Assembly: GCF_000024025.1 (NCBI RefSeq)
Contig: NC_013131.1
Location: forward strand, 1,302,001 to 1,366,000
Direction of reading: 5' to 3'
Origin: Catenulispora acidiphila DSM 44928
GTDB lineage: Bacteria > Actinomycetota > Actinomycetes > Streptomycetales > Catenulisporaceae
DNA length: 64,000 nt
The number at the start of each line of letters is the position of its first letter. Position 1 is the first letter of the stretch. Below are positions 1 through 64,000 of the stretch, piece by piece. The notes below the pieces were generated by a model. It made no database searches. It saw only the letters and a program-made list of their open reading frames with translations, and had not been told where the DNA came from. The translations under genes and the position numbers were made by a program.

Positions 1-223
1 GCGAGGCGATCTGGGCGGCCAGTCCGTCGGCGTAGGGGAGCGGCGCGACGCCTCGCGCTCGGCGTTCGAAAAGTTCGCGGCCGAGGCGGGTCTCCAGCGC
101 GCGGATCTGCGTGGTGACCGTCGACTGGGACAGCCCGAGCAGGTGCGCGGCCGCGGTGAAGGAGCCGGAACGGTGCACCGCGAGGAACGTGCGCAGCTGG
201 TTGAGGTCCAAGGGATCGGTCAT
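1..223 (-). CDS. LysR-family transcriptional regulator, N-terminal part (runs off the window)
   Basis: Only the first 74 codons are inside the window, read leftward from an ATG at 223. The translation opens with a typical LysR winged-helix DNA-binding domain: the DLNQLRTFLAVHRSGSFTAA start, then an AAHLLGLSQSTVTTQIRALE recognition helix and LGRELFER. The effector-binding domain is outside the window. It is divergent to the DJ-1-like gene at 318 with 94 bp between them, the usual LysR arrangement, so control of that neighbour is plausible. No Shine-Dalgarno is visible; a TAGCCT -10-like hexamer (complement of 230-235) ends six bases before the ATG, which suggests a leaderless mRNA. Confidence 0.9.
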   Translation of the reverse strand, partial: MTDPLDLNQLRTFLAVHRSGSFTAAAHLLGLSQSTVTTQIRALETRLGRELFERRARGVAPLPYADGLAAQIAS

Positions 224-317
224 GCGCCGAGGCTACCGGCAAGCCATCGGGAAATCGATATGAGCCATCGGAGTGCCCATTGGTGTCGATAAGTTCACGA
301 GGTTTACTGTCGAGGGC
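224..317. promoter_or_regulatory. Divergent LysR / DJ-1 promoter region with repeated GCCATCGG
   Basis: This 94-bp gap separates two divergent genes. GCCATCGG occurs at 243-250 and again at 264-271, 21 bp apart (two helical turns) on the same face, with ATCGAT between. LysR proteins normally bind dyad or spaced sites in such gaps, so this is a candidate operator, but the repeats are direct rather than inverted and nothing proves binding. Confidence 0.35.
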
Positions 318-1013
318 ATGGCGAAGATCCTGATGGTTCTGACCGGTGCCGACTCCTGGACGCTGAAGGACGGCACGAAGCATCCGACCGGCTTCTGGGC
401 CGAGGAGGCGGTGGTGCCCTACCAGGCGCTGACGGCCGCCGGGCACGAGGTGACGGTCGCGACTCCCGGCGGCGTGGTGCCGACCGTGGACGCCGGCAGC
501 CTGTCGGCGCAGTTCACCGGCGGCGAGGAGGGCGCGCGGCAGATGTCCGACGCGCTCGCGGCGATGGCCGGGCTGCGCAGTCCCGTCGCGCTGGCCGACG
601 TCTCGGTCGGCGACTACGACGCGGTGTTCTACCCCGGCGGGCACGGCCCGATGGAGGACCTGGCCGAGGACGCCGAGTCCGGCCGGCTGCTCACCGCGGC
701 GCTGGGCTCCGGCAAGCCGCTCGCGGTGGTCTGCCACGGTCCGGCGGCGCTGCTCGCGGCGCACGGCGTGGACGGCGTGTCGGCGTTCGCCGGCTACCGC
801 GTCGCGGCGTTCACCAACGAGGAGGAAGCCCAGGGCGGTCTCGCCGACAAGGCGAAGTGGCTGCTGGAGGACCGCCTGGTCGCCGACGGCGTGGTGGTCG
901 ACAAGGCCGCGCCGTGGACGCCGCACGTGGTCGTGGACCGGAACCTGATCACCGGGCAGAACCCGATGTCGTCCGCTCCGTTGGCGGCGGAGCTGCTGAA
1001 GGCTCTTGGCTGA
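318..1013 (+). CDS. DJ-1/PfpI (Hsp31-like) family protein
   Basis: A 231-residue class I glutamine-amidotransferase-like protein of the DJ-1/PfpI superfamily. Family members act as chaperone/deglycase, glyoxalase III or cysteine hydrolases in the cytoplasm. The nucleophile elbow AVVCHGPAAL gives Cys139 followed by His140, and FWAEE supplies the conserved acidic residue (Glu29/Glu30) that tunes the cysteine in Hsp31-type proteins. The ATG at 318 (MAKILMVLTG) was chosen because the family begins with exactly this first beta strand; an upstream GTG/ATG extension adds 15 unrelated residues. It sits next to a divergent LysR gene and upstream of three NAD(P)-linked oxidoreductases, consistent with an electrophile or carbonyl stress locus (inference). 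The stop codon is the start of a heptamer repeat. Confidence 0.88.
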   Translation: MAKILMVLTGADSWTLKDGTKHPTGFWAEEAVVPYQALTAAGHEVTVATPGGVVPTVDAGSLSAQFTGGEEGARQMSDALAAMAGLRSPVALADVSVGDYDAVFYPGGHGPMEDLAEDAESGRLLTAALGSGKPLAVVCHGPAALLAAHGVDGVSAFAGYRVAAFTNEEEAQGGLADKAKWLLEDRLVADGVVVDKAAPWTPHVVVDRNLITGQNPMSSAPLAAELLKALG

Positions 1014-1062
1014 CTGCTGACTGCTGACTGCTAACTGCTGACTGCTGAGCGCTGACCGCTGG
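1010..1062. repeat. Tandem heptamer repeat (CTGACTG-like units)
   Basis: About seven head-to-tail copies of CTGACTG with decay toward the right end (CTAACTG, CTGAGCG, CTGACCG). The first unit carries the TGA stop of the DJ-1-like gene, and further in-register TGA codons follow in the other frames because the period is not a multiple of three. It is the only clear short tandem repeat in this part of the window. Confidence 0.85.
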
Positions 1063-1190
1063 CTTGATGCGCTGCGGCGCACGAGTGGCAGCGCCGCCGG
1101 GGCTCGGCGACGATGAGAACGCCGGGCCCGCCTCCTTTCACCCGTTCGACCCCTTTGTCTGATCCCCTCTTCACTCGTTTGGAGTAACCC

Positions 1191-2207
1191 GTGTCCGTCG
1201 CCAGTCGTGAATGGCAGCTGATCGCACGTCCGGTCGGCGAGCCGAAGGACTCCGATTTCCGTTTGGTGAGCACCGAGGTCGCCGACCCCGGGCCCGGCGA
1301 GGTCCTGGTGCGCAACACCTGGCTGTCCGTCGACCCGTACATGCGGGGTCGGATGGACGACGTGCCGTCCTACATCCCGCCGTTCCAGCTGAACGAGGCG
1401 ATGACCGGCGGCGCGGTCGGGGTCGTGGTGGCGGCCGGGGACGGCGCGGCGGTGCCGGTGGGGACGACCGTGCAGCACTTCGAGGGCTGGCGGGAGTACG
1501 CGCTGCTGGACGGGACGAAGGTGCAGCCGCTGGACGTCACGCTCGCGCCGCCGCAGGCGTATCTCGGCGTGCTGGGCGTGACCGGTCTGACCGCGTACGT
1601 CGGGCTCACCGAGATCGCGCCGGTGAAGGAGGGCGAGGTCGTCTTCATCTCCGGTGCGGCCGGCGCGGTCGGCTCGGTCGCCGGGCAGATCGCCAAGAAG
1701 CTCGGGGCGGCGAAGGTCATCGGCTCGGCCGGCGGTCCGGAGAAGGCGCGCCGGCTCAAGGAGGACTTCGGCTTCGACGCCGCGATCGACTACCGCGAGG
1801 GCCAGCTGCGCGCGCAGCTGAAGCAGGCGGCGCCGGAGGGTATCGACGTGTACTTCGACAACGTCGGCGGCGACCACCTCGACGCGGCGCTGACGCGCAT
1901 GAACCTGTTCGGGCGCATCGCGCTGTGCGGCGCGATCTCGGCGTACAACGAGAAGGAGCGGCCGTCCGGTCCGGCGCACCTGTCGAACGCGATCGGCAAG
2001 AGCCTGACACTGCGCGGGTTCACGATCGGGCACCACATGAAGACCTTCCCGGAGTACATCGGGAAGGCCGCCGGGTGGCTCGCGGACGGTTCGCTGCGGG
2101 CCGACGAGACCGTCGTCGACGGGATCGAGAACGGGCTGAACGCCTGGTTCGGGCTGATGAGCGGGGCGAACACCGGCAAGATGCTGGTGCGGCTGCCGGA
2201 GGCGTGA
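1191..2207 (+). CDS. NADP-dependent oxidoreductase, MDR superfamily (CurA / prostaglandin-reductase type)
   Basis: A 338-residue zinc-independent medium-chain dehydrogenase/reductase. The N-terminal GroES-like domain carries LSVDPYMRGRM, diagnostic of the leukotriene B4 12-hydroxydehydrogenase / CurA branch, and the cofactor domain has SGAAGAVGSVAGQIAKKLG around residues 150-170. Such enzymes reduce the double bond of alpha,beta-unsaturated ketones and aldehydes with NADPH. There are no zinc-binding cysteines. GTG 1191 follows a good GGAG at 1181-1184. Together with the neighbouring NAD(P)-binding protein and aldo/keto reductase it forms a same-strand run of small-molecule reductases; the physiological substrate cannot be told from sequence. 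Confidence 0.9.
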   Translation: MSVASREWQLIARPVGEPKDSDFRLVSTEVADPGPGEVLVRNTWLSVDPYMRGRMDDVPSYIPPFQLNEAMTGGAVGVVVAAGDGAAVPVGTTVQHFEGWREYALLDGTKVQPLDVTLAPPQAYLGVLGVTGLTAYVGLTEIAPVKEGEVVFISGAAGAVGSVAGQIAKKLGAAKVIGSAGGPEKARRLKEDFGFDAAIDYREGQLRAQLKQAAPEGIDVYFDNVGGDHLDAALTRMNLFGRIALCGAISAYNEKERPSGPAHLSNAIGKSLTLRGFTIGHHMKTFPEYIGKAAGWLADGSLRADETVVDGIENGLNAWFGLMSGANTGKMLVRLPEA

Positions 2208-2242
2208 GCTGTTTCGAGGCGGCTGTCTGATCATCAGACTCG

Positions 2243-2299
2243 TCCGGAGTCTGGTTCGGATCCAGTGCGGGTCTGGTCCGGAGTCTGATCCGGAGTCTG
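2243..2299. repeat. Three direct copies of TCCGGAGTCTG between two oxidoreductase genes
   Basis: The 11-mer TCCGGAGTCTG occurs at 2243-2253, 2277-2287 and 2289-2299, with related GGTCTGGTCCG and GTCTGGTTCGG blocks between. The unit contains the palindrome TCCGGA. It fills most of the 148-bp gap before the next gene. It may be a slipped-strand expansion, or a set of regulator sites; there is no clear terminator stem. Confidence 0.7.
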
Positions 2300-2355
2300 G
2301 TCCGAACGGTCGCCTCGACCTCCCGTTCGGCTCCCAGGTGGGATAGGGAGGACGC

Positions 2356-3012
2356 ATGCGTATCGTGATTGCGGGCGGCCATGGACAGATCGCCCTGTTG
2401 TTGGAAGCGCGGCTGAGCGCGGACGGTCACACCGTCCAGGGACTGCTGCGGCGTCCCGACGGCGCCGACGATCTGGTGGCCGTCGGCGCCGAGCCGGTCG
2501 TGTTCGATCTGGAGAGCGCGACCGCCGCGTCGCTGGCCGAGGTGATCCGCGGCGCCGACGCCGTGGTGTTCGCGGCGGGCGCGGGCGCCGGGAGCAGCGC
2601 TGAGCGGAAGTACACGGTGGATCTGGGCGGCTCGGTGCTGTTGGCCGACGCCGCCGAGCTCGCCGGGGTGCGGCGGTTCGTGCAGATCTCGTCGATGGGC
2701 GCCGGGGCGCCGGCCGCGCCGGGGTCGGACGCGACGTGGGTGGCGTACCTGGACGCCAAGACCAAGGCCGAGGACGATCTGCGGTCGCGCGATCTGGACT
2801 GGACGATCATCCGTCCCGGCGGGCTGCTGAACACGCCGGGGTTGGGCCTGGTGCACCTGGTCCCGCACACCGGGCGCGGGACTGTTCCGCGCGCCGACGT
2901 CGCGGACGTCCTGGCGGAGATCATCGAACAGCGCGCCGGGATCGGTCAGACCCTCGAGTTGGTGTCCGGGTCCACCCCGATTTCTCAGGCGGTCGAAGCC
3001 TGGAAGGGATGA
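2356..3012 (+). CDS. NAD(P)-binding Rossmann-fold protein (atypical SDR, NAD(P)H-binding family)
   Basis: A 218-residue single-domain atypical short-chain dehydrogenase/reductase. The N-terminus MRIVIAGGHGQIALLLEARL has the GxxGxxA-type dinucleotide loop, and the order of strands, VVFAAGAGAGS, FVQISSMGA and TIIRPGGLLNTPG, matches the NAD(P)H-binding/YwnB-like family. The catalytic Tyr-x-x-x-Lys is weak (YLDAKTKAE), as is common for these proteins, many of which act as redox sensors or isomerases rather than dehydrogenases. ATG 2356 has a strong GGGAGG upstream. The aldo/keto reductase starts four bases after the stop, so the two are probably cotranscribed. Confidence 0.85.
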   Translation: MRIVIAGGHGQIALLLEARLSADGHTVQGLLRRPDGADDLVAVGAEPVVFDLESATAASLAEVIRGADAVVFAAGAGAGSSAERKYTVDLGGSVLLADAAELAGVRRFVQISSMGAGAPAAPGSDATWVAYLDAKTKAEDDLRSRDLDWTIIRPGGLLNTPGLGLVHLVPHTGRGTVPRADVADVLAEIIEQRAGIGQTLELVSGSTPISQAVEAWKG

Positions 3013-3016
3013 GGAA

Positions 3017-3847
3017 ATGCAATACATCACTTTGAATGACGGCGTTCAGATCCCGCAGGTGGGTTTGGGCGTCTGGCGGGTCTCCGACGCTGAGGCCTAC
3101 GGCGCGGTCACGACGGCTCTCGAAGCCGGTTACCGCCACGTCGACACCGCCGCCGCCTACGAGAACGAGGGCGGCGTCGGCCGCGCGATCCGGGACTCCG
3201 GCATCCCGCGCAAGGACGTGTTCCTCACCACCAAGCTCTGGAACGGCGACCACGGCTACGACGCCGCGCTCCGCGCCTTCGACAAGAGTCTGGAGCGCCT
3301 CGGCACCGAGTACGTGGACCTGTATTTGATTCACTGGCCGGTCCCGGAACAGGATTTGTATATCGAAAGCTGGCGTGCCCTGGAGAAGATCCACTCCGAC
3401 GGCCGGGCCCGCGCGATCGGCGTCTCCAACTTCTCCGCCGAGACCTTGGAGCGCCTGGTCAAAGAGTCCAAGAAGGTCCCCTCGATCAACCAGATCGAAC
3501 TCCATCCCTACTTCTGCCAGCCCGCGATGCGCCAGCTGAACGAGAAGCTCGGCATCGTCACCGAGGACTGGAGTCCGCTGGGTCAGGGCGGCGACCTGCT
3601 CCAGGAGCCGGTGCTGACGCGCATCGGCGACGCCAAAGGCAAGACCGCGGCGCAGGTCGTGCTCCGCTGGCACATTCAGCTCGGCGACGTCGTGATCCCG
3701 AAGTCGGTCACCGCCTCGCGCATCGTGGAGAACATCGACGTCTTCGACTTCGAACTCACCAGCGCCGAGATGGACGAGATCACGGAGCTGCGGCGGGACG
3801 ACGGCCGGATCGGGCCGGATCCGGACCACTTCAATTATGTGGGGTGA
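3017..3847 (+). CDS. Aldo/keto reductase (AKR5-like, 2,5-diketo-D-gluconate reductase type)
   Basis: A 276-residue NADPH-dependent aldo/keto reductase with the full catalytic tetrad: Asp43 and Tyr48 in GYRHVDTAAAYEN, Lys73 in TTKLW and His106 in YLIHW. The cofactor-binding C-terminal part has IPKSVTASRIVENIDVFDFEL. It would reduce aldehydes and ketones to alcohols in the cytosol; family members are promiscuous and the natural substrate is not evident. ATG 3017 follows GATGAGGAA as ribosome-binding site, four bases after the previous stop. Its 3' end overlaps the convergent SUKH-type gene by 17 bp, so no terminator fits between them. Confidence 0.93.
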   Translation: MQYITLNDGVQIPQVGLGVWRVSDAEAYGAVTTALEAGYRHVDTAAAYENEGGVGRAIRDSGIPRKDVFLTTKLWNGDHGYDAALRAFDKSLERLGTEYVDLYLIHWPVPEQDLYIESWRALEKIHSDGRARAIGVSNFSAETLERLVKESKKVPSINQIELHPYFCQPAMRQLNEKLGIVTEDWSPLGQGGDLLQEPVLTRIGDAKGKTAAQVVLRWHIQLGDVVIPKSVTASRIVENIDVFDFELTSAEMDEITELRRDDGRIGPDPDHFNYVG

Positions 3848-4571
3848 GTGTGTAGGTGAGGAGCGCCTCGGGTGAGCGTGCCCGGACACTGATCCAGGCA
3901 CCGTCGGCGACGTGGGCGAGGATGTCGTCGCCGACGTACCAGGCGGTCTTGTACCAGTCGGGCTGGATGCAGGGGAGGGCGGTGAGGCCGGTTTCCTCCG
4001 GGCGGCCGTCGCCGGGTCGCGGTTGCCAGGCGGCGGTCAGGTCTTCGTCGTCGCCGATGATCGTCTCGGTGATCAGGGCTTCGACGAGGGCCAGGGACAG
4101 CTTGTCCGTCCAGGGCAGCCACTTCTCCTCGGCCTTGTCGGCGAGGTCGGGGCGGAGGTAGGTCGGCGGGTCTTCCTGGTGCAGGTCCGCCAGGAGGACG
4201 CCCCAGGTGCAGACGCCTTGGTTCTCGTCGCGGAAGGTGAGGGCGCCCTCGTAGATCTCCAGGTCCTTGGGGGTGGCGAGGGGGTCCTGGTTGCGGGTGA
4301 GGTCGTCGCGGCGGCCGAAGAGTTTCAGGGCTTCGCGCAGGGCAGCCGGGAGGGGGTGGCCGAGATCGGCGGCGGCGGTGTCGAGGTCTGCGTCGGTGTA
4401 GCCGTCGGCGGCGGTGGCGGTCAGGGGACGGTCGGACCAGTCAGCGGCTATCAGTTCGGCTACGTGCCAGGCGGCGGCGCGGTCGCCGGGGGTGGTGACG
4501 GCGGTGTGGAGGGCCGCGGATATGCGGGCGGCGGCGGTGTCGGCTGCCGCGTTCGCTGCGGTGTCGGTCAT
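3831..4571 (-). CDS. SMI1/KNR4 (SUKH)-like protein
   Basis: A 246-residue soluble protein. After an Ala/Thr-rich N-terminus and a region rich in Trp and Asp, residues about 65-120 resemble the SUKH (SMI1/KNR4) fold: DLDTAAADLGHPLPAALREALKLFGRRDDL, then a strand pair and EGALTFRDENQGVCTWGVLL. SUKH proteins in bacteria are frequently immunity proteins for polymorphic toxins, but many actinobacterial ones stand alone with no toxin nearby, as here. The ATG at 4571 lacks a Shine-Dalgarno; a TACGGT -10-like hexamer (complement of 4580-4585) lies eight bases upstream, suggesting a leaderless transcript. Divergent to the Gfo/Idh gene. Confidence 0.7.
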   Translation of the reverse strand: MTDTAANAAADTAAARISAALHTAVTTPGDRAAAWHVAELIAADWSDRPLTATAADGYTDADLDTAAADLGHPLPAALREALKLFGRRDDLTRNQDPLATPKDLEIYEGALTFRDENQGVCTWGVLLADLHQEDPPTYLRPDLADKAEEKWLPWTDKLSLALVEALITETIIGDDEDLTAAWQPRPGDGRPEETGLTALPCIQPDWYKTAWYVGDDILAHVADGAWISVRARSPEALLTYTLTPHN

Positions 4572-4613
4572 GGGCTCACACCGTAGCGGCGGGTGGCGTC
4601 ATCTTGCGCGACC

Positions 4614-5507
4614 ATGGGGTCTATGGACGAAGACGTGTTCGAGGTCGCGGTGATCGGGCTGGGAGGCATCGCGAGCAGTGCGTACCTGCCGGTGCTGGGG
4701 ACGCGCGCTGACCTGCGGTTGCGGCTGATGACGCGTGATCGGGCGCGGCTCGACGCGCTCGGGGCGGCGTACCGCGTGCCCGCGGAGTGCCGCTTCACGG
4801 AGATGGACGCGCTGCTCGGCGACGATCTGCCGCAGGCGGCGTTCGTGCACGTCGCGACGGTCGCCCACGTCGAGATCGTCGCGCGGCTCCTCGACGCCGG
4901 CGTCCCGACCTATGTCGACAAACCACTGGCCGACTCCCTCACCGAGTCGCGAGCGCTGGTCGAGCACGCCGAACGCACCCGCACACCCCTCATGGTCGGC
5001 TTCAACCGCCGCCACGCGCCGGCCTACGTCGCCGCCGCCCGCGCCCCACGCGAGACCGTGATCCTGCAGAAGAACGAGGCGGACGCCCCGGGCGTACTCC
5101 GCGACATCGTGTTCGACGACTTCATCCATGTGGCCGACACCCTCCGCTTCCTCGCCCCCGGCGAGGTCTCCGACGTGACAGTCTCCGGCCGCGTCGAGGA
5201 CGGCATGCTCGAACACGTCGCACTGACCCTCTCCGGACCCGGCTTCACCTGCTTCGGCACCATGAACCGCCGCGCCGGCGCAAAGGGCGAACGCCTCCAA
5301 CTCATCGGCGACGGCCACTGGCGCGACATCCGCGACCTGGCAGACGGCCCGACCGGCTGGGCACCGGTGGGACGCGTCAAGGGCATCGAGCAGATCTGCG
5401 AGCACTTCCTGGCGGCAGTACGCGGCGAGACGCAGTTCCCGGATCTGCAGGACGCACTCGCCACGCACGAGCTGTGCGAACAGGTGGTGGAACGGCTGGA
5501 TGGGTGA
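4614..5507 (+). CDS. Gfo/Idh/MocA-family oxidoreductase
   Basis: A protein of about 297 residues with the Gfo/Idh/MocA layout: an N-terminal Rossmann domain beginning FEVAVIGLGGIASSAYLPVL (GxGxxA), a VHVATVAHVEIVARLLDAGVPTYVDKPLA segment with the signature Glu/Asp-Lys-Pro triad (here DKP), and a C-terminal beta-sheet domain. Such enzymes oxidise or reduce sugar and inositol hydroxyls with NAD(P). The protein is shorter than typical sugar dehydrogenases (330-400). ATG 4614 lies eight bases after a CATCTT -10-like hexamer; ATG 4623 in the same frame is an equally possible start. The substrate cannot be inferred; neighbours give no sugar pathway. Confidence 0.82.
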   Translation: MGSMDEDVFEVAVIGLGGIASSAYLPVLGTRADLRLRLMTRDRARLDALGAAYRVPAECRFTEMDALLGDDLPQAAFVHVATVAHVEIVARLLDAGVPTYVDKPLADSLTESRALVEHAERTRTPLMVGFNRRHAPAYVAAARAPRETVILQKNEADAPGVLRDIVFDDFIHVADTLRFLAPGEVSDVTVSGRVEDGMLEHVALTLSGPGFTCFGTMNRRAGAKGERLQLIGDGHWRDIRDLADGPTGWAPVGRVKGIEQICEHFLAAVRGETQFPDLQDALATHELCEQVVERLDG

Positions 5508-5551
5508 CAGGGCTGCGTCACCCGGGCGCGGACAGGGAAGACAGGTACCTG

Positions 5552-6295
5552 ATGAGCGACCAGGGCGAGGCAGCGGAACCGGGGGAGCCCGGCGGAGGCG
5601 GAAGCGCGGGCGGCGGCGATGATGTCGGCGGCTCGAGCGGCGCTGCTCGCGGTGGTGGGGTTGGGCGTGGCGGCGAGGGCTATGGCGGGCAGGCTGCTGG
5701 GGCTGGGCGCGACAGCGATGGCGATGGCGATGGCGGGCAGGCAGCCGGAGCGGGGCACTCCAAGCCGCACCAGGCCGGCCACCAGCGTCACATCCCCGCT
5801 CAACTTCTTCTCGCGCTGGGCGTCCTGGGTCCCGTACTCCTCACCACCGCTTACTTCACCATTCCCTTCGGGGTGCTCGGGCCGAAGCATCGGGTGCTGT
5901 CGTGGCTGATCCTGGCCGGGCTGCTCACTCTTTTGGCCGTGGGCATGGTCATCACCACCAATCGCACCCTGACTGACCGCAGCGGCCGGTACCGCCACCC
6001 CGGGCTGGTCATCCTGCTTCTGTCGTGGGCGGCGATTCTGACATTCGCCGCCAGCTACTGGGCCATGGCTACACGGGAAGGGCAGTTCGTCGGGCTTCAG
6101 ACCAGGCTCGACGCGCTCTACTTCACCGGCGTCACCATGGCGACGGTCGGCTATGGCGACATCCATCCCACCGGGCAGGTCGCGCGGGGGGTGGTGCTGG
6201 TGCAGCTCGTCTACACCGGTGCGTTCCTGGTCGGGGGGATCACGGCGGTGCGGACGCGGACGCGGGCCAAGTTCGTGCGGCGGATGGAGGGCTAG
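5552..6295 (+). CDS. Two-pore-type potassium channel protein (ion channel family 2)
   Basis: A 247-residue membrane protein. Residues 1-75 are a Gly/Asp/Ala-rich, hydrophilic low-complexity tail. Then follow hydrophobic helices at LLLALGVLGPVLLTTAYF, VLSWLILAGLLTLLAVGMVI, GLVILLLSWAAILTFAASYW, and a pore unit: a re-entrant segment with the K+ selectivity filter TVGYGD at residues 198-203, then VVLVQLVYTGAFLVGGITAV. It should form a cytoplasmic-membrane K+ conductance, probably a tetramer. No RCK/TrkA_N regulatory domain follows. ATG 5552 is the first Met close to the body of the protein; the ribosome-binding site is weak. The DedA gene begins three bases after its stop, so they are likely one operon. 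Confidence 0.85.
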   Translation: MSDQGEAAEPGEPGGGGSAGGGDDVGGSSGAARGGGVGRGGEGYGGQAAGAGRDSDGDGDGGQAAGAGHSKPHQAGHQRHIPAQLLLALGVLGPVLLTTAYFTIPFGVLGPKHRVLSWLILAGLLTLLAVGMVITTNRTLTDRSGRYRHPGLVILLLSWAAILTFAASYWAMATREGQFVGLQTRLDALYFTGVTMATVGYGDIHPTGQVARGVVLVQLVYTGAFLVGGITAVRTRTRAKFVRRMEG

Positions 6296-6298
6296 GGG

Positions 6299-6910
6299 AT
6301 GCTCGATTGGCTCAGCAGCCTGCCGCCTGCGCTGATCTATGTCGTGGTGGCGCTGCTGGTGTTCGCTGAGGACGCGCTGTTCGTCGGCTTCGTGTTCCCG
6401 GGGGAGACGGCGGCGGTGATCGGCGGGGTGCTGGCGAACCGGGGGACGGTGTCCATCTGGGTGCTGGCGACCGTGGTGGTGGTCGCGGCGATCGCGGGGG
6501 ACAGCGTCGGCTTCGAGGTGGGGCGGCACTACGGCGTGCGGCTGCTGGACGTCGGGGTCCTGCGACGGCACAAGGTACGGATCGACAAGGCCCGGCAGCT
6601 GATCCGGCGCCGCGGGCCCGAGGCGGTGTTCCTCGGACGGTTCGTGTCCTTCTTCCGGGCCCTGATGCCGCCTCTGGCCGCCATCTCCCGCACCCCCTAC
6701 CGGAAGTTCCTGCTCTTCAACGCCCTCGGCGGTCTGGTGTGGGGCGTCGGCTTCACTCTGTTGGGCTACTTCGCCGGCGCCGCCTACTCGCGCGTGGAGC
6801 ACCTCGTCGGCGGGATCCTCGCCGGGGTCGTCGCGCTGATCGTGATCGTCGGGCTGATCGTGTGGCGCGTCCGGCGCGGCAGAGCGGAGCGTGCCGAGGA
6901 GGAGGGCTGA
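6299..6910 (+). CDS. DedA/VTT-family membrane protein
   Basis: A 203-residue integral membrane protein with the DedA (SNARE-associated/VTT) domain: PALIYVVVALLVFAEDALFVGFVFPGE, where the acidic E-D and the FPGE turn are family hallmarks, then GDSVGFEVGRHYG and FLGRFVSFFRALMPPLAAISRTPYRKFLLFNALGG, the membrane-embedded Arg motif. DedA proteins are implicated in flipping undecaprenyl phosphate or phosphatidylethanolamine and in envelope proton-motive-force homeostasis. ATG 6299 follows the potassium channel stop by three bases. A pairing with an ion channel fits an envelope or membrane-potential role (inference). Confidence 0.92.
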   Translation: MLDWLSSLPPALIYVVVALLVFAEDALFVGFVFPGETAAVIGGVLANRGTVSIWVLATVVVVAAIAGDSVGFEVGRHYGVRLLDVGVLRRHKVRIDKARQLIRRRGPEAVFLGRFVSFFRALMPPLAAISRTPYRKFLLFNALGGLVWGVGFTLLGYFAGAAYSRVEHLVGGILAGVVALIVIVGLIVWRVRRGRAERAEEEG

Positions 6911-6999
6911 CGTTCAGTCCGCCAGTGTGAGCAGCAGTCGAGCGCGCTCCGCAACCCGCACCACTAGTCGAAGCGACCGCGCCGTGACAGCGTGTCAGG

Positions 7000-9141
7000 G
7001 TGAGTGATTCTGGGGATTGGGGCGCGCCTGGATACACCGAGATCCGGGTGCTCGGGTCGGGAGCCACGGGGCGGGTCGTGCTCGCGCGGGAGGATGCGGG
7101 CGGGCGGTTGGTGGCGATCAAGTACCTTGCCGCGCGGCTGGTGGGGGACCCTGTGTTCGCCGAGCGCTTCCGGCGGGAGGCTGAGCTCATGGCGCTCGTG
7201 CGGGATCCGCATGTGGTCGAGGTGTTCGGGCTCGTGGTCGCCGCGGACGGGCAGGGTGTCGCGCTGGTGATGGAGGCGGTCGAGGGACCGACTCTGCGGG
7301 CCCTGCTGGGACGCGGGCACGGGTCGCCCGAGGCTGCGCTGGCGCTGCTGCGCGGGTCGCTGCTGGGGCTGGCCGCGGCGCACGACCGGGGCGTGGTGCA
7401 CCGCGACTACAAGCCGGACAACGTGCTGGTGGACGCCCACGGCGAGAGCAAGCTGACGGACTTCGGCATCGCGTCGCCGGCAGGGCAGGGCGTGCCGGCC
7501 GAGGGCACGCCGGCGTACATGGCACCCGAGCAGTGGAACGGCTACCCGCCCGCGCCCGCGTCGGACATGTACTCGGCGGCGGTGGTGTTCTACGAATGCC
7601 TGACCGGAATCCGGCCCTTCCGCTCGGAGACCCTGGCCGAGCTGCGAACGCTGCACGAATCGGCGCCCCCACCGCTGGACCAGGTCCCGCCGCCGGTACG
7701 CGCACTGGTGGAGCGAGGACTCGCGAAGTATCCAGGGCAACGATACGGCGATGTGCGGACCTTTCTGGCCGACGTCGAGGCGGCGGCGCTCGCCGGGTAC
7801 GGAGCGGACTGGCTCGAGCGCGGAGTCAGGGACCTGGGTTACGTCGCCGCGGGGCTGATCGCCGCGGTGCCGCTGCTGGCTTTGGCCGCGGGCGCGACGG
7901 CGGGGACGGTGGGGGTCGCGGGAGCTGCGGGAGCTGCCGGAGCTGTGACGGGAGCAGCTGGAGCGGCCGGGGCAGCGGGCGTTGTCGGCGGCGCGGCGGG
8001 AGCGGCTGGGGCGGCTGGCACGGCAGCAAGTGCAGCCGGTGCGGCTGGGGCGGCAGGAACTGCGGCGAGTGCAGCCAGCGCGGCGAGCGCTGTCGGATCC
8101 GGTGCTGGGGCTGCGGGAGCCGGGACCGGGGCAGCTGGCGCCGGAGCGGCAGGTGTCGGCCAGGCGGCCACCCAAGCCGGCGTCCAAGGTGCGGTTCAAG
8201 CTGGTCAGGCTGGTGGTCAAGCTGCCGGCCATGCCGCTACTCAAGCCGCCGGTCACCTTGGTGCGCAAGCCGCCGGGCATGGTGCCGCTGCTCAAGCCTT
8301 CGGTGGTGCGGCGTCGGCTCATGGGGCGGCGGCGCAGACTTTCGGTGGGGTCGGGCATGCGGTGGCGGGTCATGCTGCTGTTCATGGCTCCACTGCTGCC
8401 GGTCAAGTTCTTGGCGATGCCGGTGGGCACGCCGCGCAGGCCGCGCAGCACACTCGGCGTGCCGCGCGCTGGACGCGGCATGGGGCGAAGCTGCTGCATG
8501 GCAAGGCGCTCGCGGCGACCGTTGCGACCGTCACCGTTGCGGCGGCGGGGACCGGGGTCGTGGTGGCGGCGACGGGGAGTACTGATCCGAAGGCTGCGGT
8601 GGCGCAGGCGGAGGAGTCCACGTTGCGTGCGTTCGGGCGCGGCGATTTTCCCACGATGTGCGACAGCATGAGTGCCGCGTTGCTCAAGCTGTACTCCGGG
8701 ACGCAGGGGTGCCTGAAGCTCATGGCCAGTGCCAATGGCTTCGTGTCCGCTGCCGGCGCCTCGCTCGCCGACGAGCGCAAGGCCGCCAGTGCCGCGACCG
8801 TCGATGCGTCGCAGGTCACTGTCAACGGCGATACCGCGGTGGTGCCCGCGGCGGCGGTGCACATCAAGTTCCCCGCCATCACGATCATGGGGCAGACCGT
8901 GCCGTTCCGGATGAACGACGTCACCTGGGTCAAGGAGAACGGCCGCTGGAGGATCGGCATGCCCAAGAACATGCCGAGCGAGTTGCCGACGCAGCTGTTT
9001 ACCGGCGGCAGCATCCCGACCGATTTGTTCCCGACCGACCTGCCGACTGACTTCCCGACCGATTTGTTCCCGACGGACCTGCCGACCGACCTGCCCACGG
9101 ACCTGCCGACCGATTTCCCCACGGACCTGCCCACCGGCTGA
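7000..9141 (+). CDS. Transmembrane serine/threonine protein kinase (PknB-like) with long Ala/Gly linker and Pro-Thr-Asp tail
   Basis: A 713-residue eukaryotic-type kinase. Residues 10-265 hold a complete catalytic domain: glycine loop VLGSGATGRVVLA, Lys41 in VAIKYL, catalytic HRD at 134-136 with Asn141, DFG at 154-156, and the APEQW P+1 region. Residues about 282-490 are a low-complexity Ala/Gly then Ala/His/Gln linker, with a hydrophobic stretch near 280-305, and a clear membrane helix at about 503-526. The extracellular part (about 530-665) has a DUF4878-like/NTF2-like look (AQAEESTLRAFGRGDFPTMCDSMSAAL... with two cysteines) and ends in 42 residues of PTDL/PTDF repeats. No PASTA domains. 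GTG 7000 was taken because it opens directly onto the kinase fold; its ribosome-binding site is poor. Confidence 0.9.
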   Translation: MSDSGDWGAPGYTEIRVLGSGATGRVVLAREDAGGRLVAIKYLAARLVGDPVFAERFRREAELMALVRDPHVVEVFGLVVAADGQGVALVMEAVEGPTLRALLGRGHGSPEAALALLRGSLLGLAAAHDRGVVHRDYKPDNVLVDAHGESKLTDFGIASPAGQGVPAEGTPAYMAPEQWNGYPPAPASDMYSAAVVFYECLTGIRPFRSETLAELRTLHESAPPPLDQVPPPVRALVERGLAKYPGQRYGDVRTFLADVEAAALAGYGADWLERGVRDLGYVAAGLIAAVPLLALAAGATAGTVGVAGAAGAAGAVTGAAGAAGAAGVVGGAAGAAGAAGTAASAAGAAGAAGTAASAASAASAVGSGAGAAGAGTGAAGAGAAGVGQAATQAGVQGAVQAGQAGGQAAGHAATQAAGHLGAQAAGHGAAAQAFGGAASAHGAAAQTFGGVGHAVAGHAAVHGSTAAGQVLGDAGGHAAQAAQHTRRAARWTRHGAKLLHGKALAATVATVTVAAAGTGVVVAATGSTDPKAAVAQAEESTLRAFGRGDFPTMCDSMSAALLKLYSGTQGCLKLMASANGFVSAAGASLADERKAASAATVDASQVTVNGDTAVVPAAAVHIKFPAITIMGQTVPFRMNDVTWVKENGRWRIGMPKNMPSELPTQLFTGGSIPTDLFPTDLPTDFPTDLFPTDLPTDLPTDLPTDFPTDLPTG
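9019..9138 (+). repeat. Coding tandem repeat encoding (F/L)PTDLPTD units
   Basis: Twelve- to fifteen-base units built on the CTGCCGACCGAC and TTCCCGACCGAT themes repeat about nine times and encode the extracytoplasmic C-terminus of the kinase (residues about 673-713). The units vary at synonymous positions, so the repetition is old or selected at protein level rather than a fresh duplication. Confidence 0.85.
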
Positions 9142-9241
9142 CCGCCCGAACCGCCCGGCAAGCACGACATCAGCGGCTCTCCAACATCACCAGTTGGTAA
9201 CGACCGCAACGCCCCCGCTCAGGCGCCCCGTCCTACACCGT

Positions 9242-12200
9242 ATGAGCCGTGTCCCCGTAGCAACCGGCGGCGTGCTGCCGGGCCTGGTCGGCAAGCGTGC
9301 GATCGCCCAGCGCATGCTCCTGCTGGCCGCCCTGGCGGTGCTCCTGCCGGCGCTGGTCCTGGTCACGCTCATCCGCATGCACGGCACCACCGCCGAGCGC
9401 GACGGCGTGCGCAAGGCGCTGAGCACCCTGCCCGACGGGGAGCGCACCGTGACAGCGCTCTACAACATCGGCTCCCGCTTCCCGGCGGATCCGACCACGC
9501 GCGTCGCCTTCCTGTCCGGCATCGAGCACCAGGTCCACGCCGCCTTCACCGGTGTGGACACCGATGTCGTCCACGAGACCGCGACCGCTCCCTATGGAGT
9601 CGTCGGGACCGGTGCCGCCGCCGCTACCGCCGCCGGCGCCACCCCAAATCAGGCCACGTACTCCGTCTACTTCCTCGGCAGCAACGAAGCCACCCACCAC
9701 GCGCGCCTCGTCGCCGGCGCCTGGCCCGCCCCGGTCCCCGCCGACGCGCAGCCGGGCACCCGCACCGCCTCCGGCACGGAGTTCGAAGCCGCGATCCCAC
9801 AGACCGTCGCCACGGCGAACCACTGGAAGGTCGGCGACGAGGTCGACACGCAGGCGCGCATGGACGGCGCGGAGCAGCGCTTCAAAATCGTCGGCGTCTA
9901 CACGCCGGTCGACACCTCCAGCGACTTCTGGCAGGCCGAGGCTTATAAGGGCACTGGCAAAGGCCAGGAGGACCTGCCCACCTTCGGCCCGGCGTTCGTG
10001 GACCAGAGCGTCACCGCCGGCCACCTGCTCCAGGTCCGCCAGGAGACGGTGATCGCCTCCCCGGACTTCAGCACCATCCAGACCTCCGTCGCCGCCACCC
10101 TCCAGAACCGCCTCGCCGCCCTCGACGGTTACCTGGCCAAAGCTGCCAACAGCGTCGACTCCGACATCCACACCACCGTCGTGGACCAGCTCACCCCGCA
10201 GACCCAGGGCATCGACGGCGACCTGCGCATCAGCAGCCGCCTGAACCTGCTCCCGGTGGTCGAGCTGGGCTTGCTGGCGTTGACCGCGCTCGTCCTGACC
10301 ACCCGCCTGCTGTCCGAGCACCGCCGCGAGACCGATGGTCTGCTGCGCGCCCGCGGCGCCTCGGTGCGCGGGCTGCTGCGGGTCGGCGTCGCCGAAGGGC
10401 TGGTGCTCACCGCGCCGGTGGCGGCGGTCGCGCCGTTCCTCGCCCAGCTTCTGGAACACGGCCTCACCTCCAGCCGCTGGTCCACCGCGCACGACAACGC
10501 CCCGCCGATCTCCTCCGACCTGTGGGTGGTCGTCGCGGTCGGCGCGCTGGCCACCTTGCTGCTGCTGGCTTTGGTGCCGGTGACGTCCTCGGCCAGCTTC
10601 GTCGGCGTCAAGCGCGAACGCAGCCGCTCCCAAGTGCGCACCGCCGTGCAGCGCACCGGCGCGGACGTCGTCGTGGTCCTCCTCGGCGCCGGCGCGCTCT
10701 GGGAGCTGACGCGCTTCGGCAACGACCCCTCCCACAACGGACCGCTCAGCGTGCCGCAGGTGGTCGCGCCGTCGGTACTGCTGCTCGCCGGATCCCTTGT
10801 CCTGCTGAGGGTTCTGCCGCTGATCGTCGGTCCGTTGGAGTACGTCGCCGCGCGCCGCCGGGCCGCCGTCCTCGCCCTCGCGGGCTGGCGCGTGGGACGC
10901 ATGGCGCGGACCTACGCCGCCCCGATGGCCTTGCTGATCATGGCCGTCGCGGTGGGAACGCAGGCCACTGTCTTCCTCGCCTCCGCCGACCGCTCCGCCG
11001 CCGACCAGGGCGCGCACCTGGTCGGTGCCGACGTCCGCGCCGCCGACATCCCCGGCGGCCATCTCGCGGTCAGCGGCTCGTTCGCCGCCGTGCCGGGGAC
11101 CGGCGCCGGGTTCGCCGCGGCGCGCGAGAGCCTGTTCTTCGGATCCGGGCTCCAGCAGCTGCCGGTCAACGTCCTGGGCATCGACCCGGCGCGCTCGGCG
11201 AACGTGGTGGATCTGCGGTCGGATCTGGCGGACAAGAGCTGGCCCAAGCTGTCGGCGCAGTTGGCGACTCGCGGCTGGGACGCCGACGGCATGTCTGGCG
11301 GCGTGGCGTTGCCCGGCAAGCCGACCAAGCTGACCCTCGACGTCCGGTACCAGGGGCAGAACGCGAAGCCGGGCGAAGCCGGCAGCCTCGGCGCGCTCGA
11401 TGTCCAGGCCGAGGTGGTCGACGCGTACGGCGCCGGCGTCGTCGTGGACTTCGGCGGCGTGCCGGCGGCGGACGGTCAGACCCACACCCTGAGCGGGAAG
11501 GTCGACGCCGAAGGCGGAACCATCGCTTATCCGCTGCGGATCACGGCGCTGTCCATCGCCTACCACGCACCGCTGTGCTCCTTCTACGACCAGCAGGGCA
11601 ATGTCGTCCCGAACTGCGCCGTCCAAGCCGGCGGCGAGGGCAACGCCCAGAACGTCACCGTGGACGTCGGGAACCTGACCGCAGACGGACAGCCCGCAAC
11701 GCTCCCGGCCGGGATCCAGGCGCACGCCTTCGGCGAGGCGAAGCCCGGCAGCACCGATTCGGACACGTCCGGGACCAGCGCCGCGCAAGCCGCCTACAGC
11801 GTCGGGACGACCTCCGGCTCCGGGCTCGTGCACTTCACCGAGTACTCCGGCTTCGGGACCTCGACCGCGCCGATCGTCACGCACACCGTGGATCTGTCGC
11901 GCTCCGACGCCTCCGTCGGCGACGTCCCGGTCCTGGCCTCCACGCAGCTGCTGAACACCCTCGGTCTGAAGGTCGGCGACTCCTACACCACCAAGGCTTT
12001 CGGGCCCGAGACGCGCGTGCACTTCGTCGGCTCGGTGCAGGCGATGCCCGCGCCGTACCGCGTCGGCGATCCCGCTCCCGGCGCTCCGGCCGAGAACGCC
12101 GCGCTGATCGTGCCGATCGGCTTCCTGGACCGGGGGGACCTGGTGTCCAAGTCGGTGAACGAGCAGCTCGAGTGGTGGGCCAAGGCAGGCGGGGGCACGT

Positions 12201-12751
12201 CGCCGACGCAGCTCGCCGATCGCTACCGGGCCCTGCACAACGGCGCGCTGGTCGCCGCGCCGGCCGTCAGCGACCGCACCGCGCAGGCCGCGGTCATCCG
12301 GGACGACCCGATCCGCAGCGGCATGAAGCTGACGCTGGTGATCGCCGCCGGCGCGGCGCTGCTGTTCATCCTCATCGGCTTCGCGCTGCACTCGGTCATC
12401 GCCATGCGCGAGCGCACCACCGAACTGGCTCTGCTCAACGCCCTGGGACTGTCCAAGCGCCGCACCGCCGCGATGCTGCTGGCCGAGAACCTGCTGCTGG
12501 TGGTCCTCGGCATGGTCGGCGGCGGCGCGCTGGCGGTGCTCACGATCCGATCGGAACTGCCCTTGCTGATCCTCACCGACTCCGGACAGGTGCCGATCCC
12601 CAAACCGGTGACCGTGGTGGACCTGCCGGCGCTGGCCGGGGTCGGGGCGGTGGCCGCCGTGCTGCTGCTCGGGCTGGTCGCGCTGGTGTCGCTGACGCGG
12701 CGCACGGACGGCGTCGGCGGCACGCTGCGCCTGGGGGAGGACGGCCGATGA
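9242..12751 (+). CDS. Large FtsX/MacB-type ABC transporter permease
   Basis: A protein of about 1169 residues. An N-terminal membrane anchor (RMLLLAALAVLLPALVLVTLI) is followed by a large extracytoplasmic region, a first membrane block around LLPVVELGLLALTALVLTTRLLSEHRRETDGLLRARGASVRGLLRVGVAEGL (FtsX-like), more extracytoplasmic sequence, and a C-terminal FtsX domain: KLTLVIAAGAALLFILIGFALHSVIAMRERTTELALLNALGLSKRRTAAMLLAENLLLVVLG. This is the two-FtsX-domain architecture of mechanotransmitting lipoprotein/antibiotic exporters. Start uncertain: ATG 9242 is preferred, but an in-frame TTG at 9194 is open and neither has a convincing Shine-Dalgarno. The next permease overlaps by ATGA, and no ATPase is encoded nearby. 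Confidence 0.85.
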   Translation: MSRVPVATGGVLPGLVGKRAIAQRMLLLAALAVLLPALVLVTLIRMHGTTAERDGVRKALSTLPDGERTVTALYNIGSRFPADPTTRVAFLSGIEHQVHAAFTGVDTDVVHETATAPYGVVGTGAAAATAAGATPNQATYSVYFLGSNEATHHARLVAGAWPAPVPADAQPGTRTASGTEFEAAIPQTVATANHWKVGDEVDTQARMDGAEQRFKIVGVYTPVDTSSDFWQAEAYKGTGKGQEDLPTFGPAFVDQSVTAGHLLQVRQETVIASPDFSTIQTSVAATLQNRLAALDGYLAKAANSVDSDIHTTVVDQLTPQTQGIDGDLRISSRLNLLPVVELGLLALTALVLTTRLLSEHRRETDGLLRARGASVRGLLRVGVAEGLVLTAPVAAVAPFLAQLLEHGLTSSRWSTAHDNAPPISSDLWVVVAVGALATLLLLALVPVTSSASFVGVKRERSRSQVRTAVQRTGADVVVVLLGAGALWELTRFGNDPSHNGPLSVPQVVAPSVLLLAGSLVLLRVLPLIVGPLEYVAARRRAAVLALAGWRVGRMARTYAAPMALLIMAVAVGTQATVFLASADRSAADQGAHLVGADVRAADIPGGHLAVSGSFAAVPGTGAGFAAARESLFFGSGLQQLPVNVLGIDPARSANVVDLRSDLADKSWPKLSAQLATRGWDADGMSGGVALPGKPTKLTLDVRYQGQNAKPGEAGSLGALDVQAEVVDAYGAGVVVDFGGVPAADGQTHTLSGKVDAEGGTIAYPLRITALSIAYHAPLCSFYDQQGNVVPNCAVQAGGEGNAQNVTVDVGNLTADGQPATLPAGIQAHAFGEAKPGSTDSDTSGTSAAQAAYSVGTTSGSGLVHFTEYSGFGTSTAPIVTHTVDLSRSDASVGDVPVLASTQLLNTLGLKVGDSYTTKAFGPETRVHFVGSVQAMPAPYRVGDPAPGAPAENAALIVPIGFLDRGDLVSKSVNEQLEWWAKAGGGTSPTQLADRYRALHNGALVAAPAVSDRTAQAAVIRDDPIRSGMKLTLVIAAGAALLFILIGFALHSVIAMRERTTELALLNALGLSKRRTAAMLLAENLLLVVLGMVGGGALAVLTIRSELPLLILTDSGQVPIPKPVTVVDLPALAGVGAVAAVLLLGLVALVSLTRRTDGVGGTLRLGEDGR

Positions 12752-15591
12752 AGACGCCGCGCTGGTTCGCCGAACTCGGCCCGGCCCGCCTGGTGCTGGC
12801 CGCGCTGGCGCTGTTGGCCGCCGGGACCGCCGCGACGGCGGTGGCGGTCCCCGCCGACACCAAGAAGTCGGACGCCTTCATCGTCAGTTCCCTGATCGGC
12901 AAGGCGCAATGGGCCCACCGCGACCTGGTGGCCTCCGCGCTCCCGTTCTCCACCGACGCCGCGTATCCGAAGTCCGCCTCCGACATCTCCTCGGTCGCCT
13001 CGGCGAATCTGGCGGCGCTGCCGGACGCCCTGAACCACCTGGTGTCGCAGACCTCGATCACCCGGCAGTACGACCACCTGCTGCCCGTCCGGAACCCGCC
13101 GGCGAAGCTGGCCGACCCGGCGTGGCTGCGCTTCGACTGGGCGCCGCGGCTGGACGACACGGTGCGGTACGTCTCCGGCGGCGCGCCCGGCAAGGAGACG
13201 GTGAACGCGAAGGTCGACCCGGACGACGGGTTCGTCAAATCACTGACGATGATGCTGCCGATCGCGGTGTCGCAGTCGACCGCGGACCGCTTCGGGCTGA
13301 CCGTCGGCACGGTCGTGGACATGAACACGCCGGTATCTGCCAGCAGTCTGCAGTTCCAGATGTCCGTTCAGATCGCCGGGATCTTCGCGCCCAAGGCCGG
13401 TGTCGGCGGGGACGATCCGCTGTTTCGCATCGCCGACAAGCCCGATCCGCAGCTCACGACCGTCTGCCTCGGCGGCGCCAAGGGCTGCGACCAGTCGGTC
13501 GACGTCTGGGAATCGGACGTGTTCGTCAGCCGTCCGGAGGCGATCGCGACGATCTCCAGCAGTACCCGGACCGGGGAGTACACGACGGTCTACGACTACG
13601 TCGTCGATCCGGCCCGCCTGACTCCCTCCGCGCTGACGGCCGTGGGTCCGGCGCTGGACCAGGCGTTGCTGGGAGTCAGCGATCTCAAGGGCAACGTCCA
13701 GTTGAAGACCGGGCTCAAGGACTTGGCGAGCAGTATCCGCAGCACGCAGTCCGACAGCCATCAGCTGGCTGCCGTCGTGCTCGGTGCGTTGTCCGCGGGG
13801 GCGTTGGCGGCGCTGTTCCTCATGCTGCGGCTGACGGTGATGCGGCGGGCCGCGTACGTCACGCTGTGCCGGGCTCGGGGCGCTTCGCCGGTGCGGTTGG
13901 CGTTGCGGCACGCGACGCAGGCGGCGGTGGTCGTGGGGGCGTTCGCGGTGCTGGGGGCGGTCGGGGCGGTGCGCGCCGGGCGTGGCACGCTGCGCGATCC
14001 GGCGGCGTGGTCCGGCGTGGTGCTGGTGACGGTGGTGACGTTCGCGGTGGTCGGCTACCTGGTGTTCCGGGCCGGGGACCGCGTCGTTTCGCAGCGGCAC
14101 GAGGCGGTCGGGGAGACCGCGCGGACGCGGCGGATCGTGCGCGACGTCGGGCTGCTGGTGGCGGCCGGCGGCGCGTTGGCGGTCTACCGCAGTCAGGGTT
14201 CTGCGAATCCGGACGGTTCGATCGACTGGATCGCTGTCGCCGCCCCGGCTCTGCTCGCCTTCGCTGCCGGGATCGCCGCGGTGCGGTTGGTACCGGCGTT
14301 GTTCGGGCCGGCGGTGCGGGTGTTGGCGCGGCGTCGGGGGGCGGTCGGCTTCGTGGCCGCCGCGTTGTCCGGACGGCGGGTGCCGGTGGTCGCGGCGCCG
14401 TTGGCGGGGCTGGTCGTGGTGGTCGCCGCCGGGATGTTCGCGGCGGGGTACGACGCTTCGGTGACGCAGAAGGTGCGGGACGACAGCGTGCGCGCCGTCG
14501 GCGCCGCCGCGCGGATCGATGCCGAGCCGGACTACAAGGCGGTGTTCCCGGACGGGTTCGCCGCTGCGGCGGCGAAGGTTCGGGGCGTGCACAGCGTTTT
14601 CACCGCCCGGGCGGACGCCGGCGGGATCGCGCAGATCACCGCGGACGGCATCCCGCAGCCGCGGCCGATCACGGTGATCACCGTTGATCCGGAAGCTTTC
14701 CGGCGGGCGGCTGCGGCGGCGTTGTCGGACGCCTCGGCGCGCGGGCAGGAGGTTCCGGCGAGCTGGCCGGTGCCGCCGAAGGCGGACGGCACGGTGACGG
14801 TGCTCGCCTCGCCGGGGCTGGCCGGGCTGTACTCCGGGTCGGTGTCGGTGTCCCAGACGGCCGGGTCGTTGAAGGCGGTCATCGGGGGCTATGTGGACGT
14901 GCCGTTGGCTGATTCGGTCGAGGACCGGGGCGGGTCGGACTACGTCGTGGTGCCGGCCGGCGAGGTGCCGATGGCCGATCCCGGGAAGCCGAACGTCGCG
15001 TGGCTCAGCGGGGACACCGGGGCGGTGTCGGTCTCGGCGTTGCGGGCGGTGCCGGGGGTGAGTGCGAGCTTTGTCGTCACGACGTTGGGGGACGTGCAGT
15101 CTCAGGCTTATCGCCAGGGGCGGGTGACGGCGGCGCGGGACGTGTTCCACCTTGTTGAAGCGCTCTGCGTCGGATACTTCGCGCTGTGTCTGTTGCAGTT
15201 GCTGACCGCGACGCGTGCGGTCAGCCGGGACAGCGCTCTGCTCCTCCAGGTGTTCGGGCTGGGGGTGGGGCGCAGCCGGGTGGTCGCGACGCTGGTGCCG
15301 TTGCCGGTCGCGGTGCTGGCGGCGGCTGCGGGGCTCGGGATGGGGGCGGGGTTGTCGCCGTTGCTGGGGTCGCTGAACCACGGTCCGGGCGGCGGGGACG
15401 ACGGCTCGGTGGTGGCGGCCGGCTCGATCGGGTGGGGGTGGACGGTGCCGGTCGTGGCGCTGGTGCTCGCGATGACGGTCGGCGGCGTGCTGCTCGACCA
15501 ACTGCTGCGGCGGCCGCCGGAGTTGTCGGTGCGGTTGCGGGACGCCGAATTCGAGGAGCGGGACCGGATCGGAGTCGGCGGCGGCTGGTAG
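12748..15591 (+). CDS. Second large FtsX-type ABC transporter permease
   Basis: A 947-residue partner of the preceding permease, starting at an ATG that overlaps its TGA (ATGA), so the two are translationally coupled. It begins with an anchor helix (GPARLVLAALALLAAGTAATAVAV), has a large extracytoplasmic domain, then FtsX-like helices: LAAVVLGALSAGALAALFLMLRLTVMRRAAYVTLCRARGASPVRLALRHATQAAVVVGAFAVLG, further helices near 1/2 of the protein, and a C-terminal set ending LLDQLLRRPPELSVRLRDAEFEERD. Probably forms a heterodimeric channel with the first permease. The missing LolD/MacB-type ATPase must be encoded elsewhere if this is an active ABC exporter. Substrate unknown. Confidence 0.83.
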   Translation: MKTPRWFAELGPARLVLAALALLAAGTAATAVAVPADTKKSDAFIVSSLIGKAQWAHRDLVASALPFSTDAAYPKSASDISSVASANLAALPDALNHLVSQTSITRQYDHLLPVRNPPAKLADPAWLRFDWAPRLDDTVRYVSGGAPGKETVNAKVDPDDGFVKSLTMMLPIAVSQSTADRFGLTVGTVVDMNTPVSASSLQFQMSVQIAGIFAPKAGVGGDDPLFRIADKPDPQLTTVCLGGAKGCDQSVDVWESDVFVSRPEAIATISSSTRTGEYTTVYDYVVDPARLTPSALTAVGPALDQALLGVSDLKGNVQLKTGLKDLASSIRSTQSDSHQLAAVVLGALSAGALAALFLMLRLTVMRRAAYVTLCRARGASPVRLALRHATQAAVVVGAFAVLGAVGAVRAGRGTLRDPAAWSGVVLVTVVTFAVVGYLVFRAGDRVVSQRHEAVGETARTRRIVRDVGLLVAAGGALAVYRSQGSANPDGSIDWIAVAAPALLAFAAGIAAVRLVPALFGPAVRVLARRRGAVGFVAAALSGRRVPVVAAPLAGLVVVVAAGMFAAGYDASVTQKVRDDSVRAVGAAARIDAEPDYKAVFPDGFAAAAAKVRGVHSVFTARADAGGIAQITADGIPQPRPITVITVDPEAFRRAAAAALSDASARGQEVPASWPVPPKADGTVTVLASPGLAGLYSGSVSVSQTAGSLKAVIGGYVDVPLADSVEDRGGSDYVVVPAGEVPMADPGKPNVAWLSGDTGAVSVSALRAVPGVSASFVVTTLGDVQSQAYRQGRVTAARDVFHLVEALCVGYFALCLLQLLTATRAVSRDSALLLQVFGLGVGRSRVVATLVPLPVAVLAAAAGLGMGAGLSPLLGSLNHGPGGGDDGSVVAAGSIGWGWTVPVVALVLAMTVGGVLLDQLLRRPPELSVRLRDAEFEERDRIGVGGGW

Positions 15592-15630
15592 AAAGGCCTG
15601 CATGACAACCAGCCACCTGGAGGCGGCCCC

Positions 15631-16623
15631 GTGATCGACAGCGAGTGCGCCGCGCTGCGGCAGTGGGGCGGGCTGCCCGTGTTCACCCTGCCGGGCCAGG
15701 ACCTCGAGGACTTGGCGGACTGGCCCGGCGACGTCGAGGTCCCGGCCGACACCGCGTCCTGGGCCTGGCGCGTGGAGGTCACGGAGTTCGACGGTCTGGA
15801 CTATCTGGAGCTCTTCGACGCCTTCCTGCGCACGATGGACACCGCCGCCACCGCCGCCATCACTGCCTTCATCGTCGGCAACTGGGTCACCAGCGACACG
15901 ATGAGCCTCACTTCCGCGGACGTCTTCGCACCCCTGGTAGCCGCCGCCGACCGCTTCCCGAACCTGCGCCACCTGTTCCTCGCCGACATCGAGGCGGGGC
16001 AGTTCGAGATCTCCTGGATCAAACACAGCGACCTGACGCCTCTCCTGCGCGCCTTCCCGAAGCTTCAGACCTTCGGCGTACGCGGCAGCGAGAACCTCGC
16101 CTGGGAGCAGCGTGCCTATCCCGAACTCAGGGAACTGACATTCCAGAGCGGCGGCCTCCCCCCGGCGGTGGTCCGCGCGGTCGCCGCCTCGGAGTTCCCA
16201 GAACTGACCGACCTGGAGCTCTACCTCGGCGACGCAGAGTACTTCGGCGGCTCCGAGCCAACAGACCTCGCGGGCATCCTGGAAGGCACCACCTTCCCCA
16301 AGCTCCGCTACCTGGGCCTGCGCGACGCCGAGAACGCCGACGACATCGCGGCCGCAGTGGCCCACGCCCCGATCGTGTCACGCCTGGAGGTCCTCGACCT
16401 CTCCCTGGGTACCCTCGGCGACGAGGGAGCGGCGGCACTCCTCGCAGGCCAGCCATTGACCCACCTGAAGAAGCTCGACCTCCACCACCACTTCATCTCC
16501 GAGCCCATGCAAGAACGCCTCCGCGAGGCCCTCCCCGGAGTCGACCTGGACCTCTCCCGCCACGAGGAACCCGACCAATGGGACGACGGCGAGGAGAACC
16601 GATTCGTCTCGGTCGCCGAGTAG
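15631..16623 (+). CDS. STM4015-family leucine-rich-repeat-like protein, copy 1
   Basis: A 330-residue soluble protein of the STM4015 family, named after a Salmonella Typhimurium locus. It has an N-terminal segment (WGGLPVFTLPGQ), a Trp/Asp-rich middle, then irregular leucine-rich repeats: FPNLRHLFLADI, FPKLQTFGVRG, YPELRELTFQSGGLP, FPELTDLELYLGD, FPKLRYLGLRDA, LEVLDLSLGTLGDEGAAALLAG and LKKLDLHHHFIS. The last two modules are the best conserved. No enzyme motif is present, so it may be a scaffold, recognition subunit or the substrate of the downstream enzymes (inference). GTG 15631 is preceded by GGAGG at 15619-15623. It heads a same-strand run through STM4011, with the remnant and copy 2 following closely. 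Confidence 0.85.
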   Translation: MIDSECAALRQWGGLPVFTLPGQDLEDLADWPGDVEVPADTASWAWRVEVTEFDGLDYLELFDAFLRTMDTAATAAITAFIVGNWVTSDTMSLTSADVFAPLVAAADRFPNLRHLFLADIEAGQFEISWIKHSDLTPLLRAFPKLQTFGVRGSENLAWEQRAYPELRELTFQSGGLPPAVVRAVAASEFPELTDLELYLGDAEYFGGSEPTDLAGILEGTTFPKLRYLGLRDAENADDIAAAVAHAPIVSRLEVLDLSLGTLGDEGAAALLAGQPLTHLKKLDLHHHFISEPMQERLREALPGVDLDLSRHEEPDQWDDGEENRFVSVAE

Positions 16624-16632
16624 GCGGCGGCG

Positions 16633-16911
16633 ATGCGGCTGACCATGCGACTCAGGGGGCAGCTGGCGGAGTTCGGCGGGTTGCCGGTGGCGGCGTATCC
16701 GCCGCATCCGGACGCGGCTTGGTTTCCGGGCGCGGCGGCGCCGCTCGCCGGCCAGCCGCCAGCGCACCTGCGGACGCTGGACCTGAGGCACCACTTCATC
16801 TCCGCCGAGATGCGGAACCGGCTGCGCGCCGCGTGGCCGGGCGTCGATATCGACCTGTCCCTTGCCCGAAGCGATTCCCCGAGACCCCGCGCTGGCGCGG
16901 TGGCGGAGTGA
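16633..16911 (+). pseudogene. Internally deleted STM4015-family remnant
   Basis: This open frame of 92 codons joins two ends of an STM4015 protein. Residues about 9-30 (GQLAEFGGLPVAAYPPHPDA) match the family N-terminus, and residues about 37-75 (LAGQPPAHLRTLDLRHHFIS followed by a MRNRLRAAWPGVDIDLS segment) match the last leucine-rich module; it even ends in the VAE shared by both intact copies. Roughly 220-230 residues of the middle are missing, and the frame is kept. It lies between copies 1 and 2, ten bases after one and two bases before the other. It may be translated as a mini-protein, but it is best read as a decayed third paralogue. Confidence 0.75.
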
Positions 16912-16913
16912 CC

Positions 16914-17885
16914 ATGTCTTTCTACGAGCACATCACAGAGTTCGCCGGTCGGCCGGTCGTGGACTTCCCCGCCGACCCCGCGCTGCCGACGCCGGCCGAG
17001 GCCGCCGATCCCGGCGCCGTGGCCTGGCGCCTCGACTGCAACAAGGACGGCGAGTACTTCGACCTCGACTTCCCCGACCTGCTCGCGGCGTTCCTCGAGC
17101 GGGTACCGAGTACCTGCGTCGAGGCGCTGGTCACCGGGCAGTGGCTGGAGTGGGGCGAGGACGACTGCACCGTCGTGCGCGATCTGGTCGCGGTCGCCGA
17201 CCGGCTGCCGGCGTTGCGGGCGCTGTTCTTCAATGACCTGATCGACGAGCAGAGCCAGCCGTCGTGGATCTACGTGCCGCAGGTGGGTCCGCTGCTGGAC
17301 GCCTTCCCGAACCTGGCTGAACTCTGGGTCCGCGGAACGCCCGAAGGCATGGTCAGTGCCGAGGGCATCAACCCTCTGATTCCAGCGACGAAACACGCCG
17401 CGCTGCGCAAGCTCGTCTTCCAGTCCGGCGGCCTGCCCGCCAGCACGGTCCGCGCCGTGGCCGAGTGCGAGTTCCCCGAGCTCACGCACCTGGAGATCTA
17501 CCTCGGCGACCCGAACTATGGCGGCGACGCGACCGTCGCAGACCTCGCTCCCCTCCTAGAAGCAGGACGCTTCCCCCGCCTGCGGCATCTCGGGCTGAAG
17601 GACTCCACGATCCAGGACGCCGTGGCAGCGGCAGTCGCGCAGGCGCCGGTCGTCGCGCAGCTGGAAACGCTGGACCTGTCCCTGGGAACGCTTGGCGACG
17701 AAGGTGCGGCGGCGCTGCTCGCCGGGCAGCCGCTCGACCACCTGCGCCGGCTGGACCTGAGCCACCACTACCTCTCGCCGCAGATGCAGAGCCGGGTACG
17801 GCAGGCGTGGCCGACCGTCGAGATCGACCTGTCCGACGCTCAGCGCGAGGATCGATGGGGTCGGTACATCGCGGTGGCTGAATGA
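16914..17885 (+). CDS. STM4015-family leucine-rich-repeat-like protein, copy 2
   Basis: A 323-residue paralogue of copy 1 with the same order of elements: MSFYEHITEFAGRPVVDFPADPALP at the N-terminus, VAWRLDCNKDGEYFD, then repeats FPNLAELWVRGT, HAALRKLVFQSGGLP, FPELTHLEIYLGDPNYGG, FPRLRHLGLKDS, LETLDLSLGTLGDEGAAALLAG and LRRLDLSHHYLS. It is the more typical family member at the N-terminus (the HITEFAGRPVVDF opening is family-like). ATG 16914 has GGAG at 16905-16908. Its stop overlaps the ATG of the ATP-grasp gene (ATGA), which ties it functionally to the enzymes downstream. Confidence 0.88.
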   Translation: MSFYEHITEFAGRPVVDFPADPALPTPAEAADPGAVAWRLDCNKDGEYFDLDFPDLLAAFLERVPSTCVEALVTGQWLEWGEDDCTVVRDLVAVADRLPALRALFFNDLIDEQSQPSWIYVPQVGPLLDAFPNLAELWVRGTPEGMVSAEGINPLIPATKHAALRKLVFQSGGLPASTVRAVAECEFPELTHLEIYLGDPNYGGDATVADLAPLLEAGRFPRLRHLGLKDSTIQDAVAAAVAQAPVVAQLETLDLSLGTLGDEGAAALLAGQPLDHLRRLDLSHHYLSPQMQSRVRQAWPTVEIDLSDAQREDRWGRYIAVAE

Positions 17886-18958
17886 GAGCCCTGAGCACCC
17901 CGACGTTCCCGCTGCGCTTCGCCGTCGTCGGAAACCCGGACAACCGCCGGGTGACGCTGTTCGCCGACGCCGTCCGCGAGGAAGGCTTGCCCGAGCCGCG
18001 GATCGTGCCGTGGCTCGACGTGCTGCGCGGCGACGCCGAGTTCCACTCCGGCGAGTTGGTCCGCGTCGACTCCCCAGGCGAGGACGCCGAGGTGACCCGG
18101 CTGCTGCGCGGCTCGGACGAGCCGATCGACATGTACCGCGTCGAGGGCACGCGGCAGTGGTATCAGGGTTTTGCCACAGTCCTGGAGAAGCTGGAGCACG
18201 CGATCGACGACGCCGGCGCGGCACGACTGTTCACCGCGCAAGGCGTGGCCACCGCCTTCGACAAGCAGGCGACGCACGCGCTACTGACCGACGCGGGTGT
18301 ACCCGTGCCGCCAGTCGCCGCACCAGACGGCACGGAGTCGGCGTTCATCAAGATCCGGCACGGCTCCTCGGCATCCGGCGTCGTCGCCATGACCGTGCGC
18401 GGTCCGCGGCGGCGCGCGGTGACCTCGGCCGAGCTGGTACGCACCGAGACCGGCATCGAGCTCTACAACTCGCTGACCGTCCGTACCTACCTGCGCGACG
18501 AGGACATCGACGACGTCCTCGCCGTCCTCGGACGCGACGGGCTCCACGCCGAGCGCTGGGTCCGCAAGCTGAGCATCGCCGGACGCGGCTGCGACCTGCG
18601 TGTCGTCACAATCGGCGGACGTGCCGCGCATGCCGTCGTGCGCACCAGCACGTCCCCGATGACGAACCTGCACCTTGGCGGACAGCGCGGCGATCTGGCA
18701 GCGTTCCAGGCACTGGTCGGAGAGAAGCGCTGGCTGACGATCCTCGACATCGTGGAGTCGGCGGCGGCGTGCTTCCCCGGCGTGCACTGCCTCGGGATCG
18801 ACGTGCTGCCCGGCGCCGACGGTCTCGACCGCATCGGCGAGGTCAACGCCTACGGCGACCTCCTGCCGAACCTCATGGGACTTCCGGGCACCCCCTGGGA
18901 AGGCGTCGGTACCTACCGCGCCCAAGTACGTTCGCTGATAGGCCGCCACGCACCATGA
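17882..18958 (+). CDS. STM4014-family ATP-grasp protein
   Basis: A 358-residue protein of the STM4014 family. After an N-terminal pre-ATP-grasp Rossmann-like region (FAVVGNPDNRRVTLFADAVREEG) comes an ATP-grasp body: TAFDKQATHALLTDAGVPVPP, FIKIRHGSSASGVVAM (the Lys and Gly-rich loop of the large ATP-binding loop) and, near the end, HCLGIDVLPGADGLDRIGEVNAYGDLLPNL, where Asp and Glu-x-Asn are the metal ligands. ATP-grasp enzymes join a carboxylate to an amine or thiol through an acyl phosphate, so this is the likely ligase of the cluster. The start overlaps the previous stop and the end overlaps the next start (ATGA at both), a fully coupled operon. Acceptor and donor are unknown. Confidence 0.88.
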   Translation: MRALSTPTFPLRFAVVGNPDNRRVTLFADAVREEGLPEPRIVPWLDVLRGDAEFHSGELVRVDSPGEDAEVTRLLRGSDEPIDMYRVEGTRQWYQGFATVLEKLEHAIDDAGAARLFTAQGVATAFDKQATHALLTDAGVPVPPVAAPDGTESAFIKIRHGSSASGVVAMTVRGPRRRAVTSAELVRTETGIELYNSLTVRTYLRDEDIDDVLAVLGRDGLHAERWVRKLSIAGRGCDLRVVTIGGRAAHAVVRTSTSPMTNLHLGGQRGDLAAFQALVGEKRWLTILDIVESAAACFPGVHCLGIDVLPGADGLDRIGEVNAYGDLLPNLMGLPGTPWEGVGTYRAQVRSLIGRHAP

Positions 18959-19779
18959 CCAGACCCAGCATGCACTCGATCGTCGGGAGTCACGACCTCC
19001 TGTTCGTCACCCTCGACACCCTCCGCCACGACGTCGCCGTCGAAGAACTCGCCGCCGGCCGCCTCCCGAACCTCGCCCGAGTCCTTCCCGACGGCTGGGA
19101 GCGGCGGCACACGCCGGGCTCGTTCACCTTCGCCGCGCACTCCGCGTTCTTCGCAGGCTTCCTGCCGACGCCGGACACGCCAGGGCGGCATCCGCGGTTG
19201 TTCGCCGCACGCTTCGGCGGCAGCGAGACCACAGCCGAGGACACCTGGGTGTTCGACGAGCCGGATCTGGTCGCCGGGCTGCGCAAAGCCGGGTACCGGA
19301 CCGTCTGCGTCGGGGGAGTGGGGTTCTTCAATCCGGAGAGCCGGCTCGGGCAGGTGCTGCCGGGTTACTTCGACGAGTCCCACTGGTCGGCGGCGACCGG
19401 CGTGACCGACCCGGATTCTTTCGCCCACCAGGTCGGCGTCGTGGAGCAGGTGGTCGCGGCGCAGCCGGAGGAGCAGCCGCTGTTCCTGTTCGTGAACGTC
19501 CCGGCTCTGCACCAGCCGAACTGGTTCTATCTCGACGGCGCGACCAAGGACGCCGGTGACACGCGCGCGTCGCACGCGGCGGCTTTGCGTTACGTGGACA
19601 CGCACATCGGGCGGCTGTTCACGCTCATGGCGGCGCGCCGCGCGTGCTTCACCATCGTCTGCTCCGACCACGGAACCGCCTACGGCGAGGACGGTCACGT
19701 CGGGCATCGCATCGGCCATGACGTGGTCTGGACGGTGCCCTATGCCGATTTCGTGCTGCCGAAGGGATATGAGGGCTGA
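18955..19779 (+). CDS. STM4013/SEN3800-family hydrolase (alkaline-phosphatase superfamily)
   Basis: A 274-residue cytoplasmic member of the alkaline phosphatase/sulfatase superfamily. It has the first metal Asp in LLFVTLDTLRHD (Asp21), a nucleophile region GSFTFAAHSAFFAGFLP with Ser56/Thr58 as candidates, and the second metal set in CSDHGTAYGEDGHVGHRIGH (Asp238, His239, His248, His251). There is no Cys-x-Pro-x-Arg formylglycine motif, so a sulfatase that depends on formylglycine is unlikely; phosphatase, phosphodiesterase or phosphotransferase chemistry fits better. No signal peptide. ATG 18955 overlaps the ATP-grasp stop, and its own TGA overlaps the next ATG (TGATG). Confidence 0.87.
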   Translation: MTRPSMHSIVGSHDLLFVTLDTLRHDVAVEELAAGRLPNLARVLPDGWERRHTPGSFTFAAHSAFFAGFLPTPDTPGRHPRLFAARFGGSETTAEDTWVFDEPDLVAGLRKAGYRTVCVGGVGFFNPESRLGQVLPGYFDESHWSAATGVTDPDSFAHQVGVVEQVVAAQPEEQPLFLFVNVPALHQPNWFYLDGATKDAGDTRASHAAALRYVDTHIGRLFTLMAARRACFTIVCSDHGTAYGEDGHVGHRIGHDVVWTVPYADFVLPKGYEG

Positions 19780-21116
19780 TGCTGAACGGTCCCTACGAGT
19801 CCTACGTGTACGCCTATCCGCACAAGACGGCGTATCGGCCGCTCGTGCCGAAGCCGCTGCTGTCCGACGTCTGGCGCGGCGAGGGTCGCGATGCGCTCTC
19901 CTTTTATACGCATATCCCGTTCTGTGAAGTCCGCTGTGGTTTCTGCAACCTGTTCACTCGAACCGGCGCGCCGGAGTCGCTGACGACGGCGTACCTCGAC
20001 GCTTTGGAACGGCAGGCGATCGCGGTCCGTGCGGCGCTGGACGAATCCGGTCCCGCGCCCCGCTTCGCCAACGCGGCGATCGGTGGCGGCACGCCGACGT
20101 ATCTGAGCCCTGATGAGCTTTCGCGGCTGTTCGACATCGCCGAGAAGGTGGTCGGCGTCGGTCTCGGCGCGATCCCGTTGTCCGTCGAGGCGTCGCCGGC
20201 GACCGCCACCCCCGACCGGCTGACGGTGCTCGCCGAGCGCGGGACGACGCGGCTCAGCCTGGGCGTGCAGAGCTTCGATGACGTCGAAGCCCGCTCGGCG
20301 GTGCGTCCGCAGAAGGCAGCTGACGTCTTCGCCGCTCTGGACGCCGTCCGCGCCGCCGACATCCCGGTGTTGAACGTCGATCTGATCTACGGCATCGAGG
20401 GGCAGACCCGCGAGTCTTGGCGGGCTTCCCTTCAGACAGCTTTGCGCTGGATGCCGGAGGAGATCTATCTCTATCCGCTTTATGTCAGACCACTGACCGG
20501 TCTCGGTCGACTGAACCTGAACCATGACGCCGAGTGGGACGCGCAGCGTTTGGATCTCTACCGCTGCGGCCGCGATTTCCTGCTGGAGAACGGCTACGAG
20601 CAAGTGTCCATGCGGATGTTCCGCCGCCTGGACGCGCCGGTCGTCGAGGGCGGCGAGGACTACGCCTGCCAGACGGACGGCATGATCGGTCTGGGCTGCG
20701 GCGCACGGTCGTATACCGCGTCGCTGCACTACTCCTTCGACTACGCGGTCTCGGCGTCGGAAGTGCGCGGGATCATCGACGAGTACGTTGCGACCACCGA
20801 CTTCAGCCGCGTCGAGGTCGGCTATCGGCTCGATGCGGATGAGCAGGCACGCAGGTTCCTGATTCAGTCGCTGCTTCAAGCGGACGGGATGGAGCGGGGC
20901 GACGCGGTTGAGCGCTTCAGTGCGGAGCTGGCGTTGCTGAACGACCGCGGCTTCCTGGAGTCGGTGTCGGATCGGGCATCGGCTTCGGCATCGGCTTCAG
21001 GAGCAGACGGTCGGCTGCGGCTCACCCCCGAAGGCCTCGCATGGTCCGATGCGGTCGGCCCGATGTTCTTCTCCGAGCAGGTGCGCGCCGCGATGCGCGC
21101 CTACGAGCTGAAGTAG
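19779..21116 (+). CDS. STM4012-family radical SAM protein (HemN/coproporphyrinogen-oxidase-like)
   Basis: A 445-residue radical SAM enzyme. The Fe-S motif is C49-x3-C53-x2-C56 in HIPFCEVRCGFCNLFTR, followed by the HemN-like AIGGGTPTYLSPDEL, LSVEASPATATPDRL and RLSLGVQSFDD. The C-terminal HemN-like domain is recognisable (YRLDADEQARRFLIQSLLQADGM). It resembles oxygen-independent coproporphyrinogen oxidase and HemW, but belongs to the cluster-specific STM4012 family rather than heme biosynthesis. It would use S-adenosylmethionine to generate a 5'-deoxyadenosyl radical; the HemN-type fold can also support methyl transfer with two SAM molecules. It begins inside the TGATG overlap with the hydrolase gene. 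The natural substrate is not known. Confidence 0.9.
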   Translation: MLNGPYESYVYAYPHKTAYRPLVPKPLLSDVWRGEGRDALSFYTHIPFCEVRCGFCNLFTRTGAPESLTTAYLDALERQAIAVRAALDESGPAPRFANAAIGGGTPTYLSPDELSRLFDIAEKVVGVGLGAIPLSVEASPATATPDRLTVLAERGTTRLSLGVQSFDDVEARSAVRPQKAADVFAALDAVRAADIPVLNVDLIYGIEGQTRESWRASLQTALRWMPEEIYLYPLYVRPLTGLGRLNLNHDAEWDAQRLDLYRCGRDFLLENGYEQVSMRMFRRLDAPVVEGGEDYACQTDGMIGLGCGARSYTASLHYSFDYAVSASEVRGIIDEYVATTDFSRVEVGYRLDADEQARRFLIQSLLQADGMERGDAVERFSAELALLNDRGFLESVSDRASASASASGADGRLRLTPEGLAWSDAVGPMFFSEQVRAAMRAYELK

Positions 21117-21123
21117 GGCCCTG

Positions 21124-22062
21124 ATGGAACTGTCGATTCTCTATCGCGGCCCGCTGGCGAGCTGCGACTACGACTGCGGCTACTGCCCCTTCGCCAAGCG
21201 TCGCGATTCGCCGGAGACGCTGCGCGCCGACCGCGCGGCGTTGGAGCGGTTCGTCGCGTGGGTCATCGCGCAATCCGAGGACCAAATCAATGTTCTGTTC
21301 ACGCCCTGGGGAGAGGGACTGACCCGGAGCTGGTACCAGCGCGCCTTGGTCGAGCTCAGCCGCCTCGATCACGTCGGCGAGGTGGCGATTCAGACCAATC
21401 TGAGTTCGCGGACCGCGTGGACGGCGGGCGCCGACCTGGATTCGCTGGCGCTGTGGTGCACGTACCATCCCGACCAGGTTTCTTACGAGCGCTTCCTCGG
21501 CCGCTGCCATGAGCTGCGGGATAGCGGCGTCCGCTTCAGCACCGGGATCGTCGGGCTGCCGGAGCACCTGGACGCTGCCCGGCGTCTGCGCGCCGACCTT
21601 CCCGACGATGTCTATCTGTGGGTCAACGCCGCCGAGGGACATACCTACACCGACGAGGAAGCCGAGCCCTGGGCCGAGATCGATCCGCTGTTCCCGGTCT
21701 CGCGCTTTCCCCATGCCTCGCAGGGGCACGCCTGCCGTGCGGGGGAGTCGGTCATCTCGGTCGACGGCGACGGCGAGGTCTACCGCTGCCACTTCGTCTC
21801 GCGCACGGAACCTACGGAGAGGCTCGGAAACCTTTACGACGGCTCATATCGCCAGGCGCTGCGGGCGCGTCTGTGCCCTCTGACCCAGTGCGACTGCCAC
21901 ATCGGCTACGTGCACATGCCGGAGCTCGGGCTCTACGACACGTTCGCCGGCGGGGTCCTGGCTCGGATCCCCGCCGGCGCGACTGTGCTCAGACCTGAAC
22001 CTGTGCTCAAGCCCGTACCTCTGCTCAAGTCTGCCGGAGCGGCTGGTACTCGTCCTCGGTGA
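21124..22062 (+). CDS. STM4011-family radical SAM protein with Cys-rich C-terminus
   Basis: A 312-residue radical SAM protein with the cluster motif C14-x3-C18-x2-C21 (SCDYDCGYCPFAKR) near the N-terminus. The C-terminal part adds Cys204 (HACRAG), Cys222 (YRCHF), Cys251, Cys256 and Cys258 (RLCPLTQCDCHIGYVH), a spacing reminiscent of SPASM/twitch auxiliary Fe-S clusters found in peptide-modifying radical SAM enzymes. That makes a protein or peptide substrate possible (inference). ATG 21124 starts seven bases after the STM4012 stop with AGGGCCCTG upstream. Its 3' end runs 38 bp into the convergent DUF6745-type gene. Last gene of the STM operon. Confidence 0.9.
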   Translation: MELSILYRGPLASCDYDCGYCPFAKRRDSPETLRADRAALERFVAWVIAQSEDQINVLFTPWGEGLTRSWYQRALVELSRLDHVGEVAIQTNLSSRTAWTAGADLDSLALWCTYHPDQVSYERFLGRCHELRDSGVRFSTGIVGLPEHLDAARRLRADLPDDVYLWVNAAEGHTYTDEEAEPWAEIDPLFPVSRFPHASQGHACRAGESVISVDGDGEVYRCHFVSRTEPTERLGNLYDGSYRQALRARLCPLTQCDCHIGYVHMPELGLYDTFAGGVLARIPAGATVLRPEPVLKPVPLLKSAGAAGTRPR

Positions 22063-23101
22063 GGCCGAAGGTCCAGGCGACGCCGGCCTTCGCGGTCAGC
22101 ATGCTGGGCGGCACGCGCAGGAAGTAGACGTTGAACGTGCCGTCCGGCTCCGGCGAGGAGTTCACCACCTCGACCAGGACGATGGACTCGTCGTCGCCCA
22201 TCGCGATCCGCCACAGCTTGCCGGCCTCGTCCTCCTGGACCGGCTGCGCGCCGGACTCCTTCAGGAAGCGCTCCGGCGTGTAGTGCTCGACCATGATCCG
22301 GCGCAGCTCGGCGTTCTCCTCCGCGCGGATGGTGTCCGGGCTGGTCGCGGCTAGGCGCCGGCCGAACTCCTCGGTCAGCGGAGTGCCGCGCCAGGAGTAC
22401 ACGGCGAAGCCGTCGGCGTAGACCAGCGCGGGTCCGTCGCCGTGGTGCAGCCGATCCTGGTCGTCCAGGCGGAGCGCGAGCGGGCGCTCGGTGAGGATGA
22501 CCGCGTTCTCGAACGGCCACCACCAGCCCGCCGAGCGCGCCATCCGGCCCAGGCCGCACGCCATGCCGGAGGCTTCGTAGAGCGGGAGCCAGGAGGCGTC
22601 GAACTGGCCGTGGACAGCGTGGGTCAGGGCGATGCGCAGGGCGGTGCGCTCGGCGATGTCCTCGGGATCGGCGTGCTCCTCCACGGCGGTGGCGATGCGC
22701 GCGATCAGGGTGCTGATCAGCGGGGCGAGGTCGCCGCACGCCGCCTGCCAGACCCGGCCGAACTCGCGCGGGCCGAGGCGTTCGGCGAGCCGGGCGCGGC
22801 CCACCGACCAGGTCAGGTCCCTGACACGGTCGCGCGCGGGGGCGCCGAGGCGCTCGGCGTCGGCGGCCACCAGGCGCGCGGCTTCCAAGGGGGAGCGGCA
22901 CCAGATGATCTCCGGCGGCGCCGAGTCCGGCAGGGACTCGGCGTAGAGCCGGAGCACCGTCTCCTCGGTCGCCTGCCGGTCGACAGCCTCGGTGGACAAG
23001 GCGATCGCGCGCCAGGCGTCCCGCGTGGCGGCGGCGACCGCGACGATGCCGTCGGCGGTCAGGTCGGGGTGCGGGGTCACGTCGATCGCGGTGGCCGGCA
23101 T
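22025..23101 (-). CDS. DUF6745-type protein of unknown function
   Basis: A 358-residue soluble protein. The middle and C-terminal parts resemble the DUF6745 family: GWWWPFENAVILTERPLALRLDDQDRLHHGDGPALVYADGFAVYSWRGTPLTEEF, then TIRAEENAELRRIMVEHYTPERFL and a beta-rich end (LWRIAMGDDESIVLVEVVNSSPEPDGTFNVYFLRVPP). The N-terminal half is helical and Ala/Arg/Glu-rich. No catalytic motif can be recognised. It starts at an ATG (complement of 23099-23101) that overlaps the stop of the small gene upstream, so the two proteins are probably made together. Family members often sit beside short proteins of the same kind. Confidence 0.75.
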   Translation of the reverse strand: MPATAIDVTPHPDLTADGIVAVAAATRDAWRAIALSTEAVDRQATEETVLRLYAESLPDSAPPEIIWCRSPLEAARLVAADAERLGAPARDRVRDLTWSVGRARLAERLGPREFGRVWQAACGDLAPLISTLIARIATAVEEHADPEDIAERTALRIALTHAVHGQFDASWLPLYEASGMACGLGRMARSAGWWWPFENAVILTERPLALRLDDQDRLHHGDGPALVYADGFAVYSWRGTPLTEEFGRRLAATSPDTIRAEENAELRRIMVEHYTPERFLKESGAQPVQEDEAGKLWRIAMGDDESIVLVEVVNSSPEPDGTFNVYFLRVPPSMLTAKAGVAWTFGLTEDEYQPLRQT

Positions 23102-23445
23102 CAGTCCGCCACCACCCGGAACGAGCGCAGCGCGCTGGGCTCGTACTCGCGCTGGCGGACCACCTTGAACCAGCCCTCCGGCAGCGGGATCGTGCCGTGC
23201 TCCTCGTGCACGACCTTGCCGCCGTACGGCAGGAACACGTACGCCGGCTCGCTCTCGCTCGGGGCGGGGTAGAAGTCGCCCTCGTCCCGGGTGGCGACCA
23301 GCGCGTGCGCGTGGCCGGTGCTCTCCCCGAGCGCCAGCACCATCGACTCGCGGGGGCGGCGGTTCTTCGGCCCGGCGGCGCGCGCCCCTTCCGGGACCGC
23401 GCTCTCCGTGACCGGCACGATCAGTACGTCTCCTTGGCGGTACAC
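23101..23445 (-). CDS. Small conserved hypothetical protein, coupled to the DUF6745-type gene
   Basis: A 114-residue beta-rich protein starting MYRQGDVLIVPVTES and containing VLALGESTGHAHALVATRDEGDFYP, YVFLPYGGKVVHEEHGTIPLPEGWFKVVRQREYEP. The GDVLIxPV start, GE-x-TGHAH core and EEHGxIPLxxG-x-F/Y motif recur in short bacterial and phage proteins; the clustered histidines look like a cupin-type metal or ligand site (inference). The GTG start at 23445 has an excellent GAGGAGG upstream (complement of 23451-23457). Its stop overlaps the next gene's start (ATGA). No function is assigned. Confidence 0.75.
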   Translation of the reverse strand: MYRQGDVLIVPVTESAVPEGARAAGPKNRRPRESMVLALGESTGHAHALVATRDEGDFYPAPSESEPAYVFLPYGGKVVHEEHGTIPLPEGWFKVVRQREYEPSALRSFRVVAD

Positions 23446-23620
23446 GGCCCCTCCTCTTTCCGTGGTCCGGTGGCAACGGGACTCACGCTAGAGGGGGGTA
23501 CTGACACCGGCGGCGAGCGGGCGCGGACCGCCCGGAAGATCACCTGACGGCCGTCTTGTGCCCATCCAGGCGTTGCCGAAAGGTTACCCGCCGGGGCGGC
23601 CGGACCCCTTCCGCCGCGAC

Positions 23621-23645
23621 AATATTTAGTTTACTTTACTGACGA
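23621..23645. promoter_or_regulatory. AT-rich candidate operator/promoter upstream of the ROK kinase gene
   Basis: The 284-bp gap between the divergent small gene and the ROK gene is GC-rich except for one abrupt AT block at 23621-23640 with AGTTTACT (23628-23635) followed by TTACT. Such an island in a 70% GC genome commonly marks a promoter or repressor site. The rest of the gap shows no gene or stable hairpin. Whether the ROK repressor at 31034-32233 acts here is unproven. Confidence 0.3.
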
Positions 23646-23729
23646 ACTCGCACGGCGCTTCACCCGAGCTTCACCGGCACCCTCCCAAGCCTCGCCCGCA
23701 CGGCACGACATCCCTCCCGAGGAGGACGC

Positions 23730-24686
23730 TTGCTTCCGCCCGTAGTGCTGGGAATCGACTTCGGCGGCACCAAGACCGCCATGGCGGTCGCCGAGCCCAC
23801 CCCCGGCCCCCGCCTCGGCGCGGCCACCGTTCCGACCCACGCCGCCGAGGGCGGCCGGGCCTCGCTCGGCCGCGGCCTGCGCGCCGCGCGGGCGCTGCTG
23901 GACCGGGTCGCCCCGGGGCGCGAGCCGATCGCGGTCGGCGTCTCGACCATCGGGATCCCCCGGGACTCCGGCGTCGACCTCGCGCCGAACATCCCCGGGT
24001 GGGCCGATCTGGCGCTGGCCAAGGAGATCCAGGCGGCCTTCCCCGCCTCGGAGGTCCGGGTCGAGACCGACGTCAAGGCCGCCGCCCGCGTGGAGGCCGT
24101 CGAAGGCGCGCTGCAGGAAGCCGACCCGGGGCTGTACCTCAACCTCGGTACCGGTCTGGCGGTAGCCATCGTCACCAAGGGCGAGGTCATCGCCGGACGC
24201 AACGGCGCCGCCGGGGAGATCGGCTACAACCTGCGCCGGCTGGCCGACGTCGGGCTCGCGGCCGGACACCGCTCGATCCTGGAGGACCAGGTGAGCGGGA
24301 TCGGTCTGCTGGCCCGCGCCAAGGAGATCCACCCGGACGCCACCGGTGCCAAGGACCTGTTCGCCGCGGCGAGCCTGGACCCGCGCGCCGCCGACATCCT
24401 CCGGGAGTTCACCGACGAGCTGGCGTTCCACCTCGTGAACCTGGCCATAGCGGTGGACCCGGCACGGATCGCGGTCGGCGGCGGGATGGTCCGCTCCTGG
24501 CCGGTGCTGTACGCGCCGCTTCGCCGTGCGCTGGACGCCGCCGTGCCGTTCCCGCCGGAACTGGTGCAGGCCGCGTTCCCCTTCGACGCCCCGCTAGCCG
24601 GTGCTTTGACGCTGGCCCGGGCCGCCGTCCGGGAGGCGGCTCTGGCCGCTCCCGCCGAATCCTCCACGACCTCAACAACCCCCTGA
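23730..24686 (+). CDS. ROK-family sugar-kinase-like protein (glucokinase-like)
   Basis: A 318-residue ROK protein without a DNA-binding domain. It has the phosphate-binding loop VLGIDFGGTKTAMAV, the region NIPGWADL, VRVETDVKAAARVE with the catalytic-base Asp, LNLGTGLAVAIV and AAGEIGYN. ROK kinases phosphorylate hexoses such as glucose, allose or N-acetylhexosamine. Unusually, the Cys-rich zinc motif (normally HxxxxxxxxxCxCGxxGCxE) that follows AGEIGH is absent: the sequence after GEIGYN has no cysteine. TTG 23730 has GGAGG at 23721-23725. It lies just upstream of the uptake operon and may phosphorylate the imported sugar, or may have become a sensor. Confidence 0.82.
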   Translation: MLPPVVLGIDFGGTKTAMAVAEPTPGPRLGAATVPTHAAEGGRASLGRGLRAARALLDRVAPGREPIAVGVSTIGIPRDSGVDLAPNIPGWADLALAKEIQAAFPASEVRVETDVKAAARVEAVEGALQEADPGLYLNLGTGLAVAIVTKGEVIAGRNGAAGEIGYNLRRLADVGLAAGHRSILEDQVSGIGLLARAKEIHPDATGAKDLFAAASLDPRAADILREFTDELAFHLVNLAIAVDPARIAVGGGMVRSWPVLYAPLRRALDAAVPFPPELVQAAFPFDAPLAGALTLARAAVREAALAAPAESSTTSTTP

Positions 24687-24734
24687 TGACACCCGTCTAG
24701 CTCCTGGGCGAATATCAGGGACTTCGCAAGGCCC

Positions 24735-24791
24735 GCACCAAAGCACCACCGCACCAAAGCACCACCGCTCGACAAGCACCACCGCACCACC
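24735..24791 (+). repeat. C-rich, G-poor direct repeats in the leader of the ABC-transporter operon
   Basis: GCACCAAAGCACCACC occurs twice in perfect tandem (24735-24750 and 24751-24766) and a third variant GCACCACCGCACCACC is at 24776-24791. The entire gap from 24725 to 24845 is rich in C and A and poor in G, unlike its surroundings, with no stable stem. C-rich unstructured RNA is the hallmark of Rho-utilisation sites, so Rho-dependent attenuation ahead of the operon is possible (inference). Confidence 0.6.
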
Positions 24792-24869
24792 CTCGAGAAA
24801 ACAAGGCACCACACCACGAAATCAACCACGGGCGCCACATCCCGCAGCAACCGGAAAGGAACCCCCAGC

Positions 24870-26600
24870 ATGAGACGCAATACGTCGTCACTGCTCGCGG
24901 TCGCCATCTCCATAGGCCTGGCGGCCACCGCGTGCTCCAGCACCAAGCACACCTCGGACTCCAGCACTGGGGGCGGCTCCAGCGCGTCGTCGTCGGCCGG
25001 GGGCTCGTCGACGGGAACCCAGACGAGCTACAAGCAGGGCGGGACGCTCACCATCTCGAACGAGCAGGGCCAGACCTGGCCGTGTTCGTTCAACCCGTAC
25101 AACTCGACGTTCAACCTGGAGAGCCTCGGCTTCATCTACGAGCCGCTCATCTACACCAACATCCTGCAGGACGCCAAGGAGACGCCGATGCTGGCGTCGG
25201 ACTACAAGTGGAACGCGGACAAGACCCAGATCACCTTCACCATCCGCGACGGGGTGAAGTGGAGCGACGGCCAGCCGCTGACCGCCGACGACGTGGCCTA
25301 CACGTACAACCTGATGAAGCAGACCCCGGCGCTGGACAACTACTCGCTGTGGTCCGCGGCCGGCCTGACGAGCGTCGCGGCCACCGGCAACCAGGTCACG
25401 ATGACCTTCAAGCAGAACGCGCAGGTGTACTTCTACACCTTCGCCACGCTGGTCGGCATCGTCCCCAAGCACATCTGGTCCACCGGCGACGCCGCGGCGC
25501 ACCCGGACACCTGGACCGACCCGAACCCGATCGGCTCGGGTCCGTACACGGTCAAGTGCACGCCGAACAACATGGAGTACAAGGCCAACGCCAGCTACTG
25601 GCAGCCCGGCAAGCCCTACGTGACCACCCTGGAGTACCCGGCCTACCTGGACAACGGCCCGGCGAACCAGGACCTGGCCAGCGGCAAGGCGCAGTGGGGC
25701 TCGCAGTTCATCACCGGCATCAAGTCCTTCTACCTGAACAAGTCGCAGGACAACCACACCTGGTCCCCGCCGGTGCTCAACGTCTCGATCATCCCGAACC
25801 TGGACCCCTCGCACGCGGCGACCAGCAAGCTCGGCGTCCGCCAGGCGATCGCCTACGCGATCGACAAGGCCAAGGTCTCGGCGATCGGTGAGGACGGCCA
25901 GCAGCTGACGGGCAACCAGAGCGGCGTGGTCACCCCGACCTTCGACAAGTTCAACGACGCGGCGGCGATCTCCGCGGCCGGGTACGACAAGCCGGACATG
26001 GCCAAGGCCGCGGCGGCGCTGCAGGGTGCCGGGTACAGCCCGAGCAACCCGCTGAACCTGACCATCATCTCGATCCAGGGCTACACCGACTGGGACGCCT
26101 CGATCGCGATCATCAAGGACGAGCTCAAGCCGCTGGGCATCAACCTCACCGAGAGCTCGCTGACCAACCAGACGTACTACGACAAGCTCTACAAGGGCGA
26201 CTTCGACCTGGCCTACGGCTCCCAGCCCTCCGCCGGACCGTCTCCCTACACCGAACTGCGCGCGTGGCTGCACTCGGCCAACACCGCGCCGCTGGGCCAG
26301 AGCGCGTCGGCGGGCAACTTCGAGCGGTACAAGAACCCCGCCGTGGACAGCCTGCTCGACCAGTACGCCACGGCCGGCTCGGAGGACCAGCAGGTCTCGA
26401 TGATCAAGCAGGTGAGCCAGCACGTGCTGCAGGACCTGCCGTTCATCCCGGTGACCGAGTCCGCGGACTGGTTCCAGTACAACACCAAGAACTTCGGCGG
26501 CTGGCCGACGTCGGACAACCCGTACGCGCAGCCCGCGGCCTACAACTACCCGGACAACGAGCAGGTGCTGCTGCACCTGTACTACAAGCCGGCCCAGTAA
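24870..26600 (+). CDS. ABC transporter substrate-binding lipoprotein (family 5, oligopeptide/oligosaccharide type)
   Basis: A 576-residue extracytoplasmic solute-binding protein. It has a lipoprotein signal peptide with Cys22 in LAATACSS, then a Ser/Gly-rich tether (about 25-50), and the family-5 (DppA/OppA) fold: YEPLIYTNIL, ITFTIRDGVKWSDGQPLTADDVAYTYNLMKQ, IGSGPYTV and VRQAIAYAIDKAKV. Family-5 proteins bind peptides, nickel or, in several actinobacteria and Thermotoga, oligosaccharides. The ROK genes on both sides favour a sugar or glycoside here (inference). ATG 24870 has GGAAAGGA upstream. It is first in a five-gene transporter operon, preceded by an unusual C-rich leader. Confidence 0.92.
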   Translation: MRRNTSSLLAVAISIGLAATACSSTKHTSDSSTGGGSSASSSAGGSSTGTQTSYKQGGTLTISNEQGQTWPCSFNPYNSTFNLESLGFIYEPLIYTNILQDAKETPMLASDYKWNADKTQITFTIRDGVKWSDGQPLTADDVAYTYNLMKQTPALDNYSLWSAAGLTSVAATGNQVTMTFKQNAQVYFYTFATLVGIVPKHIWSTGDAAAHPDTWTDPNPIGSGPYTVKCTPNNMEYKANASYWQPGKPYVTTLEYPAYLDNGPANQDLASGKAQWGSQFITGIKSFYLNKSQDNHTWSPPVLNVSIIPNLDPSHAATSKLGVRQAIAYAIDKAKVSAIGEDGQQLTGNQSGVVTPTFDKFNDAAAISAAGYDKPDMAKAAAALQGAGYSPSNPLNLTIISIQGYTDWDASIAIIKDELKPLGINLTESSLTNQTYYDKLYKGDFDLAYGSQPSAGPSPYTELRAWLHSANTAPLGQSASAGNFERYKNPAVDSLLDQYATAGSEDQQVSMIKQVSQHVLQDLPFIPVTESADWFQYNTKNFGGWPTSDNPYAQPAAYNYPDNEQVLLHLYYKPAQ

Positions 26601-26720
26601 CCGCGAGACCGCCCCGCACCGCGGGGACAGCAGGCGGCGTCCGGAGCCGTATCCCCGGGCGCCGCTGCCTCCCGCCACAGCCACTCGCGTTTGCTCACGT
26701 ATCAACGAAAGGACAGAGGG

Positions 26721-27707
26721 TTGAGATATCTTCTGCGCCGAGTAGGGTTCTTCCTTCTCACCCTCTGGGCCGCCCTCACGCTGAACTTCTTCCTGCCGCA
26801 CTTCATGCCCGGCAGCCCGATCAACACCCTGCGCGCGCAGACGAAGGGCCGGGTCTCCGACGCCCAGCTGCAGCAGATCCTGACCTCCTTCGGCTACAAG
26901 CCGCACGAGAACATCGTCCAGCAGTACGTCGACTACCTGGGCAACATGATCACCGGCAACTGGGGCGTGTCCCTGGGCAGCTCGCTGGGCACGCCGGTGT
27001 CGAAGCTGATCGGCCAGTCGCTGCCGTGGACGCTGGGCCTGGTGGGCTTCACCACGATCCTGGCGTTCCTGCTCGGCTCGCTGATCGGCACCATCGCCGC
27101 CTGGCGCCGCGGCGGCGTCGTGGACTCGGTGCTGCCCTCGGTCTTCGTGGTGACCAGCGCGCTGCCCTACTTCGTGGTCGGGCTGTTCCTGATCCTGTTC
27201 CTGACGGTGGACAACACCTGGCTGCCCTCCTCGGGCAACTACGACACCTCGATCGTCGCGGGCTTCTCGCCCGGCTTCGTCGGCAGCGTCCTGAAGTTCG
27301 CGCTGCTGCCGGCGCTGACGCTGCTGATCACCTCGATCGGCGGCTGGGTGCTGACCATGCGCAACAACATGATCACCACCCTGGCCGAGGACTACATCCG
27401 GATGGGGCGGGCCAAGGGGCTCTCGGACCGCAAGGTGATGATGAACTACGCCGCGCGCAACGCCTTCCTGCCCAACCTGTCCGGCTTCGCGATGTCGATC
27501 GGCTTCGTGCTCACCGGCGCGATCCTGGTCGAGAAGATCTTCAACTATCCCGGACTGGGCTACCAGCTCTACAACGCCGTCAACAGCATCGACTACCCGA
27601 TGATGCAGGCACTGTTCATGTTGTTCACGGTGGCGGTGCTCGGCGCCCTGTTGATCTGCGACCTGGTCACCGTGTGGCTGGACCCGCGTACCCGGGCGAA
27701 GGGGTGA
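26721..27707 (+). CDS. ABC transporter permease, DppB/OppB type
   Basis: A protein of about 328 residues with six predicted helices. It begins LRYLLRRVGFFLLTLWAALTLNFFLPHFMPGSP, characteristic of the DppB branch with its first helix and periplasmic loop, and has the cytoplasmic EAA loop EDYIRMGRAKGLSDRKVMMNYAARNAFLP, which contacts the ATPases. The start at TTG 26721 is preferred because AAGGA at 26709-26713 lies seven bases upstream and the protein then begins as the family does; an in-frame TTG 30 bases earlier is also open. Forms the membrane channel with the DppC-type partner. Confidence 0.92.
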   Translation: MRYLLRRVGFFLLTLWAALTLNFFLPHFMPGSPINTLRAQTKGRVSDAQLQQILTSFGYKPHENIVQQYVDYLGNMITGNWGVSLGSSLGTPVSKLIGQSLPWTLGLVGFTTILAFLLGSLIGTIAAWRRGGVVDSVLPSVFVVTSALPYFVVGLFLILFLTVDNTWLPSSGNYDTSIVAGFSPGFVGSVLKFALLPALTLLITSIGGWVLTMRNNMITTLAEDYIRMGRAKGLSDRKVMMNYAARNAFLPNLSGFAMSIGFVLTGAILVEKIFNYPGLGYQLYNAVNSIDYPMMQALFMLFTVAVLGALLICDLVTVWLDPRTRAKG

Positions 27708-27714
27708 GGAACCT

Positions 27715-28725
27715 ATGACGACCCTGACATCAGCGGACTCCGCGACCCCGCAGGCTCCGGCCGGTGCGCCGGCTCCGGGCCGGCGGCGCGGACGCGGCGC
27801 CGTGTGGCGCTCGTTCCTGACCAACCGCAAGGCCAACGTCGGCTTCGGCATGTTCTTCGTGCTCCTGGTGATGGCGGTCTTCCCCTCGCTGTTCACCTCG
27901 GTGTCCGACCCGACCGCCCCGGCCCGGTTCACGCCGCGCCTGACGCCGTCGGGGGCGCACTGGTTCGGCACCACCTCGCTGGGCCAGGACATCTGGGCGC
28001 TGTTCGTCTACGGCGCCCGCGAGCCCTTGATCATCGCGGTCGTGGCCGGCGGACTGGCGACCGTCATCTCGGTGCTGGTCGGCGTCTCCGCGGCCTACCT
28101 CGGCGGGATCCCGGACAACGTGCTGTCCTTCATCACCAACGTGGTGCTGGTCATCCCGACCTTCCCGCTGGTGATCGTGCTGTCCGCGTACGCCGGCAAG
28201 CCGACCCTGACCATCATGGTCGCGGTGCTGGTGGTCACCGGCTGGTCCTACGGCGCGAACCAGATGCGCGCCCAGGCGCTGTCGCTGCGCAACCGCGACT
28301 TCCTGGAGTCGTCGCGGGTCCGCGGCGAGCGCCGGTCCTACATCATCGTCTTCGAGATGCTGCCGACGATGATCTCGCTGATCATCGCCAACTTCCTCGG
28401 CGCCGCCCTGTACTCCGTGCTCGCTGCGGCAGGCCTGCAGTTCCTGGGTCTGGGCGACCCGAACTCCGACAGCTGGGGCACCATGCTCTACTGGGCCGAC
28501 TCGCAGTCCGCGCTGGAGTCGGGCACCGCGTGGTGGGCCGTGCTGCCGGCCATCGGCATCGCCGTGCTCGGCGTCGCCTTCGCCCTGATGAACTACGCCT
28601 TCGACGAGATCAGCAACCCGGCCCTGCGGCCCGTGAGGAGGCAGCGCGGCAAGCTCGGCGTGCGCCGCCGTCCCGGCTCCGCGCGGACCGCCGCGGTCGC
28701 CGGCGGAGGTGCCGGAAATGAGTGA
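27715..28725 (+). CDS. ABC transporter permease, DppC/OppC type
   Basis: A 336-residue permease with a hydrophilic, Ala/Pro/Arg-rich N-terminus of about 35 residues and the typical DppC opening (WRSFLTNRKANVGFGMFFVLLVMAVFPSLF), HWFGTTSLGQDIWALFVYGARE and the EAA loop FLESSRVRGERRSYIIVFEMLPTM. A basic tail (RPVRRQRGKLGVRRRPGS) ends the protein. ATG 27715 follows GTGAGGA and starts seven bases after the DppB-type stop. Its end overlaps the first ATPase gene by eight bases. Confidence 0.93.
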   Translation: MTTLTSADSATPQAPAGAPAPGRRRGRGAVWRSFLTNRKANVGFGMFFVLLVMAVFPSLFTSVSDPTAPARFTPRLTPSGAHWFGTTSLGQDIWALFVYGAREPLIIAVVAGGLATVISVLVGVSAAYLGGIPDNVLSFITNVVLVIPTFPLVIVLSAYAGKPTLTIMVAVLVVTGWSYGANQMRAQALSLRNRDFLESSRVRGERRSYIIVFEMLPTMISLIIANFLGAALYSVLAAAGLQFLGLGDPNSDSWGTMLYWADSQSALESGTAWWAVLPAIGIAVLGVAFALMNYAFDEISNPALRPVRRQRGKLGVRRRPGSARTAAVAGGGAGNE

Positions 28726-29731
28726 GCCGATGCTGGAGACGATGAACGACGACGCCCTGCTGCGGGTCAGCGGCCTGCGGGTGGAGTACGCCACCGCCAA
28801 CGGTCCGGTCCCGGCGGTGGCCGGGGTGGACCTGACGCTGGCCAAGGGCGAGTTCCTGGGCGTGGTCGGGGAGTCCGGCTGCGGGAAGTCCACGATGCTG
28901 TTCGGCATCGCGCAGCTGCTGAACCCGCCGGCCTCGGTGACCGCCGGCGAGGTCTGGTTCAAGGGCGAGAACCTGGTGGCGATGACCGCCAAGTCGCTCA
29001 ACACGCTGCGCTGGCGTGACTTCTCGGTCGTGATGCAGAGCGCGATGAACGCCCTGAACCCGGTGCACAGCATCGGGCGCCAGTTCAAGGACGCGATCAA
29101 GGCGCACGCCAAGTGGTCCGACACCCAGGTCCGGGCCCGCTCGGCGGAGGTGCTGGAGCTGGTCGGCATCGACCCGGTCCACCTGAAGTCCTACCCGCAC
29201 CAGCTCTCCGGCGGCATGCGCCAGCGCGCGATGATCGCGATGGCGCTGCTGTTCACCCCGGACCTGATCGTCATGGACGAGCCGACCTCCGCCCTGGACG
29301 TGGTGGCGCAGCGCTCGCTGATGGCGCAGATCAAGGAGCTGCAGAAGCAGCTGGGCTTCGCGGTGATCTTCGTGACCCACGACATGTCCCTGGTCAGCCA
29401 CTTCTCCGACCGCCTAATGGTGATGTACGCCGGCCAAGTGGTGGAACTCGGCCGCACCCGGTCGGTCTTCGACGCTCCGGCGCACCCCTACAGCAAGGGC
29501 CTGCTGGACGCCTTCCCCTCGATCCGCGGGGAGAAGAAGCGCCTGACCGGCATCCCCGGCGCGCCCCCGAACCTGGCCAAGCCGCCGTCGGGCTGCCGCT
29601 TCCACCCGCGCTGCCCGGTCGCGATGGACCGCTGCAAGGCGGACGTGCCGGAGCTGTACACCGTCGGCGCCGCACAGGCGCGCTGCCTGCTGCACGAACC
29701 GGCGCCCGTGAGCGTGGAGGTCGAATCGTGA
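28718..29731 (+). CDS. ABC transporter ATP-binding protein, DppD/OppD type
   Basis: A 337-residue ATPase with Walker A GESGCGKST, the signature LSGGMRQRAMIAMALL and Walker B LIVMDEPTSALD. The C-terminal oligopeptide/dipeptide transporter region is present with a cysteine-rich end (SGCRFHPRCPVAMDRCKADVPEL... ARCLLHEP), the candidate [4Fe-4S] site seen in many OppD/DppD proteins. ATG 28718 was preferred over a GTG nine bases earlier because GGAGG (28705-28709) is correctly spaced for it. Overlaps the preceding permease gene and, by GTGA, the following ATPase. Confidence 0.94.
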   Translation: MSEPMLETMNDDALLRVSGLRVEYATANGPVPAVAGVDLTLAKGEFLGVVGESGCGKSTMLFGIAQLLNPPASVTAGEVWFKGENLVAMTAKSLNTLRWRDFSVVMQSAMNALNPVHSIGRQFKDAIKAHAKWSDTQVRARSAEVLELVGIDPVHLKSYPHQLSGGMRQRAMIAMALLFTPDLIVMDEPTSALDVVAQRSLMAQIKELQKQLGFAVIFVTHDMSLVSHFSDRLMVMYAGQVVELGRTRSVFDAPAHPYSKGLLDAFPSIRGEKKRLTGIPGAPPNLAKPPSGCRFHPRCPVAMDRCKADVPELYTVGAAQARCLLHEPAPVSVEVES

Positions 29732-30729
29732 GCGAGAACACCCCTTTGCTGGAGACGAAGGACCTGACCCGCCACTTCCGGATCGGCGGCGGCTTCTCCG
29801 GCAACAACCTGCACGCCGTGGACCAGGTGAACCTGACCATCAACCGCCGCGAGATCGTGGCGCTGGTCGGGGAGTCCGGCAGCGGCAAGTCCACCATCGC
29901 CCGCCTGCTGGCGCAGGTCTACAAGCCGACCTCCGGCGAGATCGTCTTCGAGGGCAAGCCGCTGAGCAAGCTGCGCGGCCGCAAGGCGCAGCTGGCCTAC
30001 CGCAGCGACGTCCCGATGGTGTTCCAGGACCCCTTCGCCTCCCTGAACCCGGCCTACCGCGTCTCCCACGGCATCGAGCGCGGCCTGAAGCTGCACCGCA
30101 CGGAGCTCTCCTCGGCGCAGCGCGCACAGGAAGCCGAGCGCGTGGTGGAGGCCGTCGGCCTCAACCCGGCTGGCGAAATCCTGCAGCGCTACCCCTACGA
30201 ACTGTCCGGCGGCCAGCGCCAGCGCATCGGCTTCGCCCAGGCCCTGGCCTACCGCCCGAAACTGATCCTGGCCGACGAACCGGTCTCGATGCTCGACGTC
30301 TCCATCCGCATCGGCCTGCTGAACGTGATGGCGGACCTGCGCGAGACGGAGGGCGTCTCCTTCCTCTACATCACCCACGACATCGCCAGCGCCCGCTACG
30401 TCAGCGACCGCGTGATGGTGATGTACGGCGGCCACATCGTGGAGGCGGGCCCGACCGAATCGATCCTGCAGGAACCGAAGCACCCGTACACACAGCTCCT
30501 GCTCTCAGCCGTCCCCGACCCCCGCGCACCCCTGTCGGTGGACGCCGAAACGGCGAAGGCCGAACCACCCAAGGTGATCAACCCCAAGCCCGGCTGCCGC
30601 TTCCGCGACCGCTGCCCGCTGGCTGAAGCGATCTGCCACGAGAAGACCCCGGTCCTGCAAGAACTGGCACCGAAGCACGAAGCCGCGTGCCACGTAGCCC
30701 AGCGCGCGACGGCGGGGGCGTCCGCCTGA
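29728..30729 (+). CDS. ABC transporter ATP-binding protein, DppF/OppF type
   Basis: A 333-residue ATPase paired with the DppD-type protein: Walker A GESGSGKST, signature LSGGQRQRIGFAQAL, Walker B LILADEPVSMLD and switch His in YITHDIA. Its C-terminus again has the Cys-containing GCRFRDRCPLAEAICHEKTP segment. The GTG at 29728 overlaps the TGA of the preceding gene, with GGAGG at 29716-29720 inside it. Last gene of the uptake operon; two hairpins follow its stop. Confidence 0.94.
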   Translation: MSENTPLLETKDLTRHFRIGGGFSGNNLHAVDQVNLTINRREIVALVGESGSGKSTIARLLAQVYKPTSGEIVFEGKPLSKLRGRKAQLAYRSDVPMVFQDPFASLNPAYRVSHGIERGLKLHRTELSSAQRAQEAERVVEAVGLNPAGEILQRYPYELSGGQRQRIGFAQALAYRPKLILADEPVSMLDVSIRIGLLNVMADLRETEGVSFLYITHDIASARYVSDRVMVMYGGHIVEAGPTESILQEPKHPYTQLLLSAVPDPRAPLSVDAETAKAEPPKVINPKPGCRFRDRCPLAEAICHEKTPVLQELAPKHEAACHVAQRATAGASA

Positions 30730-30731
30730 CA

Positions 30732-30807
30732 CGGCAGAGCGGATCGCTGCCGCGCCCTGGGGTGCGCGCTATGTGAGGTGGGGCCTTGGCCGGTTGGCTG
30801 GGGCCCC
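30732..30807 (+). terminator. Two hairpins downstream of the transporter operon
   Basis: The first hairpin pairs CGGCAG (30732-30737) with CTGCCG (30747-30752), starting three bases after the operon stop. The second pairs GGGGCC (30780-30785) with GGCCCC (30802-30807) and is followed by ATTTCGCTTCT. Neither has a proper U-run, which is usual for actinomycete terminators. Placement after the last gene of the operon is the main support. Confidence 0.5.
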
Positions 30808-31033
30808 ATTTCGCTTCTCTGGCGGCTGGCGGCTGGCGGTGCACGGTGGCGGTGGGTCGGCTGGTCGAGGTGGTGAGTGGTACGCCGGGGCGTGGACACC
30901 GCTTCCCACAGCGACACACCGCCGGCCGCCAGTGCAACCCGGACACGCGCCACCGAACTGCGTCCCCTGCGAGGCCATCAACACCCGCGCGAAGCCGTAA
31001 GAAAATGCCTTTGAAGCCCACAACCCGACCGCA
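30808..31033. other. Gene-free gap between convergent operons, strongly strand-skewed
   Basis: No credible gene lies between the DppF-type stop and the ROK repressor stop (304 bp in all). From 30820 to 30890 the plus strand is rich in G and nearly C-free in places (GGCGGCTGGCGGCTGGCGG), so the leftward RNA leaving the ROK repressor gene would be C-rich and G-poor, as expected for a Rho-dependent terminator of that gene. The remainder is featureless. Confidence 0.4.
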
Positions 31034-32233
31034 CTACGCAGTGCTGGCCGGCACCGTCTCCTGAACCCCCTGCCAGGCCTCGAAAACCAGCCCTCGCACC
31101 GTCCGCACGCCGGAAGCCAGGGCGCCCTCGAGCACCGCGTTCGCGCCCAGGAGTGATGCGGCCAGCTCCGGCACGAGCGGCGTCATTTTGTGGAGGGTCT
31201 CGCGTAGTGGCTCCAGGAGGAGGTCCGCGCTGTCGCCGATGCCGCCGCCGAGGACGACGAGTTCCGGGTCGATCACCGCGGCGATCGAGGCGACCGCGTG
31301 CGCGAGGCGTTCGGCTTCGCGCTTGACCACCTCGAGGGCGGTCGCGCTGCCCGCGCGCGCGGCGAGGAAGACGTCCTTCGCCGAGCCCACGTCGGCCATG
31401 CCCAGCTCGCGTGCGGTCGCCACCACCGAGTCCGCCGCCGCGGCGTCTTCCAGCGGTCCGCGGGTGCGGGCCCGGTCCTCGGTGTACGACCCGTACGGCA
31501 GGTATCCGATCTCGCCCGCCGCGCCGTGCGCGCCGGGGAACAGCTTCCCGTCGGCCACGATGCCGGAGCCGAGTCCTGTCCCGATGAGCAGGTAGACGAA
31601 CAGCCGCCGGTCGCGTCCCGCTCCTGCCGCGTGCTCGCCGAGGGCGGCGAGGTTGGCGTCGTTCAAGACCTCCAGACCTGTCCCGAGGGACGCCGCCAGC
31701 CGGTCGGTCACGTCGCGGCGTCCCCAGCCGGGCAGGTTCGCGGCGTAGCGCAGTTCGTTGGTCGTGGTGTCGATGACGCCGGGGCTGCCGACCACGGCGT
31801 GCAGGACGCGCTCCCAGGCCACGCCGGCCTCGCGGGCGGCGTGGCGGGCCTGCTCCCCGATCGCGTCGACGATGCCGTCGGCGTCGGCGGCGGTATTGGG
31901 GTGGTCGCTGCGGCCGACGACGGTGCCGTCCAGGTCGGCCAGGCCGACGCGGATCCAGCTGCGGCCGACGTCCACGCCGATGGCGTAGCCGGCGGTCGGG
32001 TCGGCCTCGTAGAGCACCGGCGAGCGGCCGCGGCCGGCCACCGCCTGCTTGCCGATCTCGCGCACCAGGCCGCCGTGCTCCAGCCGGCCCAGGGCCGTGG
32101 ACACCGTCGGCTTGGACAGGCCGGTCAGGCGGGCCAGCTCCGCGCGGGAGGTGGCGCCGTCGGCGCGCAGCCGGTCCAGCAGGAGCCGCTCGTTGTTGGT
32201 GCGCAGAACGCTCCGGTTCCAGGCGGACTCCAC
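31034..32233 (-). CDS. ROK-family transcriptional repressor (NagC/XylR type)
   Basis: A protein of about 399 residues with an N-terminal winged helix (NNERLLLDRLRADGATSRAELARLTGLSKPTVSTALGRLEHGGLV) fused to a ROK domain: GYAIGVDVGRSWIRVGLADL, LNDANLAALGEHA with the base Asp, LLIGTGLGSGIV and AAGEIGYLPYG. As in the ROK kinase at 23730, the Cys-rich zinc motif after GEIG is missing, replaced by SYTEDRARTRGPLEDAAAA. GTG 32233 is preferred as start (AAGGAG ten bases upstream); an in-frame ATG at 32287 is possible. It probably represses the adjacent transporter operon until a sugar ligand binds (inference). Confidence 0.88.
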   Translation of the reverse strand: MESAWNRSVLRTNNERLLLDRLRADGATSRAELARLTGLSKPTVSTALGRLEHGGLVREIGKQAVAGRGRSPVLYEADPTAGYAIGVDVGRSWIRVGLADLDGTVVGRSDHPNTAADADGIVDAIGEQARHAAREAGVAWERVLHAVVGSPGVIDTTTNELRYAANLPGWGRRDVTDRLAASLGTGLEVLNDANLAALGEHAAGAGRDRRLFVYLLIGTGLGSGIVADGKLFPGAHGAAGEIGYLPYGSYTEDRARTRGPLEDAAAADSVVATARELGMADVGSAKDVFLAARAGSATALEVVKREAERLAHAVASIAAVIDPELVVLGGGIGDSADLLLEPLRETLHKMTPLVPELAASLLGANAVLEGALASGVRTVRGLVFEAWQGVQETVPASTA

Positions 32234-32474
32234 GTCTCGCGGGCTCCTTCTTCGGTCGTCGCGCCCGGGTGGGGCGCGATCGGGCAACAGCGGATCGGCG
32301 GGTGGATCGGTGGAAGGCCGGTGGGTGGCCGGCCAGTCGCCCGACTCCCGCGCCCAGTGTGCGCCCGCTGTGCTCCCAGTGTGCGCTCCTGTGCGGAACC
32401 GGGCCCACCTGAGCGAACCCGAGTCGACATTAGTCCTCTCACCGCCTGTCAGTGTCCGACGCTACCTTCGGAAC

Positions 32475-33902
32475 ATGACCTCCACCGCCCAAATATACGG
32501 ATATGTCCGCGCGTCCAGCCTGACCCCGAGCGGTCTGCTGGACCTGCAGACGTCCGGCGGTACCACCACCGCGGGTCCCACGGCGCACCCGCGCTTCTTC
32601 TCCGGCTTCCTGGGCGAAGCCGAACCGGCGGCGGCCGCGCTGCTCGGCGTCGCCAACATCGCGCAGGCCCGCTACTGGCGCCCGAATCTGGCGGCGCTGC
32701 GCGACCCGGTCGTCACGTGCAACGGCGACCGCCTCCGCTTCGAGTCCTTCTCCGGCTGCTGCGGCGTCTACGCCCGGCTCGACGTCCTCGACGACGGCAT
32801 GGACGGCACGGCGCTGGACCGCGGCACCACCAACGTCGACGTCAACAACGACCTGCGCCTGGCGCTGGCCAGGGTCCGCGGCGGCGACCCGCTGAAGCTC
32901 GAGGTCGGGCCCGAGGGTCTGGAAGCCACCACCTTCGACGGCACGGTCGTGGAGCGCAAGGTCCCGCTCCCGGCACGCTGGCTCCGCGGCTTCGCCGAGG
33001 TACAGGCGGTCACCTCCGGCTACGACCTGCGCGCCGAACTCGGCGCGGCCGACGCCGCCCGCTTCCTGCGCGGCCTGCCGAACGCCCAGCGCGGCGTGCA
33101 GTGGCTGGTCCCGGCCGGCCGCACGCTCCGCCTGGCGGCTTCCCCCAGTCCCGGCGCGATCTGCATCGCCGGCCCGCAGCGTCTCAAGGAACTGCTTCCC
33201 CTCCTGCGCTTCGGCGGCAAGCTCCGCGTCTACGGCCCGAACCTGGCGCGCGGCGCGAACCCGGTGGCCTCGGTCTGGCAGCTCGACCTCCCCGGCATGC
33301 GCCTGGTGCTCACGCTGTCCCCGGAGATCACCCGCGGCTTCTCCGGCGAGGGCGCGGTGCTCTCCGCCCTGGCCGGCGACGACGTGATCGACGACGCCGA
33401 GACCGTCTCCGCCCTGCTGGCCTTCGACGCGCGGATCGAACCGGACGTGCTCGCCGAGCAGGCCGCGCTCCCGGTGGACCGCGTCCGCGCCGCCCTGACG
33501 CAGCTCGGCACGGCGGGCCGCGTCGGCTACGACCACGCGGACGCGGCGTACTTCCACCGCGAACTGCCCTACGACGCCGAACGCGCGGCGAAGCAGAACC
33601 CGCGGCTGCGCGCCGCCCGGGACCTGCTCGACGCCGACGCGGTGCGCTGGGACGGCGACATCGCGACGGTGACGGTCGAGGACCACGTACAGCGCGTGCG
33701 GTCGGCGGCCGACGGCGCGCTGTCGTGCACGTGCCTGTGGTACGCGAAGTACCAAGGCAGCCGCGGGCCGTGCAAACACATCCTCGCCGCGGACGCGCAC
33801 CGGCGCGGCGAGCGCGGCGTGACGGACGCCGACAGTGAGACCGGCCGTGAGACCGACAGCAGCACCTCCGCGATCGAGGAGACGGCGGTGACGGCGCGAT
33901 GA
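32475..33902 (+). CDS. SWIM zinc-finger protein
   Basis: A 475-residue soluble protein with no recognisable enzyme domain in its first 400 residues and a C-terminal SWIM zinc finger: C418-x-C420 in LSCTCLWY and C433-x-H435 in GPCKHIL, giving CxC-x12-CxH. SWIM fingers bind DNA or proteins. The Ser/Thr/Glu-rich last 35 residues look disordered. ATG 32475 has no Shine-Dalgarno; a TACCTT -10-like hexamer at 32463-32468 ends six bases before it, so the mRNA may be leaderless. Its TGA overlaps the ATG of the next gene (ATGA). The pair SWIM protein + DUF6493-like protein recurs in actinomycetes, with no known function. Confidence 0.82.
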   Translation: MTSTAQIYGYVRASSLTPSGLLDLQTSGGTTTAGPTAHPRFFSGFLGEAEPAAAALLGVANIAQARYWRPNLAALRDPVVTCNGDRLRFESFSGCCGVYARLDVLDDGMDGTALDRGTTNVDVNNDLRLALARVRGGDPLKLEVGPEGLEATTFDGTVVERKVPLPARWLRGFAEVQAVTSGYDLRAELGAADAARFLRGLPNAQRGVQWLVPAGRTLRLAASPSPGAICIAGPQRLKELLPLLRFGGKLRVYGPNLARGANPVASVWQLDLPGMRLVLTLSPEITRGFSGEGAVLSALAGDDVIDDAETVSALLAFDARIEPDVLAEQAALPVDRVRAALTQLGTAGRVGYDHADAAYFHRELPYDAERAAKQNPRLRAARDLLDADAVRWDGDIATVTVEDHVQRVRSAADGALSCTCLWYAKYQGSRGPCKHILAADAHRRGERGVTDADSETGRETDSSTSAIEETAVTAR

Positions 33903-36616
33903 ACACCCAAGGAGCCGTCACCATAGGCGCGGCGACCGCAGCCGGTCTGACGCCGCAGAGCTCGCCGGAAGACTTCACCTTCACCCTCCGGCTGACCGGC
34001 GGCGACGCGAAGTCCGTCGCGGACTTCTTCCAGGGCATGGCCGAGAAGGAGCGCCGCACCTACATCAAACCCCTGAGAGAGTTCCTGCGCTCGATCGGCT
34101 GGCGCACGATGAACCAGGACGAGAACTGGCGCGACTTCCACCAGCGCCGCAGCCTCGCGATGCGGACCCTGACCCCGACGGCGCTGGCGGTGTTCTCCAC
34201 GGCTTCCGCGACCGCGAAGTTCCTGCGGAGCGCGCAGCGTTCGGACTCCTTCGACCCTTCCCAGACCGCTGCGATCCGGCAGATCCTGGCCGATCGGGCT
34301 CCGGCCTGGCTGCCCGATCTGCCCGCCGCCCTGCTGGAGACGCTCGAGCCGGAAGACCTCTACCGGCTGGTGGAAGTGGTCGGCGACGTGGCGCAGATCC
34401 CCTTGCCCGCGACGCGCGAGTTCGTGCGCGTCTGGGGCGTGAAGTACCGCTGGACCACCGACGAGGACCGGACGCGGGACCAGATCCTGGCCGATCCGCG
34501 GCTCGCCGAACTGGCGCCGCTGGTCTTCGACGACGACGAGAACGACGATCTGTTCCCCGCCTGGTCTGTCTTCCGCCGCACGGTGCTCTCGGCGGTGAAG
34601 GAGGGCAAGGTCCCCCGCGCCGAGGTGCTGGACGCCAGCCTGCGCCGGCTGCTGCGCGGCGGCCGCCCCGGCGCGCTGCAGGACCACCTGGCGTTCTGGA
34701 CCGCGCTGGAGCCGGTCGACGGCGAGATCGTCGAGCGCGTCTCCAGCTGTATCAGCCTGCTGTCGTCGCAGAGCGGGACGGTCGCGCGGACCTTCCTGGC
34801 GGCGCTGAAGAAGGCCTCCGACGCCGGCCTGCTCGACCTCGAGCCGGCGCTCGAGGCGGCGTCGATCGCGGTGACGCGCCCGGAGAAGAACGTGGTCAAG
34901 ACCACCTTGGGCTGGCTGGACTCGCTCGCCGCCGGGAATCCGGCCCGCGCCGGGCAGATGGTTGGAGCGATCGCGACGGCGTTCAGCGGGCAGGCGGCGG
35001 ATCTGCAGGAGCGCGCGGTGAAGCTGGTCGGCAAGCACGCGAAGGCGCTGGGGGAGGACGAGCGCGAGCGGCTGGCCGCCGAGGCACGGATCCACCTCGC
35101 TCCGGACCTCGCCGCGAGGCTCGCCGGGCTGCTCAAGGTTTCGCAGGACTCTCCGATCGACGATGCCGGCCTCGGCTATCCCGACGTGGCACCGTATGTG
35201 CCGCGTCCGCTGCTGCCGCCGATCGGGTCGCCCGCGGAGCTGGCCGAGGTGTTCGGCGCGTTGATGCACGCCGATCCGGTCGAGGCGATGGTCTTCGAGC
35301 GGATGCTCGAGGCGGTCGTGGTGTTCGAGCGGACGGACCCGGCGGCGCTGCGGGAGGCGCTGGCGCCGGTCGTCGAGCGCTGGTGGCCGGGGTGGGACTG
35401 GACCAAGGACCAGTCGGCGGTGACGCCGCGGACAGCCATGTGCGTCCTCGTCGCCGCGGCTGCCGGAATGGGCGGCGACGCGCGGCGGCATCCGCACCGG
35501 GCCGGGGTGAAGCAGCTGTGGTCGCGGGCGCGGGCGCGGGGGTGGGGCATCGGCTGGTGGCGCCGGACGCGGACGACGCCTGCCGACTTCCTGATCATGC
35601 GGGCCGCCGAAGTGCACGCGGCGCTGGGGATGCCGGACCTGCCGCCGCTGGTGTCGGTGCCGACGTCGCCGACCGGCGCGATCGAGCCGGCGGTGCTGGC
35701 GGCGCGCCTGCGTCAGTGCCAGGCGCAGGGCTGCGAGCCGTTGGAGGCGGACTTCCATCAGGCGCTGCTGCGGCTGCCGGAGGACTGCGGGGACGTGGAT
35801 GTCAGCGGCCTGACATCGAAGGCGGGGGTGCGGTTCGCGGCGTGGGTGGCCGGCGAGCGGATCGTGTTGCCGCAGCCGCGGATACCGGACGCGGAGGAGC
35901 GCGAGGAGGAGCGCAGCCGCGGTCACGCCGACAGCCGGCGTCGGGCGATGCGGGGCGAGGACGTGGTGCCGGAGACGCTGCTGGATCTCGCGCCGGGTGT
36001 CTGGCGCGAGCCGGACCATTGCCGGGACCAGTCGGACTGGATGGCCTGCTGGCCCGCGATCGTGCCCTCGCGCCCGGATCTGGCGGCGCTGGCGATGATC
36101 GGCGGCGTGGGCTGGAGCACGGCGCCGCCCTCGCCGGAGTCCGCGGTCGTGCTCGCGGAGCAGGACGGTCCGCAGGGCGGTACGCATCAGGTGATCGCCG
36201 CCCGGCTCGCCAGCGACGACGTGCAGCTGCGCGCGTCAGGCGTCGACGCGGCGCTGGTGCTCGCCGCGCGCGGGCTGCTGGAGCCGGCGATGCTGAGCGC
36301 CGCGCTGACGAGCGAGCTGAGAGCCTCGGCGTCGGGGCTGCGGCGGTTGGTCCCGGCACTGCGGGACGTGGCCAACGGCGGCGCGGCGCGGGCGGTGTGG
36401 GAGACGGTCGCGCTGATGCTGCCGCGCGTGGTGCCGCCGGCGGTGCCGAAGACGCTGTCGGGTACGACGGAACTGCTGGTGCTGGCGACGGAACTGGCCG
36501 GGACGTTGGGGGTCCGCACGCCGATCGCCACGGTCGGGGCGCTCGCGGAGAAGAAGGGCGGGAGCGCGGTGACGAACGCGGCGCGGCGGTTGGAGGCGGT
36601 GCTGCGAGCCGGTTGA
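33899..36616 (+). CDS. DUF6493-like large helical-repeat protein
   Basis: A 905-residue soluble, predominantly alpha-helical protein. Repeating amphipathic helix pairs, for example PRAEVLDASLRRLLRGGRPGALQDHL, VARTFLAALKKASDAGLLDLEPALEAASIAVTRPEKNVVKTTLGWLDSLAA and ADLQERAVKLVGKHAKALGEDERERL, suggest a HEAT-like solenoid; the C-terminal 250 residues again read as helical repeats. The family assignment to DUF6493 is by recognition of these blocks and of the SWIM-protein partner. No signal peptide, membrane helix or catalytic motif. It starts inside the stop of the SWIM gene, so stoichiometric coproduction and a complex are likely. Confidence 0.75.
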   Translation: MNTQGAVTIGAATAAGLTPQSSPEDFTFTLRLTGGDAKSVADFFQGMAEKERRTYIKPLREFLRSIGWRTMNQDENWRDFHQRRSLAMRTLTPTALAVFSTASATAKFLRSAQRSDSFDPSQTAAIRQILADRAPAWLPDLPAALLETLEPEDLYRLVEVVGDVAQIPLPATREFVRVWGVKYRWTTDEDRTRDQILADPRLAELAPLVFDDDENDDLFPAWSVFRRTVLSAVKEGKVPRAEVLDASLRRLLRGGRPGALQDHLAFWTALEPVDGEIVERVSSCISLLSSQSGTVARTFLAALKKASDAGLLDLEPALEAASIAVTRPEKNVVKTTLGWLDSLAAGNPARAGQMVGAIATAFSGQAADLQERAVKLVGKHAKALGEDERERLAAEARIHLAPDLAARLAGLLKVSQDSPIDDAGLGYPDVAPYVPRPLLPPIGSPAELAEVFGALMHADPVEAMVFERMLEAVVVFERTDPAALREALAPVVERWWPGWDWTKDQSAVTPRTAMCVLVAAAAGMGGDARRHPHRAGVKQLWSRARARGWGIGWWRRTRTTPADFLIMRAAEVHAALGMPDLPPLVSVPTSPTGAIEPAVLAARLRQCQAQGCEPLEADFHQALLRLPEDCGDVDVSGLTSKAGVRFAAWVAGERIVLPQPRIPDAEEREEERSRGHADSRRRAMRGEDVVPETLLDLAPGVWREPDHCRDQSDWMACWPAIVPSRPDLAALAMIGGVGWSTAPPSPESAVVLAEQDGPQGGTHQVIAARLASDDVQLRASGVDAALVLAARGLLEPAMLSAALTSELRASASGLRRLVPALRDVANGGAARAVWETVALMLPRVVPPAVPKTLSGTTELLVLATELAGTLGVRTPIATVGALAEKKGGSAVTNAARRLEAVLRAG

Positions 36617-36669
36617 AGACTGACGAGAACTGAGGGGAACCGGTTGGTCGCCGCCCGCGTCCAAGGCTC

Positions 36670-37557
36670 ATGAAGATGAGCAAGTACTTGTACGCTGTCG
36701 CGCTCATCATCAGCGTGACAGGCTGCCAGAGTTCCGCGAAGGCCGGTGGCGGCGCCGGTTCGTCGTCGTCGGCCGGGGCGACCACGCCGAGCACGTCGGG
36801 CACGTCGAGCTCATCGAGTGCATCAAGCCCGTCGAGCCCGTCAGGGTCGGCGTCGGTCTCGCCCACGGTTCCGCTCCTCCCTCCGACCGGCGTCCTGACC
36901 CGGGTCGCCGAACTGAGCACCTCCGGCGGATTCGTCGGCACGAACGCGCTGGCAGTCCCGACGGTCGCCGTCTACTCCGACGGGACCGTCGTCCTGGCCG
37001 GCCAGAAGCGCCTGACCCTCACCCCCGGCGCCCTGGACATGCTCGTCAGTACCCTGCAAGACGACCTGAAGAGCCAACCGGCCACCACCGTCCTGCTGCC
37101 CAAGGGCGGCCACGCGAATCCGGACGAGTCCGCCACGGTCGTCGGCGTGTACCAGCCCGGCGGCAAGTATCAGACCGTCTCCGCCCTCGGCCTAAACACC
37201 GGCACAGCGTCGCAGTACCCTGCGCCGGTGGCCGACGCCTTCGCGAAGGTGCAGGCGCTCACCACCGACGCCGCCACGCCGTACACCACCACCAAGGTCC
37301 GCTACGTCCTGCAGTGCTCTCCGCAGGAGAACAGTCCCCAGAAGCCGTGGCCCACAGGGCTTCCGCAACCGGCGCGGAGCCAACCGGTCAACTGCTCGGA
37401 AGCGCACAACGCCGACGGCGCCGTCGCCGCCGCCGTACGGGCCGCGTGCACCGACACCAACACCCGGCAGCCGCAACCCGCGGTGACCGTCTACGGCTCG
37501 GCCAGTGGCGCGCGCATCTGCCGCTGGCGCTACGCGCTCCCCGACGAGACGTCCTGA
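36670..37557 (+). CDS. Putative lipoprotein of unknown function
   Basis: A 295-residue secreted lipoprotein: signal peptide MKMSKYLYAVALIISVTGCQ with lipobox SVTGC (Cys19), then a Ser/Thr/Gly/Pro-rich flexible tether to about residue 75. The mature domain (VLTRVAELSTSGGFVGTNALAVPTVAVYSDGTVVL ... LTPGALDMLVSTLQDDL) is beta-rich and its last third contains four cysteines (LQCSPQ, NCSEAH, AACTDT, RICRWRY), probably disulfides. It is convergent with the ADP-ribosylglycohydrolase gene, 25 bp apart. Function unknown. Confidence 0.8.
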   Translation: MKMSKYLYAVALIISVTGCQSSAKAGGGAGSSSSAGATTPSTSGTSSSSSASSPSSPSGSASVSPTVPLLPPTGVLTRVAELSTSGGFVGTNALAVPTVAVYSDGTVVLAGQKRLTLTPGALDMLVSTLQDDLKSQPATTVLLPKGGHANPDESATVVGVYQPGGKYQTVSALGLNTGTASQYPAPVADAFAKVQALTTDAATPYTTTKVRYVLQCSPQENSPQKPWPTGLPQPARSQPVNCSEAHNADGAVAAAVRAACTDTNTRQPQPAVTVYGSASGARICRWRYALPDETS

Positions 37558-37582
37558 GCCCTCGGCGGCGCGCCTTCGGCGC

Positions 37583-38485
37583 TCACTCGACTCCGACCCA
37601 CTCCGGCAGCGCCTCGCAGCGCTTCAGCCACACCGCCGGGATGCCGGCCACGCCGACGCGGGATGCCACGATGCCGCCGACGATGGCGCACGTGGTGTCG
37701 ATGTCGCCGCCGACGCAGGCGGTGTCCCAGAAGGCGGTTTCGAAGTCGTCGAGGTGCTTGGCGGCGATCCACAGGCAGAAGGGGACGGTGTCCGGCGCCG
37801 AGATGTAGCGGCCGTTGCCGAGTGAGGCGGCGGCGCTGCGGGGGTCGGTCAGGGGGAGCAGGGTCATCGCGTTGCCGATGCCGTCGCGGACCATTCCCGG
37901 CGGGGTGCGTTCGGCGATCTCGTCGAGGAAGTCGTGGCCGGACAGGCCGGAGGAGGAGGTGTCGGTGGCCAGGGCGGCGGCGACGGCGACCGCCACGGCG
38001 CCCGCGACGCCTTCGGGGTGCGTGTGCGTCACCTCCGCCGACGCTGTCGCCTCGGCGACCACGCGGTCCAGGTCTGCTGAGCCGTACCAGGCGCCGAGGG
38101 GTGCCACGCGCATCGCGGCGCCGTTGCCCCAGGAGCCCTTGCCGTCGAACATGCCCTCGGCCTGTTCGCGCCAGTCGGCGCCTTCCTGGCGGATGAGGCG
38201 GAGCATGCGGTTCACGCCGGCGCCGTAGCCGCGGTCGAAGTCGTGGTGCGCGGCGAAGGACCGCGCCAGGGCGTTCTGGTCGGCGCGGCCGTGGTCGCGC
38301 AGGACGGCCAGGACCGAGCACGCCATCTCGGTGTCGTCGGTCCAGAACCAGGGGTCCGGGGGAAGGCGGCGGTCGGTGAGGAGCGGCTGGTTCAGCGGGA
38401 TGAAGTAGCAGGCGCCCACCGCGTCGCCCACGGCCAGGCCGCGGAGCGACGCGACGGCGCGGGCAAGGGAGCGGTCGTCGGTCAT
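37583..38485 (-). CDS. ADP-ribosylglycohydrolase-family protein (DraG/ARH-like)
   Basis: A 300-residue all-helical ADP-ribosylglycohydrolase. Metal-binding motifs are present: GLAVGDAVGACYF near the N-terminus, WFWTDDTEMACSVL (the TDDT acidic cluster) and AFWDTACVGGDIDTTCAIVGGIVA (the GGDxDT cluster) near the C-terminus. These enzymes use two Mg2+ or Mn2+ ions to remove ADP-ribose from arginine, DNA or small molecules. A GTCATG/CATGAC inverted repeat (38481-38486 and 38502-38507) covers the start codon region and could be an operator. Divergent to the MFS gene. Confidence 0.9.
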   Translation of the reverse strand: MTDDRSLARAVASLRGLAVGDAVGACYFIPLNQPLLTDRRLPPDPWFWTDDTEMACSVLAVLRDHGRADQNALARSFAAHHDFDRGYGAGVNRMLRLIRQEGADWREQAEGMFDGKGSWGNGAAMRVAPLGAWYGSADLDRVVAEATASAEVTHTHPEGVAGAVAVAVAAALATDTSSSGLSGHDFLDEIAERTPPGMVRDGIGNAMTLLPLTDPRSAAASLGNGRYISAPDTVPFCLWIAAKHLDDFETAFWDTACVGGDIDTTCAIVGGIVASRVGVAGIPAVWLKRCEALPEWVGVE

Positions 38486-38633
38486 GTCTCACTTCTTACC
38501 GCATGACATACCACTAACTCACTTCGCTTCGATCGGGGCGCCTCGGGCGCGCCCGCGCGCGCGGTGCCGCCGCCCGGATTCCCACTCGTCTTTGTCGGCG
38601 GCGTCTGCGATGATCTGCGTGGGAAGGAAACAA

Positions 38634-39983
38634 GTGCTCAAGCTCATCACCCCTTACAAGCCGATCCTGGCCATCCCCGGGACCCGGGCTCTGTTCGTCG
38701 TCGCCTTCGTGGCGCGGCTGCCGCTGACCGCCAAGTCCATGGCGCTGACGCTGCATGTCGTGCTCGACCAGGGCGGCAGCTACGCCGCGGCCGGTCTGGC
38801 GAGCATGGTGATGACCATCGGCATGGGCGTCGGCTCGCCGATGCTGGGGCGGATGGTGGACCACCGCGGGCTCAAGCCGGTGCTGCTGCTGACCGGCGCG
38901 TCGGAGGCGGTGTACTGGGTGACGGCGCCGTTCCTGCCGTATCCGGTGCTGCTGGGGACCACCTTCCTGCTCGGCGGCGTCCTCGGCGTACCGGTGTTCT
39001 CGATCATCCGGCAGGCGGTCGCCGCACGCGTGCCCGACAGCCTCCGGCGCCAGGCCTTCGCCCTGGACTCGATGATCGTGGAACTGGTCTTCATGGTCGG
39101 CCCGGCACTGGCGATCGCGACGATCACCTCGATGCACACCGCGACGGCGACGATGGCCGCGATCGGCATCCTGACCATCGGCTCGGTGGTGACGATGTGG
39201 CTCCTGAACCCGCCGATCGGCCACCACGCCGCAGGCGGGGACGGCACGCGGCCCGAGAAGGTCGCACTGAGCACATGGGTCCGGCCCGCGTTCGTGCTGG
39301 TACTCGCCACCGGCACCGCGGCGAACCTGGTACTCGCCGGAACCGACATCTCCATCACCGCCCTCCTGCGCCAGCAGAACGCGGTGAGCATGGCGGGCGT
39401 CTGCATCTTCGCCTGGTGCCTCCTGTCGCTGATCGGCGGCTTCTGGCACGGCTCGACCCAGCGGCCGTGGCGCCTGCCGGTCCTGATGCTGCTGCTGGGC
39501 GCGGGCACGATCCCGGTCGGCTTCATCGGCCAATTCGGCTGGTGGTGGCTGGCACTGATCCTGCTCCCCGCCGGCTTCATGTGCGCCCCGACGCTGTCCT
39601 CCACCGCCGAGGCGGTCGCGGCTTCGGTCCCGGCCTCCGCACGCGGCCAGGCGATGGGATTGCAGGGCTCTGCGATGACCCTCGGCGGCGCCATAGGCGC
39701 ACCCCTGGCCGGCACGGTGGTGGACGCCTCGTCGCCGCCCTGGGCGTTCGCCACGACCGGCGCGATCGGCGTCGCGCTGGCCGCCGCGATGCTGGCGTAC
39801 CAGCGGTTCGCGGGACCGGCTGCGGTGGCGGCGCCTATGCCGACGCCGGCAGCAGTGCCGGCATCGGCTCTGGTACCGGCGCAGGCATCGCTGGCGGCAC
39901 CGACACCAACACAGCCGGTACCGGTCGCCGCAGGCGTCGCGATCGACGCCGAGGCCGCCGCTCTGGCGACGGCGGCCTGCTAG
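38634..39983 (+). CDS. MFS transporter
   Basis: A 449-residue major-facilitator protein with about 12 membrane helices, including RALFVVAFVARLPLTAKSMALTLHVVL, the loop-2/3 motif GRMVDHRGLKPVL and, in the second half, GQAMGLQGSAMTLGGAIGAPLAGTVVD. The last 45 residues are Ala/Pro/Thr-rich and cytoplasmic. GTG 38634 is chosen: it has AAGGA at 38624-38628 and gives the typical N-terminus MLKLITPYKPILAIPG; longer in-frame starts add 50 Arg/Ser-rich residues. Likely a drug or metabolite efflux pump; substrate unknown. It shares a TAG/CTA overlap with the convergent Fic gene. Confidence 0.88.
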   Translation: MLKLITPYKPILAIPGTRALFVVAFVARLPLTAKSMALTLHVVLDQGGSYAAAGLASMVMTIGMGVGSPMLGRMVDHRGLKPVLLLTGASEAVYWVTAPFLPYPVLLGTTFLLGGVLGVPVFSIIRQAVAARVPDSLRRQAFALDSMIVELVFMVGPALAIATITSMHTATATMAAIGILTIGSVVTMWLLNPPIGHHAAGGDGTRPEKVALSTWVRPAFVLVLATGTAANLVLAGTDISITALLRQQNAVSMAGVCIFAWCLLSLIGGFWHGSTQRPWRLPVLMLLLGAGTIPVGFIGQFGWWWLALILLPAGFMCAPTLSSTAEAVAASVPASARGQAMGLQGSAMTLGGAIGAPLAGTVVDASSPPWAFATTGAIGVALAAAMLAYQRFAGPAAVAAPMPTPAAVPASALVPAQASLAAPTPTQPVPVAAGVAIDAEAAALATAAC

Positions 39984-41356
39984 CGCCAGGCGAGCTCGAT
40001 GTGTCGGGCGAGTGTCAGCGGTGCCTGCGGGTCGTCGGCTTGATACGAGACGCGCCGTAGCAGGGCGACGGACCCAAGCTGGACGTCCTCGCGCGCGAGG
40101 ACGAAGACGGCGGTGAGGAACGCGGCCCGGGCGTTGCCGTCGTCGAAGGGGTGAAAGAAGCAGACGTCCAGGTACGCGCGGGCAGCACGCAGACTCAGAG
40201 GCGCGGCGCCGTCGCCCTCGCCGTCGGCGCTCTCGGCCAGACAGCCGTCAAAGCGGGCGCGGGTGTCCGTGCCGATCCCGTAGCGCTCCCTACCGCCCTT
40301 GGCGAAGGCCGGCAAGTCGCGGAACGACGGCGGCTGCGGAGTGTTCAGGACGTGCTGCTGCCAGCGGCGCAGCAGCTCGAAATCGAGCACCGAACCGCGA
40401 GCGGCGTCGGCCCGCGCCATGTCCAACGCGGCGAGGAGGCCTTGCGCGCGGGCGGGATCCAGCGAGCCGTCGAAGGCACGGATGTCTTCGGCGGCACCGT
40501 CGCGCAATAAGGCGAGCGGCTTGCTCCCGGTAGCCGTGCCGGTCTTGCGGTAGCCGTGGGCATCGGTACCGGTCCCGACGTCTCGCGGCTGTGCGCTCCT
40601 GCGTATCGCCAGCCAGCGTTCAAGGTGGTCTGGCACGGGACCGGATGCCTCCGCGCCGCCATCAGGCTGTCGGGACGACGCGAGCTTGCTTGCCACCTCG
40701 TCGAGCAGGACCGTGTCCGGACTGGTCCAGCTCTCGAACCGCCCGCCGATCGCCTGCTCGACCAAGTCCTGCGCGGTGCGGGGCGCGACGCCCCACCGGT
40801 TCAGGAACCAGGTGAGCACTTGAACGCAGTGCCCGTACCAGCCGCTTGCGCAGCCGGTGCGCTCGATGACCTGCACGATCACGGCGTGGACAGCGCGACT
40901 CCCCACGATGCGTCCATCCTCGACAGCGGCCCGGTCGAGCGGGTACGCCTCGAACCACCCGGCGAGACTCTCCAGCCATTCGCGCCACTCGATCAGCGCC
41001 GCGACGACCCGGGTGATCGTTTCCTCAGGGGTCTTGATCGAATGCTGCGTACAGCACCAGTTCCGTACCGGCCCGCCGTCGTGGTCGCCTTCGCCAGTCG
41101 CCCAGCGCCAGCCCAGGGCCCACAGGCCGTAATGCTGCGCGAGGGCGTGCGACATGGCCTTGGCCCACAGCTCCGCTTCACCAGAACCCCATGCGCTCAT
41201 CTCCGGGCTGCCAATGGGCGCGTCGGGGCGGTGTGGCACCCGGCGTGCCGGGCCGAGGGACCGTACTACGCGGTCTGCCGCCGCACTGTCGAAGGGGTGG
41301 CGGGACGGGTCTACCTCGTCCCAGCTCAGAGAGCCGGGATGCAGATCGGAGATCAC
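39980..41356 (-). CDS. Fic-domain protein
   Basis: A 458-residue protein whose C-terminal part carries the exact Fic active-site motif HPFDDGNAR (residues 402-410; His402 is the catalytic base and the GN-x-R loop binds the nucleotide). Fic enzymes transfer AMP or another phosphate-containing moiety to Ser, Thr or Tyr of target proteins. Residues 1-300 are unlike usual Fic proteins and contain Trp-rich helices (HYGLWALGWRWATGEG, WREWLESLAGWFEAYP) and may hold the target-recognition part. No inhibitory (S/T)xxxE(G/N) motif was recognised. GTG start at 41356. No antitoxin-like partner gene is adjacent. Confidence 0.85.
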   Translation of the reverse strand: MISDLHPGSLSWDEVDPSRHPFDSAAADRVVRSLGPARRVPHRPDAPIGSPEMSAWGSGEAELWAKAMSHALAQHYGLWALGWRWATGEGDHDGGPVRNWCCTQHSIKTPEETITRVVAALIEWREWLESLAGWFEAYPLDRAAVEDGRIVGSRAVHAVIVQVIERTGCASGWYGHCVQVLTWFLNRWGVAPRTAQDLVEQAIGGRFESWTSPDTVLLDEVASKLASSRQPDGGAEASGPVPDHLERWLAIRRSAQPRDVGTGTDAHGYRKTGTATGSKPLALLRDGAAEDIRAFDGSLDPARAQGLLAALDMARADAARGSVLDFELLRRWQQHVLNTPQPPSFRDLPAFAKGGRERYGIGTDTRARFDGCLAESADGEGDGAAPLSLRAARAYLDVCFFHPFDDGNARAAFLTAVFVLAREDVQLGSVALLRRVSYQADDPQAPLTLARHIELAWR

Positions 41357-41412
41357 TGTGTCAGCCTGCTAAGTCTGCGTGCGGGGGAGGGGGCACCTGG
41401 TTTTCCGAGGCC

Positions 41413-42279
41413 TCACACCCGCTTCGGCGTCGTCACCACCACCAGCTCGCTCCCGTCCTCGGACAGCGTCAGCTCCGCGGTCAGTGACGCCAGCTCCCCG
41501 AGTCGGTGCAGGTGCGTGCCGCCGCAGGGGATCTCGACGGTGCGCTCCGGCAGTTCGCAGACCCATTGGCGGCGTGCTGTGAGCTCCGGGCCGGGGGTGT
41601 CGATGCGGATTGTGGCGTCCTGGGACAGCCATTCGGCGAGGCGGGTGTTGATCTTCTCGGTCAGCTCGGGCAGCGTCTCGCGGAGGCCTTCGGGGTCGAA
41701 GCCCTTCTTGCGGAGGGACTTGCCGAGGCGGTAGCGGTCGGTGCTGGCGTCCAGGGCGATGCGGGAGGTGTCCATCGCGAGGCTGTCGAAGTCGGGGTGG
41801 TTCAGGCCGTCGGTGCGGGCTTCTTTGCGCCAGCGGTCGGTGAGGGCTTCGTTCAGGGCCAGGGCCATCAGGTGGCAGCCGGTGTGGGAGGCGGACAGGG
41901 CTGCGCGGCGGGCTTCGTCGACGCGCAGTTCTACGGCGGTGCCTGGTGCCGGAGCTTCGGCCTTGTCCAGGATGTGCACCGCCAGCCATTGCCAGCTCTC
42001 GTCTCCGCGCCGGACCGGGATGTCCGTCCCGAGGGCGAACTCCCCGTCCGGGCCCACGCCGCCGGTGACGCAGTCCGCCACCGCGTGCTCCGCTCCGGCG
42101 GCGCGCAGGACGCCGGTGTCGCCGGGCTGGTCGGGCCAGCTGTGGTCCAGCGGGTGGAACGGGGTGGTGTCGACGATCACGCCCGCACCCTCCGCCAGCG
42201 CGTGCACGGCCAGGACCGTCGCGGTCCCGGACGTCGCGCCGGCGGGGAAGGTGACGAGGGTGGTGCTCAGCTCAGCCAT
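41413..42279 (-). CDS. Alanyl-tRNA editing protein, AlaX-like
   Basis: A 288-residue free-standing homologue of the AlaRS editing domain. It has the substrate-pocket [16 protein letters not shown] near the N-terminus, the zinc motif HxxxH (His132 and His136 in [10 protein letters not shown]) and CxxxH (Cys252 and His256 in [10 protein letters not shown]). AlaX proteins hydrolyse Ser-tRNA(Ala) or Gly-tRNA(Ala). The loop [10 protein letters not shown] departs from the usual FHPxGGGQPxD, so specificity may differ. It is divergent to dtd, another tRNA-proofreading gene, with only 44 bp between start codons. Confidence 0.85.
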
Positions 42280-42323
42280 GGCGCCATCGTCTCATCGGGG
42301 GCGCGGCGGGAGAGAATAGGCGC

Positions 42324-42770
42324 ATGCGAGCGGTGGTCCAGAGGGTGAGCGAGGCGTCGGTGCGGGTGGCCGGCGAGGTGGTCGGGGCGATCGAGGGACC
42401 GGGACTGGCCGTCCTGGTCGGCGTCACGCATGACGACACCCCGGCGAAGGCCGCGCAGTTGGCTCGCAAACTGTGGAGCCTTCGGCTTTTCGAAGGCGAG
42501 GTCGGCGAGCCGGGAACCGAGCAGTCATGCTCTGATTTCGGTGGGCCACTGCTTGTAATCAGCCAGTTCACGCTTTATGGCGACGCGCGCAAGGGCCGCC
42601 GCCCCACCTGGAGCGCCGCCGCGCCCGGACCGGTCGCCGAACCGCTGGTCGAGGTGGTCGTCGCCGAACTGCGCGGACTCGGCGCGAAAGTGGAGACCGG
42701 CCGATTCGGCGCGGATATGAAAGTGGCGCTCGTGAACGACGGTCCTTTCACCGTCGTCCTGGAGATCTGA
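42324..42770 (+). CDS. dtd: D-aminoacyl-tRNA deacylase
   Basis: A 148-residue DTD. Diagnostic motifs are [15 protein letters not shown] at the N-terminus, the catalytic [15 protein letters not shown] and the cross-dimer [10 protein letters not shown] with the Gly-cisPro pair that rejects L-amino acids. It hydrolyses D-aminoacyl-tRNA and also Gly-tRNA(Ala), releasing free tRNA. The length matches the family (145-150). No Shine-Dalgarno is seen before ATG 42324; GAGAAT at 42312-42317 is a weak -10 candidate for a leaderless mRNA. Divergent to the AlaX-like gene. Confidence 0.97.
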
Positions 42771-42987
42771 AACCTCGGCAGGCCTTGGGAAATCCCCTCG
42801 AACAACAAGCGATGCATATCTAGTCGAGCAGCCCGCCGGTCTATATCATTTTCAACAATCACGACCTGGTGGCCACGTCGGAAGCGGTTTGCCGCTGCCT
42901 TCGTGAGATCCCGGGGCGCACTTCACGGCCGGCGCTGAGTCCCAGTCGCCGGCGCATCTCCTGGCGTCTTCGGCGAGGGCTGAGGTC

Positions 42988-44241
42988 ATGGTTCGACGTA
43001 CCCTGCGAAAGCTCACCGTCGCGGTCCTCGCGGCCGGCTGTGTGATGTCCGGGACCGCCGCGGCGCGCGCGGCCCAGCCGCCCGCCAAGCAGATCTCCGG
43101 CGGCGCGCCGTCCCCGGGCACCGCGCACTGCACCACTTCCCTGCCCGTCCCGAACCTGCCCGCCGGCAGCGCCGACCCCGACCTGCTCTGGCCGCAGCAG
43201 CGGCTGGGGCTCAGCCAGGCCGGCGTCTGGTACCTCAACCGCGGCAAGGACGTCACCGTCGCGGTGATCGACACCGGCGTCGATCCGGCGAACGCGGCGT
43301 TCGCCACCCACGCGGTGCTGCCCGGGCCGAGCGTCGCCGACCCCGGCGACACCGCCGACTACGACTGCAGCGGCCACGGGACGGCGGTCGCGGCGATCAT
43401 CGCCGGCAAGCAGAGCGGCCTGTTCGGCTTCACCGGCGTCGCGCCGGAGGCGCAGATCCTGCCGATCCGGCAGACCTACGACCCGGCGGTGTCCGGCAGT
43501 TCCGTGAAGCTCGCCGACGCGATCCGCACGGCGGTCGCGGCCGGCGCGCGCGTCGTCAACATCTCCATCGGCGTCCCGGACGACTCGCCGCAGCTGCGCT
43601 CGGCGGTGCAGAACGCGCTGGCCAGCGACGTGCTGATCGTCGCCGCGGTCGGTCCCGGGCCCAAGAGCTATCCGGCGGCGATCCCCGGGGTGCTGGCGGT
43701 CGGGGCGATCGACGCCCGCGGCCGTGTGGAGCCGCGCGGGCAGGGGACCGGCGTGCTGGTGTCGGCGCCGGGCGGACGGATGGCGGTCCCGGCGGCGGGT
43801 TACTCGGACGGGCTCACCGCCATGGAGGGCACGGACCTCGCCGCGCCTTACGTCTCCGGCGTCGCCGCCCTCGTCCTGTCCGACCGGCCGACCCTGCACA
43901 ACTGGCAGGTGGTGCAACGGCTGGAGGCGACCGCCGACCCGCCGGTCGTGAACCCCTCGAGCGCGCCGGGTACGCCGAGCACGCCGGACCCCGCGACCGG
44001 GTACGGCGTCGTCGACCCTTATCGCGCGGTCTCGCAGGACCTGCCCGACGAGCGCCGCCCCGATCCCTCGATCGGTCCCGGTGTCGTCGTCTCGCCGGCG
44101 GACGCCGCCGTGCCGGGCTACGACCGGGGCGCCTCGCGGCTGGCGCTCGGCGTGAGCGCCGGCGCGGTGCTCGTGCTGGCGGCGCCGGTGGCCGTGGCGG
44201 CGCGGCGGGGGCGCGTAAAGGGCTCGCGCGCGGCTGTATGA
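42988..44241 (+). CDS. Mycosin-like S8 (subtilisin) protein, catalytic Ser and oxyanion Asn lost
   Basis: A 417-residue secreted, membrane-anchored subtilase of mycosin (type VII-secretion protease) shape: signal peptide (about 1-29), Cys48 and Cys127 in positions of the mycosin disulfide, Asp95 in VAVIDTG, His130 in CSGHGTAVA, and a C-terminal helix (SRLALGVSAGAVLVLAAPVAVAA) with a basic tail. At the nucleophile block the expected GTSxAAPYVSG reads GTDLAAPYVSG (Asp283), and the oxyanion-hole Asn of AAGN is Pro223 (AAVGPGPKSYPA). Two of four key residues are therefore replaced, predicting a dead enzyme. ATG 42988 has GAGG at about 42981. No ESX genes are adjacent. Confidence 0.88.
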   Translation: MVRRTLRKLTVAVLAAGCVMSGTAAARAAQPPAKQISGGAPSPGTAHCTTSLPVPNLPAGSADPDLLWPQQRLGLSQAGVWYLNRGKDVTVAVIDTGVDPANAAFATHAVLPGPSVADPGDTADYDCSGHGTAVAAIIAGKQSGLFGFTGVAPEAQILPIRQTYDPAVSGSSVKLADAIRTAVAAGARVVNISIGVPDDSPQLRSAVQNALASDVLIVAAVGPGPKSYPAAIPGVLAVGAIDARGRVEPRGQGTGVLVSAPGGRMAVPAAGYSDGLTAMEGTDLAAPYVSGVAALVLSDRPTLHNWQVVQRLEATADPPVVNPSSAPGTPSTPDPATGYGVVDPYRAVSQDLPDERRPDPSIGPGVVVSPADAAVPGYDRGASRLALGVSAGAVLVLAAPVAVAARRGRVKGSRAAV

Positions 44242-44261
44242 GGTGACATAGGGTCGAGCCT

Positions 44262-45941
44262 GTGACGTCCATCAATGAGATCGCCGAAGACTACGTCGCC
44301 CGCTACGTCGAACTGGACCCGCAGTTCGCCACCGACCTCGGTGTCGCCGGGCACGATCACGAGCTGACCGATTACTCCACGGAGGGCTTCGCCGAGCGCA
44401 ACACGCTGACGGCCTCGACCCTCGCGGCGATCCGGGCGCTGGAGCCCGCGGATGAGAACGAGCGCGTGGCCAAGGAGGCCATGGAGGAGCGCCTGGCGCT
44501 GGCGGTCGAGACCTACGAGGCCGGCGACGACACCTCCGCGCTGAACGTGATCGCCAGCCCTTTCCAGTCGGTGCGCTCGGTGTTCGACCAGATGAGCACC
44601 GACGGCGAGGAGAACCACGCGAACATCGCCCGGCGTCTGGCGGCCGTGCCGGAGACGCTGGAGCAGCTGAAGGCGACGCTGGCCGACTCCGCCGCCGCAG
44701 GCCGGGTCTCCGCGCGGCGCCAGGTGCTGGCGTGCGCCCGGCAGGCGAAGGACTGGAACGGCGAGTTCAGCGGCGAGAACTTCTGGGCCGGCCTGGTCGG
44801 GCGCACCGGCGCCACCGGCGCGGTCCGTGCGGACCTGGACCGCGGCGCGGCGGCGGCCACCGCCGCGACCGCCGAGTTCGGCAGCTTCCTCATCGAGAAG
44901 CTGCTGCCCGTGGCGCCGGCCAAGGACGCCGTCGGCCGCGAGCGGTACCAGCGCGCGTCCCGCGAGTTCCTCGGCGACACCATCGACCTGGAGGAGACCT
45001 ACGCCTGGGGTCTGGACGAAGTCGCCCGGCTGCGCGCCGAGATGAACGCGACCGCGGCGCGCATCGTGCCGGGCGGCTCGCTGCGGGACGCGCTGGCCGC
45101 GCTGGACGCCGACGCCTCCCGGCAGATCATCGGCGCCGACAACTTCCGCGCCTGGATGCAGGAGAAGTCCGACGCCGCCGTCGAGGAGCTGGCGGACGTC
45201 CACTTCGACATCCCCGAGCCGGTGCGGCGCCTGGAGTGCATGATCGCGCCGACCCACGACGGCGTCATGTACTACTCGCCGCCGTCGGAGGACTTCACGC
45301 GTCCGGGGCGCATGTGGTGGTCCGTGCCCGAGGGCCAGACCGAGTTCTCCACCTGGCGCGAGACCACGACGGTCTACCACGAGGGCGTTCCCGGGCATCA
45401 CCTGCAGTGCGCCCAGACCATCTACCGCAACGACGTGCTGAACCGCTGGCAGCGCTCGATGTGCTGGGTCTCCGGCCACGGCGAGGGCTGGGCGCTGTAC
45501 GCCGAGCGGCTGATGGACGACCTGGGCTACCTGTCGGACCCCGCCGACAAGCTGGGCATGCTGGACGGCCAGATGATGCGCGCCGTGCGCGTGGTCGTGG
45601 ACCTGGGCATGCACCTGGAGTTCGAGATCCCGGCCGGGACCGACTTCGGCAACGGCGCCGACCACGGCGGCGAGCGCTGGACGCCGGACCTGGGCTGGGA
45701 GTTCATGACGGCGAACGTCAACACCACCGAGGCGCAGCTCGCCTTCGAGCTGGACCGCTACCTCGGCTGGCCGGGCCAGGCGCCGGCCTACAAGATCGGC
45801 GAGCGGATCTGGTTGCAGGCCCGCGACGACGCGAAGGCGCGGCAGGGTGCTGACTTCGATCTGAAGACGTTCCACCGCCAGGCGCTGGACCTCGGGTCCA
45901 TCGGGCTCAAGCCGCTGCGCGAGGCGCTCGGACGGCTGTAG
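44262..45941 (+). CDS. DUF885 family protein (putative zinc carboxypeptidase-like enzyme)
   Basis: A 559-residue soluble, largely helical protein of the DUF885 family. The metal/catalytic core is intact: TTVYHEGVPGHHLQCAQ (HExxPGHH), and SGHGEGWALYAERLMDDLGYL provides further acidic residues. The family is related to M2/M32-type metallopeptidases; substrates are mostly unknown. GTG 44262 has no Shine-Dalgarno but lies seven bases after TAGGGT (44249-44254), consistent with a leaderless message. It begins 20 bp after the mycosin-like gene and is closed by a strong intrinsic terminator. Confidence 0.88.
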   Translation: MTSINEIAEDYVARYVELDPQFATDLGVAGHDHELTDYSTEGFAERNTLTASTLAAIRALEPADENERVAKEAMEERLALAVETYEAGDDTSALNVIASPFQSVRSVFDQMSTDGEENHANIARRLAAVPETLEQLKATLADSAAAGRVSARRQVLACARQAKDWNGEFSGENFWAGLVGRTGATGAVRADLDRGAAAATAATAEFGSFLIEKLLPVAPAKDAVGRERYQRASREFLGDTIDLEETYAWGLDEVARLRAEMNATAARIVPGGSLRDALAALDADASRQIIGADNFRAWMQEKSDAAVEELADVHFDIPEPVRRLECMIAPTHDGVMYYSPPSEDFTRPGRMWWSVPEGQTEFSTWRETTTVYHEGVPGHHLQCAQTIYRNDVLNRWQRSMCWVSGHGEGWALYAERLMDDLGYLSDPADKLGMLDGQMMRAVRVVVDLGMHLEFEIPAGTDFGNGADHGGERWTPDLGWEFMTANVNTTEAQLAFELDRYLGWPGQAPAYKIGERIWLQARDDAKARQGADFDLKTFHRQALDLGSIGLKPLREALGRL

Positions 45942-45993
45942 GGCGCGGCGGCTCGGGCTGGGTATCCGCTGCGCTGAGCTGAGATTTTGTCGC

Positions 45994-46030
45994 AGAGCTC
46001 GGACTTTTCGAAGTCCGAGCTCTTTTTCTT
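45994..46030 (+). terminator. Strong intrinsic terminator with UUCG loop
   Basis: A perfect 13-bp stem, AGAGCTCGGACTT (45994-46006) with its complement at 46011-46023, closes the tetraloop TTCG (46007-46010) and runs into TCTTTTTCTT. It lies 53 bp after the DUF885 stop and just before the padR promoter. It is the clearest Rho-independent terminator in the window. Confidence 0.93.
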
Positions 46031-46057
46031 CACGCAGTACTGTGCAGTGTGTAGTAC
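46029..46057 (+). promoter_or_regulatory. padR promoter overlapped by a GTACT/AGTAC operator-like repeat
   Basis: TTCACG (46029-46034) and TAGTAC (46052-46057) form a -35/-10 pair with a 17-bp spacer. The inverted repeat GTACT (46037-46041) ... AGTAC (46053-46057) sits across the spacer and -10, as expected for autorepression by the PadR protein encoded immediately downstream. The GGAGG ribosome-binding site is at 46071-46075. Confidence 0.55.
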
Positions 46058-46079
46058 CGTGTTCCGCACAGGAGGGGCG

Positions 46080-46415
46080 ATGGATTCCACACAACTGCTC
46101 AAAGGCGTCCTGGACTCGGCGGTGCTCGCGGTCCTGGTCGACGAGGACGGCTACGGCTACGACATCGTGCGCCGGCTGCGGGTCGCCGGCTTCGAGGACA
46201 TCGGCGACGCCTCGGTCTACGGGACGCTGCGGCGCTTGTACGCCAACGGATATCTGACGAGCTACGTGGTGCCCTCGGAGTCGGGGCCGCACCGCAAGTA
46301 CTACGGCGTGAACGCCAGCGGGCGCGCGCAACTGAAGGAGTCCACGGCCACCTGGCGCGCGTTCGCCAGCTCCATGGACCGGCTGCTCGGAGCGGAGAGG
46401 GGAGAGCGGGTATGA
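46080..46415 (+). CDS. PadR-family transcriptional regulator
   Basis: A 111-residue PadR regulator: KGVLDSAVLAVLVDEDGYGYDIVRRL followed by GDASVYGTLRRLYANGYLTSYVVPSESGPHRKYYGVNASGRAQL, the winged-helix fold with its short C-terminal dimer helix. ATG 46080 follows GGAGG at 46071-46075 and is preceded by a palindromic operator-like site. The next gene (HAAS protein) overlaps by ATGA, the common padR-HAAS arrangement in which the regulator controls a membrane signalling protein. Confidence 0.95.
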   Translation: MDSTQLLKGVLDSAVLAVLVDEDGYGYDIVRRLRVAGFEDIGDASVYGTLRRLYANGYLTSYVVPSESGPHRKYYGVNASGRAQLKESTATWRAFASSMDRLLGAERGERV

Positions 46416-47731
46416 GTTCCCAGGGATTCGAGGACATGGACGGCGGCGGTCTCGACGGGACCGGTGAAGCCGGCGGTCCGGGCAGCCGGGCTAGCGAGAC
46501 CTCCAGCGGGGCGCGGAGCGGTCAGACGTCGGGGGATCAGGTGGCTGCGTACGCCGCGGAGGTGCGGGCGCAGCTGGCTGATTTGTCTGACGCGGAGAGC
46601 GCTGAGCTGCTGGAGGACCTGGAGGATCATCTGCGGGAGGTTGCCGCGGAGGGTGCTGGGAGCTTGCGGGAGCGGCTTGGTGCGCCGGGGGCTTATGCCA
46701 GGGAGCTGCGGCAGGCGGCTGGGTTGCCGGAGCCGGGTGAGGGGAGCGGCTCGGGGAGTGCTGGGCGGGGGGCTCGGTCGCGGCCGTCGGTGCGGGTGAG
46801 GGTGCGGCAGGCGTTGGTGGACGCGGAGCGTCGGGCGCGGGGTCATCGGGCGGGGCGTGAGGTGCTCGATTTCCTGCCCTCGCTGCGTCCAGCTTGGTGG
46901 GTGCTGCGGGGGTGGGCAGCGGTGCGGCTTCTGGAGGTGATGACGACGGATGTGGATCCCTGGCACGATTTCGCGCTTGTCCCGCAGGTCGGCAACAGCA
47001 CGGTGATCGGGTTTCTCGCACTGGCGGCCGCGGTGCCGGCGTCGGTGTACGCCGCGCGGCGGACGGTGCCCGACGGGTGGCGCCGCCGTGCCGTGGGTGC
47101 CGGAGAGGGCATCTTGGTCCTGTTCACCATCGGGATGGCGCTCTCGGCGCTGAGCACTCAGAGCAACTACGGCGAGAACGCCTCGAGCGTCGCCTTCGAC
47201 CAGGGCGGATCGCTGCCCGGCCTGGTCGACAACGGCAAGCCCATCTCGAACCTGTACGTCTACGACCGGGCCGGCAAACCGCTCGACGGCGTCCTCGTCT
47301 ACGACCAGGACGGTCAGCCGATCCAGGCAGACGTGTACGCGGGCGGCTCGATCCTGGACAACGACGGGTGGATCGACGGCAACGGGTCGCTCGTGGCGAA
47401 CATCTTCCCGCAGCAGATGTTGCAGACGCAGTGGGACGATTCCGCCGGCGGCGCGCACTACGTCGTGATGCCGCCGCCGGAGGTGAACATCCCGCAGGGT
47501 CTGCACCGGGCGTCGGCGCCGCAGGGGGCACAACAGAGTCCTGCGACGCCCACGACGGCGCCCACGACGACACCGCCGACAACACCCACGACCACACCCT
47601 CGACCACATCTTCCACTCCCGGACCTCAGGCTTCATCGCCGACGAGCGCCACGCCGACCAGTGGCGCCACCGGAGCGCAGCCGACATCCGCGCTCCCGTC
47701 GACTCCGGCGCCCTCCGGCACGAAGGGTTGA
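46412..47731 (+). CDS. HAAS signalling-domain membrane protein
   Basis: A 439-residue membrane protein coupled to padR. The N-terminal 45 residues are Gly/Ser-rich, followed by the HAAS-type helical bundle AYAAEVRAQLADLSDAESAELLEDLEDHLREVAAEGAGSLRERLGAPGAYARELRQAAGLPE (about residues 48-108). Two or three hydrophobic helices follow (LRPAWWVLRGWAAVRLLEV, STVIGFLALAAAVPASVYAAR, GILVLFTIGMALSALS), then an extracytoplasmic part with repeated VYD-x-A/QDGxP units and a Thr/Pro/Ser-rich tail of about 75 residues. The HAAS domain is paired with PadR repressors in many Gram-positive bacteria; the signal is unknown. Confidence 0.88.
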   Translation: MSSQGFEDMDGGGLDGTGEAGGPGSRASETSSGARSGQTSGDQVAAYAAEVRAQLADLSDAESAELLEDLEDHLREVAAEGAGSLRERLGAPGAYARELRQAAGLPEPGEGSGSGSAGRGARSRPSVRVRVRQALVDAERRARGHRAGREVLDFLPSLRPAWWVLRGWAAVRLLEVMTTDVDPWHDFALVPQVGNSTVIGFLALAAAVPASVYAARRTVPDGWRRRAVGAGEGILVLFTIGMALSALSTQSNYGENASSVAFDQGGSLPGLVDNGKPISNLYVYDRAGKPLDGVLVYDQDGQPIQADVYAGGSILDNDGWIDGNGSLVANIFPQQMLQTQWDDSAGGAHYVVMPPPEVNIPQGLHRASAPQGAQQSPATPTTAPTTTPPTTPTTTPSTTSSTPGPQASSPTSATPTSGATGAQPTSALPSTPAPSGTKG

Positions 47732-47761
47732 TGCATCAGGCGCGCCCGCTACGGTTGGGGC

Positions 47762-48151
47762 GTGAAAAAACCAGGTTCGCCGCGCGTCCTCGTGGTCGAC
47801 GACAGCGACACCGTCAGGACCCTGATCCGCATCAACCTGGAGTTGGAAGGCTTCGAGGTGCAGGAGGCCGACTCGGGAACCCGGTGCCTGGAACTGGTGC
47901 CGGGACCCGATGTCGTGACCCTCGACCTGCTCCTGCCCGAGACCGGTCCCGACGGGCTGGACATCCTGCGCCGGCTCAAGCGCGACCCGGCGCTGGGGCG
48001 TCCGCGCGTGGTGGTGGTGACGGCCGCCGCGCTGCCGGAGGACCGGCGGCTCGGGGAGTCGGCCGGCGCCGACGCCTACATCACCAAGCCCTTCGAGCCG
48101 GTGGAGTTGGTGGACGCGGTGCGGGCGTTGGCATCCCCGGACCGTTTCTGA
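47762..48151 (+). CDS. Single-domain response regulator (CheY-like receiver)
   Basis: A 129-residue receiver with no output domain: acidic pair Asp13-Asp14 in VLVVDDSD, phospho-acceptor Asp55 in VVTLDLLLP, Thr87 and Lys109 in YITKPFEP. It can be phosphorylated but must signal by protein contact or act in a phosphorelay. No histidine kinase gene is nearby. The GTG start lies six bases after a TACGGT -10-like hexamer (47750-47755) and lacks a Shine-Dalgarno, consistent with a leaderless transcript. A similar small receiver precedes argS in other actinomycetes (recalled synteny), so the link with the argS-lysA block may be selected. Confidence 0.93.
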   Translation: MKKPGSPRVLVVDDSDTVRTLIRINLELEGFEVQEADSGTRCLELVPGPDVVTLDLLLPETGPDGLDILRRLKRDPALGRPRVVVVTAAALPEDRRLGESAGADAYITKPFEPVELVDAVRALASPDRF

Positions 48152-48177
48152 ACACCGCCGCTGACGAAATCCCCGCA

Positions 48178-48204
48178 GGACGCGCCCGGCGCGTCCCGTA
48201 ATCT
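48178..48204 (+). promoter_or_regulatory. Hairpin and leaderless promoter before argS
   Basis: GGACGCGC (48178-48185) and GCGCGTCC (48189-48196) form a perfect 8-bp palindrome with a 3-nt loop. The -10 hexamer TAATCT follows immediately at 48199-48204, seven bases before the GTG of argS. The palindrome occupies the -10/-35 spacer, where it could be an operator, or it could end the response-regulator transcript. Confidence 0.5.
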
Positions 48205-48211
48205 AGGCCGG

Positions 48212-49882
48212 GTGACTCCCGAGCAGCTTTCCCAGGCCGTCCTCGACACCGTCAACGAAGCCGTCGCCGACGGCGCGCTGACCCTGACCGCGGTCCCGGC
48301 GACCGTGACCGTCGAGCGACCGAAGAACCGCGACCACGGCGACTACGCCACCAACGTCGCCCTCCAGCTGACCAAGGCCGCCGGTATGCCGCCGCGCGCG
48401 CTGGCCGAGCTGCTCGCGGAGCGCCTGCGCGAGGTCGAGGGGATCGCCGGCGTCGACGTCGCCGGGCCCGGGTTCCTCAACCTGAAGCTGGCCGCCGGCG
48501 CCGCGGGCGAGCTCGCCAAGAGCATCGTGGAGCAGGGCGCGCAGTACGGCCGGAGCGAGACCTTCGCCGCGCAGATCGTCAACCTGGAGTTCGTCTCCGC
48601 CAACCCCACCGGGCCGCTGCACCTGGGCCACACCCGCTGGGCCGCGGTCGGCGACGCGCTCGGCCGGCTGCTGGAGGCCGCCGGCGCCGACGTCACGCGC
48701 GAGTTCTACATCAACGACGCCGGAAACCAGATGAACAACTTCGGCCTGTCGCTCGCGTTGCGGGCCAACGGCGAGGAAGTGCCGTCCGGGCAGGGACTGT
48801 ATGAGGGTGCGTATATCAAGGATCTGGCTCAGGCGATCCTCGAGGAGCACCCGGTCCTGACCCAGCTGCCGCAGGAGGCACAGGTCGAGGCGTTCCGCAC
48901 CGCCGGCTACAAGACGCAGCTGCGGCTCCAGCAGGAATCGCTGGAGAAGTTCCGCACGCACTTCGACGTCTGGTTCTCCGAGAAGACGCTGCACGAGTCC
49001 GGCGCCGTCGAGGGCGTCGCGGACCGGTTGGCCGAGCAGGGGCACGTCTTCGAGCAGGACGGCGCGGTCTGGCTGCGGACCACCGACTTCGGCGACGACA
49101 AGGACCGGGTCATCGTCCGCTCCAACGGCGAGCGCACCTACTTCTCCGCGGACTGCGCGTACTACTTGAACAAGCGGGACCGCGGCTACTCGCCGTGTAT
49201 CTACATGCTCGGCGCGGACCACCACGGCTACGTCGGCCGCCTCAAGGCGATGGCCGCGTGCTCCGGCGACGACCCGGAGCAGGACATCGAGGTCCTGATC
49301 GGCCAGTTCGTGAAGATGGTGAAGGACGGCGAGGAGGTCAAGCTCTCCAAGCGGACCGGGAACATCGTCACGCTGGACGACGTGATCGACCTGATCGGCG
49401 TCGACGCCGCCCGGTACGCGCTGGCGCGCTCGAGCGTGGACAACGAACTGGTGCTGGACGTCGACCTGCTGACGTCGCAGAAGGCAGAGAACCCGGTCTA
49501 CTACGTCCAGTACGCGCACTCGCGGATGGCCTCGGTCAAGCGCAACGCCGCCGAGCTCGGCTTCGACAAGGGCACGGCAGAGGACTTCAAGCCCGAGCTG
49601 TTGTCCCACCCCCGCGAAGAGGCACTGCTTGCGGCGCTGGCGGAGTTCCCGCGCGTCATCGCGCAGGCGGCCGGACTGCGCAAGGTCCACCAGGTCGCGC
49701 ACTACCTGGAAGACATGGCGAAGAAGTACCACGGCTTCTACACCGACTGCCGGATCCTGCCGCTGGGCGAGGACAAGCCGAGCGACCTCAACCGCGCACG
49801 GATGTGGCTCGCGGAAGCCACCCAAACCGTCCTCCGCAACGGTCTGGACCTCCTCGGTGTCTCGGCACCTGAGCGCATGTGA
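48212..49882 (+). CDS. argS: Arginyl-tRNA synthetase
   Basis: A 556-residue class I synthetase that charges tRNA(Arg). The N-terminal additional domain (PKNRDHGDYATNVALQLTKAAG) is followed by the HIGH-type motif in ANPTGPLHLGHTRWA, the catalytic Rossmann fold, KLSKRTGN as KMSKS counterpart and a C-terminal DALR anticodon-binding domain ending DLLGVSAPERM. Length is typical of bacterial ArgRS. GTG 48212 has no Shine-Dalgarno and is seven bases after TAATCT, suggesting leaderless translation. It leads into lysA 35 bp downstream; argS-lysA is a classical actinobacterial pair. Confidence 0.98.
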   Translation: MTPEQLSQAVLDTVNEAVADGALTLTAVPATVTVERPKNRDHGDYATNVALQLTKAAGMPPRALAELLAERLREVEGIAGVDVAGPGFLNLKLAAGAAGELAKSIVEQGAQYGRSETFAAQIVNLEFVSANPTGPLHLGHTRWAAVGDALGRLLEAAGADVTREFYINDAGNQMNNFGLSLALRANGEEVPSGQGLYEGAYIKDLAQAILEEHPVLTQLPQEAQVEAFRTAGYKTQLRLQQESLEKFRTHFDVWFSEKTLHESGAVEGVADRLAEQGHVFEQDGAVWLRTTDFGDDKDRVIVRSNGERTYFSADCAYYLNKRDRGYSPCIYMLGADHHGYVGRLKAMAACSGDDPEQDIEVLIGQFVKMVKDGEEVKLSKRTGNIVTLDDVIDLIGVDAARYALARSSVDNELVLDVDLLTSQKAENPVYYVQYAHSRMASVKRNAAELGFDKGTAEDFKPELLSHPREEALLAALAEFPRVIAQAAGLRKVHQVAHYLEDMAKKYHGFYTDCRILPLGEDKPSDLNRARMWLAEATQTVLRNGLDLLGVSAPERM

Positions 49883-49917
49883 CAAATCGGACCTGAAGTA
49901 GGGGACACTCTCGGTCC

Positions 49918-51315
49918 ATGAGTAGAAGCGCGCACCCCGCCGGGCCCCGCTACGCCGACGTGCTCCCGGAAGGCGGCCACGGCGCCGCGCCGGCGGATCT
50001 CAACCGGCTGGACCAAAGAATCTGGCCCGGCGGGGTGGCGCGCGACGCGGAGTCCGGCGCGCTCACCTTCGCCGGCGTCGACGTCCGCGAGCTGGCGAGC
50101 GAGTTCGGCACCCCGGCGTATTTGATCGACGAGGACGACTGGCGGCGCCGGGCCCGCGAATGGGTCGAGGCGTTCGGCGCGGACGCCGACGTCTTCTACG
50201 CCGGCAAGTCCTTCCTGTCCGTGGCGATCGCCAAGTGGGCCGCCGAAGAGGGACTGCACCTGGACGTCTGCTCCGGCGGCGAACTCGCCGTCGCCCTGCG
50301 CGCCGGATTCCCGGCCGAGCGCCTCGGTTTCCACGGCAACAACAAGTCCGTCGCCGAGTTGGAGCGCGCGGTGGACGCCGGCGTCGGCCGGATCATCGTG
50401 GACTCGCACGACGAGATAGAGCGGCTGGCCGCGATCGCCGCCGACCGCGGCGTCCGGCAGCGCGTCATGCTGCGCGTGACGCCCGGCGTCGAGGCGCACA
50501 CCCACGAGTTCATCGCCACCGCGCACGAGGACCAGAAGTTCGGCTTCTCGCTGGCCGGCGGCGCGGCGGCCGAGGCGGTCGCGCGGCTGCTGAAGCACGC
50601 CGACCACCTGGAGCTGACCGGGCTGCACTCGCACATCGGCAGCCAGATCTTCGACACCGCCGGGTTCGAGGTCGCCGCGCACCGGCTCACCGAGGCGCTG
50701 GCCGCCATCAAGCGCGACCACGGCATCGAGCTGCCGGAGCTGGACCTCGGCGGCGGTCTGGGCATCGCCTACACCGAGGGCGACGACCCGGCGCCGGTCG
50801 CCGAGACCGCGCGCCGGCTCAAGGAGATCGTGGCGCGCGAGTGCGACGCCGCCGGGCTCACCCGTCCGCGTCTGTCCGTCGAGCCCGGCCGCGCCATCGC
50901 CGGTCCTCCCGGGATCACGCTCTACGAAGTCGGCACGGTCAAGCCGCTGCCTGGCCTGCGCACCTACGTCTCGGTGGACGGCGGGATGTCGGACAACATC
51001 CGCACCGCGCTGTACGACGCCGAGTACACCGCCGCGCTGGTCAGCCGGTCCAGCACCGCCGTGCCGGTGCTCAGCCGGGTGGTCGGCAAGCACTGCGAGT
51101 CCGGCGACATCGTGGTCCGCGACGCCTGGCTGCCCGGCGACACCGCGCCCGGCGACCTGCTGGCGATCGCCGCGACCGGCGCCTACTGCCGCTCCATGGC
51201 CAGCAACTACAACCACCTGCTCAAGCCGCCGGTGATCGCGGTCAAGGACGGCGCGGCGCGCACCATCGTCCGGCGCGAGACGGAGGACGACCTCCTGGGA
51301 CTGGACCTGGGATAG
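49918..51315 (+). CDS. lysA: Diaminopimelate decarboxylase
   Basis: A 465-residue PLP enzyme of fold type III converting meso-diaminopimelate to L-lysine and CO2. The PLP lysine is Lys97 in [11 protein letters not shown], with [20 protein letters not shown] (phosphate loop), [13 protein letters not shown] and the active-site CESGD near the C-terminus, and [14 protein letters not shown]. The N-terminal 40 residues ([27 protein letters not shown]) are the extension normal for actinobacterial LysA. It lies between argS and hom. Confidence 0.98.
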
Positions 51316-51370
51316 CCCTTTGCGGGACAGCAGGATCTGATACCAGGTGGTCCCACATCCCGGACGACGG

Positions 51371-51439
51371 GTTGTCGAGGAGTGGGATTCGGCAAGACTG
51401 ACAGGACACCTGTGCCGCGCTCGCCGATGCGCGCGGCAC
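51371..51439 (+). promoter_or_regulatory. hom leader: candidate promoter and 9-bp hairpin
   Basis: TTGTCG (51372-51377) and AAGACT (51394-51399) make a -35/-10-like pair with a 16-bp spacer. Downstream, GTGCCGCGC (51412-51420) and GCGCGGCAC (51431-51439) form a perfect 9-bp stem with a 10-nt loop, before the hom start at 51463. It has no U-run and may pause or attenuate transcription. No known riboswitch or leader-peptide pattern was recognised. Confidence 0.45.
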
Positions 51440-51462
51440 CGACCGAGGCGATGGGGTTTGCG

Positions 51463-52758
51463 ATGCGTACTGAGCCGCTGAAGGTGGCGCTGCTGGGCTG
51501 TGGAGTAGTCGGCTCGGAAGTCGCGCGCCTGATGACGGCCAACGCCGCCGACCTGGCCGCGCGGGTCGGGGTGCCGCTGGAGCTGGCCGGGATCGCCGTG
51601 CGCCGGCCGAACCGGCAGCGCGAGGTGCCCGGGGTCGCCCCGGAGCTGTTCACCACGGACGCCGAGGCGCTGGTCAAACGGGACGACGTGGACCTGGTGA
51701 TCGAGGTCATCGGCGGGATCGAGCCGTCCCGGGCGCTGATCCTGGCCGCGCTGGAGTCCGGAAAATCCGTGGTGTCCGCGAACAAGGCGCTGCTGGCCGA
51801 GGACGGCGCGACGCTGTACCAGGCCGCCGAGAAACACGGCGCCGACCTCTACTACGAGGCCGCGGTCGCCGGCGCGATCCCGTTGCTCCGCCCGCTGCGC
51901 GAGTCGCTGGTCGGGGACCGGGTCAGCCGCGTGCTGGGCATCGTCAACGGCACCACCAACTTCATCCTGGACCGGATGGACACCACCGGCGCCGGCTTCA
52001 CCGAGGCGCTGGAGGAGGCGACCTCGCTGGGCTACGCCGAGGCCGACCCGACCGCCGACGTCGAGGGCTTCGACGCCGCGGCCAAGGCCGCGATCCTGGC
52101 CGGGCTCGCCTTCCACACCCGGGTCACCGCCTCCGACGTGCACCGCGAGGGCATCACCGAGGTCACCGCGGCGGACATCGCCTCGGCCCGGGCGATGAAC
52201 TCGGTGGTGAAGCTGCTGGCGATCTGCGAGGTGGACCCGGTCGCCGGAAAGGTCTCGGCGCGGGTGCACCCGGCGATGATCCCGCGCAGCCACCCGCTGG
52301 CCGGGGTGCGCGAGGCGTACAACGCGGTGTTCATCGAGTCCGAGTCCGCCGGTCAGCTGATGTTCTACGGCCCGGGCGCCGGCGGCTCGCCGACCGCCTC
52401 GGCGGTGCTCGGCGACCTGGTCGCGATCGCGCGGAACAAGATGACCGGACGGCGCGGGCCGGGGGAGTCGGCGTACGCCGGGCTCACCGTGCGCCCGGTC
52501 GGCGAGGCGCGGACCCGGTACCACATCAGCCTGGACGTGGACGACAAGCCCGGCGTCCTGTCGGCGGTGGCCGGTATCTTCGCGGAACAGGACGTATCGA
52601 TCGCCACCGTGCGGCAGTCCGGCCGCGGGCCGGACGCGACGCTGGTGATCGTCACGCACCTGGCTCCGGACGCGGCGCTGACCGCGACCGTGGCCCGGCT
52701 GCGGGCGCTCGACTTCGTGCGTGACGTGTCCAGCGTCATGCGTGTGGAATCCGAATAG
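51463..52758 (+). CDS. hom: Homoserine dehydrogenase
   Basis: A 431-residue enzyme reducing aspartate semialdehyde to homoserine with NAD(P)H, the branch point to threonine and methionine. It shows [18 protein letters not shown] (dinucleotide-binding), [11 protein letters not shown], the catalytic block [12 protein letters not shown] ... [24 protein letters not shown] and a C-terminal ACT domain ([33 protein letters not shown]), the usual site of threonine feedback. ATG 51463 gives the family-typical [12 protein letters not shown] start; in-frame starts up to 51382 add a non-homologous extension. Separated from lysA by a 147-bp gap with its own promoter-like elements. Confidence 0.97.
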
Positions 52759-52784
52759 CTAACCCCCGAGGGAGACCAGCGGAC

Positions 52785-53840
52785 ATGGCTTGGCGAGGCG
52801 TCATCGAGGAGTACCGACAGTGGCTGCCGGTCGACGCCGGCACGCCCGTGGTCACGCTGGGCGAGGGCGGCACGCCGCTGCTGCCCGCGCCGCGCCTGTC
52901 CGCCCTCACCGGGTGCGAGGTGTTCGTCAAGGTCGAGGGCATGAACCCGACCGGCTCGTTCAAGGACCGCGGCATGACCACCGCGATCTCGCTGGCCAAG
53001 CAGGCCGGCGCCGAGGCCGTGGTGTGCGCCTCCACCGGCAACACCAGCTCCTCGGCCGCCGCCTACGCGGTGCGCGGCGGGCTCAAGCCGGTGGTGCTGG
53101 TGCCGGCCGGCAAGATCGCGCTGGGCAAGCTGGCCCAGGCGCTGGCGCACGGCGCGACCCAGCTGCCGGTCGAGGGCAACTTCGACGACTGTCTCCGGCT
53201 GGCCCGCGAGCTGGCCGCGAAGTACCCGGTCGCGCTGGTGAACTCGGTGAACCCGGTCCGGCTGCACGGTCAGAAGACCGCCGCGTTCGAGGTCGTCGAC
53301 GTGCTCGGCGACGCCCCGGACATCCACGCCCTGCCGGTCGGCAACGCCGGCAACATCTCCGCGTACTGGCTCGGGTATCAGGAGTACGCGAAGGAGGGTC
53401 AGGCCTCGCGCACGCCCCGCATGTTCGGCTTCCAGGCCGCCGGCGCCGCCCCGCTCGTGCACGGCGCGCCGGTCCCGGACCCGGACACCATCGCCACCGC
53501 CATCCGCATCGGCAACCCCGCGTCCTGGGACCTGGCGATCGCCGCGCGCGAGGACTCCTCCGGCGTCATCGAGGCGGTGACCGACGAGGAGATCCTCGCC
53601 GCGCACCGTGTGCTCTCGGCCGAGGAGGGCGTGTTCGTCGAGCCGGCCTCCGCCGCCGGCGTCGCGGGCATCCTCAAGCTCGCCCGAGCCGGCCGCCTCG
53701 AGTCCGGCAAGCGCATCGTGGTCACGGTCACCGGCCACGGTCTGAAGGACCCCGAGTGGGCGGTCAAGGCCGCGCCGCCGCTGCCGGACGCCGTCCCGGC
53801 GGAGGTCGCCGCGGTCGCCGAGGCTCTCAGCCTCAGCTAA
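52785..53840 (+). CDS. thrC: Threonine synthase
   Basis: A 351-residue PLP enzyme of fold type II making threonine from O-phosphohomoserine. The PLP lysine is Lys60 in [26 protein letters not shown] binds the phosphate of the substrate and [13 protein letters not shown] the cofactor phosphate. This is the short, actinobacterial/Bacillus-type enzyme without the long N-terminal domain. ATG 52785 follows GAGGGAGA and is 26 bp after hom. Confidence 0.97.
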
Positions 53841-53908
53841 GGAACGTTCTGATAAAAGCTGAGGACTGTCAGCTCTCATCTCCCAGCTCTCAGCACGAAC
53901 GGAGCACA

Positions 53909-54919
53909 ATGCCGAGCCCTGTCTTCCGAGCCGCACCGGTGCGCGTCCGCGTCCCGGCCACCAGCGCGAACCTCGGACCCGGCTTCGACTCCCTGGGCCT
54001 GGCGCTCGGGCTGTACGACGAGGTGATGGTCCGGATAGCCGATTCCGGGCTGCGGGTGGACGTCGCGGGGGAGGGCGCCGACACGGTCGCGCGCGACGAG
54101 CGGCACCTGGTCGTGCGGGCCATGCGCGCGGCGTTCGAGCGGCTCGGCGCGCGGCCGCCGGGGCTGGAGCTGGTGTGCGCCAACCGGATCCCGCACGCTC
54201 GAGGGCTGGGCTCCTCGGCGGCGGCGATCTGCGCCGGGATCGTCGCGGCGCGGGCCCTGACCGTCGGGGCGACGCTGTCCGACGACGCCGTGCTGCAGCT
54301 GGCCACCGAGATGGAGGGGCATCCGGACAATGTGGCGGCCTGCCTGCGCGGCGGCTTCACCATCGCCTGGTTGGACCAAGCGGGTGAAATCTCCGACGCC
54401 GTCGGCGCGACCGCGCGGGTGCTGGCGATCGAGCCCGCGCCGAGCCTGCGGGCCGTGGCGTTCGTGCCGGACGAGGGCCTGTCGACCGAGGTCGCGCGGG
54501 GTCTGCTGCCCAAACTGGTGCCGCACGCCGAGGCCGCGCGCAACGCCGGACGGTCCGCTCTGCTGTCCGCTGCGGTCGTGCAGGGGCGCGCCGACCTGCT
54601 GCTGGCGGCCACGCAGGACCGCCTGCACCAGGACTACCGGGCGCCGGCCATGCCGCGGACCGCGGCGCTGATCGCCGAGCTGCGCGGCGCCGGACACGCC
54701 GCGGTGGTCTCCGGCGCCGGCCCGACGGTCCTGGTTCTGACGACGGAAGACCAGGTCCAGACCGTGATCGCGGACGGCATGAAGGTCGCGCCGGCCGGCT
54801 GGCAGGCGTTCGGCCTCGCAGTGGACAACGCCGGTGCGGTATCCTTGAACTCGACCGAAGGCGCGGGGCGCGGGTTGGATTCCGATAAGGATTCAAACCC
54901 ACGCCACGGGGGACTGTGA
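53909..54919 (+). CDS. thrB: Homoserine kinase
   Basis: A 336-residue GHMP kinase that phosphorylates homoserine, feeding ThrC. The motifs are VRVPATSANLGPGFDSLGLAL, the GHMP phosphate loop IPHARGLGSSAAAICAG and GAGHAAVVSGAGPTVLVL near the C-terminus. The length is slightly above the usual 300-310 because of a poorly conserved Ser/Asn/Gly tail. ATG 53909 has GGAG at 53901-53904. The 68-bp gap after thrC holds a repeated CAGCTCTCA (53870-53878 and 53884-53892). Confidence 0.97.
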   Translation: MPSPVFRAAPVRVRVPATSANLGPGFDSLGLALGLYDEVMVRIADSGLRVDVAGEGADTVARDERHLVVRAMRAAFERLGARPPGLELVCANRIPHARGLGSSAAAICAGIVAARALTVGATLSDDAVLQLATEMEGHPDNVAACLRGGFTIAWLDQAGEISDAVGATARVLAIEPAPSLRAVAFVPDEGLSTEVARGLLPKLVPHAEAARNAGRSALLSAAVVQGRADLLLAATQDRLHQDYRAPAMPRTAALIAELRGAGHAAVVSGAGPTVLVLTTEDQVQTVIADGMKVAPAGWQAFGLAVDNAGAVSLNSTEGAGRGLDSDKDSNPRHGGL

Positions 54920-55292
54920 ATGGTGAGAGAAGCGCCCGCGTATGGTTTTCATAGGGACGGCGCATCAAGCCTCGCCGTCCCGTTGACCACCACGAGGTGT
55001 TACTCTCCTGTCGAGCACCTACGTCTCCACTGGTGAGCGACAGCGCGACTCCCTTCCCTTGGCGGGCACGACCGTCGGCGGCGGCGATTTGCGCGAGTGC
55101 GGTCAAGGTATCCCGTGTGAAAGCATCCGCGACTGGCCTGTGCCGATCAAGTCGAGCGCAGCGCCGGTCACGTGCGGGCACCCGCGTCGCAGCCTTTGTT
55201 CCAAATTCAACACAGCTCTTCACAACCAGCACCTGTCCCCGGTCCGCGGCGGAAAGTTCCGCCGCCGGTCGGCGACCAGGAAGGATCGCTTC
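54920..55292 (+). promoter_or_regulatory. Long rho leader with a perfect 9-bp hairpin
   Basis: This 373-bp gap between thrB and rho holds no recognisable gene; open frames in it are short, with atypical codon use. GGGACGGCG (54954-54962) pairs perfectly with CGCCGTCCC (54973-54981) over a 10-nt loop and probably ends the thr transcript. TTGACC (54983-54988) and TACTCT (55001-55006) lie directly behind it and mark a possible rho promoter, though their spacing of 12 bp is too short for a pair. A leader of up to 290 nt would then precede rho; autogenous Rho-dependent attenuation in such leaders is known in other bacteria. Confidence 0.5.
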
Positions 55293-57299
55293 GTGAGCGA
55301 CACCACGACTGAATCCCCCGCCACCGCCCCCGCCGGGCGTGCCGGCAAGGGGCTGTCCTCGATGCTGCTCCCCGAGCTCCAGGCCTACGCCGTGAGCCTG
55401 GGGATCACCGGTACCGCGCGGATGCGCAAGGGCCAGCTCGTCGAGGCAATTCAGGAGAAGAACAACGGCGGGGCCAAGGCCGAGCCCGCCGCCGCGGCGG
55501 CGCCCGCGCGGACCACCGCGCGCCGTACCCGGGCCAGCAACACCGCCGCCGCGGCCGAGAAGGCCGCCGCGGAGCAGACCTCTGAGGTCCGCGCCGACAT
55601 CCCCGTGCAGCCGCAGCGCGAGCGGGTCGAGAAGGCCGCCGCCGAGCCGGCCGCGCGCGCCGAGCGCACGGAGCGTGCCGAGCGGGCCGAGCGGGCCGAG
55701 CGCGGCGCCGACCGGGCCGAGCGCACCGAGCGGGCCGCCAAGGCCGCCGAGGGCGCGGTGGCCACCGCCGAGGGCCAGGCGCCCGCCGCCGCGGCTACCG
55801 CGACCGCCACGGCCGAGGGCGGCCAGGCCGGCCAGTCCGCGCAGGGCGGCCAGGGCGAGGGCGACCAGCAGCGCAACCGCCGCGAGCGCACCAACAGCAA
55901 CAACAACCGCCGGGACCGCGACCGCGGACGCGGCGGCGAGGGCGGCGGCGACCGCCAGCAGAACTCCGGCGGCGGCCAGAACCAGAATCAGAATCAGAAC
56001 CAGAGCCAGAACTCCGGCGGAGGCGGCGATGACTTCGACGACCGCCGCGGCGGCAACCGGCGCACCCGGGACCGCAACCGCAACCGCGAGGACCGGCAGA
56101 ACCGCCGCAACAACCGCAACCGCGGCGAGGGCGGCTCGGAGGTCGACACCACGATCAGCGACGACGACGTCCTGATCCCGGTCGGCGGCATCGTCGACAT
56201 CCTGGACAACTACGCCTTCGTGCGGACCTCCGGTTACCTGCCCGGCCCGGACGACGTCTACGTCTCCCTGGCCATGGTCCGCAAGAACAACCTGCGCAAG
56301 GGCGACGCCGTCACCGGCGTCATCCGTGCCCCGCAGGAGGGCGAGCGCCGCGAGAAGTTCAACGCCCTGGTGCGCCTGGACTCGGTCAACGGCCTGGAGC
56401 CGAGTTCCTCGCGCCAGCGTCCTGAGTTCAACAAGCTCACCCCGCTGTACCCGCAGGACCGGCTCCGCCTGGAGACCGAGCCCCACATCCTGACCACGCG
56501 CATCATCGACATGATCGCGCCGATCGGGAAGGGCCAGCGCGGTCTGATCGTGGCGCCGCCGAAGACCGGCAAGACCATGATCATGCAGGCGGTCGCCAAC
56601 GCGATCACCCAGAACAACCCCGAGTGCCACCTGATGGTGGTGCTGGTCGACGAGCGGCCCGAAGAGGTCACCGACATGCAGCGCTCGGTGAAGGGCGAGG
56701 TCATCGCCTCGACCTTCGACCGGCCCGCCGAGGACCACACCACGGTCGCCGAACTGGCCATCGAGCGCGCCAAGCGCCTGGTGGAGCTCGGCCACGACGT
56801 GGTGGTCCTGCTGGACTCGATCACCCGCCTGGGCCGCGCCTACAACACCAGCGCCCCGGCCTCCGGCCGCATCCTCACCGGCGGTATGGACAGCCAGGCG
56901 ATGTACCCGCCGAAGAAGTTCTTCGGCGCGGCGCGCAACATCGAGAACGGCGGCTCGCTGACCATCCTGGCGACCGCGCTGGTGGAGACCGGCTCCCGCC
57001 TCGACGAGGTGATCTTCGAGGAGTTCAAGGGCACCGGCAACATGGAGCTGCGGCTGGACCGCAAGCTCGCCGACAAGCGCATCTTCCCGGCGGTCGACGT
57101 CGACCCCTCGAGCACGCGCAAGGAGGAGCTGCTCCTCGGCGCCGAGGAGCTCAGCATCGTCTGGAAGCTCCGCCGCGTCCTGCACGCGCTGGACCAGCAG
57201 CAGGCGATGGAGCTCCTGCTGGACCGGATGAAGAAGACCAAGTCCAACGCCGAGTTCCTGATGACCATCCAGAAGACGGCGGTCGGTCCGCAGGACTAG
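55293..57299 (+). CDS. rho: Transcription termination factor Rho, with large low-complexity insertion
   Basis: A 668-residue hexameric RNA translocase. Residues about 20-58 are the Rho N-terminal helical domain (LSSMLLPELQAYAVSLGITGTARMRKGQLVEAI). About 58-286 form an insertion, first Ala/Glu/Arg-rich (repeats of AERTERAERAER), then Arg/Asn/Gln/Gly-rich including a NQ tract. The cold-shock RNA-binding domain (VGGIVDILDNYAFVRTSGYLPGPDDVYVS) and the RecA-like ATPase follow, with P-loop APPKTGKTMIMQ, LVDERPEEVTDM and the Q/R-loop region. GTG 55293 has AGGAAGGA upstream and places the Rho_N domain correctly. High-GC actinobacteria normally have such insertions, which help RNA binding. Confidence 0.98.
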   Translation: MSDTTTESPATAPAGRAGKGLSSMLLPELQAYAVSLGITGTARMRKGQLVEAIQEKNNGGAKAEPAAAAAPARTTARRTRASNTAAAAEKAAAEQTSEVRADIPVQPQRERVEKAAAEPAARAERTERAERAERAERGADRAERTERAAKAAEGAVATAEGQAPAAAATATATAEGGQAGQSAQGGQGEGDQQRNRRERTNSNNNRRDRDRGRGGEGGGDRQQNSGGGQNQNQNQNQSQNSGGGGDDFDDRRGGNRRTRDRNRNREDRQNRRNNRNRGEGGSEVDTTISDDDVLIPVGGIVDILDNYAFVRTSGYLPGPDDVYVSLAMVRKNNLRKGDAVTGVIRAPQEGERREKFNALVRLDSVNGLEPSSSRQRPEFNKLTPLYPQDRLRLETEPHILTTRIIDMIAPIGKGQRGLIVAPPKTGKTMIMQAVANAITQNNPECHLMVVLVDERPEEVTDMQRSVKGEVIASTFDRPAEDHTTVAELAIERAKRLVELGHDVVVLLDSITRLGRAYNTSAPASGRILTGGMDSQAMYPPKKFFGAARNIENGGSLTILATALVETGSRLDEVIFEEFKGTGNMELRLDRKLADKRIFPAVDVDPSSTRKEELLLGAEELSIVWKLRRVLHALDQQQAMELLLDRMKKTKSNAEFLMTIQKTAVGPQD

Positions 57300-57333
57300 A
57301 CGGTCCGCGGGACTAGTCGGTCCGCAGGACTGA
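57284..57333 (+). repeat. Three tandem 17-bp palindromic units at the rho 3' end
   Basis: CGGTCCGCAGGACTAG (57284-57299), CGGTCCGCGGGACTAG (57301-57316) and CGGTCCGCAGGACTGA (57318-57333) repeat with a period of exactly 17 bp. Each unit contains the inverted repeat GTCC-GCR-GGAC. The first unit includes the rho stop codon. The repeats can fold singly or with one another and are the likely end of the rho message, or a protein-binding array. Confidence 0.85.
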
Positions 57334-57360
57334 CGGTTCCCAACGCGAGTACCGAGTAAG

Positions 57361-57391
57361 TAAGGTGGCCGGGGTGACGATCACCCCGGCC
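57361..57391 (+). promoter_or_regulatory. Leaderless promoter with an 11-bp perfect palindrome at the hydrolase start
   Basis: TAAGGT (57361-57366) is a -10-like hexamer. GGCCGGGGTGA (57367-57377) and TCACCCCGGCC (57381-57391) are perfect complements with a 3-nt loop, covering the predicted transcription start and the GTG start codon at 57374. It may be an operator, or an mRNA hairpin that hides the start codon of a leaderless message. Confidence 0.6.
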
Positions 57392-58159
57392 CCTCATCCG
57401 TATGGACCGCATCCCTCCCAGGTCGCCGACTTGTTCGTGCCCGAGGGCGAGGGCCCGTTCCCGGTCGTGGTGCTGATCCACGGCGGGTTCTGGCGCACCC
57501 CCTTCGACCGGGAGCTGATGGAGCCGTTGGCCGAGGATCTGGCCGAGCGCGGATTCGCGGCCTGGAACGTCGACTACCGCCGCGTCGGCGACGGCGGCGG
57601 GGGCGAGGCCTGGCGCGTGACCCTCGACGACGTCGCGGCGTCCCTGGACCAGCTCGGCGCCCTTTCCGGCGAATTCCCCCTCGACACCGACCGGACCGCG
57701 TTGGTCGGCCACTCCGCCGGCGGTCATCTGGCGCTGTGGCTCTCCTCGGAGTTCCAGGTCGCCGCCGCGGTCTCGCAGGCCGGCGTGGCGAACCTGTACG
57801 ACGCGGCCGCCGAGCGCCTCGGCGTCGGCTCCCCGCGCGAGGGTCTGGGCGTCCTGGACGTGCCGGCGACGATGGAGTTCCTCGGCGGCGGACCGGAACA
57901 GGTCCCGGACCGCTACGCCGCAGCCTCGCCCTCGGCGCTGCTGCCGCTGGAGACCCCGCTTCTGCTTATACACGGCGACGAGGACGACCGCGTCCCGATC
58001 TCCCAGTCCCGGAACTTCGCCGACGCCGCCCGCGAGTCCGGCGACGAGGTCGAGGTCGCCGAGTTCCCCGGGATGGGGCACTTCGAAGTGCTCGACCCGA
58101 AGCACGCGAGCTGGGGGCGCACGATCGACTTCCTGGAGCGGGTGCTGGCGCCGGAGTAG
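57374..58159 (+). CDS. Alpha/beta hydrolase with HGGxW motif (kynurenine-formamidase-like)
   Basis: A 261-residue alpha/beta hydrolase. The oxyanion motif is HGGFW, as in arylformamidases and related esterases; the nucleophile elbow is VGHSAGGHLAL, the acid is in LLIHGDEDDRVPI and the final His in FPGMGHFEVLDP. All triad members are present, so it should be active on an ester or formamide. GTG 57374 is chosen since it lies seven bases after a TAAGGT -10 hexamer (leaderless pattern); GTG 57365 is the alternative. It separates rho from rpmE and is not part of the core translation block. Confidence 0.85.
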   Translation: MTITPAPHPYGPHPSQVADLFVPEGEGPFPVVVLIHGGFWRTPFDRELMEPLAEDLAERGFAAWNVDYRRVGDGGGGEAWRVTLDDVAASLDQLGALSGEFPLDTDRTALVGHSAGGHLALWLSSEFQVAAAVSQAGVANLYDAAAERLGVGSPREGLGVLDVPATMEFLGGGPEQVPDRYAAASPSALLPLETPLLLIHGDEDDRVPISQSRNFADAARESGDEVEVAEFPGMGHFEVLDPKHASWGRTIDFLERVLAPE

Positions 58160-58220
58160 GGCGGCCCGCCAAGCGCCGGTCCGCGGTGCCGCGCGCCTGC
58201 GCCGCACCTCGGACGGGCGT

Positions 58221-58246
58221 GGAATAACCACCCCCCGCGGCCCGTT
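58221..58246 (+). promoter_or_regulatory. Sigma-R-type promoter of rpmE
   Basis: GGAAT (58221-58225) and GTT (58244-58246) are separated by exactly 18 bases, matching the GGAAT-N18-GTT pattern of actinobacterial sigma-R/SigH (thiol-oxidative stress) promoters. It lies about 75 bp before the rpmE start. In Streptomyces coelicolor rpmE is a known sigma-R target, which supports this reading. Confidence 0.75.
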
Positions 58247-58321
58247 AAGATGGTTCGTCGGTCCCGGTTCACCCCACAGCAGTGGAGACCCGGCGGCCAC
58301 TCGACCTCAAGGAGCCGAAAC

Positions 58322-58540
58322 ATGAAGCCCGACATCCACCCGAGCTATCAGGTCACGACCGTGACCTGCGGCTGCGGCGCGTCGTTCGAGACGCACAGCA
58401 CCGCGCCCAACGGCGTGATCCACGCCGAAGTGTGCTCGCAGTGCCACCCGTTCTACACCGGCAAGCAGAAGATCCTCGACACCGGCGGCCGCGTGGCGCG
58501 CTTCGAGGCTCGTTTCGGTAAGAAGGACGCCAGCAAGTAG
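58322..58540 (+). CDS. rpmE: 50S ribosomal protein L31 (zinc-containing form)
   Basis: A 72-residue L31 of the C+ type with the four zinc ligands Cys16, Cys18, Cys38 and Cys41 ([12 protein letters not shown] and [11 protein letters not shown]). L31 bridges the ribosomal subunits. ATG 58322 follows AAGGAG. Zinc release from the cysteine cluster under oxidation makes its sigma-R-type promoter meaningful. It is followed by a strong GC-rich hairpin and then prfA. Confidence 0.98.
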
Positions 58541-58545
58541 CGCGT

Positions 58546-58606
58546 GCGGCGGCGCCGGCGGCCGTGGACCCTTCGGTCCCGGGCCGGCGCCGCCGTTTGT
58601 CGTTTG
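58546..58606 (+). terminator. GC-rich hairpin terminator after rpmE
   Basis: GGCGGCGCCGGC (58548-58559) pairs perfectly with GCCGGCGCCGCC (58583-58594); the loop holds an inner stem GGACC/GGTCC. GTTTGTCGTTTGT follows. It begins six bases after the rpmE stop and lies 36 bp before the prfA start. It may act as an attenuator that lets part of transcription reach prfA. Confidence 0.85.
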
Positions 58607-58641
58607 TGGAGGCTGTCCGGATTTCTAGGTGAGGACGTGAC

Positions 58642-59712
58642 ATGTTCGAGGTCATCGACGACCTGCTCGCCGAATACGCCGAGCTGGGGACGAGGCTGGC
58701 GGACCCGTCCGTGCACGCCGACGCGGACGTCGCGCGCAAGCTGGGAAAGCGGTATGCCGAGCTCGGTCCGATCGCCGAGACGTACCGGGAGTACACCTCG
58801 GTCAGCGACGACATCACCGCGGCCGAGGAGCTGAGCGCCGAGGACCCCGCCTTCGGCGAGGAGATCCCGGGGCTGCAGGAGCGCCGCACGGCGCTGGAGG
58901 AGCGGCTGCAGAAGCTGCTGATCCCGCGCGACCCGATGGACGAGAAGAACGTCATCCTGGAGATCAAGGGCGGCGAGGGCGGGCAGGAGTCCATGCTCTT
59001 CGCCGGCGACCTGCTGCGGATGTACATGCGCTTCGCCGAGCGTCAGCACTGGAAGACCGAGATCCTGGAGTCCACCGAGTCCGATCTCGGCGGCTACAAG
59101 GACGTCCAGGTGGCGGTCAAGGGCCGGGTGAACGAGGCCGGCGAGGGCGTCTGGGCCCGGCTGAAGTACGAGGGCGGCGTGCACCGCGTGCAGCGCGTCC
59201 CGGTCACCGAGTCCCAGGGCCGGATCCACACCTCGGCGGCGGGCGTCCTGGTCCTGCCCGAAGCCGAGGACGTCGAGGTCGAGATCAACGCCAACGACCT
59301 GCGCATCGACGTCTTCCGCTCCTCCGGTCCGGGCGGCCAGTCGGTCAACACCACCGACTCCGCGGTCCGCATCACCCACCTTCCCACCGGCGTGGTGGTC
59401 AGCTGCCAGAACGAGAAGTCGCAGCTGCAGAACAAGGAGTCGGCGATGCGCATCCTGCGGGCCCGCCTGCTGGCGGTGGCGCAGGAGGAGGCCGACCGGG
59501 AGGCCTCTGACACCCGCAAGTCGCAGATCCGCACGATGGACCGCTCCGAGCGCATCCGCACCTACAACTTCCCGGAGAACCGCATCAGCGACCACCGGGT
59601 CGGCTACAAGTCGTACAACCTGGACCAGGTGCTCGACGGCGATCTGGACGCGGTCATCCAGGCCTGCGTCGAGGCCGACACCGCCGCGAAGCTCGCGGCC
59701 GGAGGAAACTGA
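58642..59712 (+). CDS. prfA: Peptide chain release factor 1
   Basis: A 356-residue class I release factor that recognises UAA and UAG. The catalytic GGQ is at residues 231-233 ([16 protein letters not shown]). The N-terminal helical domain, KGGEGGQES and [20 protein letters not shown] are conventional. It starts with ATG 58642, preceded by GTGAGGACGTGAC. The methyltransferase acting on this GGQ glutamine is encoded 17 bp downstream. Confidence 0.98.
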
Positions 59713-59729
59713 GGCGGCGGGACAGACCG

Positions 59730-60641
59730 GTGAGCGATTCCACTCCGGTGACACAGGACCCGACGGGCCCGCCCCAGGCCGGGAAGCCTCTGTCACTGCT
59801 GCGCGCTGAGATCGCGCAGGCATCCTTGCGCCTGGCCGAGGCCGGCGTCGGTTCCCCGCGCCACGACGCGGAGGAACTGGCGGCCTGGGTCCACGGCGTG
59901 CGCCGCACCGACCTGCACCGCGTCCCCGACCACGACTTCGACGCGCGGTACTGGGAGGTCATCGCCCGCCGCGCGAACCGCGAGCCGCTGCAGCACATCA
60001 CCGGTGCGGCCTATTTCAGGTATCTGGAGCTGGCCGTCGGTCCCGGCGTGTTCGTCCCGCGCCCGGAGACCGAGGTGATGGTCGGCTGGGCGATCGACAA
60101 GCTGCGGGCGCTGGACGTCGCCGAGCCGCTGATCGTGGACCTGTGCACCGGCTCGGGGGCGATCGCTCTGTCCATAGCGCAGGAAGTCCCGCGCGCCCGC
60201 GTGCACGCCGTGGAGCTGTCAGAGGACGCCTATACCTGGGCCTCTCGCAACATCGCCGCCTCCGAGGCCGGCGAGCGCGTGACGCTGCACCTGGCGGACG
60301 CGGTGACGGCGCTGCCGGAACTGGACGGCCGGGTGGACGTGGTGGTGTCGAACCCGCCCTACATCCCGCTGACCGAGTGGGAGTACGTCGCCCCCGAAGC
60401 CCGCGACCACGATCCCGAACTGGCGCTGTTCTCCGGTCCGGACGGCTTGGACCTCATCCGCGGTCTGGAGCGCACGGCGCAGCGGCTGCTCAAGCCCGGC
60501 GGCTGGTCGGCGTTCGAGCACTCGGACAAGCAGGGCGGCGAGGTGCAGCGCATCTTCTTGGAGGAGCGCGGCTGGGCCGAGGCGTCGGACCACCGGGATC
60601 TGACGAACCGGCCGCGGTTCGTGACGGCCCGCAAGGGCTAA
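59730..60641 (+). CDS. prmC: Peptide chain release factor N5-glutamine methyltransferase
   Basis: A 303-residue SAM-dependent enzyme that methylates the GGQ glutamine of release factors. It has the catalytic NPPY motif at residues 208-211 (VSNPPYIPLTEWE), the SAM loop LIVDLCTGSGAIALSIA and an N-terminal helical substrate domain (LAEAGVGSPRHDAEELAAWVHG, YFRYLELAVGPGVFVPRPETE). GTG 59730 is adopted; the ribosome-binding site is weak. The prfA-prmC order is the standard one. Confidence 0.97.
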   Translation: MSDSTPVTQDPTGPPQAGKPLSLLRAEIAQASLRLAEAGVGSPRHDAEELAAWVHGVRRTDLHRVPDHDFDARYWEVIARRANREPLQHITGAAYFRYLELAVGPGVFVPRPETEVMVGWAIDKLRALDVAEPLIVDLCTGSGAIALSIAQEVPRARVHAVELSEDAYTWASRNIAASEAGERVTLHLADAVTALPELDGRVDVVVSNPPYIPLTEWEYVAPEARDHDPELALFSGPDGLDLIRGLERTAQRLLKPGGWSAFEHSDKQGGEVQRIFLEERGWAEASDHRDLTNRPRFVTARKG

Positions 60642-60694
60642 GCGGGTCCGGCGGGGCGGGTCCGACCCTGCCGGGGTGAAGTCCGCCGGAACCT

Positions 60695-60726
60695 TTGACC
60701 GCGCACCGCGCGGCGGCCAGTAGACT
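60695..60726 (+). promoter_or_regulatory. Candidate leaderless promoter of tsaC
   Basis: TTGACC (60695-60700) and TAGACT (60721-60726) resemble -35 and -10 elements with a long 20-bp spacer. The -10 ends eight bases before the tsaC ATG, and no Shine-Dalgarno is present, so transcription would start at or next to the ATG. Confidence 0.55.
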
Positions 60727-60734
60727 CACGCCCC

Positions 60735-61385
60735 ATGAGCCGCCGTTTCGACTGCACCGACCCCGAGCAGCGCAAGACCGGTCTGCGGGAGGCAGCCAGC
60801 GCCGTCCGCCGCGGCGAGCTGGTGGTGCTCCCCACCGACACGCTGTACGGCATCGGCGCTGACGCGTTCACCAACTGGGCCGTGCGCGCGCTGCTGGAGG
60901 CCAAGGGCCGCGGTCCGGCGATGCCGAGCCCGGTGCTGGTGCCCTCGCCCGCGACGCTGCACGGCCTGGTCGCCGGCATGCCCTCGGTCGGCTGGGAGCT
61001 GGTCGACGCCTTCTGGCCCGGCGGTCTGACCATCGTGGCGATGCACCAGCCCACGCTCACCTGGGACCTCGGCGAGACCCGCGGCACGGTCGCGGTGCGC
61101 ATGCCGCTGCACCCGGTGGCGATCGAGCTGCTGACCGAGACCGGTCCGATGGCGGTCTCCAGCGCCAACAAGACCGGCATGGCGGCGGCGCAGACCGCCG
61201 TCGACGCGCAGGACCAGCTCGGCGACGCGGTGTCGGTCTACCTCGACGCCGGGAAGGTCGGCGGCGAGGGCGGCGCCAGCTCCATCGTCGACGTCACCGG
61301 CACCGCCCCGGTGCTGCTGCGCGAGGGCGCGCTGACCTTCGACCAACTGCGGGAAGTGGCTCCGACGCTGATCCGCGCCGAGTAG
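60735..61385 (+). CDS. tsaC: L-threonylcarbamoyladenylate synthase
   Basis: A 216-residue TsaC/Sua5/YrdC protein that makes threonylcarbamoyl-AMP from threonine, bicarbonate and ATP for the t6A37 modification of ANN-decoding tRNAs. The N-terminus RGELVVLPTDTLYGIGADA and the AKGRGPAMPSPVLVPS loop (KxR motif) plus MAVSSANKTGMAAAQTA are diagnostic. It is the short TsaC form without the Sua5 C-terminal domain. Positioned after prfA-prmC, as usual in actinobacteria. Confidence 0.96.
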   Translation: MSRRFDCTDPEQRKTGLREAASAVRRGELVVLPTDTLYGIGADAFTNWAVRALLEAKGRGPAMPSPVLVPSPATLHGLVAGMPSVGWELVDAFWPGGLTIVAMHQPTLTWDLGETRGTVAVRMPLHPVAIELLTETGPMAVSSANKTGMAAAQTAVDAQDQLGDAVSVYLDAGKVGGEGGASSIVDVTGTAPVLLREGALTFDQLREVAPTLIRAE

Positions 61386-61445
61386 CCTGCGGCTGGCTGC
61401 CAGTCCGACGGCTGAAGGCGCTGGGGAGGAGCGGGGAGGAGCAGG

Positions 61446-63371
61446 GTGGGGAATCAGGGAACGGATACCGGCGTGCCCGAAGGGATCGGCACCGACGTCT
61501 CGGACGCGGCGGACGTCTCGGACGCGGTGCACGAGCCGGCCGCGTCCGGCGATCCCGGGTCGGTCGGGCAGCAGGGCACAGCCGCACCCACAGCGGGTGG
61601 CGAAACCATTCCCCGCCAACGCCGCCCCCTGCTCGACGCCGTCCATCCGGTTCGCGCGGTCACGGCGTTCCACCGCCGCCACCACCCCGTCACCCTCGTC
61701 GCCATAGCCGCGACCACCCTCGCCTACGCCGCGCTGGCCTACCACCGCCGCTGGATAGCCGACGACGGCATGATCGCCGTCCGCACCGTCCGCCAGATCC
61801 TCGCCGGCCACGGTCCCGTCTACTCGCCCTACGAGCGCGCCGAGACCGACACCTCGACCCTGTGGACGCTGCTGCTCACCATTGGCGGCGGCGTCACCGG
61901 AGTCGACGTCGCGCGCGTCGCCGTCCTCACCGGCCTGCTGTGCGCGGTGGGCGGCGTCGTCTCCGCCCTGTTCGCCACCGCCCGGCTGCACGCGCGCCTC
62001 AGCGCGAAGCCGCGGCGACCGCTGCTGCCGGCCGGCGCGCTGCTCCTGCTCGGCGTCTCGCCGTTCTGGGACTTCGCGACCTCCGGTCTGGAGACCGGCC
62101 TGGAAATCCTGTGGCTGGGCCTGTGCTGGCTGGCGCTGGTCGCCTGGTGCGCCGAGACGCCGGACACCAAGCGGCAGTACCTGGTGGCTCTGCTCATCGG
62201 CCTGGCGCCCTTGGTCCGCCCCGAATTCGCCCTGATGGAAGCGGTCTTCGCCGTCGCGGCCTGGCTCCTCATCCGCCCCGGCAAGCGGCGCACGCTCCTG
62301 CTTTTCGTTACGGCGCAAGCCTTCCCGCTGATCACCGAGATCTTCCGCGCGGGCTACTACGGCGAGCTGGTCCCGCTCCCGGCGCTGGCGAAGTCCGCCG
62401 ACGGTTCGCAATGGAACCGCGGCTGGCGCTATGTCGAGGAAACACTCAAGGGCTACTTCGTCTGGATTCCGTTGGCGATCCTGCTCGCCGCCGCGATCGC
62501 TCATCTCATGAACAAGAGCGCGCTGAAGTCCCGCACCACCACGATCCTGCTGGCGACGCCGGTGACCGCCGGTCTGCTGCTCGGCCTTTATGTGGTCAAG
62601 GTCGGCGGTGACTTCATGCACGCGCGCATGGTGCTGCCGGTCCTGTTCCTTCTTGTTCTCCCGGTCTTGGTGGTTCCGGTGACGGCGGTCCTGGTTCCGG
62701 CCGTCACGGCGACCGCGGTCTGGGCCGCCTACTGCGGTTCCACCTACTCGGTCCACTTCTACGACCAGAAACACGCCATCGCCGAGGACGAGCGCGTCGG
62801 CTACCAGCAATGGACCGGACGGCCCAACCCGGAGACCTCGGCGGCATACACCAACCGCGAGCGGGGAATCGGGGAGGCGATCGCCTCCTGGACGGCGCAC
62901 GGGCAGCACGTCCTGACCTCCGAGGGCGGGATCGACGTCCCGCTCGATCCCAGCCTGCCCTTCCCCTTCGCCGTGGCCGCCGGGCGGCTCGGCGCGGCCG
63001 GCGCCGAGACCCCGCTGCGGGACGAGGTCGTCGACACGCTGGGACTGGCGAACCCGCTCGGCGCGCACCTGACCGTCACCACCCCCGGCCGGCCCGGGCA
63101 CGAGAAGGAGCTGCCGTGGGCGTGGATCCTCGCCGACTACGGCGATCCGGCGGTCGTGGACACTCAAGAAGTTCTCAAGGGGGTTTCCCCGCAGCAGGTC
63201 GCCGCCGCGCGGCACGCCATGGGCTGCGGCGCCCTGAAGGAACTGCTGGATTCGACCAGACAGCCCATGACCTTCGGGCGGTTCTGGAGCAACCTCGCCG
63301 GCGCGGCGAGCCGGACGGCGCTGGTCGTCCCGGCAGATCCGTTCGCGGCGGAGAAGAAGTTCTGCCGGTGA
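61446..63371 (+). CDS. AftB-like GT-C membrane glycosyltransferase (putative)
   Basis: A 641-residue polytopic membrane protein. After a hydrophilic N-terminus of about 75 residues come 9-10 hydrophobic helices. The first extracellular loop IADDGMIAVRTVRQILAGHGPVYSPYERAETDTSTLW carries the acidic DD pair typical of GT-C glycosyltransferases, here close to the mycobacterial AftB arabinofuranosyltransferase family. A C-terminal extracytoplasmic domain of about 200 residues follows. It would use a polyprenyl-phosphate sugar donor. Its position just before a WecA-type gene fits envelope polysaccharide work. GTG 61446 has GGAGG at 61435-61439. The donor sugar is not determinable here. Confidence 0.7.
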   Translation: MGNQGTDTGVPEGIGTDVSDAADVSDAVHEPAASGDPGSVGQQGTAAPTAGGETIPRQRRPLLDAVHPVRAVTAFHRRHHPVTLVAIAATTLAYAALAYHRRWIADDGMIAVRTVRQILAGHGPVYSPYERAETDTSTLWTLLLTIGGGVTGVDVARVAVLTGLLCAVGGVVSALFATARLHARLSAKPRRPLLPAGALLLLGVSPFWDFATSGLETGLEILWLGLCWLALVAWCAETPDTKRQYLVALLIGLAPLVRPEFALMEAVFAVAAWLLIRPGKRRTLLLFVTAQAFPLITEIFRAGYYGELVPLPALAKSADGSQWNRGWRYVEETLKGYFVWIPLAILLAAAIAHLMNKSALKSRTTTILLATPVTAGLLLGLYVVKVGGDFMHARMVLPVLFLLVLPVLVVPVTAVLVPAVTATAVWAAYCGSTYSVHFYDQKHAIAEDERVGYQQWTGRPNPETSAAYTNRERGIGEAIASWTAHGQHVLTSEGGIDVPLDPSLPFPFAVAAGRLGAAGAETPLRDEVVDTLGLANPLGAHLTVTTPGRPGHEKELPWAWILADYGDPAVVDTQEVLKGVSPQQVAAARHAMGCGALKELLDSTRQPMTFGRFWSNLAGAASRTALVVPADPFAAEKKFCR

Positions 63372-63536
63372 CCGCTTCCGTTCCACAGTTGTGACGCACT
63401 GCCTGCCGGGACTCGGCGTAGGGTTGTCTCGCGACGCAGGTGTCACCTGGTGCACACCGATGACCGTGGTGGATCCTCGGTCTGACTGTTCTTGTTCGGC
63501 CCAGCGGTTCCCAGCGAGAGAAGCGGAGAGGATCCC

Positions 63537-64000
63537 GTGAGGGAGTACCTGCTCGCCATGACGGTGGCACTGGCGGTGACCCTTCTCCTCGGCGGCCCGA
63601 TCCGGGCGCTGGCCATCCGGCTCGGGCTGGTGCCGGTGATCCGCGAGCGCGACGTGCACGTGACCCCGACGCCGCGCGTCGGAGGCCTGGCGATGTTCAT
63701 CGGGCTGGCCGCGGCGCTGACCGCGGCCGAGCACTTCCCGATGCTGGAGCGGGACGTCTACGGCGAGTCCAACACCATCCAGGCGCTGCTGTGGGGCGGC
63801 TTCCTGGTGGTGCTGCTGGGCATGGTGGACGACAAGTTCGAGCTGGACCCGCTGACCAAGTTCGCCGGCCAGATCTTCGCCGCCTCGGTGATGGTGGTGA
63901 AGGGGATCCAGATCAGCTGGCTGGTGATCCCCGGCATCGGCATCGTGGCCGTGGACCCCACGCTGTCCATCGTGCTGTCGGTGTTCCTGGTGCTGGCGCT
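63537..64000 (+). CDS. WecA/MraY-family phospho-sugar transferase, start only
   Basis: The first 154 codons of a polytopic membrane protein that continues past the window. VREYLLAMTVALAVTLLLGGPIRALAIRLGLVPVIRERDVHVTPTPRVGG and the catalytic GMVDDKFELDPLTKF are the polyprenyl-phosphate N-acetylhexosamine-1-phosphate transferase signature (WecA/TagO branch). It makes the first lipid-linked sugar of teichoic acid or arabinogalactan-like polymers. GTG 63537 has GAGAGGA upstream. In related genomes it precedes the atp operon (recalled synteny). Confidence 0.92.
   Translation, partial: MREYLLAMTVALAVTLLLGGPIRALAIRLGLVPVIRERDVHVTPTPRVGGLAMFIGLAAALTAAEHFPMLERDVYGESNTIQALLWGGFLVVLLGMVDDKFELDPLTKFAGQIFAASVMVVKGIQISWLVIPGIGIVAVDPTLSIVLSVFLVLA

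Follow-up and report, generated by a model that had tools for sequence, protein, structure and literature searches.

What does the uncharacterised, widespread STM4011-STM4015 gene set do, and where does its chemistry take place? In the literature searched, these tags turn up in two papers only, with a single mention each and within tables. We analysed the set in a window of Catenulispora acidiphila DSM 44928, meaning the whole stretch of 64,000 nucleotides under study (contig NC_013131.1, positions 1,302,001 to 1,366,000). The leucine-rich repeat (LRR) protein STM4015 was found to end in a conserved tail, and this conservation points to the likely site of the chemistry.

Gene content, order and inheritance

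Assigning the window proteins with NCBIfam models and their curated cut-offs, we confirmed a genuine and intact STM4011-STM4015 cluster, in which all STM proteins except a remnant exceed the cut-offs and the genes form a single operon (Table 1). The first-pass annotation had described six intact genes plus one remnant, with four joints overlapping or at most 7 bp apart. Every gene is present as placed, and the joints measure as overlaps of 4 bp (STM4015 copy b/STM4014), 4 bp (STM4014/STM4013) and 1 bp (STM4013/STM4012) and a gap of 7 bp (STM4012/STM4011). The remnant, separated by 9 bp from copy a of STM4015 and by 2 bp from copy b, is a third paralogue after in-frame internal deletion, since both its ends match one full-length gene of a Catenulispora rubra locus (L039). 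A convergent DUF6745 gene overlaps the 3' end of STM4011 by 38 bp; the first-pass annotation omitted this gene, the small gene beside it and another STM4015 locus at a different place in the genome.

Table 1. Features of the STM4011-STM4015 cluster and adjoining genes, in window coordinates
Feature	Coordinates	Strand	Match
STM4015 family LRR protein, copy a, 330 aa	15631..16623	+	NF038076 339.6 bits, cut-off 275
Conserved C-terminal tail codons RFVSVAE, copy a, without gene overlap	16600..16620	+	
Shortened STM4015, 92 aa; N-terminal FGGLPV motif, last repeat and terminal VAE kept	16633..16911	+	40.5 bits
STM4015 family LRR protein, copy b, 323 aa	16914..17885	+	319.8 bits, cut-off 275
Conserved C-terminal tail codons RYIAVAE, copy b	17862..17882	+	
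STM4014 family ATP-grasp ligase, distantly RimK/LysX-like	17882..18958	+	344.7 bits, cut-off 175
STM4013 alkaline-phosphatase-superfamily hydrolase, Thr58 at nucleophile position	18955..19779	+	414.8 bits, cut-off 250
STM4012 HemN-like radical SAM protein	19779..21116	+	599.3 bits, cut-off 380
STM4011 radical SAM protein, five additional conserved Cys (C204, C222, C251, C256, C258)	21124..22062	+	394.7 bits, cut-off 200
DUF6745 protein, 358 aa, convergent with STM4011	22025..23101	-	PF20530 291.4 bits
Small protein, 114 aa, adjoins DUF6745; RQGDV...GHAH...QREY	23101..23445	-	

Inheritance of the five families is close to all-or-none: of the 119 genomes examined in the order, 50 have every family above cut-off, 4 have a single one and 65 have none. 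The earlier reading of these genes as a single pathway thus survives a search for missing or dispersed enzymes, and it fares equally well when cluster composition is compared across genomes, with 74 of 80 loci among relatives complete and the gene order identical in all 74. Decay is seen in L111, where a truncated STM4014 lies directly before STM4011, and in the Bacteroides locus L038, where a deletion collapsed STM4013 and STM4012. At five further incomplete loci of the 80, the cluster sits at a contig start; one of these (L040) has about 1.5 kb upstream and no STM4015 match of 60 bits there. Carriers of the cluster include Salmonella, some E. coli, Bacteroides, Deinococcus and many actinomycetes. 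A stretch of the Salmonella cluster is matched in 154 of 5426 complete E. coli genomes; in E. coli, one STM4015 has a frameshift according to its annotation, and an IS1 transposase sits in one of the clusters. A phage origin was rejected after a query of a viral collection with STM4014 as single protein, which detects close relatives only, gave no match. A reading as a defence system was also considered; a PADLOC scan of the six cluster proteins other than the remnant gave a single match, weak and partial, between STM4012 and PDC-M51A (25.9 bits).

In most loci, the DUF6745 gene and the small gene belong to the module (64 and 55 of 81 loci, respectively), and no other gene recurs in most of them. 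For the fold of DUF6745, modelled from a frame with one extra N-terminal residue, comparison with the PDB gave nothing usable: Foldseek reached E 0.62 at best, and the top VIA Z was 3.9, covering 68 residues. Genes for a GDSL lipase (32 of 81 loci), a tyrosine phosphatase (31) and an M23 peptidase (28), named from the copies at L068, lie mostly on the downstream side, and we suspect that their recurrence is shared synteny among related genomes. No protease, transporter or releasing peptidase recurs in most of the 81 loci, as seen through a base-composition gene filter that may miss some. In Bacteroides, STM4011 carries a fused HAD-IIB domain; Salmonella and E. coli have a HAD gene adjacent to the cluster, and in the present genome one adjoins the second STM4015. 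Further annotated genes of the HAD family are found near L143 and L146. HAD as a module partner was rejected, since BLAST with three such HAD sequences against 89 loci returned the queries themselves only.

The C-terminal tail of STM4015

STM4015 ends in seven residues with the consensus R-[YF]-[VI]-A-V-[SAG]-E, terminating exactly at the stop codon. Glu is the last residue in 158 of 162 sequences (matches of at least 60 bits, mostly from Actinobacteria, with L001-L006 and L137 excluded as duplicates) and in 36 of the 37 clusters formed at 60% identity; the four exceptions are three copies of one Catenulispora paralogue ending in GIGA and an orphan (G403) ending in Y. Entropy is 0.18 bits at the last residue, 0.76-1.95 in the remaining tail and 2.79-3.49 in the 11 preceding residues. 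Mean pairwise identity (alignment A6) is 56.6% over residues 1-300, falls to 36.5% in the variable, acidic linker that precedes the tail and rises to 69.8% in the tail itself. The terminal Glu is kept across six phyla, Actinomycetota, Pseudomonadota, Bacteroidota, Bacillota, Deinococcota and Cyanobacteriota, and tail-bearing species outside the actinobacteria include Methylobacterium, Salmonella and E. coli (Pseudomonadota), Paenibacillus (Bacillota) and Calothrix (Cyanobacteriota). The tails of Salmonella (MNAMYTE) and Bacteroides (YYPMITE) have drifted except for their last two residues.

The same Glu ends 16 of 17 STM4015 copies located away from a full cluster, shortened copies with open frames of 174 and 131 aa, and all 10 copies at a second Catenulispora locus, where STM4015 is paired with a divergent STM4014. 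The ATGA overlap with STM4014 might have produced the Glu incidentally, but we rejected this, because copy a and the off-cluster copies end in Glu without such an overlap and because the overlap fixes the third base only. In an AlphaFold2 model of copy b, 223 of 323 residues reach a pLDDT of at least 90 and the fold is an LRR, matching 2RA8. The last two blocks have pLDDT values of 69 and 50, the extreme C-terminal end being the lowest and drawn as a short helix; two internal blocks are also low (64 and 67). The 2RA8 entry, from Bacteroides fragilis, is the only solved relative found, and its chain extends eight residues beyond the natural Glu, probably as a tag. Residues added after the terminal Glu in this way may block STM4015 function in tests.

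The enzymes are single copy, and each cluster carries 1-6 STM4015 copies. The Glu tail, this copy number per enzyme set and the off-cluster copies together sharpen the first-pass proposal, in which STM4015 could be scaffold or substrate, and point to an acceptor or carrier. Its companion proposal of a stoichiometric complex fits poorly with 1-6 STM4015 copies per single enzyme set, as stoichiometry would have to be fixed. The five families had already been named, and the conserved tail is a new observation; no report of it was found in the literature searched.

The enzymes and their possible action on the tail

RimK and LysX are ligases acting on a C-terminal Glu, and STM4014 resembles both distantly. 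It matches the NCBIfam RimK-family model at 3.1e-6 (26.8 bits, cut-off 143.4) and the LysX model at 5.7e-5 (22.3 bits, cut-off 275.6). PDB rows under E 0.001, all weak, include RimK (5zct, 4iwx), LysX (1uc8, 1uc9) and 3vpd; the single best row is a biotin carboxylase (9yx0), and carboxylases are interspersed among the RimK/LysX rows. Active-site residues are conserved at K157 (90/93), D307 (93/93), E320 (90/93) and N322 (92/93). In the divergent STM4014 of the second Catenulispora locus, K157 is changed in 9 of 9 readable sequences and E320 in 10 of 10, so that, judging from these residues, the protein is probably inactive as a ligase and the intact tail is kept there beside it.

The CxxxCxxC radical SAM ligands are intact in STM4011 and STM4012 of the window and in relatives: all 96 of 96 STM4011 sequences have this motif and five additional, SPASM-like Cys, and C49, C53 and C56 of STM4012 are present in 93 of 93 non-gap sequences. 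Degeneration of these Fe-S motifs in orthologues, named by the first-pass annotation as counting against a single pathway, is thus not what we see. In profile comparison, STM4012 finds HemN 1olt at E 3.5e-53, with an alignment spanning positions 18-417 of 443, and NocN 9p2u at E 3.6e-35, yet the protein stays under the NCBIfam cut-offs of HemN (126.5 versus 324.95) and HemW (133 versus 205.4).

At the nucleophile (formylglycine) position of STM4013, Thr58, all 95 of 95 sequences have Thr, which fits its earlier description as phosphatase-like and argues that it is not a formylglycine sulfatase. STM4013 does match Pfam Sulfatase (33.7 bits, cut-off 25) and STM4011 weakly resembles an anaerobic sulfatase maturase (22.2 bits, NCBIfam), so the two could be imagined as a sulfatase and its maturase, as in anaerobic sulfatase systems. 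Sulfatase maturation requires Cys or Ser, however, and such a pair would leave STM4015, STM4014 and STM4012 unexplained; we rejected it at motif level, unless Thr is convertible, and regard it as very improbable.

Gene content, co-inheritance, tail conservation and intact active-site motifs are observed; from here on we infer which enzyme acts on the tail, what the donor is, in which order the steps run and what becomes of the product. STM4015 would be the acceptor or carrier, made of a folded LRR domain, a variable acidic linker and the seven-residue tail. STM4014 would phosphorylate a carboxylate of the terminal Glu and join an amine to it, most likely an amino acid, as LysX/ArgX do on LysW. 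STM4011 and STM4012 would then alter either the tail or the group attached to it, and STM4013, as a phospho- or sulfo-ester hydrolase with a Thr nucleophile, may act last or prepare the donor. To the reading that the terminal Glu is loaded with an amine, whether or not the product is later released, we give an even chance. Within it, we lean towards a product that stays on STM4015 as a prosthetic group, since the tail is constant, the repeat domain is variable and one enzyme set meets 1-6 copies plus others elsewhere. Alternatively, a finished small molecule could be hydrolysed off, as happens when lysine and arginine are made on LysW or with the Streptomyces products that depend on an amino-group carrier protein (AmCP). 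All evidence for loading applies equally to this variant, and AmCP pathways occur in Streptomyces (PMC6225789, PMC9303977). A mere carrier, however, needs neither diverse repeat domains nor off-cluster copies, and a releasing peptidase gene does not recur in most of the 81 loci; release takes its share from the chance given to loading and is by itself doubtful.

Two further readings were weighed. The tail may be a docking motif only, by which STM4015, as a scaffold or adaptor, binds an enzyme while the chemistry proceeds on a free small molecule. Conserved C-termini occur in other module proteins as well: STM4012 closes on K or R (91 of 94), DUF6745 on T (76 of 80) and the small protein mostly on VAD. 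The STM4015 tail too may therefore owe its conservation to structure or docking, and an intact tail beside a probably inactive STM4014 at the second Catenulispora locus is expected if both simply bind. A docking motif need not stop exactly at the stop codon, however, and the last residue is the most constant one, also across phyla where the remaining motif has drifted. We consider docking unlikely, but it is the strongest competitor of loading. The tail could otherwise be the core peptide of a RiPP, altered by the radical SAM and ATP-grasp enzymes and cleaved from the repeat domain. RiPPs usually have a variable core and a kept leader, and here the pattern is inverted, the end being kept while the large domain varies more; the precursor would be a folded repeat protein, some 320 aa long and constant at its end, rather than a short peptide with a variable core. 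SPASM radical SAM enzymes are often found beside ATP-grasp ligases in graspetide loci (PMC8939145), the occurrence of several STM4015 genes for one enzyme set is reminiscent of multiple precursors, and the M23 peptidase genes could also be counted in favour of a RiPP. Among the genes passing the base-composition filter in the 81 loci, no protease or transporter recurs in the majority, and we hold this reading to be quite unlikely.

Returning to Glu loading with a retained product, STM4015 proteins might be post-translationally armed adaptors, a class of their own with variable LRR domains that all carry the same covalent prosthetic group, attached to the terminal Glu by STM4014 and completed by both radical SAM enzymes and STM4013. 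One enzyme set would serve all paralogues and orphans, and DUF6745 and the small protein would read, guard or recycle the group. We offer this extension tentatively, as a possibility that we would not expect to hold.

Comparison with known systems

The window shares all five families above cut-off and the gene order with the NCBIfam STM4011-STM4015 cluster described for Salmonella, Escherichia and Streptomyces, and plasmid and chromosomal relatives are annotated with the same names. It differs in having two full STM4015 copies plus a shortened one and a convergent DUF6745 gene, and none of the HAD genes of Salmonella, E. coli and Bacteroides was noted beside the window cluster. In RimK tailing of ribosomal protein S6, the acceptor is a C-terminal Glu. 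The cluster would share with it the ligase fold, RimK being among the nearest PDB entries of STM4014, and the type of acceptor, but has dedicated candidate acceptors in the operon and three further enzymes. In pearlins, an amino acid is built on the carrier C-terminus, where a radical SAM enzyme modifies it (PMC9303977). In contrast, none of the seven cluster proteins matched a PEARL model (NCBIfam, Pfam), and the cluster is without a short carrier peptide.

LysW is a small zinc-binding protein, whereas STM4015 consists of repeats and is about 320 aa long, and an NCBIfam scan of P0001-P0003 gave STM4015 only and no LysW model. LysW-type pathways use a kinase, a reductase and an aminotransferase, in whose place the cluster has radical SAM enzymes, and a release peptidase was not seen in most loci. 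The likeness lies in the proposed acceptor and its candidate ligase: LysX/ArgX act on the terminal Glu of LysW (PMC4490483), and STM4015 likewise ends in Glu on a C-terminal extension and is encoded beside an ATP-grasp enzyme with distant similarity to RimK. Carrier proteins of the LysW kind are recognised via a globular domain and the C-terminal extension (PMC9303977). The combination of LysW-kind carrier chemistry with radical SAM chemistry on a repeat protein was not found in the literature searched; if loading is true, the STM4011-STM4015 cluster joins the two.

Inheritance and gene order of the cluster

Searching one set of 119 genomes of the order with every family and counting matches over the cut-off, we found STM4014 and STM4013 in 50 genomes each, STM4015 and STM4011 in 51 each and STM4012 in 52, and a genome-by-genome comparison places all five together in the same 50. 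Single families are confined to G297 (STM4015), G378 (a partial STM4011), G338 and G393 (both STM4012), with remnants below the cut-off in a few further cases, STM4011 fragments in G297 and G339 among them. A scan of genome contigs provided the best 80 of at least 535 relatives, all Actinobacteria; the cluster is complete in 74 of these loci, each with the order STM4015-STM4014-STM4013-STM4012-STM4011, while five of the other six have it at a contig start and one (L111) is decayed. Complete loci carry one (42 loci) or two (29) copies of STM4015, or four, five and six (one locus each). Outside plasmids and E. coli, the counts given here are drawn from Actinobacteria; Methylobacterium, Deinococcus, Paenibacillus, Salmonella and E. 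coli also carry the entire cluster, chromosomally or on plasmids, whereas the Bacteroides finegoldii cluster has lost part of STM4013 and STM4012 to a deletion that collapsed the two. Since the families are inherited all-or-none and complete loci share their gene order, the first-pass annotation's reading of a single pathway, which missing or dispersed enzymes would have contradicted, survives this check.

In the window, seven genes run on the + strand, STM4015a, a shortened STM4015, STM4015b, STM4014, STM4013, STM4012 and STM4011, and all except the shortened gene exceed the curated NCBIfam cut-offs. Four of the joints are overlaps or gaps of at most 7 bp, just as had been counted beforehand. 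The closest public loci among the best 80 of at least 535 relatives are those of Catenulispora rubra (L039; STM4011 identity 90%) and a Catenulisporales bin. We read the shortened STM4015 as an in-frame deletion of a paralogue intact in C. rubra, because its two ends align to a single whole gene there (85% and 76%).

Coordinates of features in fetched loci of relatives (L numbers)
Locus	Organism	Feature	Remark
L038:6513-7586	Bacteroides finegoldii	STM4015	N-terminal WGR domain (PF05406, 65.1 bits)
L038:8968-10530	Bacteroides finegoldii	STM4011	HAD-IIB hydrolase fused to it
L037:11907-12641; L139:12842-13537; L140:10839-11537	Salmonella and E. coli	HAD-IIB hydrolase	adjacent to cluster
L031:10599-11408	Catenulispora acidiphila	HAD-IIB hydrolase	adjoins second STM4015 of the genome
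L031:8500-12281	Catenulispora acidiphila	second Catenulispora locus	also L127, L131, L153-L159
L135:9713-10618; L136:9566-10456; L039:2195-3076	Catenulispora	STM4015 paralogue ending in GIGA	without VAE end and N-terminal motif
L141:2014-3288	Calothrix (cyanobacterium), plasmid	STM4015-like protein	tail RYCSVAE
L061:6592-8457	Yinghuangia soli	STM4013 to STM4012	at most 1.9 kb between them by open-frame ends; five STM4015 copies in cluster
L148:7059-8456; L149:8084-9520	two genomes	STM4012 without remaining cluster genes	EamA-family transporter gene adjoins each
L036:8738-10901	Streptomyces albidoflavus, plasmid	STM4013 homologue	beside NUDIX hydrolase and lasso peptide B2 protein; no other cluster member among annotated genes
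L068:11928-12959		M23 peptidase	downstream of cluster

The C-terminal tail of STM4015

A first alignment of ten STM4015 sequences had only six invariant columns, the terminal Glu among them. Across all loci, 158 of 162 proteins end in Glu, as do 36 of 37 groups formed at 60% identity; of the four other proteins, three are copies of a single Catenulispora paralogue with GIGA as their end, and the fourth is an orphan of genome G403 (L121). On its sequence, the GIGA-ending paralogue can be regarded as a natural tail-less control. The tail, the last seven residues up to the stop codon, follows the consensus R-[YF]-[VI]-A-V-[SAG]-E with an entropy of 0.18 to 1.95 bits per position, against 2.79 to 3.49 bits for the eleven residues before it, and mean pairwise identity among 43 aligned sequences is 56.6% over residues 1-300, 36.5% in the linker between repeat domain and tail, and 69.8% in the tail. 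Outside the full cluster, 16 of 17 fetched STM4015 genes encode a terminal Glu, including a shortened copy of 131 aa and the Calothrix copy (CSVAE), which has no further cluster gene within the 13.2 kb fetched. Another shortened gene, with an open frame of 174 aa, is the sole STM4015 beside the cluster in genome G303.

A conserved last residue is also seen elsewhere in the module: 91 of 94 STM4012 proteins close on K or R and 76 of 80 DUF6745 proteins on T, with the small protein's end likewise conserved. What sets STM4015 apart is a conserved end behind a variable linker, a pattern shared by six phyla. AlphaFold2 models STM4015b with 223 of 323 residues at pLDDT 90 or more and the last two blocks at 69 and 50; we consider flexibility of this end likely rather than proven, because low values also occur in two internal blocks (64 and 67) and the model has a short helix at the C-terminal end.

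Neighbouring genes

The seven-gene run had been listed correctly beforehand, and two neighbours were overlooked: a DUF6745 gene adjoins the cluster in 71 of 89 loci, and a gene encoding a protein of 114 aa does so in 70. DUF6745 lies divergently upstream in 56 loci and convergently downstream of STM4011 in 22, of which L137 duplicates the L039 contig; one further locus has it on the cluster strand. That the gene stays with the cluster in such varied layouts argues for a functional link between them. It is present in 44 of the 50 cluster-bearing genomes of the order versus 3 of the 69 others; two of these three hold a lone STM4015 or an STM4011 remnant. Beyond these two, no neighbour recurs in most of 81 loci, the minority being GDSL lipase (32), tyrosine phosphatase (31) and M23 peptidase (28). 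In the few loci tabulated above, a HAD-IIB hydrolase fused to or beside cluster genes suggests a phosphate step.

Proposed tail loading, its rival and known systems

The simplest account of these data is that STM4014 would load the Glu-ended tail of STM4015 and that radical chemistry would follow, because the tail is constant, a RimK/LysX-like ligase lies in the operon, single enzymes accompany one to six acceptors, and inheritance is all-or-none. Its main rival is that the tail would serve for docking, with no chemistry upon it. This is favored by the second Catenulispora locus, where STM4015 ends in Glu in 10 of 10 copies beside a divergent STM4014 that has probably lost its ligase role, because K157 is altered in all 9 copies readable there, and E320 (to Asp in nine) and D326 in all 10; this protein is possibly a pseudo-ligase that may read the tail. 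If loading does occur, we rate a finished product retained on STM4015 and one released from it as equally likely, though the variable repeat domain, and the finding that no protease or exporter recurs in most of the loci, lean toward retention.

In STM4014, the ATP-grasp residues K157 (90 of 93), D307 (93 of 93), E320 (90 of 93) and N322 (92 of 93) are kept, and its profile matches in the PDB (E < 0.001, all weak) are biotin carboxylase, two RimK, a pyruvate carboxylase domain, two LysX and 3vpd, which carries the name S6 modification protein and which we take to be ArgX. STM4015 has a leucine-rich repeat fold, with 2RA8 of Bacteroides fragilis as top match (E 2.0e-19, 30% identity); 2RA8 is homologous to the WGR-LRR protein of B. 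finegoldii and ends in YPMITE followed by an eight-residue extension. STM4013 keeps D21, T58, D238, H239 and H255 in 95 of 95 sequences, and its closest structures are the nucleotide pyrophosphatase/phosphodiesterases 7n1s and 2gsn. HemN (1olt) aligns across most of the length of STM4012, and NocN aligns as well, while STM4011, with its radical SAM triad and five further Cys each kept in 96 of 96, shows weak similarity to SkfB in the SPASM region.
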